This document shows positions 1 to 64,000 of a DNA stretch of 64,000 nucleotides, one piece after another. The DNA comes from Branchiostoma floridae (Eukaryota > Chordata > Leptocardii > Amphioxiformes > Branchiostomatidae). The translations under genes were made by a program, and so were the position numbers. A model generated the notes under the pieces. The model saw only the letters and a list, made by a program, of their open reading frames with translations. It made no database searches and was not told the origin of the DNA. How positions within the stretch are numbered: the stretch's first letter is position 1; every line of letters begins with the position of its first letter. Location: NCBI RefSeq assembly GCF_000003815.2, contig NC_049984.1, forward strand, positions 22,499,967 to 22,563,966, read 5' to 3'.

Positions 1-2340
1 AGTAAAAAGATCTCGCCGTACCCTAAAAATCTCACAGTGCCAGTCCCTTTCCGCCTTGCGGAATAGCCGGCCACGGGGCGCACTCACACGAAAGTCGCAT
101 CTAAATATCCTTTTCGAGCGGGTACGGAGAGATTGGCGGGTACGGCGAGCTTTTGGGGCGGGTACGGCGATAGTTCATGCGTACGGTGGAAAAGGAGTTT
201 CATGGGGGTGATAAAGCTGGATAAGTTGTTTTGGATTGCGTTTGAGAGGGAATTCGTGTCAATAGTTACTGTACTACTAATTGACCATGTGTCCCTGCAT
301 GGTGTATGTTACTTCAATGATATAATTTATGACTTCATTCGGAATATTCAAAACGATGAAGAGGTGTCAATTGCTTTTCTAATGAAAAAACTTTCCAATC
401 AACTTAAGCATTGTTCATCATAAGTACGAGACACTTTAACAACTGATTTTTTCCTTTCAAATATGGTCGAAAACGTGTTTGAATGGGCAAAAATTGACGT
501 CCAGTGAATTAGATGTTCTCCATATGGAATCGAATCAGGATAGCCTGATGCGGAAAAAGATGCCATGTCATTATTAACAGGATGTCCCTTACGATAAATC
601 ATTTGCCACTGTTGTCGGGTGGTTCCTTTGGAAAGGCCCGTCAAACGCCCCATAATACTTAAAATCTAAGTCATAACCGCGGGAATAATTCCTTTAAATG
701 GCTTTAAAATTTATGATTTTTAGACAGTTTTGAAATGATAAACAAAGAAAATGTTTTGAAAAGTAATAACCGAGGATTGAACTGAAGGCCTGTCGTATGG
801 TTTTTAAGTCTATGACAATGCAAGTCGGGCTATTGCAACTATTCTTATTAAATGATGTCTACTCATTCAAACCTATATGCTGTGATTCCTGATCCATCAC
901 TGAGAAGGTATAACTCTCCACGGTCAGTTTCACCTCTGATGGTCCTTAACAAGTCTGGTAAGCTGACTTGACATAGGCCGTCCTGACCACTGATTAACTT
1001 TTTTTTTAAATTCTAGAAACATTACAACTTTTCGCGAACAGTTTTTACCTCTAATGGTCCTGTTCCAGTCTGGTAAGCTGACCCCCGTCCGTTCAGACCA
1101 GTCTTATAATGTTAATTTAGTCACTCGGTACGGCCCCATAGATGGAACCCCTTCCTTAGGTTCATAATCTATTATCTATAATCAACGCGTGGTTGAATAC
1201 TTGATAAATACTAAAGTGTCGTGATTTACATATTTGGCGGAGAAACTGTTGTACATTTATGACGAAAATTATTTTGATTTAATTTTACAGGTTATGGGAA
1301 TTACAGGCCGCATAATCTTTAACTTGCATAATTCATAACTTGCTATATTAAATTTGGGAATATCTAGCATGAATATCTAACAAAAATCATGACGATTCTT
1401 ATGGATTAATACTCATTCAAATTCTAAAATCAAAACGGCTCCTGCATGTCCAAAAAGGCACTGTGGGAGCAAACTCTGTTACAGGACTTATTTTCTACAC
1501 CAGGAGGTATATTTATCTTTGAAAGGTTCAAGAATACAAAAAATTCACGACGAGATCATACCCGATGTTAGTGCAATCACTCAACTACTTTCTGTGGCCA
1601 TGTGAAAATTCGCATAAAGCAGTCTTCGTACATATGTTATTTAATTCGTAACGCTTGTGACCGCATCTGTAACTATAGTCAGTGACACCTATTGCCGCAG
1701 TACATTATGGGTAAGTCAATATTGTCAGTCTGTCCAGTTTTGTAAACTTACATTTCCACACTAAACTTGAGTTCTGTATGAAGATATTATATATGCATTA
1801 ATCTAATTTCCTTTTAAAATAAATATATCATAATACTACAATCTTGGCAACTTTTTAAAACTCTCTCTTTCTAATTGGTTAAGATAAATTTTCTAATTGA
1901 ACAACACCTGGCTATGTTTGTTTTAAATATGAAATGAAGTTGCATAATCTTAATTAGGTTTGAAAGTCCTTTGAATAAAGAACATAAGCTTTCATTTCAA
2001 AGGAAATGCTTTCATTTCAAAGGAAATTCAGAAATATACATATTGAATTATTGAAAGACGAGGTGCCTCTAGCAAAGGTATAGGTAACAGAAGGGAAGTT
2101 TTATAAGCTTGCCTGCATAATTTGATATTATTATTATCATGTTGCCCTGGGGATTTTTTTTTCTAAATCAGATTCGTAGATGTTACCATCATGAAGATGA
2201 AAGGCGGCCCATAGCGATAACTGTAGCAGCATCTCTTCTCCCTAAGTCAGAAACATCAAGCTTAGGCAAGCTTGACTTCACTGAATCAATGAAATTGCGG
2301 AGCAGGGGTTACGAGGCTGCTCGGGAAAGTCCCTACCCCA
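1..2340. other. No gene recognised; AT-rich spacer
   Basis: I see no exon with conserved protein sequence and no complete element here. The first 200 bases hold a few loose copies of a GCGGGTACGG motif. Two related stretches near 905-965 and 1036-1100 share a phrase ending in GTCTGGTAAGCTGAC, about 130 bp apart, which looks like an old local duplication. The only open frames are short and show no family resemblance. Confidence 0.5.
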
Positions 2341-2344
2341 TTTT

Positions 2345-2603
2345 GGCCGGAATGGTTTCATCCGCATCACATCTCACCATCACACATGTGGCGGGTTCTT
2401 TTACGTGCCCGGGGTGTGGCTCTTCCCAAACACGGGACCTCCATTTAACGTCCTATCCGTGGGACGGTACTCATTTTCACCTGAGTAAAGGGAGGAAAGT
2501 CGTGTAAAATGCATTTCCAAGGGCACAAGATCGGTAACACGGCAGTCGGATTCGAACCCGCGACCTCTCGGCAAACACACTGCCACTGCGCTACGCGGTC
2601 CCA
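2345..2603 (-). repeat. tRNA-derived SINE copy
   Basis: Read on the minus strand from 2603, a tRNA-like head shows an A-box-like stretch (TAGCGCAGTGGCAG) and a B box (GGTTCGAATCC). It is followed by the phrase CTTGTGCCCTTGG, then a body with ACGACTTTCCTC and CCATTTAACGTCC in complement. Related copies lie at 7371, 16625, 31690 and 45790. The middle part resembles the conserved SINE domain described in many marine invertebrates (Nin-DC); that match is from memory. Confidence 0.7.
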
Positions 2604-3059
2604 CAAAATAATATAATCGTGTTTCGAAAATTGTTCAAAGTGACCGTACACTATATGGTTTTTGTTCAAAGATGAATATTCAGATAGATTTGTATGGCTA
2701 TAAAGCACAACAGTACTTCCAAAGGCCTAGAATGAATGGAACAAAACATAGCCGCTTTACCTTGATACTGAACAATATTCACACAATGAAACATGTTGTC
2801 AATGATATGAAATGGCATTTTTACATTTCCACAAAAAATTTCAATGCGCTGAGCAGTATTCCTACAATAAAAGACTCTTTCTTAGGCTGACAAAAAATTC
2901 ACACATGGCATGTACACAATGTAGCCTTGGTGCTAAACAGCCTTTATACAATGAACTCGTCTAATTTTGTGCCAAACATCAACACAATTATAATTTGAAT
3001 GCAATCTGCCGTTTGTAATTTAAAAAAAAAACAGTTTGTCAAAGTTATAAAAAAGCAAT

Positions 3060-3760
3060 CATATCATGAACACGTCTGTTCTTTCTATTCAACAGCATTA
3101 AGACGATTGTTGCCATGGTTATAAGTAATCAATGAGAAGCAGTCTCGTGAGGAGTCTGAAGTAATATGACATTTAACATTCTATAAAAGCTCAACAATGT
3201 TTTGCAATCTGTTTTTTGTACAAGCAAAGAACCACCCACTTTTTTTCTGCTGGAGAATGATATATTGATATGATATAAAACTAACTTACAATAAGACACA
3301 TCCAAAGTGCATAAAAAACACATTTTATATCTGTGTCACTTCACCACGACTAATTGTGTTCTTAACTTCAACAATAATTATCTTGGTTTATAACCTAGCA
3401 GACAGCGCACGTTTAGTCAACACTGAAGAAAGCATATGTCGATAAGCAACTTTTTTTCAACCTTTATTTAGCCTTGAGAAACATAACTTGAGTTACATAA
3501 AGCCGGTACATAAGCCGTCGGCCTAAGACGGTTTCCAAGGGTTCAAGGTTTTGAAGAGGTCACTTATTGATTATTCAACAGAATCTGCAAGTGTTTCTCT
3601 CTCTACGCACACACTACTTTTTTTTTAGAACCAATCTTATTTTACTATCGAAGAACCACCCACCTTTAATCTAGAAGACGCACGGATATACGAAGCAATA
3701 TTGTGATAAGTCTGAACTAAGGCTGTTCCTATGAAAGAGTTCGATGACATTTTTCATTGT
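3060..3760. repeat. Dispersed copies of the GAACCACCCAC repeat
   Basis: Two partial copies (about 3060-3300 and 3640-3760) of the repeat that is tandemly arranged at 9930-11230. Diagnostic phrases are AAGAACCACCCAC, CTGCTAGA (or a variant), ATATTGATATGA and AAGTCTGAACTAAG. No coding content. Confidence 0.6.
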
Positions 3761-4521
3761 CTTACAAAAAAAGCCAAATTTTGTTAATAAATTAAGGTTT
3801 ATTGTTAACGTTTATAAAATGATAATCAAACAGTAGAAAACCATGAAAAGAACGCAAACATTGGTGACAAGGAGTTGATTAGATGGCGTGACGCAGATGA
3901 ATGTTTACAATTCAGGAACGCGGCCTGACGTTTTTATGATGCTAATGAGAATTGTTCCATGCGCATCAATTTTCGGCTGTTTTCAAAACAAAGTTTTCAA
4001 CCTTCTATTCAAATACAATTCAATCTCTACAACTGGATAAAAACGGATATTTACTTCCGGACGTTTCGAGTGACATCCATCACTCTTCTTCATCATAAAG
4101 TGAACGTAGTAGTAATCAGTGGGGAAACTTCTACCTCCAAAGTCATCAACGCTGTCCAGAGTTCCCCAAGACTCCATCCTAGGCCCTCTCCTGTTCCTGT
4201 TCCTCATCTTCCATACTAAAACTTCTACAAGACAGCTGCAAAGGAAGCAAATACGAATCTTTATACGCCAAATATTGACGAAAAAGTATCGAAAATGTAT
4301 AATATTATCTTTGGATTTACACATCTATTTAAATATCGATGTAAAAGAACAAGAAAGAATAATCTATTATTTGGTATGCCATATTTCGTGTGTCAACCCC
4401 CTGACCATTATCTAGACAATCTTTTTTTTTTTTTTACTTTTTTTTTTTAATTCGCACGCTCGCATTAGTTCCTGGATTACCACAGGTTTTCATCAATGTA
4501 ATCAATGATGTAAACTGTAAG

Positions 4522-4723
4522 TACTGTAAATGCAGAAATGTTCGCGGTGGATTAATGTTCGCGGTTTTCGCGGCGGCCGCTTCACCGCGAATTTAAAACC
4601 GCCGCAAACATTTTCCATAACAGTAACAGACTACAGTGCATGGCGCTACCGCGAAATTAAAACCACCGCGAAAAGTCCATTTTCCCGCTACCGCGAAATT
4701 AAATCCCCGCGAACTTTACAGTA
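4522..4723. mobile_element. MITE with TACTGTAAATGC ends
   Basis: A roughly 200-bp unit starting TACTGTAAATGC and ending with the near complement TTTACAGTA. It is filled with CCGCGAA/TTCGCGG motifs in both orientations. A diverged relative lies at 14757-15003 and a terminal fragment near 33883. No coding capacity. Confidence 0.65.
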
Positions 4724-5037
4724 CTTTGTCTGATCCTTCCCTCTTCCCTCAGGACCTCAATAATAAGCGGCATGCGGACTGATTCGAGTTTTAATGACTA
4801 AACAAAGGTTCGAACAAACAAAGTCAAATCATCATGGCCTAATAAGGGCTGTTACCCACAACGTATGCGTTTTTCCTTGTGGGTGACACTGAAGCGCACA
4901 TGTTTGTTATATGTAACAGTTGTAGATAAATTCAATGTAAGCAACCTGCAAACTGGTTGGTCATCAGTCTTAAATGGTTCTTTCAGTCATCTGACAACAA
5001 AAACGAACCCTGACTTCAAAACAAGGTAATCTAAGTA

Positions 5038-5411
5038 TTAAAGGCAACCTAAGCAATATTACTGCGTCAAAGTGGAAATATTCTGAATAAGGCAATCTGC
5101 ATGATATTGACATCTAGATCTACTGCATTGTATTTTCACATTTACATCATAATTTGATACTTTGAGCGGTTAAAAACAGCCCAGAGACAAGTTGCACTCT
5201 AAGGATATTCCTTATCATTGTACCCCCCAAAAATAAGGACTTGATCTGTAATCTTTGTGCAACTCAGTCCCGCGCTGTTTTTAACGGCTCAGTTTATGAA
5301 ATAATGATATAAATGTGCTAAAATAGTGCATTAGATGTCAATATTGTACAGATTGCCTTATTCAGAATATTTCCACTTTTAACAATGTGATATTGCTTAG
5401 GTTGCCTTTAA
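5038..5411. mobile_element. MITE with long terminal inverted repeats (TTAAAGGCAACC)
   Basis: The unit begins TTAAAGGCAACCTAAGCAAT and ends with its reverse complement ATTGCTTAGGTTGCCTTTAA. Matching continues inward through AGTGGAAATATTCTGAATAAGGCAAT, giving arms of roughly 90-100 bp. The middle is also partly self-complementary. It has no open frame and sits just outside the large inverted-arm element at 5624. Confidence 0.75.
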
Positions 5412-5623
5412 GTTCGAAATCAAATTCACAAACACACGATCTAGGTACAGTCCATTTTATTCTTCATCTCTCCTCACACATGGCCGACTTCCCCTGATTC
5501 CCTCCAGAAGTGCCTCATCTGACCCTTACCCCCGTGGCTCCCTCCCCTCTGGGCCCTACCACTTGACATACTTGTGGGGGGTTTCCACTCAACACACAAC
5601 GCTAAGCCTTTCTTATCAATTAA

Positions 5624-8600
5624 GAGCTGATGTCTGTAAAAACCAAGCAAAATCAGAAAAAGTTGGCCAAACTCAAAAAATCGATTTTCCTTAAATTTTG
5701 TGTGGTGGTAGGGCCTTGGTCCAAACCTACAAAAATGGCAAAGTTTTAGATCTGCGGTCACCGGTTGCCATGGCAACGGCCATTTTTCAAAATGGCGGAT
5801 TTTCACCAAGAGAAGGCCTTGGTCGCGTCCAAAATAGGCCTCCTTTGGACTCCTGTAGCCCCCACAAATTAACTGATATTTTATTGATTCTCGGATATGT
5901 TATTACCCATATTCTAATAAAAAAATTGATATATAGTGATGCTCAAAATGTTTTTGTAGTGAGGTGCAGCAGATGTTTGAAAATGATGTGTTTTCGTGAA
6001 TTTCCAAAATTGACAAAAATCAATTTTTTGACCATTTTTATTGACCATTAGCTCATTTACAGGCAAATCAATTTGCTTGATTTTTGGCACAGTTATAGTT
6101 TGAACCTTTGTATACATCATATGTAAAAAAAAGTTTGGGCCTTTTACGTATCGAACCGTGGTGGCCCTGAGAGTAAACCAATATTTCCATTTCAAGAAAA
6201 TCGTAACCATAGAATTATTCCTGGAAAAACAGTCATAGCTTACCAAAAATGAATTTCAGTTTCATGTTATGTAGCAGAGGAACTTACCTATCACTTATAA
6301 AAGCAGGGTTGTTCTAGATTTTTTTATAATTGCCTTTAAAATGATTTTATTGAGTTTTTTTCGTCATTTTTAGACCAAAAAATGTATATTTTGGCCCAAG
6401 CACCCTGGTATTGCAACCAAATGACCTGAAATTTGGTATAGGAATGTCCTGGACAAGTACACACATGGGTTGATAACTGGTTTGCCATGTAATAGAACAA
6501 AATGCTGAATTTGGTGACTTTTTTTGGCATTTTCGGCCCAAAAAGTACATTTTTGGCCCCTGTACCCTGGTTTTACAACCGAATGCCCTGAAATTTGGTA
6601 TAGGAATGCCCTGGACACATGCGCACATAGATTCAATAACCATTTTGGCATACTGTTCAAAAAATGCTTAATTTTTTCCAAAAAAAGTACATTTTTGGCT
6701 CCCATACCCTACATTTTTGGCTCCCATACCCTGGTTTTACAACTGATGAATGACCTGGAATTCGGTATAGCAATGCCCTGAACATACATGTATGCGCACA
6801 TGGATTCAATAACATGTTTTGCATACAGTACAACAAAATGCTTTATTTTGAACATTTTGCCATTCATTTTTTCGCTCCTGTTCCCTGGTTTTCCAAGTAA
6901 ATAACCGGTAAAAATTTGGTATAGGAGCGCCTTGGGAATGGCTTTTATAACCCGTTTTTGCATACAGTGCAACAAAACGCTTAATGTTGTACTTTTGGGT
7001 CATTGTTTTACCCAAAGTACATTTCTGGCTCCTGTTCCCTATTAGGCATTACAGGCAAATGACCTCCTAGACGCCTGTAACCCCCAAAAAGTAAGAGATA
7101 TTCTATTGATTCCCGTATATGTTATTACCCATATTTAGTAATAAGAAAAGTGATATAAAGTTATACTCGAAAGTTTTTTGTAGTGAGGTGCAGCAAATGT
7201 TAAAAGATGACGTGTCTTTGTAAATTGCCAAAAAGTTTCAGAATTTCAGATTATTTAGTTGGAAAAACAGGGTACAGGAGCCAAAATGTTTTTTTGGGGG
7301 GGGGGGTAAAAAAAATGGCAAAAAAACACACAAAATTTATCATTTTGCTGTACTGTATGACAAGCATTCGGCTCGAAACCGAGAGGTGGCGGGTTCGAAT
7401 CCGACTGCTGTGTCACCGATCTTGTGCCCTTGGGAAAGGCACTTTACACGACTTTCCTCACTTAACTCAGGTTTAAATGAGTATCTAGCTTCGGCATCTC
7501 AATGTCCACGTTCAAGGTTCAAGGTTCTAGCTTCGGCTAGTGGCCTTGGCGGGGCTTTGTGGCCGAGACAAGCCTTAGGGGCATGTTCGGGCATGACGCA
7601 CCCGCCATGACACACGAGTTGCGCGATCGGGGGTAGGAGGAACCCCTCACATCCTTGGTCGGAAGTCCTCCTAGGAGACGGAAACTCCAAATAATAAACC
7701 TGCATCTGCTGAGGCCGTCTTACGTGGCAAACAGTTCTGTCCCTGTATGACTTAGTGCGCCAGTAGACGAGAGGGTGGAGAAGGGAGTGCACACCCCTCC
7801 TTCACCTTAAAAATAGTCACGTGCAGGCCAGGCAGACTGGTCGTCTAATCAACCTTTTCTGCCTACCATTGATCTTCGGATACGAAGAAACAGCCATCAT
7901 CATGCCAAAATTATTATTGACTCTATGTGCGCATGTGTCCAGGGCATTTCCATACCAAATGTCAGGTCATTTAGTTGTAAAACCAGGGTTCAATGGGCCA
8001 AAAATGTACTTTTGGCGCCAAAAATTACAGAAAGAGCCAGAAATGTACTTTGGGTAAAACAATGACCAAAAATTACAACATTACGCGTTTTGTTGTACTG
8101 TATGCAAAAACGGGTTATAAAAGCCATTCCCAAGGCGCTCCTATACCAAATTTTTACCGGTTATTTACTTGGAAAACCAGGGAACAGGAGCAAAAAATGA
8201 TTTTGGGAAAAAAGAATGGCAAAATGTTCAAAATAAAGCATTTTGTTGTACTGTATGCAAAACATGTTATTGAATTCATGTGCGCATACATGTATGTTCA
8301 GGGCATTGCTATACCGAATTCCAGGTCATTCATCAGTTGTAAAACCAGGGTATGGGAGCCAAAAATGTACTTTTTTTGGAAAAAATTAAGCATTTTGTTG
8401 AACAGTATGCCAAAATGGTTATTGAATCTATGTGCGCATGTGTCCAGGGCATTCCTATACCAAATTTCAGGGCATTCGGTTGTAAAACCAGGGTACAGGG
8501 GCCAAAAATGTACTTTTTGGGCCGAAAATGCCAAAAAAAGTCACCAAATTCAGCATTTTGTTCTATTACATGGCAAACCAGTTATCAACCCATGTGTGTA

Positions 8601-9425
8601 CTTGTCCAGGACATTCCTATACCAAATTTCAGGTCATTTGGTTGCAATACCAGGGTGCTTGGGCCAAAATATACATTTTTTGGTCTAAAAATGACGAAAA
8701 AAACTCAATAAAATCATTTTAAAGGCAATTATAAAAAAATCTAGAACAACCCTGCTTTTATAAGTGATAGGTAAGTTCCTCTGCTACATAACATGAAACT
8801 GAAATTCATTTTTGGTAAGCTATGACTGTTTTTCCAGGAATAATTCTATGGTTACGATTTTCTTGAAATGGAAATATTGGTTTACTCTCGGGGCCACCAC
8901 GGTTCGATACGTAAAAGGCCCAAACTTTTTTTTACATATGATGTATACAAAGGTTCAAACTATAACTGTGCCAAAAATCAAGCAAATTGATTTGCCTGTA
9001 AATGAGCTAATGGTCAATAAAAATGGTCAAAAAATTGATTTTTGTCAATTTTGGAAATTCACGAAAACACATCATTTTCAAACATCTGCTGCACCTCACT
9101 ACAAAAACATTTTGAGCATCACTATATATCATTTTTTTCATTAGAATATGGGTAATAACATATCCGAGAATCAATAAAATATCAGTTAATTTGTGGGGGC
9201 TACAGGAGTCCAAAGGAGGCCTATTTTGGACGCGACCAAGGCCTTCCCTTGCTGAAAATCCGCCATTTTGAAAAATGGCCGTTGCCATGGCAACCGGTGA
9301 CCTCAGATCTAAAACTTTGCCATTTTTGTAGGTTTGGACCAAGGCCCTACCACCACACAAAATTTAAGGAAAATCGATTTTTTTAGTTTGGCCACCCTAT
9401 GCTTGGTTTTTACAGACAGAGCCTC
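5624..9425. mobile_element. Large element with 1.4-kb inverted arms, TTAA-flanked
   Basis: The left arm (5624-7036) is repeated in reverse at 8031-9425, separated by a roughly 1-kb spacer. The ends read GAG(G)CT, a short mismatch, then TGTCTGTAAAAACCAAGC, and are flanked on both sides by TTAA (5620-5623 and 9426-9429), the target site used by piggyBac-type elements. The arms contain degenerate tandem units of about 130-140 bp with the phrases ATACCAAATTTCAGG, TGTAAAACCAGGG and AAAAATGTACTTTTT. Open frames up to 231 codons in the arms are mirror images of each other and resemble no protein I know. The spacer holds a nested SINE-like repeat. Its status as a transposon is inference from ends and target site. 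Confidence 0.7.
7371..7815 (+). repeat. Head-truncated SINE plus dispersed body, nested in the spacer
   Basis: Starts near a tRNA-like B box (GGTTCGAATCC at about 7391) without an A box. It continues through CTTGTGCCCTTGGGAAAGGC and ACGACTTTCCTCAC, then a body with GTGGCCGAGACAAGCCTTAG and GACGAGAGGGTGGAGAAGG. The same body appears in opposite orientation at 31431-31690 inside a CLPTM1L intron. No gene. Confidence 0.6.
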
Positions 9426-9737
9426 TTAAATGTCTCTAATTTTATTACAGCAGTTTGACATTTGAACTCTGACAATTGTGGATCGACATATGCATATAAG
9501 TCAACTCAATTGTTGGCGCATCTTCATATGCAAAGGACTATTTTGTAACTTTGTAGAGAAGAAGACAAACAAGAAAGCGTCTGAAAAAAGCTGGCCGGTG
9601 CGTATTTTGGAAAAAAGCCTGGATGTTAAACAAAATCACACGACAAAAGAGTTTTTAAACATCGAATTACTGAATTGGTCTTTCTTCTATTAAAAAACAC
9701 TACATGAGAGTTGTCTAACAAAGAAAAAAAATTAGCA

Positions 9738-9795
9738 AGTGGGGTTCGAACATACGGCGTGCTGTAGACCGCTCGGCCACGCTGGCTCGATTACG
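9738..9795 (-). repeat. tRNA-like fragment with A and B boxes
   Basis: On the minus strand the sequence GTGGCCGAGCGG (A-box-like) is followed by ATGTTCGAACCCC (B-box-like) only about 20 bases later. The spacing is too short for a functional tRNA, so this is a decayed tRNA-Leu/Ser-like pseudogene or SINE head. Confidence 0.45.
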
Positions 9796-9929
9796 CAATA
9801 GCACGTATAGAAGGGCTATTTGGTTAAAGTGACCGATCCATCCATCCATGCAACCGCTTCTCCCGTCTCATAGCCGGTGCTACGCACCGGCAAAAAACAT
9901 AAGGCAAAGTTCTCCTTGACGATTTCTTC

Positions 9930-11230
9930 CAGCTGAGACTATTGTACAGCTTTTACGCATTACCAGCAAGCAAAGAACAGCCCACTTTTTTATGAATATG
10001 AGAAGCACTCTTGTAATAAGTCTGAAGTAAGTTGACCTCTGTCCTTTTGTAAAACTTCGACGACGTTTTGCGATCTCCTTTCTTTCACAAGCAAAGAACC
10101 ACCCACCTTCTTCTGCTAGACAATGATATATTGATATGAAAAGCAATCTAGTTATACGTCTGAAGTAAGATTACTTTTTTTTTTCATTCTGTAAAAAAGT
10201 TCCACTAGTACTACATTTGCAATCTTGTTTTTAACGGCAAAGAACCACCCACCCTGTTTTGCTAGACAATGAAATATTGATATGAAAAGCAATCTAGTTA
10301 TACGTCTGAAGTAAGATTACTTTTTTAATTCTGTGAAAAGTTCTACTAGTACTACATTTGCAATCTTGTTTTTAAAGGCAAAGAACCACCCACCCTCTTT
10401 TGCTAGACGATGCAATATTGATATGTGAATCAATCTCGCGATAGCTCTGAAGTAAGATGACATTTGTCCTTTTGTAAAAGCACGACGATGTTTTGCAGTC
10501 TCCTTTTTTACAGACGGAGAACCGCCCACTTTCTTGTGCTAGACGATGAAATATTGTCGATGTAAGAAGCAAGCTTGTGACAAGTCTGAAGATGACGACT
10601 GTCCTCCTGTAAAAAGCTTCACGACGTTTTGCAACTTTTTATTTATTTTTTATCATTTTTTTATTCACATATATTTTGAGAGTATGAGGCAGAAAGCACA
10701 AATTGCTTATATTAAGCCTTCTACTCAAGAAACATACGCATAAAACAAGAATAATAAACCACATTACATACATAAGTACAAAATGTATAACAGAAAAGTA
10801 AATTTAAACAAGACAAGTTGGTGCTGAATCAATTAGGAGAACATGCCTGTATAATGGATATAGGTACATGTAATGACAAGATCAAAAATGTTACAGTTCT
10901 GTTGATGTGAGAGATATGTTGATCCTGATAACAGTAAAGTACATAAAGTAGTGTCGTTGAGGTGCTTTAGGTCTACTATAATATTGGAGACAGCCGAGAA
11001 CAAAGAACTTCTTTGGCTGGTATAGAGTGTCACCGTGTGTAGGAGATAATGTTGCAGTGTAGGAGATAATGTTTCAACTTTTTGTTCACAAGCAAAGAAC
11101 CACCCAGCTTCGTCTGTAATCTTCTTTTTTTACAAGCAAAGATCCACCCACCTTTTTCTGCTAGACATTGATAGATAAATATAAGATGCAATATTGTGAA
11201 AAGTCTGAACTAAATGACCTTTGACTTTGT
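9930..11230. repeat. Tandem block of a roughly 140-bp repeat
   Basis: At least five degenerate copies follow each other (markers near 9965, 10085, 10240, 10380 and 10515), with two more near 11090 and 11135. Each carries CAAAGAACCACCCAC, CTGCTAGACAATGA, ATATTGATATGA, TCTGAAGTAAG and TTTTGTAAAA. Two dispersed copies lie at 3060-3760. A low-complexity AT-rich interval (10640-11040) interrupts the block. The open frames in it are repeat translations. Confidence 0.7.
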
Positions 11231-11533
11231 GTAAAAGATCCCCTTGGCAATCATCGACCCAGTACAAATAGAAATGGCCAGCAAAAGTGTATTATGAGCC
11301 GAAAAAAGCCCCCAGAGAGCCTGCTATGGAGTCTTACTAAACACCATTATTCAGTCTGTACTTAGGTCCGACTGTTTTTACCAGAATTCATTTTTCACCA
11401 ATCTCTGGCGCCGCCTCTACACATAGCCATAATATTGTCAGCTTGTCTTGAAATGTTGTACATATTCTTTGTTTTCATGTTTGTCCCTGTGTCATATGGG
11501 CCAGTGAGAGCCTGAAATAAAGAAATAATAAAC

Positions 11534-11880
11534 AGGTTTCGTTTGACTTCTCTTTTGGGAGCAGAGGGAGACCAAAAGCCCCATCTTTTCTACAATTTGT
11601 GGGCTCTGCGATTTCAAGAGAAAAGTGGCTTTCTGTTCGTCTGTCAATGTGAGGAAGTTGGGATATGTCTTTGTGGCTCTTGTCTAAACAGAGTGATTAT
11701 TTCGGTTTGGATGAATGAACACTTGGAAATAAATTGTGTTTCGTCTTCCACTGCTTTCGATGCACAATATTTACAATTTCTTTCACACATGTACACTGGT
11801 AATCTATTATCTCTCCCTCTTTCTACTTCAAGAGGATGGATATCAAGGTGATCATGATATAATAACAAGGCACACACCAG
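11534..11880 (-). pseudogene. LINE ORF2 C-terminal remnant
   Basis: The minus-strand frame at 11644-11877 contains HPLEVERGR, a C-x2-C motif (CKYC) and VEDETQFISKCSF. It matches the fragment at 45252-45722 (HPLEIEKGR, CKYC, VEDESHFITNCSF). This cysteine/histidine pattern is typical of the extreme C-terminus of non-LTR retrotransposon ORF2 proteins, after the reverse transcriptase. Only the tail is present and the frame is short, so this is a dead 5'-truncated copy. Confidence 0.65.
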
Positions 11881-11993
11881 GGGGCCCCAAATCGACCTTA
11901 ATCATTGTCCGTACACCTACAGCTACCCACGTATTCAATGTCATTACAATCCATTCTCTGGTTCTTCAGTTATGCTGGCCACATATATCTGGA

Positions 11994-12136
11994 AACACAC
12001 ACACACAGGAACACACGCACGGACACACACACACGGACACACACACATGGACGGACACACAGACACACACATGGACACACACACGGACACACACACAGAC
12101 ACAGACACACACACGGACACACACACACACAGAGAC
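11994..12136. repeat. CA-rich microsatellite
   Basis: An imperfect (CA)n run with interspersed GGAC (motif ACACACGGAC). Long His/Thr-rich or Cys/Val-rich translations on both strands are products of the repeat, not genes. Confidence 0.95.
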
Positions 12137-12649
12137 TACAAGACCTCCATTTTTCACAAGGAAATAAGCAGATAGAACATGACTGACTTGTGCTACATTC
12201 CACTTTTCTTATCAACATCTTTATTCTTATTCTGTATCAGATTTCAGCCTAACTCTCTTTATTTTGTTGTGTCTACTATATGATTTCATAGTAAAAAAAT
12301 TAACCTGGTGACAGGAATCAAGAACTGGATGTATGATTTGTAAGATTCAACGTTCAATAACATCAGAAGGGTGAATAAGGTATGTATATGTATTTTGTAT
12401 AAAATTATGTATATGTTCATTGAGTAATTACTTGTGATTGTTTGCTTGTGCAGTGAGAGGTTTGCTTGTCATCAAGAACTATTGTATTTTAGTGTCATTG
12501 GTGACATAAAACCAAAGGAAATACATGTACCATAGCAAGACAATTCTTACAAGTCAGTGAAGAACATGTCACTCATATCTTGATACATTTACAATAAGCT
12601 GTGCTCTGTGAGCTTCTTTGTGTTACACTCTCGAATTATACTAGTTTAC

Positions 12650-12950
12650 ACTGAGTCCATTCTCCTACGTAGAGACATTCAACAGCGCAAGCAAACTGCC
12701 ACTTGTCTGTACTCTGCTATCTCAACCGTCACCATCAGTTCCTGTGGGCGTCGCCACAAACCAGCTATCAGCCAATCAGAGAATGGCCTTTCAGTTTTCA
12801 AAAGGGATCTCGCAAATATAAGAGTAATCTCATTAATATTTATAAGCAGGGCGGTCAGGAACTGATGGTGACGGTTGAGATAGCAGAGTACAGACAAGGG
12901 GCGGTTTGCTGGCGCCATTGGATGTCTCTGCTTAGGAGAATGACTGAGTC
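12650..12950. mobile_element. Fold-back MITE just 3' of PNP
   Basis: Two inverted arms of about 95-100 bp: the left contains ACTTGTCTGTACTCTGCTAT and CAACCGTCACCATCAGTTCC, and the right contains their complements. A 110-bp middle separates them. No coding capacity. It lies about 95 bp downstream of the PNP stop codon, so it may fall in the 3' untranslated region. Confidence 0.75.
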
Positions 12951-13044
12951 AGCAGTCGTATACAAATCTGACCAAGTTTTTTTTTCAACTAGAATAGGCA
13001 CTCTTTGTAACACGGGTTTCCTTCTCCGACCAGAGCTGCCCAAG

Positions 13045-16000
13045 TTACAGTTGACCAATCATCTTGGAGACGAGTTTCTGCATGTCCTGAGCGCGGCGGC
13101 GCCCCGTTTCCAGAACCTCCTCGTGGTTGACGGTTCCCTTCGTGTCGTAGTCCATCACCACCATGTTGGTAACCAGCGACATTCCGAACACACGGATCCC
13201 ACAGTGCCTTGCTGCGATGACCTCAGGGACAGTGCTCATTCCTAGATAAAACAAGTTGTATGCTTCTGTTATCATAAGTCATTTTTCTTGTTTGTTTTGT
13301 TTGTATGGCATACTCAGGGTTCTCGCCAAGCCTTTTCAGTATGGGGGGCCCCTATGCTGTGATTTGGATCCCTATGCTGTGATTTAAATCCCCTATGCTG
13401 TGATTTAGGCCCCTCTGCTGCGTTTCAACTAACAAAGGGGAGTTTTCTGTAGTTCTGTAACAAAGGTAAAACAAACTTGGCTATATTTCACTATATTCCG
13501 CCCTCAAACTGTAGGAAATGGTGTTCTAGGGTGTTGAAGATTAAACAATTTTCAGCAGGAGAAATCCCTCCAGACACCTTATATTTTATAACGCTCACCC
13601 CTGCATCACTTACCACATGGCTTTGCTGCACTAAGATGCCCCTATGCTGTGAAAAAATCCTGGTGAGAACACTGATACTCGGTAAACAGCCTCATGGTGT
13701 AACACACCAGGTTTGTACTGAACAGTACAAGCTGCATATTCGGAAAAATTAAATACATCTAGATTAACTCAAACTGGGGGTGCGGCTGTCCTCAAACACC
13801 GGATCTCTATTTAACGTCATATCTATGTGACATCCTTAGCTGAAGCTAAGTACTCAATCACACCTCAGTGAAGTGAGTAAATTTGTGTAAAGGGATAAAC
13901 TATCAGTTCTGTAATAAGCAATAAAAATCAATTGTCTACCACACATGTGCTCTTTCGTGAGACAAAGCGCATGTACTAGATGTAAGTGGTGATGTCACAG
14001 AGATGACTCCAAACTATACTAGATAATTTTTGTCATAGATTTTGTCAGGCCAGGTAGGAACGGTTGGTTCTATTTTAGGCCAGGACCCCCGTTGTACGTC
14101 TCTTACGAAAGATGATAGCAATCCCTTACAACATGTCTGAGCCCAGCCGACCCTGGGATCAAACTCAGGCCCACAGATCCATGGAACTGGATCCAGATGG
14201 CCAAGGAGCAGGGTTACTCAGCCACAAGGGGCAGTCCTTTCTGTGACATCACAAGCTATTGCTAGCGTATTACACCAAATACCACACGGTAAATTATTCA
14301 GAGAAAGATTACATACAGTAAGATGTTTTCACATAAGACCAAATTTGAACAAATGAAGAGTAAGAAGTCAGTAGTACTGACCCACTGCGTCTCCCCCCAG
14401 CATACGGAGCAGCTTACACTCGGCGATGGTCTCGTACGACGGCCCCCCCACCTGCACGTACACCCCCTCCTGCATGAACGACTCGAACCCCAGCTCCTTC
14501 CCGATGTCCCGCGCCATCTGGCGCAGCTCGCTGTTGTACGCATCCGACACTGCTGGGAAACGGGGCCCAAACCTGTGAAAGCGACCGTCAATCGATCATA
14601 ACTGAACTTGAAGTGCTTACATTGCAGACTTCATAATGAAGGCAACTTCTTTTTTTAAAGTTCTCAGAGGATGTCATCCATTTACTGAAAATACAGTTAA
14701 GTTTATAGAGATTTAACTTTTGGTAGCAGGAAAATGCACTATATAGTGTAGTCACAAAGTGTTACAGAAAAATGTTTGTGGTGGTTTTGAGTTTGCAGTG
14801 AAGTGGCCACCACCAAAATCGCAAACATCAAACAGATTCTACAGTAATTGAATCAGCCTGCCAGTAAGAGAAAAAACAGCAATTGTCACAGTTTAAATGA
14901 CATTATGTGACTACAGTCTATAGTGCTACCGCAAATTTAAAACCACGGCGAATAATCAATTTTCCTGCTACTGCGAAAGTAAATCCCTGCGAGCATTTAC
15001 AGTATTTAGAGAAACACAAAAAGGTTTTCTACCTGTCCTCATTATGCCCCTTGAGTGGGTTGTCCCCGGCTAGGCCTGGCATGCTGATGTGATCCTTCAT
15101 GAGCATGATGTCACCCACGTTGAAACTGCTGTTCAGGGCACCGGCCGCGTTCGTCACGAACAGGGTCTCTATACCCATCAGCTTAAACACACGTACTGGC
15201 AGGGCAACCTGTGGGAGGGGGGCGGAGAGTATACCCATCAACTTAAACACACGCACTGGCAGGGCAACCTGTGGGAGGGGGGCGGAGAGTATACCCATCA
15301 CCTTAAACACACGCACTGGCCGGGCAACCTGTGGGAGGGGGGGCGGAGAGTATACCCATCAGCTTAAACACACGTACTGGCAGGGCAACCTGTGGGAGGG
15401 GGGCGGAGAGTATACCCATCAACTTAAACACACGCACTGGCAGGGCAACCTGTGGGAGGGGGGCGGAGAGTATACCCATCAACTTAAACACACGCACTGG
15501 CAGGGCAACCTGTGGGAGGGGGGCGGACTGAGTATACCCATCAGCTTAAACACACGTACTGGCAGGGCAACCTGTGGGAGGGGGGCGGACTGAGTATACC
15601 CATCAGCTTAAACACACGTACTGGCAGGGCAACCTGTGGGAGGGGGGCGGAGAGTATATAACCCATCAGCTTAAACACACGCACTGGCAGGGCAACCTGT
15701 GGGAGGGGGGCGGACTGAGTATACCCATCAGCTTAAACACACGTACTGGCAGGGCAACCTGTGGGAGGGGGGCGGACTGAGTATACCCATCAGCTTAAAC
15801 ACACGTACTGGCAGGGCAACCTGTGGGAGGGGGGGCGGAGAGTATACCCATCAGCTTAAACACACGCACTGGCAGGGCAACCTGTGGGAGGGGGGCGGAC
15901 TGAGTATACCCATCAGCTTAAACACACGTACTGGCAGGGCAACCTGTGGGAGGGGGGCGGAGAAGTTAAGATTCTTAGGTAATGAACCTATATTGAACAT

Positions 16001-18834
16001 GTATATCATGACCCATTGGGATAAGTACATGTACAAAAGAATAGTTTACAGATACATTGCCAGACTGTCTCCAAGACCCATCCACCTGTCCTCAAATTAG
16101 CTTGTTGGAATGGACAAGAATTTCACCGCATCAGTTCAAAAAATCTTAACATGAAGTTTACGAACATGTAACGCTAGTTCAACTTTAGTCGTGGGGTACC
16201 CTATATCCATTGTTTCTAAAAACCTGAAATCAAAATCTCAGGAATATCAAGTTGATGGATGGTGGCTACAATTAGTGTAATACTTTGAAAAGGTAGCAGT
16301 TACACCTACCTTCCACAGAGGGTATCCCTCGTAAGGGTGGAAGCGGCCCTGCATACAGACTACAGTCTTCCCCGCCAGCAGACCGAACACCATCCGGCCT
16401 TTGTGACCAGGCACTGGAAAAAAAACATTCGTGGTTAGTACTATTCATCATTATCATCATCGATCGACATTCTTACACACAATGGGTTTATACGGGCCCT
16501 TACTCTTTTGCTGGCTAATTACAAGACGGAGATGCGCCAGGTCTCCCGTACGGGTGAATGATGTAAATCACCACGTGGCTGACATGAGATGGAGGTTCAC
16601 CAGGCCTCAGTCTGGGTGATTTGTAGTGAATCACCAACTCCAGACAGAAGGATTTGTACCATCGCACAATTGCACGTGTGACGGGTTCTTTATTGTGCCT
16701 GGGGCATGTCTCTCCCCAGACATGGGACCTCCATTTAACGTCCCATCCGAGGGACGGCCATAGCCATTTTCACCTGAGGAATGTAAGGAAAGCCACGTTA
16801 AGTGCCTTTCCCGAGGGCACAAGATAGGTGACATGGCAGCCGGATTCAAACTCGAGACCTCTCGGTCACGAGGCAAACACGCTGCTGCTGTGCCATGCTG
16901 TGCCGCTGCTGCTTGATACTGTCCTTAAGTACTATTATATGATTGTTTTTATCAATATCCTTATCTATAACGAAATCGTCTTTCAGGAGGGATGTGAAAC
17001 AAAGGTCAGGTGAGGCCTCGGGTAAAGTGGGCCTTAGTAGTAGTCTAATAGAACCATCTAAAGTCTACTATTAAACTCACCGGTGCTCCTGGGAAAGTTT
17101 GGGATCTCGGAGTAGTCGATGGCATTTTGATCCTCCACTATGTCAGCCAGGCCACCCAGCCCAGAGCCACAGATCACTGCTATCTGCAGTCAATGACAAA
17201 ATACATGTCATCATAGAAACGTTGATAACTGTTTTATTCAAAACCAATCAAATGCACTTTTAATAGGTGAATCTCTATGGCCTCCTTCGGTCAATATTGA
17301 CCATGGTAAAATCCTAATTCATATTAGCCCTACAGCGTCGACCGTGGCTAAACAGTCCTATACGAGAATGACAGTCTCTGCCACATAGGGCACATCTGTA
17401 AGCTGGATCAGGTCTGTTGCAGAGTTGCAGGTGAATAGAGGACACATTAAAGGATATCTTACAACAACTTTGGAATTTATGATTTCAACAAGTTGGCCAT
17501 GGTGTCAATCAGAGGAAGTCAGATGTCAATTAACTTTGGCCGTTTGCCAGTTTGGCCCAAGGCTAATCAGACCAACTCAGCCAAACACTTTTCGTCAACT
17601 GACGGCCCAACTTTCTAAAATTAACTGGTCATCAACCCTGGTCGAGTTGACCAGGGTGTCAGGCCGAGTTGACCAGGGTGTTGGGCAGAGTTGACCGGAC
17701 TGACTTGGTTGATTGTCCTGATCCCCAGTCAGAGCCATCGCTTAAGATGACTTGTGTTTACAAAGTGTTTTTTCTTTTAACAAAGGACATGTGGGAAACC
17801 TACTACTACAACATGCAGCTGTACAGTGTATAGTCTGTTTCCAACAGCTGGTCAATGACCTACAGTAACCCACCTTCGGCCGATGCTTGGTTTTAGTCAA
17901 GATGAAGTCACTGAGTTTCTGGATGTCTTCATAGCTGAACATTGGAGACAAATGGAAGAATATCATAGATATCATTGATAATGGTTCTATTATAGAACAT
18001 AAATATTCCACACTACATGGTAATATTATAGAACATAAATATTCAACACTATCATATTCATACATAAACATGTCGTTCGAAATATATGCCCTGCTATTAT
18101 ATTTAGTAGTAGCTCATGCATGACTGAGTTTGGAACAGAAAATATGCAGAAACCAGTTGATATTATTGAGAACTAGAAAAAGATAATTTCATAAAAGTAA
18201 TTTACTGTTTAATTTAGGTTCGAAACTGTAAAAGTAGTAGCAAATTGTTGCTTAAGTTGAAGGAAAAATCTCACATCAGCTCCTGTCAACCTGTAATATC
18301 TTACCTGTTCCAACATTCTTGAAATTTTACTGGGTAATTTCTCAGTTTCTGCACTTCAAGACTTTTGATTACTATTTGTATGATCTTTACACAGGTGCCC
18401 TACAGCACGTTCCATGAATGCCCCCTGTTTGTGTACTCTGTTTCACCTCAGTCAAAGTTGTAAATCAAATAGGAAACTTACAGACAGATCTCTATCAGGG
18501 GGCGTGTCTTAAAATCTTAAATGGGAAAGGTGTCAATTTGTATTACTCGAGAAGGACTAAAAAGATGACCAAAGAAACTCTAAAGTATATTGTCAAAATC
18601 AAGAAAACGTTTCAACAATGTGTGTACTGTAGGATCATTGGCGGCACGTGTTGATAGAGGTGTTTGGAGCGGAACGGCAGACAGCAACCATTTTGTGATC
18701 CTTTAACTTGGTTAGGTTCACAGCTAGAACGTTTGCTACGTTTCCTAACGCTACTAGCACTATAAAGGTACATAGAACGTTATTTAGTCAAATATAACAA
18801 GTAAAGGAACGTACCTTGGACTTGCCTCCGCCAT
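13045..18834 (-). CDS. PNP: Purine nucleoside phosphorylase
   Basis: Cytosolic enzyme of purine salvage that splits (deoxy)inosine and (deoxy)guanosine with phosphate into base and ribose-1-phosphate. Seven exons: 18815-18834, 17874-17934, 17081-17183, 16310-16413, 15033-15208, 14382-14572 and 13045-13241. All are GT-AG and join in frame to 283 residues (human about 289). The start gives [17 protein letters not shown], aligning with the vertebrate N-terminus. Visible in order: KHRP, the phosphate loop [18 protein letters not shown] with the catalytic His and Glu, [14 protein letters not shown] with the base-binding Glu (Tyr where mammals have Phe), GMSTVPE, and VTN with the Asn that favours 6-oxopurines over MTAP substrates. 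It is head-to-head with CLPTM1L. The exon 5 acceptor region is amplified into a minisatellite (15170-15965); I used the acceptor copy nearest the exon. Confidence 0.95.
13315..13674. mobile_element. hAT-like MITE in the last PNP intron
   Basis: The ends are CAGGGTTCTCGCCA on the left and, in complement, CAGTGTTCTCACCA on the right, a style common among hAT elements. ATACT occurs on both flanks, shorter than the 8 bp expected for hAT. Inside the left end a 22-24-bp unit (CCCCTATGCTGTGATTT) is repeated about four times, with one more copy near the right end. Confidence 0.6.
14060..14250 (-). repeat. tRNA-like SINE copy in a PNP intron
   Basis: On the minus strand GTGGCTGAGTAACC (A-box-like) is followed by AGTTTGATCCCAGGG (B-box-like) about 55-60 bases downstream, then a non-tRNA tail. 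Different in sequence from the SINE at 2345. Intronic; no gene. Confidence 0.45.
14757..15003. mobile_element. Diverged MITE related to 4522-4723
   Basis: Contains CTACCGCAAATTTAAAACCA, CTACTGCGAAAGTAAATCC and a right end of CATTTACAGTA, matching the element at 4522. The left end has decayed (AAATGTTTGTGGTGG). It lies in the PNP intron between exons 5 and 6. Confidence 0.5.
15170..15965. repeat. Minisatellite of 13 units made from a PNP splice acceptor
   Basis: Thirteen head-to-tail units of 60-63 bp. Read on the PNP strand, each unit has a C-rich tract, CTCCCACAG, then GTTGCCCTGCCAGTACGTG and TTTAAGCTGATGGGTATA. That is the intron 4 acceptor followed by the first 13 codons of exon 5 ([13 protein letters not shown]). 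Units differ by GTAC/GTGC, by AGAG/ACTGAG and by one or two extra G. A 60-bp unit is a multiple of three, so several neighbouring units stay open and would read as [20 protein letters not shown] if retained. Confidence 0.95.
16168..16262. repeat. Partial MITE (TAACGCTAGTTCA family)
   Basis: One arm of the family seen complete at 22612-22831 and 26126-26331: TAACGCTAGTTCAACTTTA, ACCCTATATCC and ATATCAAGTTGATGG. The other arm is missing. Located in PNP intron 4. Confidence 0.55.
16625..16905 (-). repeat. tRNA-derived SINE copy in PNP intron 3
   Basis: Same family as 2345-2603: in complement it shows a B-box region close to AGAGGTCTCGAG, then CTTGTGCCCTCGGGAAAGGC, and a body with GGACGTTAAATGGAGGTCCC. 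The head is partly duplicated or decayed (GCTGTGCCATGCTGTGCCG). Confidence 0.65.
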
Positions 18835-19584
18835 ACTGCAATATAACTTGCGACCCCGACCTTCTGTAGCCTGAAATAAAGTGGGCTGTAACCAGACACG
18901 CCGAAGTCCAGGCACTAGCCTAAAATACAACATGTAGCAATCATTAACCCGATCAGCTGGTTGGCGGGAAATCTTCCTTGACCTTTAACCCCAAAGCGGA
19001 GGCTAAGATAACCAGAATAACCACTGTACATTGCTTTTAAGATGTATCAAAGCATCTTTATACAATATTTGTGTGTCCGACTATCGTTTTCTGCTGTAAA
19101 ATTTACGCAAACGTATTTAATTAGCCTGTTTTTGGTTCACACACTTACATGCAATGATAACAAATGTTAATAGAGGTCGCTTTTGATCCATCAAAGTTTT
19201 CAAACTTCTTTACATATTGTTGGGGAAATACATCCGCGTGATAAGTACTTCAATCACATTTAAGGTCCTTTCGTGCGTATACTCTGTAAAAATACGTTTT
19301 GATACTGTGTAAGATAAATTCAAGGGCATAGTTTTCTAGGAAATGTCTTTCATGCTTCAAATTACGAAAACTTTTTGAGCACTACTTTTCTATCAGCGGA
19401 CTAGCAAACCGTACTCAGGATTTTGTTTACTTCCGGGTTAAAAGGGTTGGACGTGTTTAGCCGGGCATGGCCAGCAAGAAAACGATGTTTTTCTTTCTAC
19501 GCCATTCATTGTAGATTTTTGGTTCCGCCTTTCACGTTTGCTTTTTTCCTGTAATCATTGTGTTTTTCTTATCCAAAAAACATC
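18835..19584. promoter_or_regulatory. Divergent promoter region PNP | CLPTM1L
   Basis: About 750 bp separates the two start codons, which point away from each other. The interval must hold the 5' untranslated regions of both genes and probably a shared promoter. I see no clear TATA box at either end and no repeat element, unlike almost every other spacer here. The regulatory role is inferred from position only. Confidence 0.5.
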
Positions 19585-19764
19585 ATGTATTTCCCGTCTT
19601 TGACTACGATCTTGCTGGGTTTGGGGATCGCCTATGTTGGTCACTCCGTGTGGACCATGTTTGACTTGTTCTACCCAACACCGTGCGACCCGGCTGTCTC
19701 CTCCTGTATAAAACCTTTCCTGGCGAGGAATCCAAAACTAGAGGTGAGGCTTAGCTAGCTATTC

Positions 19765-19805
<41 letters not shown>

Positions 19806-22800
19806 TCAATATGTAACGTTATAATTTTTGGCGACGCCTTAGGGGCGAGCCAAATGGTATATAAGCCTTCTCACATTAGTCAGGACGCATGTGCGGTGAC
19901 AGGAATTCTAGGTAATATGTCAAAAAGTAAGGCCCACAAAAATAAACCTTGTCCTTGTATTTACCATTGTTTTGATTTGCATAACAATGTCCGGACGGGT
20001 TTTGTTTACTTTTTTGTAGGCCTTACCCTTTGACACATTACCTAGAATTCCTGTCGCCACACATGCGTCCCTGACTAATGTGAGAAGGCTTATCATTAAA
20101 CTTAGTCATGTAAAAGGTTATTAAATCATCTATCCATTCGTGCAATCAATGTGATGTGACAATGACTGTGGAGCACTAGATTACGATGAACAGGTGTTTC
20201 TAGGTATTACAGTTATAACAGGTAGTTTGATAAAAAAAGATAGAAGAATAAAAATATTATTGGATCATTGACATTAAGCCTTAATATCAATGATCCAATA
20301 ATATTTTTATTGTTCTATTTTTTCCCTTAATTTAAGGATCAAGTTGTGCAGATATTGTTAGCAGAAAATAGCAGCATTTAGTAAATTTTCATTGTAAAAT
20401 ATTTTTAGCTTTTATGGCGTTAAATGTTATTTGCACCTTTATTGTAGTAAATTAAATACTGAAGAAGTATCAAAGTTTGCAGAGATTTAATTCTGTGTTA
20501 GGTGTGATGTTATAACTTATACTAGATAAATGAAAATATATAATTTGTAAACACTTATACTCCCAACTCCTTTCCCCACCCCCCACCCCCCACAGTTGAG
20601 CATGTTCACATCCCCCCGGGGTAAGGGAGCGACCAGTAGTTCTATGGACCTGGTCTGGAAGTTTGACAACTTCACTGTTGGAGCCAAGGAACAAAGGTAA
20701 ATATTGTTAGAATTCAGAGGGGCGAGTAGGAACAGAAAGAAACAAACATGCCGACACCCGGGATCGAACCCGGGTCGGCAGATTACAAACCAGCAGCGCT
20801 AGAAAAGGCTGTTCAGCCAATTCCAGCTGAAGTTTGACGCTACTTAAACCCCCCGCTGTTACAATATTAACAGTTATTCAGCACAGGCAATGTATCGATG
20901 TGTGTAAAGATGTTTTCAAGCTTGGAAAATAATATCATAGTTGTTATTTGCTTGTCTGGCCCAAATCAGTCTTACTACATTTAATGCTATCTCATTTAAG
21001 TCACAATTTGACTGCACAAGGTCATAAGAATACAGAAGATAGTGCAATACAAAATTATTGTATACTATTACTGTAAATTCACTTCTTAATCCACCTCTCC
21101 TACCCAAATTTCTTCCTACAGAAACTTCAACATCAGTCTACCAAAGAAGACCAGAAACAACGGGACGTTCTTCGTGCACATTTTCCTGTACCCACAGGGG
21201 GAGTCGCCCTTCGGAAACTCGCGGTCGGTGTACCAGTTTTCACCGCTGACTCAGTACAGCATACCCGAGGCAGAGAGCTTCAACCTGCTCGGGGACAAAA
21301 ACAAGACTGTAAGGCCACACCAATTTAATTTCTTGGTTCACGGATTTTTTCAGAAAAAATATGGAGCGACAGGGCGGAAAAAAAAATTGTAAAATGGTTG
21401 GGGTAAAGATAAGGGCTAATCCAAAACATAAAGAATAAAAGTTTTTAGCTTGAAAAAAGTACAAAAACACTATTACTGTACAGTAACAGCACCAGTTCGT
21501 TGAAAATTACAAAAGTAGTGTCATGATTGAAAAATATGACTGCAATAATAATACCCACATTTCATTTTCAAGGAGCTTATAATTATAAAGGCCAATTTGC
21601 TACACCAGAAAGTTGGTGAATGGTTTCATTAATGGTGAAAATTTGCTGAGTGGTAATTTTTTTTTTTCCAAAAAAAAAGGAGCGAGCGAATCCGTGAACC
21701 AAGAAATTGAATTGGTTTAGTATCATATAATTGTTATTATAGCTATATCACACATTCGCAATTCATATTTCATATCTCATTTTGTTTTGAACAGATAGAC
21801 CATGTTGATGACATCCTCTGGGAACCCCAAAACCAACATCTTAACCTCCTTGCCAAAACTGTTACGAGGGTGTGAATTAAAAAAGTTTGGCAAACAAAAT
21901 GTTGCCTTCATTATCAAATCTAAGTGTTCAAGAAGGTTGAACATTAACTAGATTCTTCATTTTGTTCTTACACATCTTCTTTGACTTTGTATCTGGTTTT
22001 GGCATTCTATAACATAACCTCCAATTTCCAATGTATTTTCTTGCACTTACAACAACTATTTGCTCATTTTGTAGCTGCTCTGTACAATTTATGGTTAAAG
22101 CCTTTTTTTTGGAAATGGATGAAAATTGATGCACTCTCTGATGTCATCCAAATAATTGAATGTATGTTGCCTTAGCGCCTGAGATATTGTTTGTTTTGCA
22201 TATGATAAACAGTAAACAACAATAAATGATGAATTCTCCTCAGAGCTCTGGCCACTCCCCCGACGTGCCCATCACCCACTGGAAGAGTAAGCTAGCTGTG
22301 AATGTGATGGAGGACACTCTACTGCTGGACCGCTACAGTGTACCTGGTGACCTCTACAGGCTCATCAGGTGGGTCAGGAAGGTCAAGGGTCAGGTCATAG
22401 GTCACTATCTGATCTGTGAAATGTGAATGAGGCTATGATCATTCTTTTGATTGTCAGTTGCCAGTCTTTGGTCAGGCCATACCAATTTAATTTTTTGGTT
22501 CTCGGATTTTAAAACCATATTTTTGCTTTGGTGCCCTCAGTCTTATGGAGTTATTACAGTCACATTCAAGTTTTCCTCCCTGACCTAATAGCTTTTATGA
22601 TGTCCACTTGCTAACGCTAGTTCACCTTTATCCGTTGGGTAACCTATATCTGTTGCTTTTAAATTCAGGGTATTTGGGGATATCACGTTGACGGACGTTG
22701 GTTTAAAATTTCAATATTTTCAGTACATTGCAGTTTAAAACTACCACCCGTCGAATTGATGTGCCTAAATACACTGTTTGGCCAAACAACGGATATAGGT

Positions 22801-25800
22801 TACCCCGCGGATAAAGGTGAAATAGCGTTACATTTTTATTTTGAAAAATCCGCGAACCAAGGAAATCAATTGGAGTGGCCTCATAACAGAATTTACTTCA
22901 TGAAGCGATCTAAAAAATGAATGAAAAGCTGAATTTTGATAATATCAACATTACATCTTCTTCAGTTACCTTACTCTCATGAATGTTTTATGATATCATA
23001 AAATTGTCACAAAGGTTGAGGAGTATTATTGTGTAAAATAGTCACACATTTTACTGTAGGGTGTAACAGGTGTACATGAATTATTAATTATTATATTATG
23101 GATCAAAGAGAGGATCTCCACCATCCATGTCAGGATAAAAAACAATATAACGTTAGTTCACCTTTATCAGTAGGTAACCTATATCCATTAACTACGATAC
23201 TTAGTCTACAGATGGTGGTTTCAAACTGCAGTATTTCAAACTTATTCTTATTTCAAAATAGATTTGAAACTACTGTCCGTCAACTTGATATCCCTAAATA
23301 CCCTATTGTACAAGGTATTCAAGTAACAATGGACATGATGCATTTCTTCAGCTCAACAATTATTGTATATTGTCAGTTTGGTCAAGGAGGTTAAAGAATC
23401 ACTCCTTGGTTTGGTGCATTATCTGCAGTTCCTAATAAATGACTCCCTCCCTCTGTTGTGTGCAGGCTGTCCCCAGAAGGAGACTACCTCCCTCTGCTCT
23501 ACATCGATGAACTTGGACAAAGATTAAAGGACCTTAAAGTGAGTCAGCAAATGTTAACTTTGATACTGGAATAAAATGAGTAATAATCTAGCACAAACAA
23601 TTTTATAAAATATTAATTTTCAATTTTCCAGTTTAAATGCGGAAATTAGTCAACTTAAGAATTTCATGCAATGCAATAAAAAAACTGCCTTTTCCAGCCT
23701 GTGTCCAAGGAAAGTCGACAGATGACCTTGGAAGTGACCTATTCGCCCATCTCTGTAGGTCGTCTGCGTCTCTACTCTAACTTACAACAGTCTATTCAAC
23801 ACCTACATACAATGGGTGAGTCATAATTCATGTATTTGGTCCTCTTTATTATGTTTAGTAATACATGTAGTGCTACCTTCAGCGAAAGAAAACATATTGT
23901 TTTTGCTTCATTTCTTCTTCGTCTTCGTCAAACATTAAAGGTCAATGACCTGAAGCAAATGGTTGTCCCCATGGTAACCAATGCTGTAGCAGACACCCTG
24001 TGGTGTTGAATTACATTATGTAGCAAGTGGTAGGACAGAGCTGGAGGGGCTGATGTCTATATAGTTATATGAATGTGTTTGAGTTAGAATGAACAGAGCA
24101 ATTGTTTGCTAGGCTAGGCCATAATCAATTTCAAATTTTACCATATATATATATAGTTTCACTATACATTTTTTATTCAAAGCATATACTCTGCTCCAGT
24201 AATTGAAAACTGAAAAAGTTTTTCCCCTTTTTATGGAATCTAACAATATTTCTGTGTTGTTTGTGCAGGTTTTACAGAGAAGGATACTGATGAGTTGGTG
24301 GGAATCTTTGCTGACACCAACTTCTACTTTCTGGCTGCTACAGTAGCTGTGTCCATGTTACATGTAAGATTTTATATTTACCTAATGGAAAGGAAAAATA
24401 TAATTGTTTTTGCTTCGTTTCTTCTTCAGCTTCTTCTTCCATTCCAAATATATAGGGTCAGGTCAATTACCTGGAAAAGATGGCTGACACCATGGTTACT
24501 GGAGTTGTAGCAGACACCCAGTGGCGTTTGAATACATAAAGTAGTAAGTGGCAGGACAGAGCTGGAGAGGCACCACATCTATGAATGTGTTCAGTCAGAA
24601 TAAACAAAAAAAGTAGTTTGTTAGGCTAGTCCATGTGAAGGCGACCATTTTTTATTTGCTTGCAAATGTTACCATCTACAAATGATTTCTGTAAGTGCAA
24701 CTACAGTACAGTCAAACCTGCCCAAGCGACCACCTCTTCTTAGCGACCACCTGGCCTTTACAACCTCTTTTTCTCGGTCCAGGAAATTTTCCCCATTGAC
24801 ATAAGTATTAACAATGACCACCTGGCCAATTTGACCGCCAAAAATTGGTACCAAATCCCTGCCCATAACGACCGCGTCATCGATTTTCAATGACAACTAT
24901 CACAATTCGATTTTGTGCCCAATTCAGCCAGTTTGCATCTGATTTTGACTACCATTACGATGTTATGTTCAGAATAAAGATAGCGGCGGATGCACTTGTG
25001 TGTATTTGCTAATTGCCATTAAATAAGTTTTAGACGGAAACTACTAATAGATGCATTGGGCATGTTGTGAGTCGATACTCTTCTAACCGACCACCTGACC
25101 AAATCGACCGCTTTTGCTTGGTCCCCTGGGTGGTCGTCTTGGGCAGGTTTGACTGTATACCCAAAAATGAAATTAAAGGCCTGAACTATCAGAACTACAT
25201 GATTTAATACAAATTGGCTTACAATGTTTTCCTTTCATTTCCAGCTTCTGTTTGACTTCCTGGCTTTTAAGAATGACATCAGCTTCTGGAGGAATAAGGA
25301 CACGATGGAGGGACTGTCCACTAGAGCAGGTGAGAGGGTGTATGTATGATAGGGACTGTCCACTAAAGCATGGGTGAGGTCAGGCAATGTTTTTTTTTTT
25401 TGTCTTCTGATAATGATGGCAATCATTGCCTTTGCCAAAAAAAACGAAGGTTGTGTTTTAGTAGCTGGGAGAATTTTTCAGAAAAACTAACTTATGGCCA
25501 CACCAATTTAATTTGTTGTTTCTTGGATTTAAACAAAAATTCTTAACTGGAAAAGCAATTTTATACCAAAGCCTTTAAGTTAGGACCTGGGTTGTTCCTT
25601 GGTGCACTCAGTTTTATGGAGTGAATACTGTCATTGATATTCAAGTTTTCCGCCCTCCCCTATACTTTTACGTTGTCCGCTTGCTATATGTTTATTTTTC
25701 AAAAATATGTGAACCAACGAATTAAATTGGTGTGTCCTAAGGTCAAGTTTGATAATGCGCCTCCTAAGGGCTTTCTACAATACTGCAGCAGAACTTCCAG

Positions 25801-28800
25801 CTATGATTACTTTTGTTCTAAACATGCTATCGTCATGATTTTTGAATGGTAGATAGCTCTTGTTTGCATATCATTGATGTCTTGTACTGCCCCCCTCCCC
25901 ACAGTTGTTTGGCGCTGTGTAAGTCAGATCATCATCTTCCTGTACCTGATGGATGAACAGACAAGTCTGTTGGTGCTCATACCGACTGGGATTGGTACTC
26001 TAATAGAGGTTAGTGTCATGTATAGCTATTCCCTGCAAGGTATATGGTACTGTTCATGCTGCAAAATGTATCTGTAAAGCAGTACACACATAATACATAA
26101 TTTGTACATGGCCGGGAAAAAAATGTAACGCTAGTTTACCTTCATCTGTGCGTAACTTATATCCGTTCTTAAAAACAGGGTATATCAAGTCGATAGACAA
26201 AGGTTTCAAAACGCAATACCTCAAATTCTATTGCAGTGTGAAAGACTTTGATATCCCTGCACAGTGCTCAGTCAGTGTTTCGGTGAACAACGGGTATAGG
26301 TTACCCGACGGATAAAGGTAAACTAGCGTTACTGTTTCGAACAGTGTCGGTAGTTGGTGATTCTCCTTTTTTTATTTTTTTCTATTCTTTTTTGTTTCTT
26401 TGTTCTAGCAAGTAGATTTAAGATATTGGGCAAAGACGTGATTTAACGTAGGAAAATATGTTGAAAAACGATCATTGTACACCATTTTTATTACTCAGAT
26501 ATCAGATCAATGATTTTTGTTGTTTGCCAGCGTTAATGTTTGGGCAAAAAAAGGCTAGTGTCGGCAGCTTTGCCGTGGTTGGTCCAATAATCCGAAACAC
26601 AACATTTTTTTCCTTAGGCTTAACAAATGATTAATAGTATAATCAACAACAGTACTGAACAATTAGCACAATCGTCATGCAAACAATACACATGCTGCCA
26701 TGTTGGTTGTAAATATTAAGCAAATGCCATATAACATTAGTTACATTATAACAGAGAAAAATACTTATATTTTTGAAGGCAAACATATCAAAACAAAATT
26801 TTATCATTCTCAGACATTTCATAAATATTCCTGTAGAGTCCATTCCAAGACACCATGAGGGTTTTTAGGTGATATTTATAATTAGTCTGAATTATTTTGA
26901 ATAAAAGAATATCTGAGCCACAATAATTAGATTATTTTCAAAAAATTGACTAAGAAAGTACTCATATATTTGAATTCCTTTGAATATTTTAGAAACATTT
27001 TGAAAGTAACTGTATAAAAATATCTTTATTTAGAATAATTGTGAAACCTCTGTGTGATTATTTCACATTTACAAATATTTGTAAAAAATGGTAAACCTGG
27101 CCAAATGGTTAAATTAGTTTATTGCCCCCATAAAAGTACGCCCTATTGTTGTATCTGCATATTTTTAGATTTCACTGCTGGGCAATGGTGGATCCTTTGT
27201 GGTGGGCCATTGTTGCATGGCACCCAAGCATACTTTGCAAGGATGTGTGAATTGCTATCTTCCCAGCCCACTGAACCATTTACAAAAAATGGTAGAAAAT
27301 GGTAAATAATGGTAGAATGCTGTTATCATTATTTAGAAACCATTAGAAGTATCCAATTCCACACGATGAATATTTCCAAAGTTTTACAGGACCAGGGAAA
27401 TATTTATAAAGTTGAAACAGTGTTACAAATATTTCTGAAGTATCAAATGTCCTAGACATATAATTACAAAACTTTAAAATCAATTCTAAACAATGGTCAC
27501 AAACATCCGCATGGTGTCTTGGAATGGACTCTATTATTTATTAATAGATAGCAAGGAAATAGTTCTGACAGTCTTTCATTTGCCTTCTCTTCATTTTTCA
27601 GGTCTGGAAGGTTAAAAAGGCCTTCAAGGTCATCATAACTTGGAATGGCAGAAAACCATCCTTCCAGGTAAGATTTCCCTAGGGACAGCAATTAGTGACT
27701 TCAGGCTAGGGCTGGGTATCGGTACAGCGTACCGGTCCAAAACCGGTTTTTCTTATTGGACCGGTCCAGAAAAACCGGACCTGAAAAAAATAGGTGGACT
27801 GGATGATGGACCGATTAGAAAATTAACAGATTATTTTATCAGGCATTCAATGGTTTTGGCGCTTGCAGGTGGAAGAAAATAACATGCAAGAGTGAAGTAG
27901 AGTAGAGTTTATAGTAATTTTTACCAAGTTTTACTGTCAATCATACAGGTGCGGTTAGCGTTGTACGATTTTAAAATGCCAGTGTAAGTCTAATAATACT
28001 CCACCAAACATATTTCTTTGTAGTGAAATGGACCATTGGTATGAGTCATACTGAATCTGAGGTCCAGGTTCAGGTCCGGACCTGGACCTGATCCTTTGGA
28101 CCTGAACCGGACCTGGACCTGAATTTTCTGTACCGGTACCCACCCCTACTTCAGGCTGTACCAATTTCATTCTTGGATTGTTGAAAATAATGCTAAAGCC
28201 ACAACATGTAGATTTTATGGGTGACATCATTGCAGACATTAATGTCCTCCTGATTTTGAAAAAAATATATATATATATTATGTATTTTGTTCCTTTTAGG
28301 AGATGGTGAACATTATGAGGAAGTAGCAAAGAAAAGAATTTCAAAATTTGTTGTGTTTATATTTTATTGTTATCTTGTCTCTTGAAAGTGTTGTTTCTTG
28401 TTGCAGTTGGGGGCTGTCTCTAAAAAAGAACAAGAAACAGCAGAATTTGACTCCAAGGTGTGTACTAGAATAAGGTTTATTCTCTTAAGTGGACATAAGA
28501 ACAAGAACTTCTCTTCAAGCACCAATGAGAACAACTACCAACATGCTAATAAGCCTTGTCATGCTTGGATAGCCAATCAGTACTAGTGATAGTTTCAGCC
28601 AATCACGGACCAGTAAGTGATAAACTTTACTTCAAGCACCAATGAGAGCAACTCCCAACATGCTAATAAGCCTTGTCATGCTTGGATAGCCAATCAGTGC
28701 TAGGGATAGTTTCAGCCAATCACAGACCAGTAAACATGAACTTCACTTCAAGCACCAATGAGAGCAACTACCAACATGCTAATAAGCCTTGTCATGCTTG

Positions 28801-31800
28801 GATAGCCAATCAGCACTAGGGATAGTTTCAGCCAATCACAGACCAGTAAAAATTAACTTCACTTCAAGCACCAATGAGAGCAACTGCCAACATGCTAATA
28901 AGCCTTGTCATGCTTGGATAGCCAATCAGTGCTAGGGATAGTTTCAGCCAATCACAGACCAGTAAAAATTAACTTCACTTCAAGCACCAATGACAGCAAC
29001 TGCCAACATGCTAATAAGCCTTGTCATGCTTGGATAGCCAATACGTACTAGGGATAGTTTCAGCCAATCACAGACCAGTAAACATGAACTTCACTTCAAG
29101 CACCAATGAGAGCAACTCCCAACATGCTAATAAGCCTTGTCATGCTTGGATAGCCAATCAGTACTAGTGATAGTTTCAGCCAATCACGGACTAGTAACAT
29201 GAGCTTCACTTCAAGCACCAATGACAGCAACGTCTAATAAGCCTTGTCATGCTTGGATAGCCAATCAGTAGTAGGGTCATAGTTTCAGCCAATCACAGAC
29301 CAGTGAACATGAACATCACTTCAAGCACCAATGAGAGCAACTACCAACATGCTAATAAGCCTTGACATGCTTGGATAGCCAATCAGTGCTCTGGATAGTT
29401 TCAGCCAATCACAGACCAGGTCAGCTGAGTGTTGACCTGTAGTCACATTGTACTGTTTAACATGTTCAATCACTTATCATATCATGGTATTTTATCACCT
29501 GATATCATCCATATATTGATATGGATGGATGTTGTCCTGTACAGGCCATGCAGTATCTATCGTATGTCCTGTACCCGCTGTGTGTGGCCGGTGCAGTCTA
29601 CTCTCTGCTGTATACACCACACAAAAGGTGAGAAAGTCTCTAATGCCATTAGTATAAAACTATTATGTAGATAATAATCTGTGTAAATGCTCACTCTCTT
29701 CGGAACAGTTCTGTTTTTAAAGTATGCTCTTTGTATAGAAAATAAGTAAATACAGTCAAACCTGTATTAGCGGCCACCTTTGTATAGCAGCCACCTGGCC
29801 ATTGCGGTCACTTTTTGTTGGTCCCTTGGATTCATAATGATTAAGAAATAAGCTTAGCGGCCACCTGCCCAACGTGGCCACGGCCACATGTGCACGATTT
29901 CCGGTCCCGTTGATACAGAAACACTGCCTCTTGCAACCATACTGCAGCCTTATGTCACCCTGCACCGAGTTTGAAATTGTAGTTTGCGAGGATTTGGAGT
30001 TCCTGACAGGGTCATTTTGGCGGTAGCAGAAGGTATGCATGCCTTGAGCATTTAAGTGCAAGTCTTTGTCGGTGAATTTACCGATCGAGACAATGTTACT
30101 TGGTGAGAAAGATTAGTGGGAACTGAAACCATGTGTAGCTTGCTCATGGTCAATTGATCAACATTTTCTCCATAGTGGCCACGTATCTATAGTTACCATA
30201 TTTGTCCAGTCCCTTGCGTGGCCGCTATAGACAGGTTTGACTGTAGAACATGTAATGTGTTACGTATTTGATGACGTTGTGTTGTATATCTCTAGCAATT
30301 TTGTCATGCAACTTACAGTGAAAATGGGAAGTATCTCATTATAATATTTTTTTTGTTTTATTGTCTTTTCCAGCTGGTATTCCTGGGTTGTTCGGAACCT
30401 TGTTAACGGTAAGTCATCCTGTCAGAGAAGTTTACTTCAAGTTACACAGCTAAATACAGCCTGGCATATCACACAAAAACTGAAGTATGTTGGCATAAGT
30501 ACAATTAAATGTAGAAAATCAAGCCATATTAGAGTAAGGAATCATTGGCCACACCAATTTTTTTGTTGTTTCTCGGATTTCCCGACCCTTTTTTTTCCGA
30601 TTTGATAAAAACAAAAAGTTTTCAAATTGATGGCTACACCTCGTGTTGACAAAATTTCACTGCCTCTTCTTTCTCAAATTAACTATGGGCCTCAAATTCC
30701 AGTATAGCTGTACGTGCCTATTTTGTATGGTACGTTTATCATTTTTCTTTAAACTAATATGGACTTTGCTACCAGGGACCCCCTAAATGTTGAAATTTTA
30801 GGTTTTCCTTTCGGATATCTCCTATGCCCAACTTTTTAAAAAAAGTTTTTGTCTTCTTTTTTTTTCGACGGACCGACCCAATTTTTTTTCTTAAAAAAAT
30901 CTGAGAAACAACAAATAAAATTGGTGTGGCCTAATAAGTTTTTTCGTCCCTTCCAGGTGTGTACGCCTTTGGGTTCCTCTTCATGCTGCCACAGCTGTTT
31001 GTGAACTACAAGGTAAGTGTTTCAGTTTCTGTGTAGTGTTACAACAGCCAGTGAGTTTGCAGAAATTATCTGGTATGACTCTGACCTTCTTACAAATTAC
31101 TGTAAATCAAGGATGGAAACATTGACTTGATATCTGGTTTTGTTTCAGTTGAAATCTGTAGCCCATCTACCATGGAGAGCCTTCATGTACAAGGTATGTC
31201 CTTCACTAATTGACAACAGACGAATTTGAACCACACTCTGTTTCTGTCATAGTGAGAATTTTGCTCACAAACTGTCACTGCACACATCCATAAATGATAG
31301 AACACATTGGAAATATGTTCCCCTCCTTTATTTTATTCTTCTGTCGATTCGACAGATAAGCAGGCAGACAGGCATTTGCTGGTGGGTTCGTCAACCTGTT
31401 TGCCTGACCTGCACATTACTTTTTATGGTGAAGGAGGGGTGTGCAATTCCTTCTCCACCCTCTCGTCTACTGGAGCACTAAGTCTCACAGGGGCAGAACT
31501 GTATGACACGTGTGAGACGGCTCCAGCAGATACAGGTTTATTGTTCGGAGTATCCGTCTCCTGGGAGGACTTCCGACCAAGGATGCAAGGGGTTCCTCCT
31601 ACCCCTGACTCATGTGTCATGGCGGGTGCGTCATGCCCGAACATGTCCCTAAGGCCTGTCTCGGCCACAAGGCCACTAGCCACAGCTAGATACCGGTACT
31701 CATTTACACTCAAGTGAGGAAAGTCGTGTTAAGTGCCTTTCCCAAGGGTACCAGATCGGTGGCACAGCAGGATTCGAACTCAGGACCTCTCGGGTTCCCC

Positions 31801-32950
31801 TCCTAACTTGATGCATAATGGTCGAACCCATAAAATAAAGTTACGTACTAGTCATCTTTATTAACTTGTACCTTTTTACTTTACTGTCTTGCAGGCCTTC
31901 AATACTTTCATAGATGACATCTTCGCCTTCATCATCACCATGCCAACGGCTCACAGAATGGCCTGTTTCCGTGACGATGTCGTGTTTGGAGTCTACCTGT
32001 ACCAAAGATGGTAAGGCTCTCTGGTTTTCTATACTTAATGTGGAGTCGCCTTACAGTCTGTAGGTCGTGAGTTTGATCCCAGTAGAGTCATACCAAAGAC
32101 TGCTGCTTTCTCTGCTAAGAATGCAGTATTTGTTAAACACGCACAGGGCACGAAATACCACCTGCATATGCAGGTTAGTGCAGGTAAAATTGTGCAGGTA
32201 TTTCTGGTGTCTACCTGCACCTAACCTGCACTGGTCCATGTACCAGGGTTTTATACATAAATGTCCTATGATGTATATTAGGTGCATGTGGATTGTATAG
32301 CTGCATTGACTGTTACTGCCTATAAAGTATACAAGAAAAATAGCATTATGGTTCCTGAACAAGTTTAATATGATCCATACTTCCTAAATTCAGAGCGGTG
32401 CAGGTGAAATTTGTCTGGTGCAGGTAATTTTCAAAAAGTACACAAAGGCACAAAAAGTATTTCAAGCCCTGACGGACCACTACCAGTAAACTAACCCTTT
32501 GCTATTAACAGTGATGGCACAAAAATGTATGGCATAGGGCTACAGAAATGGAGATGGGTGCCATTCAATGCACCGTTAAGTGTGGAAAGGACTACATGTT
32601 TAGTCTTAATGTGCAGAGTTTTAATTTTAATGTTATTTTCTACGTTTACGCAACTAAATTGCCTTAACAGAAACATAGAAAGGGATTTTTTTCCGTGTAT
32701 GCTTGTTGCTGCACCTCCCCTCTTGTTAAGTTTATGAAATATGAAAAAAATGGTCCACGGCTCATTTGGTAGCCATATGTTTTAGGATTAAGTATATTAT
32801 TATGTTTCTTCTTGTGTTTGTTTGTTTACTTGTTTGTTTGTTTTGTAAACATGTCCGCTGTGTATTCCATCCAGGCTCTATCCCGTGGACAAAACCAGGG
32901 TCAACGAGTACGGACAGTCCTTCACTGAAGATGAGAAGAAGACCAATTGA
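19585..32950 (+). CDS. CLPTM1L: CLPTM1-like protein (lipid scramblase CLPTM1L)
   Basis: Polytopic ER membrane protein of the CLPTM1 family; the human protein moves glucosaminyl-phosphatidylinositol across the ER membrane in GPI-anchor synthesis. Seventeen exons: 19585-19743, 20596-20696, 21122-21308, 22244-22368, 23466-23538, 23698-23815, 24269-24363, 25245-25329, 25905-26008, 27602-27667, 28407-28457, 29545-29627, 30374-30408, 30957-31012, 31149-31193, 31895-32010 and 32875-32950. Phases all fit, giving 524 residues (human 538). Hallmarks: an N-terminal membrane segment, [41 protein letters not shown]-type [36 protein letters not shown] and [20 protein letters not shown]. The first half is lumenal, the rest carries several hydrophobic helices. 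Introns host most of the MITEs of the window. Confidence 0.97.
19765..19806. repeat. (TA)n(GA)n microsatellite
   Basis: A short TA run followed by about ten GA dinucleotides, directly 3' of CLPTM1L exon 1. Confidence 0.95.
19861..20093. mobile_element. MITE with roughly 75-bp inverted ends, CLPTM1L intron 1
   Basis: Left arm ATAAGCCTTCTCACATTAGT, then GGACGCATGTG and GGAATTCTAGGTAATATGTC. The right arm is the near-perfect complement ending GTGAGAAGGCTTAT. Total length 233 bp with an unpaired middle of about 85 bp. Confidence 0.85.
20242..20316. repeat. Perfect-type hairpin, 30-bp stem
   Basis: AATAAAAATATTATTGGATC and ATTGA pair with their complements downstream across a 15-base loop, with one mismatch in the stem. 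It may be a tiny fold-back element; it lies in CLPTM1L intron 1. Confidence 0.8.
20748..20825 (-). repeat. tRNA-like sequence (pseudo-tRNA or SINE head)
   Basis: On the minus strand a T-arm with CCCGGGTTCGATCCCGGG (B box GGTTCGATCC) follows an anticodon-like stretch GGTTTGTAATC. The 5' half (GGCTGAACAGCC) is not a good D-arm and no acceptor stem closes, so it is not called a functional tRNA. Intronic in CLPTM1L. Confidence 0.4.
21312..21717. mobile_element. MITE family A, copy 1, abutting a splice donor
   Basis: Ends AGGCCACACCAATTTAATTT and its complement AATTGAATTGGT; inside, TTGGTTCACGGATTTTTT on the left pairs with its complement on the right. It starts two or three bases into CLPTM1L intron 3 (donor GTAAGG at 21309-21314), so the element supplies part of the 5' splice site. 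Other copies of the family: 22474, 25496, 30547, 42944, 55177 and 56966. Confidence 0.8.
21795..22173. mobile_element. MITE family C, copy 1
   Basis: Left end CCATGTTGATGACATCCTC and right end GATGTCATCC..., GCCTTA. The body has GGAACCCCAAAAC and GGCATTCTATAACAT. Relatives lie at 41166, 42641 and 54225. The left end lacks the TTTGATTATATGG stretch of the other copies. Confidence 0.65.
22474..22882. mobile_element. MITE family A, copy 2, containing a nested element
   Basis: The ends AGGCCATACCAATTTAATTT and AATCAATTGGAGTGGCCT belong to family A. Between them, at 22612-22831, sits a complete member of the TAACGCTAG family, so this is an insertion into an older insertion. CLPTM1L intron 4. Confidence 0.75.
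22612..22831. mobile_element. MITE family B (TAACGCTAGTTCACC), nested copy
   Basis: Left end TAACGCTAGTTCACCTTTAT and CCGTTGGGTAACCTATATCC; right end CGGATATAGGTTACCCCGCG and GATAAAGGTGAAATAGCGTTA. An inner stretch about ATATCACGTTGACGG is also palindromically repeated. A second complete copy is at 26126-26331, partial ones at 16168 and 23147. Confidence 0.8.
23147..23330. mobile_element. MITE family B, right-truncated copy
   Basis: Begins TAACGTTAGTTCACCTTTAT and contains GGTAACCTATATCCATTAAC and CAACTTGATATCCC, but the terminal right arm is not found. CLPTM1L intron 4, less than 150 bp before exon 5. Confidence 0.55.
23890..24605. repeat. Direct duplication of intron sequence flanking CLPTM1L exon 7
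   Basis: Two related stretches, about 23890-24110 (intron 6) and 24385-24605 (intron 7), share ATTGTTTTTGCTTC, CTTCTTC..., TGTAGCAGACACCC, GGCAGGACAGAGCTGGAG (GGTAGG in one) and GAATGTGTT. Exon 7 lies between them. Either a local duplication or two copies of one dispersed repeat. Confidence 0.7.
24709..25155. mobile_element. Tc1/mariner- or pogo-type MITE (CAGTCAAACCTG)
   Basis: Ends CAGTCAAACCTGCCCAAGCG and its complement, flanked by TA on both sides, the target site of the Tc1/mariner superfamily. Subterminal AGCGACCACC motifs repeat inward. Relatives: 29753-30243 and 61480-63016. No transposase frame. CLPTM1L intron 7. Confidence 0.8.
25496..25738. mobile_element. MITE family A, copy 3
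   Basis: GGCCACACCAATTTAATTTG and TTGTTTCTTGGATTT on the left; GTGAACCAACGAATTAAATTGG and TGTGTCCT on the right. A shortened member (about 245 bp). CLPTM1L intron 8. Confidence 0.7.
26126..26331. mobile_element. MITE family B, complete copy
   Basis: TAACGCTAGTTTACCTTCAT at the left and GGATAAAGGTAAACTAGCGTTA at the right, with inner palindromic TATATCAAGTCGATAG/CTTTGATATCCC. CLPTM1L intron 9. Confidence 0.8.
26835..27532. mobile_element. 698-bp element family D, copy 1
   Basis: Exact terminal inverted repeats begin AGAGTCCATTCCAAGACACC and run about 23 bp. The two copies (the other at 47349-48044) are almost the same along their whole length, and both are noncoding. TA dinucleotides flank the GAGTCC ends here, suggesting a mariner-type target. 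Many motifs of the type AAATATTT(A/G) and AATGGTAAA repeat inside. CLPTM1L intron 9. Confidence 0.85.
27706..28151. mobile_element. Element with GGTACCGG-rich ends
   Basis: Left GGGCTGGGTATCGGTACAG pairs with right CTGTACCGGTACCCACCCCT. Subterminal regions are full of CCGGTCC/GGTCCGGACC motifs. Similar right or left ends occur at 33255-33592 and 36610-36770. CLPTM1L intron 10; noncoding. Confidence 0.65.
28505..29425. repeat. 116-bp tandem array with CCAAT motifs
   Basis: Eight units with starts near 28516, 28633, 28749, 28865, 28981, 29097, 29212 and 29322 (period 115-117, last step 110 through a small deletion). Each unit carries AGCACCAATGA, AACATGCTAATAAGCC, GATAGCCAATCAG and TCAGCCAATCAC, so most units have three CCAAT pentamers on the coding strand. 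It lies in CLPTM1L intron 11. Confidence 0.92.
29753..30243. mobile_element. CAGTCAAACCTG element, second copy
   Basis: CAGTCAAACCTGTATTAGCG at the left, complement ending GGTTTGACTG at the right, TA on both flanks, with repeated GCGGCCACC in place of GCGACCACC. 491 bp, noncoding. CLPTM1L intron 12. Confidence 0.8.
30547..30932. mobile_element. MITE family A, copy 4
   Basis: GGCCACACCAATTTTTTTG and TTGTTTCTCGGATTT at the left; AATCTGAGAAACAACAAAT and AAAATTGGTGTGGCCT at the right. Ends about 25 bp before CLPTM1L exon 14, so it reaches the branch-point/acceptor zone of intron 13. Confidence 0.8.
31431..31795 (-). repeat. SINE with dispersed body, opposite orientation to 7371-7815
   Basis: In complement: a degenerate B-box region near 31790, then CTTGGGAAAGGCACTTAACAC and ACGACTTTCCTCAC, then the same body as in 7490-7815 including GTGGCCGAGACAGGCCTTAG. 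A 136-codon frame on the plus strand is a translation of the repeat. CLPTM1L intron 15. Confidence 0.65.
32144..32472. mobile_element. hAT-like MITE (CAGGGCACGAAATAC)
   Basis: Left end CAGGGCACGAAATACCACC, right end GTATTTCAAGCCCTG (complement CAGGGCTTGAAATAC). Inside, GTGCAGGT and its complement recur many times. No clear 8-bp target duplication. A related set of ends occurs at 36091-36459. CLPTM1L intron 16. Confidence 0.65.
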
Positions 32951-33254
32951 TGAAAATATTATAATTGCCAGAGAAGTATTATTTCATAGGCACAGGACCA
33001 TTCTTAAGAGATAATCACAAAACTATAGTGTTACATTGAATAGTATAGGGAACTGATAGTTTTTAGTACAAGTACAACTCAAGATACTAGAACTTGCATG
33101 ATTGTCAGGTTAAGTCTATTAAGAACATTCCATGTGAATTGTAATGTGTCAGTTGTACAGAGTTGTTGGCATTGTGCAATATGTTTGCAGTTAATCTAAG
33201 GGTGTAGGAAAAATACTGCAGTGCAAATAGGTTTTGATACACAAAATTTGCAAC

Positions 33255-33592
33255 TAGGGCTGTGTACTTTAATATTCGTACCTGCAGTGTACCTGTAAAA
33301 TTGTTACAGGTCCGGACCTAAACATCTGTTTACCAGTACCTGTACCTAAACTATTGCACATTCAAGTGGACACCGCTTTGTAAGACTACAGATAGGTAAA
33401 TCCAGAATCAACAATGAAAATTTTGATAATCTTGCAGTTGAAAACTAAGGAAATTTCATTTTGAGACTCAAATAATTATCTAATTCTTCATTCAAAGATG
33501 ATACTTTATGATTGATGACTTGTTTAGGTACATGTTCAGTCAGGGCCTGCACCTAAACCCCTGTACCTGTACCTAAAATTTGTTTAGGTACA
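33255..33592. mobile_element. Inverted-end element downstream of CLPTM1L
   Basis: Left GGGCTGTGTACTTTAATATT, right AATTTGTTTAGGTACACAGC. Inner AGGTCCGGACCTAAAC and repeated ACCTGTACCTAAA link it to 27706-28151 and 36610-36770. It probably lies in or just after the CLPTM1L 3' untranslated region. Confidence 0.5.
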
Positions 33593-34721
33593 CAGCTGTA
33601 TTTGCAACAGTAAAAGTTTTAATCAGTCATTATCAGCACTTACATGTACTACATTTTCCTTCAAAACTACTCGTCAGGATTAAACTTCCGAAAGGTATCT
33701 ACTTGTTAGAATGCATGTCTGTTTTTTATAACGATCTGAAGCATTCCAGAATAAAGGTAATCCTGATCCTTTTTACCTATCATGACACAATAATCTCTAT
33801 AAGTAGTTATTCAGGTACTTGACTTTGAAAAGTTGCTCAAGATGTCATTATGTTGAACTTGGTATGGAGTCTGTTACATGTACTGTAAATGCATTTATAT
33901 TCAAATTTGCAAGGATTTAATTTGCAGTAGTGGGTGTATTCACTATATTGAACCAGATCAGATATGAATAAATACTTCTAAAAAAAATAGCCAAATAATT
34001 CAGTCATTTATTTTATGCATGGCTTTTAATTCAAAAGAAACATCATTGAACACTGTGTAAAAAGGGTACAAATATTGTACAATTCAACACAGAGAATCTC
34101 GTCAAGAAATCTTGTCCCTACCCAAAGATTTATGTATACATTTCTTTTCTTTAGCCACACATTCAGAAACCACAGTCTTGCCACCCATGTACAGTGAGTC
34201 AAGTTTATACATGTAGCATGATAACTAATAGGACATGCATCACAGCTATGTAAATAGTCACACCATGAAAAACTATAAATATTTCCAGTCAAAAAACTAC
34301 ATGAAAAGTGACACACAGATAATGATGTTACCTCGTACAAAAGGCGTACATTTCACAGCAACTAGCTTTGGATTACAATACATAATCTCAAAAAATCATC
34401 ACGGTGTTGCTTCCCTTAAAAAAGTAGGATCACTTGTTGCAATGTCTTCATGATATCAAATGTTTTGGTGCTACAATCTTATTGCTAAGCCTCGACAGTG
34501 TCTGTTTCAATGCTGAAACACCCCATCTACTGTTAGTATAACAGAAAACGTATACGGTCCCTTCAACGATACTGCTCGCCTTTCCGAAAGCCTCTATAGT
34601 ATTGTACTTTGAGCTGCAGGAACAGACAATGGTAGATGCAGCAAGTGCAAGTCCCAATTGTTGTCCCTTTCGTGTGAGGCACATAGCTGATGACGTGGGT
34701 GCCTGGGCCCTTTTGAGGTCT

Positions 34722-37700
34722 CTAGTAGTCATCATCGCTGTCATCATCAAAGACTTTCCTACGTTGGAACTGGAAAATAGAAGTATGAATTTTACAATTA
34801 AAGTATAAAGTAGTTTACATTAGGGCACATCAACCCTCGTTGAACCGTGACGGTGGCAGGTTTTGCCTTCCCGCCATTTATGATTCGCTGCTACCTGACG
34901 TCATCCGACGACTTCCGGATAAGTGCAGCGAGCCATTTCATCTGAAGAAGGTCGGAGTGTTTGGCCAAACATTTATGGTGAGTTCCTTTTTGTGTTGGAA
35001 CAAAGTTTAAACTTTTTCAATTAAGAGTACTTTGTCGAGTAAGAAAGTTGTGTTTGTGTGATGTAGTGGTACGAGGGGCGGTCAATAAGTAATGTCCCTG
35101 ACCCATTTTCCATAGCAGGAGATTAATGAAACTTGGCACAGTTATTACTAATATTAGTCTTTCTCTTCATAGGAACCACCCAGAGTTATGCATTTCTCCC
35201 ATCGTTTGATGCAGCTCTGGACACCGTTTTTGTAGGACACCCCAGGTTGGTCCTCCAACAGATGCCTCATCAATGGCAGAAGAGGGACGACCAGGTCTGG
35301 GAGCTGTTTCCACAGACTTCCGGCTATGTTTGAATTCAGGATGCCAGCGTTTTACAAGGTCATATGATGGGGCATCATCACCATAAGTTTCTTTCATTTC
35401 ATCAAAAGTCTTCTTTGGTGTGCGTCCTTTCAAATACAAAAATCGGATCACTGCGCGACACTCAACTGGTTCCATTTCACACATGGTCCATTTCGCACCT
35501 GACTCAGTTCAAACACCAGTAAATCAGAAACCATAATTAGTTCAGAGCTTATATGTTTTGCAACATTACCTATAAAGATATGAATCATTACAGATACAAA
35601 ATTTCATCTAGATCAGACGACTGGAAGTGGGTCAGGGATATTACTTATTGACCGCCCCTCGTACATTGAGCCAGCTTCTCAGCTACATACATCTAAAAAA
35701 GAGTCAGACATTGTCATATCGGATGGGGACGTTAAAACTCGCAAAGAAAATGCAAGTTACAAACATAATTATACAAATGTTTGACAGACATGCAGCTCTC
35801 TCATTGGGTGAACTGCTAATTGCCATTCTCTCATTGGTTGAACTGCTAATTTGTGATGGACAGTCAGGATAGTATATTGTGACTTGTGCTACAGACCATT
35901 AATCATTGAACTTAATAACCTACCTTGACTTTTCCCACTGGTTTTGTCTGTTCACTAACACGCTCCAGGATAGTCTTCAGGTGGTCCTCACCGATCTGTA
36001 CAGAAAAAAACGTCAAAAAATATATATAATATGCATCAATGAATGAATGAAGACCTATGTTGCAATAACAAAATTTGGCTGCACTGATTTCAGGGATCGA
36101 AATACTTTTTTTTTACTACATGCAAAATTGCAAGTTGGCAAAAATTTTATGTGCAATTTGAAAAATTTACATGCAAAATACAACGAGGCAGCGATCGCAA
36201 CAAGAATCACTAGCTTGAATCGGCGAATTTTTATTACATCTTGTGAAGCTACCGGGGAAAGTTACCGGCAAAAACAAGGAAGGAAAAAGACAGACGTCTA
36301 TATGTCGTTCTGTCTAAGAGTAGGGTGTCTAATTCCTGAAAGTATGTTTTACGGCCAGGTATTTTCAACATGCAAGATTGCAAGTTCAGAATATCTTAAC
36401 GTGCGAATCTGGAAAATTATGTGCAAATTGCAATATACTATGTGTATTTCGAACCCTGGATATGCATGAGAATCAACACAGCCACGGAAGTAAAAATTTT
36501 GCCAAATCTCTTTTTTAAACAAATTTTTCAACATTGTACAATGTATGGCTGTGTCACACAAGTTTACACAACATAAGCCAAGAGAATATCAATAAGGAAC
36601 TCATGCAGATAGGAGTGGGGATCGGTACAGAAAATTCAGGTACAGATACGATTCAGGTCCAGAGGATCAGGTCTAGGTCCGGACCTAAACCAATTTTCTA
36701 CAAAGGAATCTATTTGGCAAAATATCCAACTCCAACTGGCATTTTAAAATCATGTCTACATCACATGTAAACCAGATGTAAGTGTGACTGTAGAAACAAC
36801 TTAACCTAACTTTGCTCTTATTGAACTGCTAAGCCATAAAACATGTAAACCACAGCTGATATAATGTGGCCATTTTCTACTCTGACCAAAATCCAGTCCA
36901 CTGCTTTTTCAGGTACATTTTTTTCGGACCGATCCAACAAGAAAAAACAGTTTGAAAGGGCCCATTTAAACATTAATGTTGATTTAACTTTGAGTGCTTT
37001 GTTTGTCAGTTTTCTGTATATATTTTCAGCATGTTTTCTTACCTTGCCCTGCACCTGCCCTGACTGTGCCATCTGGATCAACATGTTCTCTACCATCGCT
37101 GCCTTCTCTGGTTTCACAAGCTTCAAGTTGTTCACTGAAATATACAAATACATGTACTAGTAAAGAACTGAAAAAAAAAAGACTACTATAGTGCGTTCAC
37201 ATGTTCTCCCTGATGATAAGCAATATGTTTTCATCATTTGGATATAAAACAATGGGAGTTGATTACATTCTTATTCATGATTTTAATGACTTCTGATCAA
37301 ATATCATTCCCATTCCAAACTTACGTCTGCTGCGAGCTGCCTGGTCCAGGATTCCTGCCAGAATTGTGTTCTTCAGTTCTTCTTGTCTGCAGGGCAAATC
37401 AAATCAAGATAAATGAGACTTTTCACTGTCGTAGAAAACCTGAAGTCTTTTGTGTGTACAGTGGAAGCCGCTTAATTGCACACCCAATTTGCCAGCGAAT
37501 TCCGTGCAATTATCCGGCGTGTGCAATAATGCAAAGTTACCCTGTTGGACCGCACCGCCACGGGATTTTGGGATTCCGTGCAATTTTTTTTGACCGAAGT
37601 GTGCATTTATCCGACGTGCAATCAACTGGCTTCCACTGTATAGTAGTGTATATGACAAGGGGTCGGTGTGGCAGAACTGGTGCATTGGACTTGGAACCAT

Positions 37701-39560
37701 AGAATTGATACTCGCTATGCCTCCCCAAGGGCCTGGAGACAACTCTCCATCTTCGGAGCTAACTGGAGGTCAAGGGACTAGGCAGGTAGGTAGGTAAGTA
37801 AGTAGGTAGGTATGCCCCCCCTCCCCCATGGGATGGGTGTCACCTAATGCAATTCAACTTCATAGTAGCATATGACACCGTAATAAAGTCTTAGTGACAA
37901 AACTCTTACCTGGCTTGCTGTTCTGCTTTTTGTTCACCCCCTCCCTGGAACATGATGGAAGATGCAGACATGAAATCACAAAAATCACAGTGTTTTACAG
38001 GAATAGCAGAGGGGTGCTAAACTTAGAATTGAAAAGCCAATTTCGTGACGTCAGGCTTTTTGAGCTGTCTTGTAGTTGTAGACCTTCACAACATTGACCG
38101 TAATTTGAAAACAAGTTCCCAAACTTGTCAATTCCCTCCAGTTCATTGTAAATAAGTAATAGAAAAAAATACATTGATACTGGTATGTGTGATTTCTGTA
38201 GGTATGACTTTATACACATATCCAATATATGCAAATATGACAAGTGTATATATACAACCTACAACAACCAGTACAAGTACATTTTAGCAGCCATGAACAA
38301 TAACAATATCTGCAAGCACTGTGTCTTTGCCAAACAACATTCAGTAAAAGTAAATTTCACACAAAGACTTGTTTGTTTGTTTCATGCTCTGTCGGACCAT
38401 ATTGACTACCTGCTGGTATGCCCCAGGGTAGCCTGCACCACTGTCTACCCCAGGGGGAAGCTGAAAAGGGAGGTTTTGACCAGTTTGCTGTGAACAACAT
38501 GGCACAGAAACACAGACACAGAAAGAAACAGAGAAATTATGTAAGAAGGGTACAGTATGGGTAAAAGTACGTTCTTGGATTGTGACCGTTTGACGTCCGC
38601 ACGTGCAGACGAGCGCAAGCATTCCACGTCGAATAGCGATGTTTGCGCTCGTTCATAGGTGCAGCGTTCGACCCGTTCGAATATTTAAAATAATGCAGTT
38701 GAGTATTGTCATCCGTTAGTGTCGAGACGTGCTTCTTCGGTCTAACTACATGTCTTTAGTGTTCTCACAGCTTCTCGTGTTCTGCACCAACCCAATATTA
38801 GGGAATCATTACTACCTTAACGCGTCCCAAAAATTACGAATTCACAAGAACAGAATTAGATGTTCATTACCATAAAAGAAGACATAGTCACTGTGTTTTA
38901 TGTCCATTGTTTTCAGTGACCATAAAAAATCAAACGACCACAAAAATAATTGATTTCTTCCTGACTATCCTCTTGTTCAAACGACGAACTTTAACATATC
39001 GTGAATGCTTCATTTTCTCCCTATCCAACATTAAATCCTTGTGAACATTTACACTTTTACAGTTGACAGAGGCTATTGACAGGCTAGAATAAGAATTTCC
39101 CACACTATTGACAGGATAAGCCTGAATTTAAGAGGATGGCCTTTAATTTAGGCATATGTCAATATAGAGCTTCTGGAAACTTCTGATGATGCATATTTTT
39201 ATAAATTATGATGCAAATTTTACACTAGTGAAAACAAACCCTAACACGTGGGATTTAATCAAGATCAAGTTCATGTCACGACCATATCACACTTCATCAT
39301 CTATATAATAAAATTATTATTCAAGAAGATGGTAAGTACTACATGCATGTTTACCCCCCTCCCCACGCATGTTCAACCCCACCCATATAGGCACGTTATA
39401 TCTTAACGCACGCCCTCAAACACCTATGTCTTTTGCGTTATTATGAACCAATGGGTTTTATACTGTATCACAGCAGGAGTAATTTTATATTTACCCCCAT
39501 TTGTTGCTGCATTTCTGCCATTCTCCGAGCTCGGATCTCTTCTAACTCTGGGTCTGCCAT
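34722..39560 (-). CDS. PDCD5: Programmed cell death protein 5
   Basis: Small helical protein that binds the CCT chaperonin and TIP60 and promotes apoptosis; nucleus and cytosol. Seven exons: 39495-39560, 38410-38487, 37910-37944, 37325-37386, 37043-37134, 35924-35995 and 34722-34769. Phases fit and give 150 residues, against about 125 in human. Conserved parts: MADPELEEIRARRMAEMQ, ILAGILDQAARSR, NNLKLVKPEKAAMVENMLI, the VSEQT stretch, and the C-terminal FQRRKVFDDDSDDDY with its acidic tail. The excess length is exon 2, a Gln/Gly/Pro-rich 26-codon exon in phase 0 on both sides; without it the protein would be 124 residues. It is head-to-head with the TLCD3 gene. Introns hold a mariner relic, a hAT-like MITE and a 180-bp MITE. 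Confidence 0.95.
35072..35661. mobile_element. Mariner deletion derivative
   Basis: Terminal inverted repeats CGAGGGGCGGTCAATAAGTA and complement, bounded by TA (35070-35071, 35662-35663). At 590 bp it is about half of a full mariner. It contains the start of a transposase frame on the minus strand (separate entry). Located in PDCD5 intron 6. Confidence 0.88.
35167..35484 (-). pseudogene. Mariner transposase, N-terminal remnant
   Basis: The 105-codon frame begins with residues typical of the mariner DNA-binding region: VECRAVIRFLYLKGRTPKK, then EMKETYGDDAPSYDLVKRW, FKHSRKSVETAP and the linker RPGRPSSAID. The catalytic DD(34)D domain is absent; what follows is unrelated short sequence to the stop. 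In the family this part binds the terminal repeats, so a product could bind ends but not cut. Probably not translated, being intronic and antisense-neutral (same strand as PDCD5). Confidence 0.8.
36091..36459. mobile_element. hAT-like MITE in PDCD5 intron 5
   Basis: CAGGGATCGAAATAC at the left and GTATTTCGAACCCTG at the right, matching the ends at 32144-32472. ACATGCAAAATTGCAAGTT recurs in both halves. No obvious 8-bp target duplication. Confidence 0.65.
36610..36770. repeat. Partial copy of the GGTACCGG-type element
   Basis: GGAGTGGGGATCGGTACAG, then AATTCAGGT, CAGGTCCAGAGGATCAGG and GGTCCGGACCTAAACC, as in complement of 27706-28151; it also shares CATTTTAAAATC. One end is missing. PDCD5 intron 5. 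Confidence 0.55.
37459..37638. mobile_element. 180-bp MITE (CAGTGGAAGCC), TA-flanked
   Basis: CAGTGGAAGCCGCTTAATTG and complement ending GGCTTCCACTG, with TA on both sides. Inner GTGCAATTATCCG-type motifs occur in both orientations. Lies in PDCD5 intron 3. A truncated copy is at 45021-45140. Confidence 0.82.
37655..37745 (+). repeat. tRNA-like fragment, possible SINE head
   Basis: GGTCGGTGTGGCAGAACTGG resembles a tRNA D-arm/A-box and TTGGACTTGGAACC an anticodon arm, but no proper B box follows. The start also recalls the SINE at 45790. Weak call. Confidence 0.3.
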
Positions 39561-39998
39561 CTTCGTGAATTTTTGTTGTCCTGAGGTTTGGACCATACCA
39601 AATTCAAGACACGTGAGATGAAATATTATATCTAAATTAAATAAGGTAAATTCAGTAAAATACAGACCAAAATCAGTATTCTTCAACAAATTGTTAAAGT
39701 CTATTTGAGAATAATCGGACAAAAATGATTGTTCATGTTTTTTTCTAAAGTGCTTCAAAATTAAGCACCCCTCTACCTTTTGTAGTTGGAGGGTCCTGAA
39801 GTACATCCGGTTCAGTCAGTTTACATCCGGATGCGGAAGTGTGCATTCCACTGAACTTTTGCAAGATCAGCCAACATACGACCAAGAATGATGCCTTCTA
39901 AAAGCTTCAACACTTACTCCAACCTGGACCAAAGAAGTTGTAACTATCGAGGGAAACTTTCTACATCCTACTGATGTTTCCAGGGAGGAGGAATAATT
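39561..39998. promoter_or_regulatory. Divergent promoter region PDCD5 | TLCD3
   Basis: Only 438 bp lies between the two start codons, so both promoters and 5' leaders must share it. CATCCGG(A/T)-type motifs near 39806-39835 (GTACATCCGG, TTACATCCGGATGCGGAAG) look like ETS-type sites in opposite orientations, typical of animal bidirectional promoters. An out-of-frame ATG at 39974 precedes the TLCD3 start. Confidence 0.5.
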
Positions 39999-40814
39999 AT
40001 GTACGAGGAACCAAAGATGTATTATCACATTCTTGCCGGGTGTGTCTTTTTCCCCGGAACTTTCTACCTTCTTCTAGCCGGCGTTGGTAAAATGTGGCCT
40101 GGACTCAGCAAAGCAGACCTCTACCTCTTGTGCAACAGCGCAGTGTCTTCTCTCCAGGCCATCATCTCGTGTTGTGTTGGCTGTGTCGTTGTGGTTAACT
40201 GTTACAGAGAAATTCTGTACGCCCGTCACTGGTTAACCGAAGCGTACACTTGTTTTGGAGTATCCTACTTCTACTACGATATTTGGTCTATGTACGTTGT
40301 TGAATGCGCCAGGTATCCTGAACAAACAACGAACGGCTGGCTTCCCCTAAAGTTTTACCTCAAGAGGAAAGGACTCATGGTTTTTCACCACCTTGCGTTA
40401 CCAGCCATTTTCTTCCCAATCATTATGTTCTTTAGGAAAGGACTTGGTGACTTTTTTGTGGCGAGTCTGTTCTTTATCGAGCTTAGCACGCCGTTCGTTG
40501 CCATGCGCGCCATCCTCTTGCGTTTTCGAATGGAAAAGAGTTTTGTTTACATTCTCAACGGCGTGTTTGCAATCATAGCCTTCTTCGTATGCAGAATTGC
40601 GATATTTCCTATACTCTACGCTGTGTATGGAGACAAGTATGGACTTTCAACTATGGAAGTGCCTTTTGCAATACCTCTGAAGTGTAATATCGGGTGTGCA
40701 GTTATTCTGGGCTTCCAAATTTACTGGTTTGCCCAAATGGTGCGACTGCTGAGGTCTTACTCGTCACCGAAGCAAAATGGAAAACATCAACCTCCGCTGG
40801 AAAAAGAACTTTGA
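39999..40814 (+). CDS. TLCD3: TLC domain-containing protein 3-like (FAM57 family)
   Basis: Intronless gene of 271 residues. Multi-pass membrane protein of the TRAM-LAG1-CLN8 fold; vertebrate TLCD3A/B (FAM57A/B) act in the ER/Golgi and influence ceramide and membrane lipid balance. Visible: an N-terminal helix (ILAGCVFFPGTFYLLLAG), RHWLTEAY, a conserved YYDIWSMY segment, the FHHLALPA histidine pair at about residue 130, GDFFVASLFFIELSTPFV, YGLSTMEVPFAIPLKCN and a last helix with FQIYWF. About six or seven hydrophobic segments; basic, polar tail. Human family members have similar length (about 257-274) but several exons. I cannot decide between A and B types; it may be the pre-duplication gene. 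A second Met at codon 7 could also be used. Confidence 0.9.
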   Translation: MYEEPKMYYHILAGCVFFPGTFYLLLAGVGKMWPGLSKADLYLLCNSAVSSLQAIISCCVGCVVVVNCYREILYARHWLTEAYTCFGVSYFYYDIWSMYVVECARYPEQTTNGWLPLKFYLKRKGLMVFHHLALPAIFFPIIMFFRKGLGDFFVASLFFIELSTPFVAMRAILLRFRMEKSFVYILNGVFAIIAFFVCRIAIFPILYAVYGDKYGLSTMEVPFAIPLKCNIGCAVILGFQIYWFAQMVRLLRSYSSPKQNGKHQPPLEKEL

Positions 40815-41165
40815 CAAGAACTGACATCTTTTATATATGGTCATTTTAATTAGCAATTTATTGAAAGTTGGTTTGTAAGTTCGTACCTGAAGTTAAATAT
40901 ATGGTAGAATGTACAGTGATTAACATTAAGGTAAAAAGAGTCTACCCAAATTGTAGTGTTGGCTATGTATTTGATTTTGCGATCAGATAGAAATTAGAAG
41001 TGAAAATGTTTTATATATGCAACTGTGAACGAAAAGGATAAGTCCCTTGTAACAATGTTCATTTGGTCAGATAGACTATAAGCAGCTATGCAATTTCAAC
41101 ATAACAAGTGTTTACATACACTGAGTCAGTTGGACTGTTTTGGATAATTGTTAGTTACTAACTAA

Positions 41166-41514
41166 GTTAGGCCATGTTGATTTGAATATATGGATGACAT
41201 CCTCTTGGAACCCCAAAACTGGTGTGAGTTTGGCCCAAACAAAGTTGCCTTTATTATGACATCTAAGTGGTCAGGAAGGCTGTGAACAAATGACAAAAGA
41301 CTTGAAGAGTATAATATAAAACAGTATAGTTTCTTCATTTTTATTCTTTCAGATCCTCTTTGACCATAGAATTGACTTTGGCATTGTATGACATTAGTAT
41401 ATTGGTTTGTCAATGATTTTTTTTTAAATGGTCAAAACCTTTTTTTAAACAGCCAAAAATTGATGCTAGCATAGATGTCTTCCATATAATGGAATCAACA
41501 TGGCCTGTCATTGT
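41166..41514. mobile_element. MITE family C, copy 2
   Basis: GGCCATGTTGATTTGAATAT, ATGGATGACATCCTC at the left, and AGATGTCTTCC, AACATGGCC at the right. Downstream of TLCD3, possibly in its 3' untranslated region. Confidence 0.7.
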
Positions 41515-42640
41515 ATTGTTTGAAACATACCAGTAGATATTATACATTTATAATATTAATAGATCCCATTGAATGGATGTTGATGGTCTGTCCACATTAC
41601 AATATGCCTGGTATCAAATTGGTAAATAACAACAGAGAACATGTTGTCAAGTAGACAAATAAACTCAATTTGGTGCCTAAGACTTTATAGATGCATACAA
41701 GCAGAAGGAATAGGAATCTTGATCCTTCCTACTACTAAACTGCCTGTAGTTCTGACAACAAGTGCTAGGTGGTGCTTATTACATGCAGGGACTGTGTTCT
41801 GTTTTTCATGCATTTTACATTCTGTCCTACAAGTTGTGGATCAATATATTGTCATGTTATAGAAATATCAGTTTCCATTGCTCGTGTTGTTAACAATTAA
41901 TTCAAGAAATGAAGTCAGTGTATTTTGCAAAGTCTTGCAAGACGATTTTTTCTACCAGTCAAAGTTAAAGAGAAATATTTTGTTATATAGATCCTTGTGT
42001 AAAAAAAATTGTACTACGAATCATACATTATTTTTGTGCCAAAGATCGCTTTATAGCAACTTTTTTCTAAATCCACCATGATAAGAAATGGTGACAGATC
42101 CATTGTATGATCTTTTTGCCTGTACATGAACTTCTAATCACTGAGTAGCATTGTGTAGTGCAAAGAATCAAAATGACATTCAGAACTTTTTTAAGCAATT
42201 ACCTAGTTACAACTCAGGCTACAACTGCATTTTTGTTGTTTGGATAGGAAGTTTGATAATCATTACAAAGTGTGCAATAAATGCTAGATATCTCAAGCTT
42301 ACATCATGGTGGGCTGACTCTTCATTTAACTGCATTTCTTATATGTATCAGGTAAAAGGATAATCCTTATGAGGTAAAGAGACATGTATTTGGATTACAC
42401 ATTGTACTTTCATATACACCCCTTTATAAGTTTGTTTGTGCCATTATTTTGACTCGAAAGCAGTCCATTCGGCCAGCGGGGTCGCTTTTCATGGAGGTCG
42501 AGTTGGAAGGAGTGTCAGGTCAAAAAATAATGATAACACAACCTTTCCATTTGTCAGGTTACGATTCACTGTCTGGAATTGAAATCTAAAGTATGATGCT
42601 AGTACTCAGTACATTTTATACCCAAAGACGCATAAAATTA

Positions 42641-42943
42641 GTAAGGCCATGTTGATTTGATTATAATTTATATGGCTGATATCCTCCGGGAACAACACAA
42701 CTGAGTATGTGACGAAAGAAAAATTTCTTATTTGACTTTGGAATTGACTTTGGCCTTCTATTATTAGTATCCATTTTCCAAAATTCCCTTTTTACTTTAC
42801 AGTATAGTATATGACCTCATTTTACAACAGCTTTGTACAATTTACAGCATGGTTGAAATTCTGTTGTTTTTTGGAAATGGACAAAAATTCATGTCACCGA
42901 TGTCATTCATATATTTACTCCACAAGTAAATCAACATGGCCTT
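42641..42943. mobile_element. MITE family C, copy 3
   Basis: Left AAGGCCATGTTGATTTGATT, right complement AATCAACATGGCCTT. Its right end touches the left end of a family A element, sharing the CCTTAGGCC junction. Confidence 0.75.
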
Positions 42944-43303
42944 AGGCCACACCAATTTAATTTCTTGGTTCACGGATTTTTTCATAAAAAATATGGAGCG
43001 AGAGGGCGAAATAAAAATAAAAATTGTAAAATGGTTGGGGTAAAGGTAAGGGCTAATCCAAAACATAAAGAATAAAAAGTTTTCAGCTTGAAAAAAGTAC
43101 AAAAGACTATTGCTGTACAGTAACAGCACCTGTTCGTTGAAAATTACAAAAGAAGACTGTGTCAGTTTTATGTTTGCTACACCAGAAAGCTGGCGAATGG
43201 TTTCATTTATGGTGAAAATTTGCTGAGTGGTAATTTTTTTTTTTTTTTCCAAAAAATAGGAGCGAGCGAATCCGTGAACCAAGAAATTAAATTGGTGTGG
43301 CCT
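42944..43303. mobile_element. MITE family A, copy 5
   Basis: AGGCCACACCAATTTAATTT and TTGGTTCACGGATTTTTT at the left; complement ending AAATTGGTGTGGCCT at the right. Very like copy 1 (21312), including the inner TAAAATGGTTGGGGTAAAG and CATAAAGAATAAAA phrases. The 146-codon minus-strand frame across it is not a gene. Confidence 0.85.
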
Positions 43304-44138
43304 TACTTGGAAAAAGCCCCTATCTATGAAAAAACTCAGGAATCAAGCCTCCATAACAAGGTTTTGAAGGACAGGTATTTTATTGTCTCTGTATGTGCCG
43401 TTCCACCCTATGGGCAAAGCAATGTTATAGGGAGATTTCCCTACAACCTTGATTAAACCAAGGAGTTTGAAATAGAACACACTCATTTAAATACAATTCC
43501 TCATTGTGTGGGCACTGGGCACAATGCTTATTTACAAAATCTCAATATAACATGACTACCAGTACTCCTCATACATATTGGCATAGTTACCTCCATGACG
43601 ATTGGAGGTATTGCTTCTGGTGGGTCTGTTTCAGATATTCGTGGTCTGCAAAACCTACAGCGAGAAGTTGAACCTCTCAAATGTCATTTGCATAATTCAC
43701 GAGGAAATTCTGCCAAAGGACACATACAATATATGTAATTTTGATTAAGAAGTCCTTTTGTTTGAATTTTTCTCAAATTGATGTTCTTAAAAAATAAGTT
43801 GTTGCTGCAGGTTGAAACAATGTGTTGACTTTTATCCTTCTTCAGGCTGACTGAGAGTCTCAGTGAGACTTTCCTGGACGCAACCAATTTACAAGGATGA
43901 CCATCTCCTGTAATTGATAAGAAAATAAAATATGACTTGATAAGGAAACATCACTAACACATCATTTAAAAGTGCTTGCTTCTAACATAATGTATACATT
44001 TTGTATTTAAAATCACTGGCGTATCCTCTTTATTTTGATTATTATGATTATTGCTGTGAAACTTTTCACATTAATGGGTAAATAATTTTTTGCAACATTT
44101 CCATTAACAGAAAAGGAACCAAAACAGCGACATTAAAT

Positions 44139-44185
44139 AATAAGGTTTTATTGCAAGTTCATGCCCGTGGGGCTAATTGCAGGTG
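44139..44185 (-). repeat. LINE 3'-end fragment
   Basis: TTTTATTGCAAGTTCATGCC and GGGGCTAATTGCAGGT match the start of the fragment at 45143 (TTTATTGCAAGTTCTTGCCC, GGGCTAATTGCAGGT). It is the complement of a LINE 3' terminus, only about 45 bp long. Confidence 0.5.
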
Positions 44186-44516
44186 AACAAAATCAAGTTC
44201 ATGAAGTGATTGAAAAAAGGTAAATAATCTAAGTTCTAACATACGAAGATTAACTGTTTGTATGTACATACAGAATATCGAATACGTTTCTAAACCTATA
44301 TTACTATTGCAGGGTTTGACTTCTTTGAAAACAGTTGAAAATGAAATGTACCACATTTTCTATGATAGATTGATTCAGTGATCTTAGCAGGAAGTGTGTC
44401 CTTTGTGTTTTCTTTAACAATGAAAGTTTGGTATGATAACGGATATAAATAGTAGTGCGTTTGTGACAAGGCATTGACAAATGTGGTTCAATGAAAGATG
44501 TAAACCTAACATATTC

Positions 44517-47500
44517 TTACCCTAAGCCAGCATCGTAGTCAGGGTCACCTGCCGCAAAACTCGTCACGAACTGAGAATACAGCTCATAAGGCATGTGGCA
44601 GGCCTTCACTGCTGGCTGCTCCAACATTCGCTCCATCCATGCTGTCAGTCGCGGGACCCTTCTCTCCGACAACTCCTCAGAGCGGTTGGGTATCGTGGAG
44701 AAACGCTCGAACCACGGCCAGAGGTTGTAATCCAGAGCGCCCGGTTGGCTGCCACCGAAAAACGGCTGTGTTAGGGCTTTTTCCAGGTGTTGTAAACCAA
44801 ACCCAAACTTCTTAGACAGAGCTGAGTAGTCACCAGCTTGACTTGCCCTCAGGTAACTGTAGTAGTGGCTCATGACCTAAAGTTTGCAGGAAAAAAATAA
44901 CAACCAGAAACATGATTATTGATAATTGCATGATCCCAAGCCTAAAGAAATAAAGTATTGTTTTTGGGTGATTGTGTGAGTGTGTGACTTGTACAATACT
45001 TAACCCTCCAAATGTCATACAGTAGAAGCCAGTTAATTGCACAATGGATTACCACACACTGTTAAGTGCACTGAATCCTAAAATCCCAAACTGGTGCGGT
45101 GCAGCTGCATAACATCGCATTATTGCACTACCCAGATAATGATATGTTTATTGCAAGTTCTTGCCCGAGGGCTAATTGCAGGTACAAACAACATGTAAAA
45201 TAAGGAAAAAATACAAAGGTGCTAGGAACTACATTCTATGACTATGCTATGCTAGTGTACATTATACTGGTTTTGTTGGGTTAGACTTCTTCTCTTTAGG
45301 CAGTGGAAGACGAATTTACCCACTTCTTTTATAATGTGTGGGTTCTTTGATTTTAATAGTAGGATTGATTTTTCATTGTCAGGGATAGTTGGAAAGTAAG
45401 TGTGTATTTTGGATACACTCATAAATAGTTGGTTTCTTATATCATCATAAAAAGAACAATTAGTGATAAAATGACTCTCGTCTTCCACAGCATTTGAGGG
45501 GCAATATTTACAAATCCTCTCGGACACAGGTAGCTTGATATATCTCCCCTTTTCTATTTCCAGGGGGTGGGCACTAATTCTAATCTTACTGGTAGCGGAA
45601 CGCTGCTCAAAGTCACAAAGTTCGAGATATTTCTCTATACAATATTCGGTTTTAAATTTTCTGTAAAATCTAAGCTTGCCAGTATCGGCAGACAGATTAT
45701 GGAAGAAAGTTTGAATATACATTGCAAGAAAAATGCTGGCAAATAGGGTGCAATTACATGGCTTCTACCAAGGACGTTACGTCCTTGCTTCTACATAGGT
45801 GGTGTCATGGCAGAACACAAATCAACCCAGAGCCCACAGGCCTTGGGTTTGAGTCCCCTGACATGCCACCAATGTTGTGCCCTTTGGAGATGCCTTTTAG
45901 TTTTACACAACTTTCCTCACTCCATCCTGGTGTAAAATGGGTTCCTGATTTTCAAGTTGGGGAGGAAAAAAAGGAAGCAAGAGGGATGGGATCCGCCTTC
46001 CAATACTATACTGCCCTTAAGAGACAGTGGATAACAACCCACTGCACTTACGGCCTCAAAAGGGCGATGGGACTGCCCTTAGTACATGTACTTTATACAT
46101 AAAGTACATGTACTATTAGTGTAACAGTGGGGTTGAACCGTTCAAGCGTTGCCAAACTGACCACACCAACAGCTCTTGAACTTTTGGTGTTGTGGTTTGG
46201 ACGTTGGATTTGTCATCCGGCTGCCCGGGTTAGGCGCGGGTTCGAATCCTGGGAGTCGGGATGTTGTTTCTTTCTGTTCTGCTTGCCCCTCTGGTTGTTT
46301 CAGTACTGATCTTATTTGCCCTAGACAAATAAAAGTTGAATTATATGAAATTCGTACCATTTGATCAAATACAGACAGAAGCATGCTCTGTCGCATCTTT
46401 TCCACAGGGTCCCGCGGAGTGAGACAGTGTTCAGGGTAGGCGTGGTCCAGGTACTCGTTACACACCAGAGACTCAAACACCATCTCCCCATCCTTCTCCA
46501 GTACAGGCACCTTCCCTACTGGGTTCTTCTCAAGTAGGAACCACTTGGGTTTCTGTTTCAGGTGAATGTTGATGGTCTCATGTCTGGATAAAGATTCAAG
46601 AGAAATGTTGAGTGAAATGGATCTTAGGAAGATTCACAAGCTCACCATAGATAGAATTATAGATAGAAAGGTGATTAATAATAATTGCATAATCATATTT
46701 CATTACTTCACCCTCAGGGAGTGAAGTATTGTGTGTGTGCGTGTGTGTGTTGTGTGTGTGTGTGTATACCATATGCTGGTCATCCTAGGTTTTTATCTGC
46801 TGACATGCCACCAATATTAATAATATTAATAATTAATGTATAATAATTAATGTATAATAATTACTTGACTTAATAAAGTCAAGTCAAAGGTGGTTTTTAT
46901 TGGGAAATCGCAGTGTCAGAGTTCCTTCTGTACTGAATTACATCCAATTTATAAATATGATCTAGACACAAAAAACTGTTACGCAGTCATATACAAACTA
47001 CAAGTAGTAATGCATAGTGCACCAAGAAGGAGTTACTTAAAGAATTTTACACAGTTATATAAAAACTACACTTTGGCACTATTACTATACACAAGTTAAA
47101 GGGAACGGGTTTTCTGCGCGTTAAAAATCTGCGCGCGCGTTAAAAATCTGCGCGTTAAAAAATTAAGTTGTGCATTGAGAAATTCTTAGGCAGAAAAATG
47201 TGACCCCATTATATGATTTTACATCAGTTACCTGAATTTTTGGTTTGAAAAGCCCCTAATTTTTAGGTCCCTTGGGAATAGGCTAATTTGCATATCCAGA
47301 AGATTTCAAAATCACTTGAATTAGACACAAATACATGGAAAAATTACAAGAGTCCATTCCAAGACACCATGAGGGTTTTTAAGCGATATTTATAATTAGT
47401 CTGAATTATTTTGAATAAAAGAATATCTGAGCCACAATAATTAAATTATTTTAAAAAGATTGACTGAGAAAGTACTCATATATTTGAATTCCTTTGAATA

Positions 47501-48951
47501 TTTTAGAAACATTTTGAAAGTAACTGTACAAAAATATTTTTATTTAGAATTATTGTGAAACCTCTGTGTGATTATTTCACATTTACAAATATTTACAAAA
47601 AATGGTAAACCTGGCCAAATGGTTAAATTAGTTTATTGCCCCCATAAAGTAAGCCCTATTGTTGTATCTGTATATTTTTAGATTTCACTGCTGGGCACTG
47701 GTGAATCCTTTGTGGTGGGCCATTGTTGCATGGCACCCAACCATAATTTGCAAGAATGTGTGAATTGCTATCTTCCCAGCCCACTGAACCATTTACAAAA
47801 AATGGTAGAAAATGGTAAATAATGGTAGAATACTGTTATCATTATTTAGAAACCATTAGAAGTATCCAATTCCACACGATGAGTATTTCCAAAGTTTTAC
47901 AGGACCAGGGAATATTTATAAAGTTGAAACAGTGTTACAAATATTTCTGAAGTATCAAATGTCCTAGACATATAATTACAAAACTTTAAAATCAATTCTA
48001 AACAATGGCCACAAACATCCGCATGGTGTCTTGGAATGGACTCTAGTGTGAGGCTTTATATCATAAGATATAACTGCTTGAGGCTTTTTTCCATTCTACA
48101 AGCTTCATTTCATCTTTTCTCAAGCAGATTGTTTCACATGCAAATATCAACCTGTTGGGCGTTAAAACTTAATGTTTAAAAATCACTTTAAAACTCCTGG
48201 AAAGAGATATTTGTACTCTAGAATGCAACAATATGCTACTTAATTTCATTTTGTGTTATCTTCTTCAAGCTTTTAAGTTTAAAACTGCAAAAAAGTTTTC
48301 AAATCCCCAGGGAATCAATCAATTTGCATATTTTAACGCGCAGGTTTTTAACGCGCAAGTTTTAACGCGCAAATTTTATCGCGCACAAAACCCCAACCCA
48401 AGTTAAAAACATAAGTTAAAAACCATAAAACAAACAGACCTACTAGCTTAGTACAATAACCAAGTAAATACCTTCCTCTGTAGTAATGGGCTCAATCTTT
48501 TTGCTATCATAGGGTCGAAAAGATTGAGTCGGGTTACTGAGGATGGTACACAGGCTGCAACTCATTCAGGAATAAACTAACAAATGTTGATTGAAAATGA
48601 CCAATTAACTAATACACTTATTAACTAAATAACCAGAATCATTAGCTGAAGCGTGGCAATGATCTGTCACAATATTTGAGCATGCAACAATATGTCAGTT
48701 GATGTTTTTTCCAGATATCTATCCAGACACATTGTACAATTGCAGTTTGCACTGCAGCAAAGTCAAGTTCAAAGTTCAATGATATTTCATTCTCCTATGC
48801 AGAGCTGAATCCGTTCTAGGACCCTGGTTGGTATCCGCATAGGAAAATATGATAATATATTTCGAAGACTCACTCTATTCCCTTGGCAGCGAGGAACAGG
48901 CGAGTCCGCTGTGCGTACGGACAGAACCTCATACTGTACAGACCATAGGCG
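44517..48951 (-). CDS. GSTO: Glutathione S-transferase, omega class (5' end unresolved)
   Basis: Cytosolic thioltransferase/dehydroascorbate reductase family. Exons found: 48874 to about 48951, 46358-46583 and 44517-44876. They join in frame to at least 218 residues (human GSTO1 is 241). The first has GLYSMRFCPYAQRTRLFLA, with the omega-class catalytic cysteine in CPYAQ in place of the Tyr/Ser of other classes. The second completes the thioredoxin fold: HETINIHLKQKPKWF, NPVGKVPVLE (cis-Pro), VFESLVCNEYLDHAYP. The third is the helical domain with FFGGSQPGALDYNLWPWFER, and ends DPDYDAGLG. The stop overlaps a good donor (GGGTAAGA); an alternative splice to 43910 would only change the last residues. 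About 20 N-terminal residues lie in an exon I could not find. Head-to-head with IFT27. Confidence 0.9.
45021..45140. repeat. Truncated copy of the CAGTGGAAGCC MITE
   Basis: TACAGTAGAAGCCAGTTAATTG, then TGCACTGAATCC and ATCGCATTATTGCAC, matching one half of 37459-37638 with the other end absent. GSTO intron. Confidence 0.5.
45143..45722 (-). pseudogene. LINE ORF2 C-terminal remnant with 3' end
   Basis: A 156-codon minus-strand frame (45252-45722) carries HPLEIEKGRYIKLPVSERIC, CKYC, VEDESHFITNCSFY and a basic tail, the C-terminal Cys/His region of a non-LTR retrotransposon ORF2 protein. No reverse transcriptase motif remains. The non-coding part 45143-45251 is the 3' end, shared with 44139-44185. 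The relative at 11534-11880 has a similar cut. Inside the GSTO intron between exons 2 and 3 as listed. Confidence 0.75.
45790..46010 (+). repeat. SINE copy with conserved central domain
   Basis: GTGGTGTCATGGCAGAAC (degenerate A box), TGGGTTTGAGTCCCC (B box GGTTTGAGTCC), then TTGTGCCCTTTGGAGATGCC and ACACAACTTTCCTCACTCC, the same central domain as in 2345 and 7371. GSTO intron. Confidence 0.6.
46165..46265 (+). repeat. tRNA-Asp-like pseudogene or SINE head
   Basis: TTGTGGTTTGGACG, then TTTGTCATCCGG (anticodon-arm-like, GTC) and GCGCGGGTTCGAATCCTGGG with a strong B box. An acceptor stem is not evident and the D-arm is poor. GSTO intron. Confidence 0.45.
46727..46768. repeat. (GT)n microsatellite
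   Basis: An imperfect GT run with one GC and one TT interruption, in the first GSTO intron found. Confidence 0.95.
47101..48398. mobile_element. MULE-like element with 9-bp target duplication
   Basis: Left end GGGAACGGGTTTTCTGCGCG, right end in complement GGGTTGGGGTTTTGTGCGCG. The direct repeat CAAGTTAAA flanks it on both sides (47092-47100 and 48399-48407), a length typical of Mutator-like elements. The subterminal regions repeat TGCGCGTTAAAA several times. A complete 696-bp family D element is nested inside. No transposase frame. GSTO intron. Confidence 0.82.
47349..48044. mobile_element. Element family D, copy 2, nested
   Basis: Same terminal repeats (AGAGTCCATTCCAAGACACC) and nearly the same sequence as 26835-27532, in the same orientation, with scattered substitutions and one- or two-base indels. 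Sits inside the MULE-like element. Confidence 0.88.
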
Positions 48952-49019
48952 GTAGGCCAAGGAATTGTTGTCGGATCTCCATGCTTTTATACTGCCTGGA
49001 TGATGTTACGAGTGTGGCT

Positions 49020-50807
49020 CTAAATGAAGTACATGTACTCGGGATGACCCGAGCGGGTGCCGAACGTCGGCGAGTTCCGAGCGAAGGCACCCGAAGATCG
49101 CCGAAGGTCGCCGAAGGCGACCATCACTAAAAGGTCGCCGAAGGCGACCAGCGAGCGGAGCGAGCGATAGGTAGGAAATGGCCTTTCAAACATCGTCATT
49201 TTCTGCGAATTTTCGTCATGTAAAGGGCTATATTGAAAAGATTTATCATCGGTGGAACATTCACATTTAATCTAAAGTACATGGCGGGCATAATACCCTT
49301 TCAAAAGAAAAATATACGGCATTTTGTGTTGTCGAAATTTGCCCGATTTCCGGGGCTCTGCGTTACCAGCACACACGGCACCCAAAAAATAAACAACGCA
49401 TCATACAAAACGCGGATCGGCGGTTTCTTTACCAAAATGTTTGCTAGCCACAATGCAGTTGTATATTCATCAAAACACTGTTCTCGTAGAACGATACATA
49501 CGTGTGGTATTTTGCCATTCCCTTGCATAACTCCCTTGATGTGTTGCACGAGAATAATTTCCGTTTTCCGTATACAGTCAGACTTACCGAAGTTCAGGAT
49601 CGGCTTCGCAAACCCATACAAAAACAATGAAAATTGTTCTGTTCCCCCCGATCAAACTGTATTGCAGTGCAGCGTGGATTTTGTTAGCATGTAGAAACTC
49701 TCATAGTTGTCACATAGTTTCAGAATACCCGACTATACGCCGAAACAGCCCCGCTGTACCATAAGTCCGGTTGAAAACATGGCAACTGGTAACGCACATC
49801 TGGGACGTCCGTTTCCTACCCAGTGATTTTTCCAGTAAGGAGGGTTAGCTTTGCTCTAAGGATGACCGGAAGGGCTGACGGGGGCCTTTTATGAGCGCAG
49901 CGGGGTGCTATTATCTGGTGGATCGGTGCCTTTGAATTGGCTTGAGTGACAGTTTCGTTGATTGTGGCACCACTGTACTGTATTTCCTCTTTGTTGCAAA
50001 ACAACAACAACAACAATTCCGAGGCCTATTGCCCATGTACAGACGGAGTTTACCTGGTCCGGGGGGAGGGGGGCAGGCGGAACCTGGAAATATGTATTAT
50101 AAGATGTCACAAAAATATAAATGAAACACATGAATCATAAAGTAAAGGTTCGAGCCCCGTTTGGACAGGTGTTGACCCTATAAGTGAGACTTTCTTTCTA
50201 AAGCTATATTGACATGTCATTATAATAAATCTCAACATTCAGACATAATTTCAAAAACATATCTAACGTTAAAACAAAAACGAAACACCAATGCTATTTT
50301 GTACTACAACCCACCTCTCTTCATGGGCCTTTCGGTCGGCATAGCTGCAACAGTTTGTGAACATGGACGACAAAATACACTAAAGCTACCTAGGACCCTG
50401 TACCTTCTGATGGTAAACATCACATGAATTGTGTGTTTGGCCTGGCGGTCAATGACCCCTAACTTTCACTCTGAACTTTGAACCAATGAGCTTTCATCAT
50501 TTTTTTATGAATGCTCCTTGTTTGAACTTTATGTGTGTAGAATACAAAAGCAACCTAATTTACGATAAAAGAAACCCTTACAAATAGAATACGGAGCAAA
50601 TTTAGGTGCAGTACGCTCTGAGCAAAATGGTAACTCGCGCGGTCGTTCACCCCTAACTTTGACCTCTCGGGTCACCAGACCTGCGCACTGAGGAAATTCC
50701 TAGCTAAGAAAATTTGTGGCGGGAGGTTCGTCGTGTTGGTGAATTTCTCACGCGTTTGAAAAAGATTTGAACAGATTTTTGCTTTAAAAAATCCAGAGAT
50801 TGAAAGG
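49020..50807. promoter_or_regulatory. Spacer between GSTO and IFT27, with a GC-rich repeat
   Basis: About 1.8 kb between divergent genes. At 49045-49170 a GC-rich stretch repeats GGTCGCCGAAGGCGACCA and GAGCGGAGCGAGCG; it may be the end of an element whose other end is GTTTCCTACC near 49820 (GGTAGGAAA at 49171). The rest (49830-50750) holds no recognised gene. The missing first GSTO exon and both promoters should lie here. Frames of 108-153 codons at 49233-49694 on opposite strands overlap and match no family I know. Confidence 0.4.
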
Positions 50808-53396
50808 ATGGTGGTACTCAGAGCTAAGTGTATAGTAGCAGGCGATTCCACAGTGGGGAAAAGCGCGTTAGTTCAGGTAAGTGCCGCTCATGCCCCCCTC
50901 CCCACGGAGAAGAAGCTTGCCTAGTAACCATGGTGATTCAGCTGTGGTCATCTCGGAGATCTAGCTTCCTAGGTTTTTGGTTTTAGGCTTGAGCAAGGAG
51001 GTTAAAAAAAACCTGAGGAAAGCAACAATGCTTGACAAAGTTTACGGGTACAGTTTGACATCGAGTAAAAATGATGTGTGTGGAAATCGAGATAGGTATA
51101 GTTGTAAGGTAGGACACCAGTCTACACATAAAAATTTTATCTTCACTCGGGTGAAAAAGGTGTCCTTCCCGTCCCAGGTGGCTCAAATTTTTCAGTAATT
51201 AAATCTGTCCAAATATTCAATACAAACCTGGTGTGGTATGCCATAACTAGTGCACTTTAGTGGCCACTATGCTACAATGGAAAAGAATGAAGAAAGACTG
51301 AATCATGAGATAGGACTTTCCAGACTATAGATGCAGAACACAGTGACTGATGATGCTACACTACGCTAATTTTCAACTATTGTAGTGGTACTTTGCTATC
51401 ATTTACTTACTGAAGAAATGTCTAATGAAATATGAAAAATAATGATATGCCATGAACTCCAAAGTGACCAAAAAGTCCTTCAAACTAGTTACAGTTGGTC
51501 CCCTCAAGGTAGCTGTGACCACAACTCCTTCGATACTCTCTACGGAGGAGTTGTGGTCACAGCTACCCTCAAGGGTACCCTTATCATGTCGACGTTTTAC
51601 TAGATACATTTTCACCATGGAAGGGCCAATCTCGAATCTCATCTCTCTCCCTTCCACACCATCCCCCAATTGATTACCACTACGCTAAAATAAAATCAGT
51701 AGGCTACAAAGGTCTTCAGCAACTTGAAGTTGGTAGCCTCAAAAACAAAAGAAAAAGAAAATCCTGGCTAGAACCCTGCAAGGTGTGTTATGCCACATGC
51801 AATACAAACAAACACAACCTATCATAAAGTAACATACCCCTTACCAAACACCGTCTTCTCCAGACGTTCCACAGCGATGGGTCTCACTTCCCCAAGAGTT
51901 ACACCATGACAGAAGGGGTGGAGGTGTGCGTCAAGTCCGTCGTCATACCGGACACCAGCGACACCGTGGAGCTGGTTATCTTCGACTCCGCGGGAAAGGA
52001 GATCTTCTACGACCACGTGAAGAAGAACTGGGACCACCCGTCTGTGGTGTGTCTGGTGTTCGACCTCTCCAGCGAACCTTCGTTTCACAGGTGCATTTTT
52101 ACTGTTAGCCTGATTAAATCTTGCTTATAGCAGCCCGCCAAACATCCGCGGGGAGGGGCCAGTTACAGCCCTGGACAGCGGAGTTTCTGTTACACAGACT
52201 ATTTTACTGTAAACGTTACCGGTAACATTTATTATATTAGCCTGGGTACCATCCAGATAGCAGTTCGCTTCTGCTATCCATCTGGAGTCTTGCGCGTTCA
52301 AACCGTTTGGTTGTGACGTCAGTTAATGAGCGAATCAAGGAATGGGTTCTAGAGCACTCGTTCGATGACAACAGCCCTTCTGCAAGTGGACAGAGGGCGT
52401 TTCGGGTGTTGGAACGCCTGTTGGAACGATTGCTTGAACCCATTTCATAATTCACTCATGTGTACAGTGTAGGGACCAATCAGAGCCTGTGTCCAAAATT
52501 TGAACGATTCCAGACGTTAACGTGGTCCGGGATCCAAGACGTGATATATATATAGTGTATAATGAATGTCAGAGGAAGAATCGACTGAACGTCGGAGCGA
52601 ACTACTTTCCGGATGGTACCCAGACTACACATTTGTTGCAGTGGTTTAATGTTTGCAGGTTTTGCTGCAACCTCTTTACAGCAAATTAAAGTCAAACACT
52701 CCATTTTCTCCCTACAGCAAACTTAAATGCATTTACAGTATGGCAAAATCATTGTTCCCATAAGATGGGTGTATGGATGTGTCTTTTCTGATAGATGCCT
52801 ATGAAGTATCCAAGTACTAAAGTAACTGTGTCTAGTGGCGTCCAATGTATTTATTTTGGAACGTAAACATTGCTTCAAAACTTTAAGAAAAATGTACCTG
52901 AAAATACACAAAGATTAATATGCACTGTGTTACAGTGTAACATATGCAATGTATAGTTTTGCATTAAAATCCACAAATGTAGTACATGTGTAAAGAAAAT
53001 TTCCAAATTTTGCAAGAGAACATGCCCAATTACTGGAGTCCCTACTGTTCTGTTGAGAATAATGTACTTAGTAATACCTGGACAACATCCTGAAAATGAA
53101 TGTTTTTATTCCCTGTTCATCTCTCTAGTTGCTCCAAATGGTTGGAACGGATTCGCAACCAGAAGCCGGAAATCGTCCTACCCGGCGTCCTGATTGGCAA
53201 CAAACTTGACCTCGAGCAGCGGAGAACGGTCACGCCGAAGTTTCCCATGGAGTTCGCTTCCTCCCACGGTCTGGAGTACTTCGAATGCTCCGCCAAAGAA
53301 CAGCAGAATGTTGAGGCTCCGTTTTACTACTTAGCACAGGAGTTTTACAAGATGTATCAGACAAAAGCTGAGACCATCACAAGTATGGCAATGTAA
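50808..53396 (+). CDS. IFT27: Intraflagellar transport protein 27 (RABL4)
   Basis: Rab-like small GTPase of the IFT-B complex, paired with IFT25, needed for ciliary export of the BBSome and Hedgehog components. Three exons: 50808-50876, 51864-52090 and 53129-53396; phases fit, 187 residues (human 186). Visible: P-loop GDSTVGKSA near the N-terminus, FHSDGSHFPKSYTMTEGVEV (switch I region), ELVIFDSAGKE (G3, with Ser-Ala-Gly-Lys as in vertebrate IFT27 rather than the Rab DTAGQE), CSKWLERIR, LPGVLIGNKLDL (G4 NKxD), ECSAKEQ (G5) and the VEAPFYYLAQEF end. There is no C-terminal Cys, so no prenylation, as is normal for IFT27. Intron 1 carries a 32-bp-stem hairpin, intron 2 a MITE. Confidence 0.96.
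51497..51579. repeat. Hairpin, roughly 32-bp stem, IFT27 intron 1
   Basis: GGTAGCTGTGACCACAACTCC and its exact complement, extended outward by CCCTCAAG/CTCAAGGG with small mismatches, around a loop of about 18 bases. Pattern of a minute fold-back element. Confidence 0.85.
52241..52624. mobile_element. MITE (CCTGGGTACCATCC) in IFT27 intron 2
   Basis: Left CCTGGGTACCATCCAGATAG with AGTTCGC, right GCGAACTACTTTCCGGATGG and TACCCAG. About 384 bp, flanked by TTAG and ACTA. Noncoding. Confidence 0.72.
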
Positions 53397-54224
53397 ACTG
53401 TATATCTAGAGACTATATTTGTACATCTACAGTATGTTACACTTTATGCCCTGGGCAATCAGGCCAATGGTCTTGTTTTACTATGATTTGTTTTGATGGG
53501 AGTACCGTAAAATCTGTTGAAACTCGTTATTTCATGAGAATCATACCGGTAGTACATTACTTCAATACCTGATTAGCTGCTTTTGCAATGTTGCACCAAC
53601 TGTGTATATAAAACTACTTTGTAATGTGTCCATTTGGTTTTCTCAACCAGTTTGTAAAAAAAATCTAACCTTCTATACAGCTCATGACCCTGACAACAAA
53701 AAGTTGGTATGTAATTTAGATGTTTTAATGTAAAAAAAAATGCTTTATTTAGGACTTCTTTTTAGGAATAAAAACTGGCTGTGTGTTCGGTGCAGCCAAA
53801 CCAATAAATAAATAAATAAATAAAAACTAAAGGTTTGCACGTATTTGGGTTGCACAACCTTACTGTATATTTGTGTATGAAAATTTAGTTCAGATGTTTA
53901 ATGAATTGTAACTAATATTACCTTGCTTTGCTTTATGGAAACTATGATTTAGTAGGAATCTGGTCAAGAAGTTCAGAAAAAGTTACTAACATTCCACCTT
54001 TGTTGTGTAAATATTCTTGATGAGATTAAAAATGAGAGTACCTTTGCTATGTAGACATGTCTGTTTGATGTACTTTGATAATTGCACAGGAAGTCAATTT
54101 TATGATAACATTCTCTGGATACCCCAAATCTCATTCTGATTCAAAAGATACAACACAGGTGTAGAAGTCAACAGTCCATATTGAATGATGGGCTTTATTC
54201 AAACTTTTCCTGTACAGCCATGAT
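53397..54224. other. IFT27 3' flank
   Basis: AT-rich. AATAAA-type polyadenylation hexamers occur at about 53768 (GGAATAAAAAC) and in the AATAAATAAATAAATAAATA run at 53803-53823, which could end the IFT27 transcript. No gene. Confidence 0.5.
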
Positions 54225-54534
54225 AAGGCCATGTTGATTTGATTATATGGATGACATCCTCTGGAAACCACTGATGCAAGTGTGCAAATAAAACATGTTT
54301 GGCGAAAAAAATTGGCTTCATTATAAAATCTGAGTGATCAGCAAGGTTGAATAAATGACTAAACAGAGTATGGTATACCTAACAATAGATTTTTCATTTT
54401 TGTTCCTTCACAATGAGTTTGGCATTTTACGGCATTAGTATACATTTGGTTATTTTGCAGTGGCTTTGTACAATGTACACAAATTTTTCTGTGGGGTCGA
54501 TGTCATCAATATAATCCAAGCAACATGGCCTTAT
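54225..54534. mobile_element. MITE family C, copy 4
   Basis: AAGGCCATGTTGATTTGATT and ATGGATGACATCCTC at the left; GATGTCATCAATATAATCC and AACATGGCCTTA at the right. The best-preserved ends of the family. Confidence 0.8.
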
Positions 54535-55176
54535 TTATAGAAGTCAAAAGTTCGGGGAAAACAGCTGTAGTTTCTCTTTTTACTTTACTGTAATCAAGGA
54601 GGTTATTTGCTGTAATACATGAACAGGAAACTAAATGTATATTGGCAAATTCTGAGGAGCACTAGTTTTGCAAAGAATTTGCAAAATACATGTAAAGCAA
54701 TTTATATTCTCTAAGAAACAGTGGTGCCTAAAGTCAAGGATGTATAGAAATACACCATGTTGACAATCATCAAAATCCATGTTTGTTACGTGAGATTCAC
54801 AACATTCAAAAAAATAAAATCGGACAAAAAATTACTGTGACAATCATTATTGACTTGCGAGCAGCAAAATACATAGGGTGTTGCATAGTAAATACATGTA
54901 TATGTCATGTATGGTGCACAAATACTAGAACCAAAATACATATATAGATGGTGTCACACACCTACCTTTAAAATACAACATACATAAATAGCTGAAAACA
55001 CAGAAATGTACAATCATACATGCTCAGCATAAAAGTGAACATTATAATTCATATTCTATAAGCTTGATATAAAATAAAAAAATTTCAACCATCAGCAGCC
55101 TTTAACATAGAACTTAAATTTACACAACTGGGAGAAAATAGGATAATGGCTACATGTAAATTTCACTTTCATCTCT
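54535..55176. other. No gene recognised
   Basis: AT-rich spacer with no element ends and no exon that I can identify. Confidence 0.5.
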
Positions 55177-55557
55177 AGGCCACACCAATTTTATTTGTTG
55201 TTTCTCGGATTTTTTCAGAAAAAAATTGGGTCAGTCGGTTGGTCGCAAAAAAAAATTTTTTAACTTAGAATTTGCAAAAAGTCGGGGGTACGAGAGATCA
55301 TGGGGCTTACTCAAGTTAATTTAGGGGGTCCATGGTAGCAAAGTCCAAAGTTTGAAGAAAAATTATAAACGTACCAGCGAAAATAGGCACGTATAGCTAC
55401 TGGAATTTGAGTCCCATAGTTAATTTGAGAAAGGAGAGCCATGAAATTTTGTCAACACAAGGTGTGGCCATCAATGTGAAAAGTTTTGTTTTTTTTTCAA
55501 ATCGGAAAAAAAAGGGTGGGGAAATCCGAGAAACAACAAACAAAATTGGTGAGGCCC
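55177..55557. mobile_element. MITE family A, copy 6
   Basis: AGGCCACACCAATTTTATTTG, TTGTTTCTCGGATTTTTTC at the left; AAATCCGAGAAACAACAAAC and AAAATTGGTGAGGCC at the right. Closest to copy 4 (30547) but in opposite orientation, sharing GTATAGCTACTGG/complement. Confidence 0.8.
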
Positions 55558-56640
55558 TACAATACAATCATGGAGCCCAGAATGCTCTACACATACAATA
55601 CCAGCAATGTGGGAAGATAGAGATGCATTCCTGAAACAACGCTTAGATCCCTACAAAACTCTATACACAAAATAGAAACATGAAAATTGTATTGCTGGTG
55701 TGGAACACTCTTTGATAAAAAATTGTGGCTTTACGAACAGTCAAGTGTGAACCTGCACACAGTGAAAAATTGTCAAAGTCTTGGGTGCTCTACATACTTC
55801 AACTTGGTGCTACAACATACTAGTTTTGACGATGAAGATTGTATTTAGAACTAAAATAAGTCAAACAAGAAGCGTCAACTGTACACCTAAAAATGTTAGA
55901 CCAACAATGTAGCAACTCGTAAGACACCTATTTTCTTTAACAAAGTGTCTTCACTAAAAGATTGCATCTATCATTCAATCGATTTCAAGTAAACAACGTC
56001 TTACAATAATTACATTTTTTGGAACACAAGTGAGTGTTACATCAACAATAGCTGCCTACAAATATAAATTTTGACCTTCAAAAGGTATCTAGTTCTAATA
56101 TACATGTATCAAATTTGATACCAAAAGTTCTGATGAAAATACAGATGTTGAAGACTTTCACTGACAATAAGTATAACTGATGATTACAAAGACTTTAATT
56201 TCATTATTTTGGTGTCCTTTGGCAGCAGAGTTTGATTCACTCTGGTTATGGTCATGGAAATGGCTTAAAGGTTGCACTTCCGGCATGTTTTGCAAATTGT
56301 TATGAGTGTCATATCTGGCAAGACTATGATAAATACAGATGTCAAATTGATATTTGGCAACACTTCAACTCCAAAACAAATGACTAACATTTGTATTTGC
56401 ACAGTTACGTTGACATGACACCTTCCCATATGCTATATGTAAAGTAGAAGAATATTTCTATAACCACTTTGGAATGTAGTTTAAGTACATTATATCTTTC
56501 AGAACAATGCAGATCTTAAGACACAGTTCAATCGGTTTCTCTTCTTTTTCTGCCCTAGTCCCAAACATTTGGTGAAAGCTAAAAACACTAAGAACTGTCA
56601 GAAAACCGGAACGTTGTTTTGGAACTGGGCGAAAACTTTT
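55558..56640. other. No gene recognised; 3' flank of the coiled-coil gene
   Basis: AT-rich with short frames only. It should include the 3' untranslated region of the minus-strand gene that ends at 56641. Confidence 0.45.
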
Positions 56641-59600
56641 TCATCTGTCGCTTTCTGAGGACAAGAGGTGGTGGTCTGAGTCTGATCCAAAAGCTCCCTC
56701 GAAGTCTCGGTTTTTCTTGCGTGAGGAGGGCTTGAGCGTTTCCCTCATTCTCCTGTTGTCAGCTGTGGCTGTCTGCCACACCGTCTCCAGCTGCCTGTCC
56801 AGACGCCTGCAGGATAGGTTAGGATAAAGGATCAGGCACTGGTTTCTCTCACGATAAACACCTACTTTGCTGTCATATTGAGCTTTCAAGTTTATGACGG
56901 TTTGACATCCAGGTTAACCCGCCCAAGGTGTATATGATGTCATAACGCCTGGTCTTTTGCTGATAAGGCCACACCAATTTAATTTCTTGGTTCTCAGATT
57001 TTTTCAGAAAAATATTGGGGCGGTCGGTCGAAAAAAAAATTGCAAAAAGTCTGTGGTGAACTTATTTAACACAAAAAAACAAGGTAAAGTAGTCAAATTT
57101 TCAGTTTTTCATGGCATGACTTATCCAATGAATCTCTTCCTTTGATTTTATACCACTGTTCTGATCATGTGACTGCAAATAAGCGCTCTGATTGGTTTAT
57201 CAGCAATATGTGCCCCTGGAATGGGGTTTTTGAAACGTCTGCAATTTATAGCAAAACGTACATTTTTCTTGGGACTTCATTTTCATTTTTTTTTGCAAAT
57301 CGGAAATAATTGGGTCGGGAAATCCGAGAACCAATAAATTAAATTGGTGTGGACTAACCAACAAATAAAACCAACGAGTGAACGAAGCATTAGAGACAGA
57401 ACAAAGTGCTTACTTCTTGTCAGCTATAACAGAGTCCACCTGGTCCTGCTTATTCTGTAGCAGCTGCTGGAGGTGTCGGATCTCCCGCTGGTACTCTTGG
57501 CGCTGGCTGTTAAAGTCATCTGTCTGTTCACGCAACCTGGGGAGATACACACACATTAACTGTCTCTTTGTAGACAAGCCTTTTAATTTAAATCAACCCA
57601 AAGTATGTATAGAGCAGTTCAGTGTTCTAGCCAGCTGAATTTTTTTTCCGTCCCCTGGATGTTGAATGGAAATCCTGTGGAATGGGGCATGCTCCAACAG
57701 GAAAATTGTGAAATGTAGACCCTCTTAAACACTATTTCCTGCATTTTGAGGGGTAAACTTTGTTGGTAGACTCAGCTTGGTTCAATGGCATCGATTTTGG
57801 TGAAAAAAATCCACAGCTATTCACCCATGTCTAGTATCAGGGTGAAATGCACGAAGTTGTCCTAAGTTAAGTTAGATGTCTGAAGTTGTCCAAAGTTGTT
57901 CAAAGTTGTACGAACTTGTCCGAAGTTATGACGTCATCTAAACTTTGGACAGTCAGCCGGGTGGTGTACGGAGTTGTACGAACTTGTCCGAAGTTATGAC
58001 GTCACGCTAACCATGACGTCATCTAAACTTTGGACAGTCAGCCGGGTGGTGTACGGAGTTGTACGAACTTGTCCGAAGTTATGACGTCACGCTAACCATG
58101 ACGTCATCTAAACTTTGGACAGTCAGCCGGGTGTACTGATCAGGTCGCGTATTCCTAGGAAGATGTCGCCTAGCTTGACTTTGGCGATATATATACTCCA
58201 CTACGCGTCTACAAGTTTTCTGTGTTACGTTCAAATGTCTCAACTGTCATTTCTAGAACCTTTCTTCTAATGTTCTCATCTTCTTAGACGTCACAATCTG
58301 ACGTTTACGTCACTAACTCAGGTGTTTTCGTAATTCGAAACCGGAATGCGTTCACCGAACGGTGTCGTTTTTCAGTCTAACAGTTTGAAACCGTGTGGCG
58401 ATGAAGTCTCCACGGCTACTTTTTAGTCCGTGTCTTTGACGAAATAGACTTTTTAACGGGGGATTTACGGACAATATTATATCATATCATGTCGTGCAGT
58501 AAATCTTTGAAGGCTACAGATCTCCATTCGTCCTGGAAAGTCGAGTTTGACTGGAAGGATTTTCCGGAAGAACTTGTTCAGGTGGGTTAGTCGTATTAAT
58601 CGCACCTTGATATGTTTTGAGTTCTGACTTTTGATTCATAAATCTTCTATTCTTTAGAAGTTACATCTTACAAAACAACATATTTTTTATCAGAATGCAG
58701 ATTACTTATCTTTATTAAGATTTGTCTTATTCTTCACAGGGATGTTGTGCTGTTGCATCTGTTTTGTGCGTGCCAACGGTGGCTGTTTTATATAGCCTTA
58801 TCACGGTCGCGGCTTTTGCTGTAAGCCATGCACAAGTCTCTCCACCTGACACCAAATGGAGGGAAAATGTTCTTCTGTGGACAGCCATCTGTCTGCCAAC
58901 AGGTAGATTTACTTCTAAACACCTTTTTTATTGTTTCAAATCAAACGTTTGATTCAATGTAGATATAACGTTATATGTTCAAAATTTACAACCGTCATTT
59001 CTAGAACCATACCTTGTCGAACATTCTTTTGCTTAACGTCACCAACAGACATTTACGTCATTTGCTCAGGTGTTTTTTTTTTTAATTCAAACCTGGAATG
59101 CGTTCGTAGAATGGTGTCGTTTTTCAATCTCTGTATTGCGCCACGGCTGCTTTTATTTCATTTGTTCTATTCTTTTTAAACATCTATTAAAAAGCGGGGA
59201 TCAAAATGGCATTTACCTGTTGTCTTGGCAGGCGCTGGGAAATCTACTATCTGTAAATGGATTCAAGAACTTGTGACTGATGTCTACACGAAGTTGCGGA
59301 AAGACCATACGGACAGTGGTAGTCCGTCTGCTGGGTTTACTTATGTACTAAATGGTGGAAGTACTTCAATTAATTGTTAAATTACAAGGAATAACATAAC
59401 AACTACTACTTCTTATGATACAAAGTAGTGAAAGATGACTGCAATACATGTAGTTTATAAATAGATAGGGGAGATGTTTTCAGGTACTTGTATTTAGAAG
59501 TGACGTAAAAAAAGGGAAATATAATATTAAGAGTGAGCTTAAATTATTTTGTGCGCATTGTTAAAACGAACGTTTAGAGGAGAAATAAAAGACAATAAAA

Positions 59601-62600
59601 GTGAAATAAATGAATTTTTTTACAATGCATGAACATTAATTTTGTGCTGATTAATGTGCATCTATATTTTATCTGTTTATATGCGTGAGTGGTGTGTATC
59701 TTATCTACACATATATAAGTTTTTACTATGTATTAATTAACTTTGGACAAATTCGTACACATGCCGCCCTACCCTGCCCACTGTCCAGAGTTAGATGACG
59801 TCACGTAACTTTGCACAACTTAGGACAACTTCGCACACTTGTTGACCTACCTTGCCCACTGTCCAAAGTTAGATGACGTCACGTAACTTTGCACAACTTA
59901 GGACAACTTCGCACACTTGTTGACCTACCCTGCCCACTGTCCAAAGTTAGATGACGTCACGTAACTTTGCANNNNNNNNNNNNNNNNNNNNNNNNNNNNN
60001 NNNNNNNNNNNNNNNNNNNNNNNNNNNNNNNNNNNNNNNNNNNNNNNNNNNNNNNNNNNNNNNNNNNNNNNACTTCGCACACTTGTTGACCTACCCTGCC
60101 CACTGTCCAAAGTTAGATGACGTCACGTAACTTTGCACAACTTAGGACAACATCGCACACTTGTTGACCTACCCTGCCCACTGTCCAAAGTTAGATGACG
60201 TCACGTAACTTTGCACAACTTAGGACAACTTCGCACACATGCCGCCCTACCCTGCCCACTGTCCAAAGTTAGATGACGTCACGTAACTTTGCACAACTTA
60301 GGACAACTTCGCACACTTGTTGACCTACCCTGCCCACTGTCCAAAGTTAGATGACGTCACGTAACTTTGCACAACTTAGGACAACTTCGCACACTTGTTG
60401 ACCTACCCTGCCCACTGTCCGAAGTTAGATGACGTCACGTAACTTTGCACAACTTAGGACAACTTAGTTAGATTACGTCATCCAATAAATGTTTTGACGT
60501 CATCTGTGACTCCCGATATAGCATCAAAGCCAGTGGGAAACGGTTGTAACTTCGTACAACTTTGTACAACTTCGTACACCCTAACTTCGTGCACTTCACC
60601 CTGATACTGGACATAGCTCCAGCTATTTCAGCTCACAGCGGACGGAATAATATAATAGGTAAAACATTTCTCCGTCATCAGCAGCAAAATTCGTTCAAAG
60701 GACGGAAAATAGACGCCTGGCTAGAACCTTGGAGCTGTTAATTCAAGAGGATTGCAACTCTTGCACACCTCAAAGTACATGTACCTAAATTATATCATCC
60801 GGCCTACCCTACAGCCTTTCTTTGGGTGGGCAGTGGAGTTACATACTATTAGCTTCCAGTTAGAATGTTTGATTTCATTAAATGGAAACATTATGATACT
60901 TTTATGTATTGTTGAAGAGCTTACCTGTCTAGCACAGAACCAAGTTTGTCTGTTGTTTTGGACTTGTATTGCTGTAGGGTGGAGATAGAAATGGTGTAAT
61001 GAATACTGCCATCCTATTACAAAAGCTGATATTTAAAACAATGGGATTGCACTTGTGTTCAACATCAGGTAATGGATCATTGGGTGAGTTCAAAGACTTG
61101 AGTGCTGACCTTCATTCTCTCCTCTAGTTTCCCCATGGTGAATTTTTCCTGCAGCACCTGGTCCACTGCTCTCTGGGCCTGCTGCTGTTGGGCTTGGGCC
61201 TTCAGGACAGGGGATAACAGAATACATGTAGTACATTTTGTATGACAGTATGTGCTTCTTGTACATGTGTACCACCTAGCAATCCAAACAGTAGGTGCAG
61301 TCTTTCACTAGATGTTATGACAATTTACATTACTCTAATCTGCAGTTATACTTTGTTGATCCAAAAAACTGTCCTTGCTACATTGTACTTACAATTTTTG
61401 CTAAGGAGTCCCTTTCTTGCACCGTCTGTTCGGCCTGAAAAGAAAAAGGATGTCCTCAGATCAATGAAGGGAGTTGATACAGTGAAACTTGTATAAGCGA
61501 CCACGTCCGTAAGACGACCATCGGCTTATTACGACCGCTTTTGGCCGGTCCCGATTTTCCTCCCCATAGACACAAGCATTAAGCAACGTGGCCAAAGCGA
61601 CCACTTGTCTTCTGTGACCGCGACCACCCCGAATCCGGTCCGCCCGCGACCGAAATGTTGCCGAAGACGACCGAGTCATTTTCAAGTGTGTAGTGACCTC
61701 GATTTTTGATGATATCTGGCGGGAAATCCGCTAAAATCGGCTTGTGTTTTGGCGAAGAAAAATTGCCGAAACGACTGCGTCATTTTCAAGACTGTAGCAA
61801 CTGTCGATATTTGATGATAACTCGCGAGAAATATCGCTGAAATTGGCTTGTGTTTTGGCAACTAAAATGTTACCGAAGCCACTGCGTTATTTTCAAGGGT
61901 ATAACAACATCGATTTTTTATCATAACTGCCGGGAAATTACGGCAAAATCTGTGTGTTTTGGTTCTGTTATCGCGCCGAGCCAAAATCAAACATGGCGCC
62001 CAAGAGGTCAAATGGTGTCATTGGGAAAGTCCACTGGAGTGTAGGTAGAAATGTTGCGTGCGCTGTTATTGTACTCTACATTTAAACCCCACAAAATGCA
62101 AATTTATTTTCATAAAACTTGTTTGAAGTAAAGGTAACAGATATAAGATATCTTTATGACTTCATAACACATTTATTAGAGAATAAAAGGTGTATGTGTG
62201 TCTTTTTGAGAAACCGCTCACCCTTGCTTCTAGTGAAGCGTCGATTTGTAAACATCTTCATGATTAGAAGCGTCGGTGGGGTTAAACTTGTTTTTCTCGG
62301 CAAATTTTCGCCTTCTAGGCAGCGTTGAGACTTTAAGACCCGCGCCAGAAGAGAAACAAACTCACCCAGATTATTTTCATGGGTAACAGCGTTGAAATGA
62401 ACCATTTATTTTTCTGCCGTGCTGCCGATTTGAAAGAAGGTTCCCGTCTTGTCGGGCATGTGTGCGCATGCTTTTTGTTATGGCGGTAAGCTCCCCAACT
62501 TATTTCTGGCCCGTTGGCTGTGATTCACAAAGTAAAAAGATAGGCAATTAGCGTTATTAACACGAAAATCGCATTTTAAAACGTTCCTGGGGCGTCGGGT

Positions 62601-63972
62601 TCTCCACTGAAAACAGCGATGTTTTTGTAGCAATATGGACCATTGTCTTGACGGTGTCGCCCATTCACAAGTTTTTGACAGACAATGCCGGCGGAAAAAA
62701 TGACGCTGCTCCGGCTACAAAAAGCTACGAAAATTTGAAAGAATAGCCCTAAATTTTGGACACGTTTCAATTTTACATCAGTTGGTATAACAATACTATA
62801 TGAATCATACAAATAGACAGTTCAACAGTGATAACGTTTCTCATGTGCAAATGTACAGGTTCGTGGAATTAAACTATTTTAAAGACCAATTAACTTTGAA
62901 ATCATTGTGTCTGTCCTATCTTGTCACTTTTTCTTTCTTTGCACAAGAAGACCACGTGTCTAAAACGACCACTTTGCACTGGTCCCCAGGGTGGTCTTCT
63001 TATACAAGTTTCACTGTACTTTTATGGTAGCATGCGTAATCTAGTTTATAGTGGCTTAACTAGAATCCAGGCTTTCGTTGCTCACCCAACATCCACACTA
63101 CTGGAAAGGGTAACAGTCCTTGGCACGTGGTCCACTGTTTGTTGTACTTGTTGAAATGGGCTGACGAAATTTGTCCGGTACAATGAACCAGTAAATCCTG
63201 TACATAGCGTCTATCTCCTCTGTCTTGACCAGTGGAAGACTAGCCTCTAGTATCGAAAAAAGCTCCTCGATACTAGAGCCACACAATGATTCATATCTAA
63301 AGATGATACAATAATTAAGCAGGGTTGATAACTAGACAACACTGACCACTTTCAGCACACTGGAGAGGTAGTGTTGGGCGTCGGCCTCCTTGGATACCGC
63401 ATACTCCACCTGACGCTGCATCAGAACCAGTTTCTGTTGGGATTTCCTGGAAGCAGTGTGAATTTAAGTTCTTCAAAATCATCAACATTTACTATTATAA
63501 TTGCATATTAATTTATAGATAATCAAACAGTTGGATAAATTCTCTCTTCAGAGTCAGATGTTTCAAACAGTGTCCATTGTCTTTCATCAGTAAAAATAAG
63601 TCTGAAGTATGACCTGTATAAAAAAATTATGATACTCATGTTAATGTCATACCCTGGTGGTGACAACGTTTGATACAGGTTTTCCAGACCGGGTAATGTA
63701 TATGGAATACAACACGGTGTATTCCGTATCACCCAAGGTATCAGCCTGCCTGACGGCCGAAGGCTGGAGGGTGATCTGACCTGCGGGAGGACTACTGCAC
63801 ACAACTACACACAAACAAAAGATGCTCCTGCTATATGAATTTTCTTTCACTTCTTTTAGTTTACTTACCTGAGAGCTTTCCCTAAGGCCTGAATCTCGCC
63901 CTCTAGCTGTTTGGTGTGGGCCTGCAGGTCGGTGTTCTGGATGGCAAGACTCTTCTTTTCTGTCTGGACAGA
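56641..63972 (-). CDS. Coiled-coil protein, C-terminal seven exons (5' part outside window)
   Basis: I do not recognise the family with confidence. Exons: 63869-63972, 63347-63446, 61393-61434, 61110-61199, 60925-60971, 57414-57536 and 56641-56806. Phases fit and give 223 C-terminal residues. From AIQNTDLQAHTKQLEGEIQ to RRMRETLKPSSR the sequence is heptad-like, charged and Gln/Glu/Lys-rich (for example QREIRHLQQLLQNKQDQV and RLDRQLETVWQTATADN), so a long coiled coil. The last about 25 residues are a disordered Ser/Asp-rich tail (GSDSDHHLLSSESDR). Such a C-terminus fits centrosomal, basal-body or cytoskeletal proteins (CEP89, CEP83 or SCLT1 type are guesses). The first listed exon may begin at an alternative acceptor (63963). 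Two large elements sit in its introns. Confidence 0.8.
56966..57354. mobile_element. MITE family A, copy 7
   Basis: AGGCCACACCAATTTAATTT and TTGGTTCTCAGATTTTTTC at the left; GAAATCCGAGAACCAATAAA and AAATTGGTGTGGACT at the right. Lies in the last intron of the coiled-coil gene, about 60 bp from exon 57414-57536. Confidence 0.8.
57855..58135. repeat. Left subterminal array, 85-bp period
   Basis: About 2.7 units; the phrase TGGACAGTCAGCCGGGTG recurs at 57946, 58031 and 58116. Each unit has GTACGAACTTGTCCGAAG, TTATGACGTCACGC and ATGACGTCATCTAAACTTTG. TGACGTCA is the full CRE/ATF octamer. Confidence 0.9.
58489..59380 (+). CDS. Small P-loop protein encoded within the element
   Basis: Three exons with GT-AG borders: 58489-58581, 58740-58902 and 59232-59380; phases fit, 134 residues. 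It starts MSCSKSLKATDLHSS, has WKVEFDWKDFPEELVQ, a hydrophobic stretch (VASVLCVPTVAVLYSLITVA) and then WRENVLLWTAICLPTGAGKS, followed by TICKWIQELVTDVYTKL, and stops 28 residues later. PTGAGKST resembles the P-loop of helicase-like and DUF3987-type ATPases; Leu replaces the usual Ala/Gly at the first P-loop position. No Walker B or later motifs, so it is either the truncated N-terminal part of a larger ATPase or a gene in its own right. Exon 1 and intron 2 are preceded by related 200-bp stretches (58215-58430, 58970-59160). No neighbour of similar kind. Expression is unknown. Confidence 0.6.
59740..60475. repeat. Right subterminal array, 78-bp period
   Basis: About nine to ten units; GATGACGTCACGTAACTTTG recurs at 78-bp spacing (59794, 59872, 59950 and so on). 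Each unit has CCTACCCTGCCCACTGTCC, AAAGTTAGATGACGTCAC and ACAACTTAGGACAACTTCGC. In complement the core matches the left array. Two units have CATGCCGCC in place of CTTGTTGAC. Confidence 0.92.
59972..60071. other. Assembly gap (100 N)
   Basis: Exactly 100 N within the 78-bp array. A round number marks a gap of unknown size, so the array copy number is uncertain. The flanking units join out of step, consistent with collapsed repeats. Confidence 0.98.
61480..63016. mobile_element. CAGTGAAACTTG element, 1.5 kb, TA-flanked
   Basis: CAGTGAAACTTGTATAAGCG at the left and its complement at the right, with TA on both sides. It contains CGACCAC motifs like 24709 and 29753. An inner unit GGCTTGTGTTTTGGC with ACTGCGTCATTTTCAAG (variants) repeats three times near 61680-61900. 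No transposase frame recognised. In the coiled-coil gene intron between exons 63347 and 61434. Confidence 0.8.
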
Positions 63973-64000
63973 CTGAGACAACAAGATGGTGACATGAGAA

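What the first reader, a model, noticed from the sequence alone, without database searches (positions are those of the whole stretch)
57822..60619. Mobile-element-like unit whose only gene is a spliced P-loop protein
Seen: matched inverted ends, an 8-bp direct repeat CAGCTATT on both flanks, inverted subterminal arrays, and a three-exon frame with PTGAGKST whose phases fit exactly. Known: autonomous DNA transposons of animals usually carry a DDE transposase; hAT elements make 8-bp duplications. Inference: this may be an unusual cargo-bearing or ATPase-dependent element, or a non-autonomous element that captured part of a DUF3987/helicase-like gene. I consider it the best candidate for an undescribed system in the window.
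Basis: partly seen in the sequence, partly recalled or inferred. Interest (0 to 1): 0.8.

Follow-up and report, generated by a model that had tools for sequence, protein, structure and literature searches.

The report
Deleted copy of two-gene lancelet transposon
The stretch is a shortened, probably helpless copy of a jumping-gene family in what looks like a lancelet genome; longer relatives carry a helicase-like gene and, in one copy, parts of a transposase gene beside it, so it may be a new variant of a known transposon group.

Summary
Window 57822-60619 is a mobile element: a pattern search for its ends found 143 places in the 513-Mb genome (reversed control 0), and 29 of 36 loci with paired ends have perfect 8-bp target duplications. 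The 134-aa spliced frame is real but is a remnant. A 6.2-kb copy with the same ends (L026) holds an eight-exon gene matching Pfam DUF3987 (N-terminal part 50 bits, cut-off 27), broken by a frame change. Relative to it the window copy lost 3.2 kb by an internal deletion with 3-bp microhomology; its last 12 residues come from former 3' non-coding DNA. 13 of 30 copies share that exact junction. The truncated frame shows no clear selection. The likeliest motor is a KDZ (Kyakuja-Dileera-Zisupton) transposase, not hAT: in the C6 copy, KDZ-type exons flank an element-specific segment and abut the DUF3987 gene, divergent to it; a C13 homologue passes the KDZ cut-off, the C6 exons fall just short; KDZ elements make 8-bp duplications. 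Against: no copy with both genes and both ends was found, one direct junction only, and one flank match turned out to be a dispersed repeat. The helicase-like protein's role is inferred. New variant of a known kind, KDZ link about 0.6.

The parts
57814..57821 (.). left copy of the 8-bp target site duplication CAGCTATT
57822..60619 (+). whole element, 2798 bp including 100 N; left end CACCC, right end GAGCT (read inwards)
57822..57858 (+). left terminal inverted repeat
57928..58133 (+). left subterminal array, 85-bp units with TGACGTCA and AACTT-type 10-bp motifs
58226..58456 (+). segment P in front of exon 1, repeated in intron 2
58489..58581 (+). exon 1 of the truncated DUF3987 gene
58740..58902 (+). 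exon 2
58974..59179 (+). second copy of segment P, inside intron 2
59232..59380 (+). exon 3 with Walker A GAGKST; the part after the junction at 59338-59340 reads former 3' non-coding DNA and ends at TAA
59338..59340 (.). internal deletion junction, 3-bp microhomology TAC; L026 has 3,235 bp more here
59739..60465 (-). right subterminal array, 78-bp units, inverted relatives of the left units; N 59972-60071
60583..60619 (-). right terminal inverted repeat
60620..60627 (.). right copy of the 8-bp target site duplication CAGCTATT

Best explanation
The window element is a non-autonomous, internally deleted member of a terminal-inverted-repeat DNA transposon family that makes 8-bp target duplications (shown). 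Its family's longer form carries an eight-exon DUF3987 gene, coding for a P-loop ATPase of a type predicted to be a helicase (gene shown, biochemistry inferred). The deletion left exons 1, 2 and part of 3, so only Walker A remains (shown) and the product is probably inert (inferred). The transposase that cuts and pastes these elements in trans is most likely of the KDZ (Kyakuja-Dileera-Zisupton) group and was encoded divergently to the DUF3987 gene in the full-length element (inferred from the C6 copy and the 8-bp duplications). The subterminal arrays of 10-bp and 78/85-bp units are presumably its binding sites (inferred). The DUF3987 protein would be an accessory factor, for instance unwinding DNA during gap repair or copying after excision (inferred).
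For: Family: 143 end matches, control 0; 29 of 36 paired loci with perfect 8-bp duplications, 2 with 7 of 8. DUF3987 gene: L026 exons with GT-AG sites and a frame chain open from exon 4 to 8; PF13148 50.3 bits for the N part, C part colinear on 220-357 but weak (E 0.13), C part to phrog_2373 'DNA helicase' E 0.0038. Deletion: junction compared base by base with L026, exact 16-mer in 13 of 30 copies. KDZ: in the C6 copy, on the strand opposite DUF3987, exon K1 (CxC5, 24.1 bits, cut-off 26.9) abuts DUF3987 intron 3, an element-specific segment (89.5% to L026 784-1108) lies between K1 and K2, and core exons follow. The homologous core at C13 scores 28.2 bits to PF18758, cut-off 26.6. KDZ exons are conserved between C6 and C13 (dN 0.29, dS saturated, 383 codons). 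KDZ exons K3/K4 also lie about 0.65 kb from DUF3987 exon 4 in a diverged relative, L050. Zisupton and a fungal KDZ1 element of about 11 kb make 8-bp duplications (passages of PMC12730594, PMC12810828). DUF3987 is predicted to be a helicase of mobile elements (passage of PMC5862659).
Against: No copy with both ends and both genes was found. The C6 copy lacks exons 1-3 and no left end was found within L051; its right end reads CGGGC, not GAGCT. The 73-bp match beyond the KDZ core that first looked like the element's left region lies in a dispersed repeat (many copies at 72-80%; the C6 match is 95%), so it counts for little. The C6 core exons alone score 23.3 bits, below the 26.6 cut-off, and the PF18758 genome search listed 12 matches, none at this place. 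In L050 the two genes' exons are on the same strand, in C6 on opposite strands. Other KDZ-core loci show no listed end nearby. All three long DUF3987 copies read are incomplete or broken.
Confidence: 0.62

Rival explanations
1. The DUF3987 ATPase is itself the mobility protein (a novel ATPase- or helicase-driven transposon); the KDZ exons at C6 are an accident of nested insertions.
For: L026, the longest both-ended copy, encodes only the DUF3987 gene by Pfam of its ORFs; the region is rich in other insertions (LINE reverse transcriptase ORFs in L046, minisatellite in L045).
Against: No nuclease or recombinase fold is matched in the DUF3987 protein; L026 is itself a likely deletion product and is broken; KDZ exons lie on both sides of an element-specific segment in C6, which a simple insertion does not give; KDZ fits the 8-bp duplications.
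Confidence: 0.15
2. The family is moved by another transposase with 8-bp duplications (for example hAT) not met in this assembly.
For: hAT elements also make 8-bp duplications (stated in a passage of PMC12730594); no both-ended autonomous copy found.
Against: Termini CACCC/GAGCT with CAGGG only internal; no hAT hit in any piece scanned; KDZ exons are joined to the family at C6.
Confidence: 0.18
3. The element captured part of a host DUF3987 gene as cargo.
For: Only a piece of the gene is present in the window and in most copies fetched.
Against: Longer copies have the complete colinear gene; the junction is an internal deletion; 69 of 71 N-part matches are in the family, so no host source gene was seen at that sensitivity.
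Confidence: 0.05

Closest known systems
Zisupton / KDZ DNA transposons (PMC12730594, PMC12810828, PMC9297572; passages seen)
   Same: 8-bp target duplications, terminal inverted repeats, multi-exon gene with KDZ core and (below cut-off) CxC5 match; size at C6 about 12 kb against about 11 kb for fungal KDZ1.
   Different: Second gene is a DUF3987 ATPase; the fungal ones in PMC12730594 carry a TET/JBP dioxygenase. Transposase gene not shown between both ends here.
Pfam DUF3987 (PF13148) proteins of bacterial and archaeal mobile elements (PMC5862659; passages seen)
   Same: P-loop ATPase domain colinear with the profile; predicted helicase of mobile elements.
   Different: Spliced animal gene inside an inverted-repeat transposon, no primase domain seen.
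Internal-deletion non-autonomous transposons such as Ds or the KP derivative of the P element (recalled, no call)
   Same: Ends kept, interior lost at a microhomology junction, amplified to many copies, truncated frame left.
   Different: Other superfamily; no sign of selection on the truncated product here.
hAT transposons
   Same: 8-bp target duplications.
   Different: No hAT transposase match and other termini.

Membership tests
KDZ (Zisupton-like) transposons | 8-bp target site duplication | tested here: met
   29 of 36 paired loci perfect, 2 of 36 with 7 of 8, 5 of 36 without; 9 further loci unpaired and left out
KDZ (Zisupton-like) transposons | terminal inverted repeats | tested here: met
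KDZ (Zisupton-like) transposons | KDZ transposase domain | tested here: inconclusive
   C13 homologue 28.2 bits, cut-off 26.6; C6 exons 23.3 bits
KDZ (Zisupton-like) transposons | CxC zinc cluster | tested here: inconclusive
   CxC5 24.1 bits, cut-off 26.9
KDZ (Zisupton-like) transposons | transposase gene between both ends of the same element | tested here: not met
   no such copy among those fetched; C6 has one end; capped lists, so not proof of absence
DUF3987 (PF13148) | profile match over cut-off, colinear | tested here: met
   50.3 bits against 27 for the L026 N part; C part colinear, below cut-off; window fragment alone 26.7 bits
DUF3987 (PF13148) | helicase or ATPase activity | not testable with these tools
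   prediction only, PMC5862659 passage
hAT | hAT transposase | tested here: not met
   no hAT hit in pieces scanned; only selected ORFs were scanned
hAT | 8-bp duplication | tested here: met

The most novel reading that the evidence does not exclude
A two-gene animal transposon: a KDZ transposase and a divergently transcribed DUF3987 helicase that is a dedicated partner in transposition (for example driving copying or gap repair), with arrays of 10-bp motifs as its loading sites.
Probability: 0.3. Interest if true: 0.75.

Novelty: new variant of a known kind. Interest (0 to 1): 0.5.

Why it matters
It ties a family of unknown function (DUF3987), otherwise discussed as a predicted helicase of bacterial and archaeal mobile elements, to an animal DNA transposon, and suggests that KDZ elements outside fungi also carry a second enzyme. 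It gives a concrete pair of proteins and well-defined ends with which to ask whether a DDE-type animal transposon uses its own helicase.

Tried and rejected
Rejected: hAT membership; capture of a host gene; the window 134-aa product as a selected protein (13 copies, 6 synonymous and 14 non-synonymous unique variants, per-site ratio 0.69, p 0.43; a pooled comparison against the window copy gave 0.24 but counts shared variants many times). The early reading that the 73-bp match at C6:22121455-22121527 proves the element's left region there was dropped; the odds of the KDZ link were lowered for that reason (from about 0.75 to 0.62).

Led nowhere: viral-contig scans with the window protein, the N part, the KDZ core and the ends (no relative); phage DNA; solved structures (best E 1.3); PF13148 in the genome (0 matches, exon-by-exon search is insensitive); left end of the C6 copy; KDZ exons in other both-ended copies (none). 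The DUF3987 C part as a genome query and the joined empty site did not complete. No structure was predicted.

Full report
What is in the window. The element at 57822-60619 has inverted ends (30 of 32 bases; best of 10 shuffles 25 of 32), an 8-bp duplication CAGCTATT exactly at its borders, inverted subterminal arrays and a three-exon frame of 134 aa with GT-AG introns. The frame matches DUF3987 just under the cut-off (26.7 bits). Segment P in front of exon 1 recurs in intron 2. The palindrome TGACGTCA occurs 17 times in the window, 14 of them in the element, and 8-16 times in each of 30 copies.

It is a family. A pattern search for the end gave 75 + 68 matches with up to 3 mismatches, reversed control 0 + 0 (listing capped). 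Of 45 loci examined with flanks, 36 had paired ends: 29 with a perfect 8-bp duplication, 2 with 7 of 8, 5 without; 9 were unpaired and left out, some of them halves or second fetches of one copy. The two ends differ: outer bases CACCC on the left, GAGCT on the right (37 and 42 of 85 ends, the other 6 single variants). Five fetched both-ended copies (L056, L058-L061) share the ends at about 75-87% but not the DUF3987 interior; L057 has 1,817 N.

The gene is a remnant of a longer one. L026 (6,235 bp, duplication AAAACCTC) contains an eight-exon gene with canonical splice sites. Exons 1-4 up to a frame change in exon 4 score 50.3 bits to PF13148 (cut-off 27); the rest is colinear with the profile's end but weak (E 0.13) and hits phrog_2373 'DNA helicase' at E 0.0038. 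The window copy joins L026 positions 2052 and 5288 across a shared TAC, losing 3,235 bp, and also lacks about 540 bp on the left. The exact 16-mer junction is in 13 of 30 oriented copies; L013, L019 and L021 have variants of it. 9 of 30 keep an open frame of the 134-aa type. Unique variants in 13 copies give no evidence of selection on it. So one deletion product spread, presumably in trans.

Other long copies. L045 (C6) and L046 (C12) match L026 over the 3' exons at 93-95% but lack exons 1-3; L045 has one stop codon in exon 5 and L046 a length change in exon 7. Exon 4 is open in both. L045-L026 dN/dS over exons 4-8 is 0.74 (5 and 12 changes), L046-L026 0.39 (13 and 17): too few changes for a verdict. 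The N part as a genome query gave 71 matches, 69 in copies of the family.

The KDZ link. On the opposite strand of L045 lie exons K1-K5; K1 matches CxC5, 'cysteine cluster associated with KDZ transposases', at 24.1 bits, cut-off 26.9. K1 begins next to DUF3987 intron 3, and a stretch 89.5% identical to L026 784-1108 (segment P and its surroundings) lies between K1 and K2. Further along, L051 has three core exons. A homologous gene on C13 (L062, L063) has K1-K5 and the core in the same order; its two core exons score 28.2 bits to PF18758, cut-off 26.6, while the C6 exons score 23.3. Across eight exons dN is 0.29 with saturated dS; C13 K1 has one stop. In the diverged relative L050, K3/K4-like exons lie about 0.65 kb from DUF3987 exon 4, there on the same strand. 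CxC5-like pieces lie 25 and 32 kb from DUF3987 pieces on C12. PMC12730594 and PMC12810828 (passages) give 8-bp duplications for Zisupton and KDZ1.

Results against. No both-ended copy with a KDZ gene; the C6 copy has one, altered, end and L051 shows no other. A 73-bp match past the KDZ core, first read as the element's left region, falls in a stretch that is dispersed in the genome (many matches at 72-80% to the same part; the C6 one is 95%). PF18758 as a genome query listed 12 matches, none at C6:22120090. The KDZ core as query gave 14 matches at about 11 loci, none of them next to an end listed except the C6 copy itself. C13 shows no DUF3987 exon in the 9 kb fetched (for L062; L063 was not searched with the DUF3987 pieces).

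Mechanism. Shown: inverted ends, 8-bp duplications, deletion, spread of the deleted form, DUF3987 gene. Inferred: KDZ transposase cuts at the ends and joins with an 8-bp stagger; arrays bind it; the DUF3987 protein helps, perhaps as a helicase (prediction of PMC5862659, passages); the deleted copies depend on intact relatives.

Literature. Ten searches. 'Zisupton' with 'DUF3987': 0 papers. 'Zisupton' with 'amphioxus': 1, a killifish paper, listing only. Passages of PMC9297572 mention lancelet BLASTP hits to Zisupton. Repbase was not available, so a database entry for this family cannot be excluded.

Noticed in passing
window 5474-9363: ORFs such as NSFLVSYDCF... occur at 5914-6255 (-) and again at 8803-9144 (+): a large inverted duplication.
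   Followed up: no
window 39975-40814: 279-aa open frame with several hydrophobic stretches, looks like a TLC-type membrane protein (recalled, not scanned).
   Followed up: no
window 44517-46633 (-): open frames that look like glutathione transferase exons (recalled, not scanned).
   Followed up: no
window 35167-35508 (-): 113-aa frame that looks like a mariner-type transposase N-terminus (recalled, not scanned).
   Followed up: no
window 15093-16100: minisatellite read as repeated [15 protein letters not shown] peptide.
   Followed up: no
L026 element positions about 565-740 (C5:3360662-3360837): This part of the left region is a dispersed repeat, many genome matches at 72-80% ending at the same point.
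   Followed up: partly
L033 (C11:13087400-13093400): Two elements of this family abut or overlap at their ends (positions 3049-3051).
   Followed up: no
L049 5863-7137 (+): 425-aa open frame beginning TMCESILSGKYHQG with no assigned family.
   Followed up: no
L045 about 7780-8640: minisatellite with unit GTGGGTACCGCATGCACGGGTGGGGTCCGGATACTGCGGTCAGCTGA between KDZ exon K5 and the core exons.
   Followed up: no
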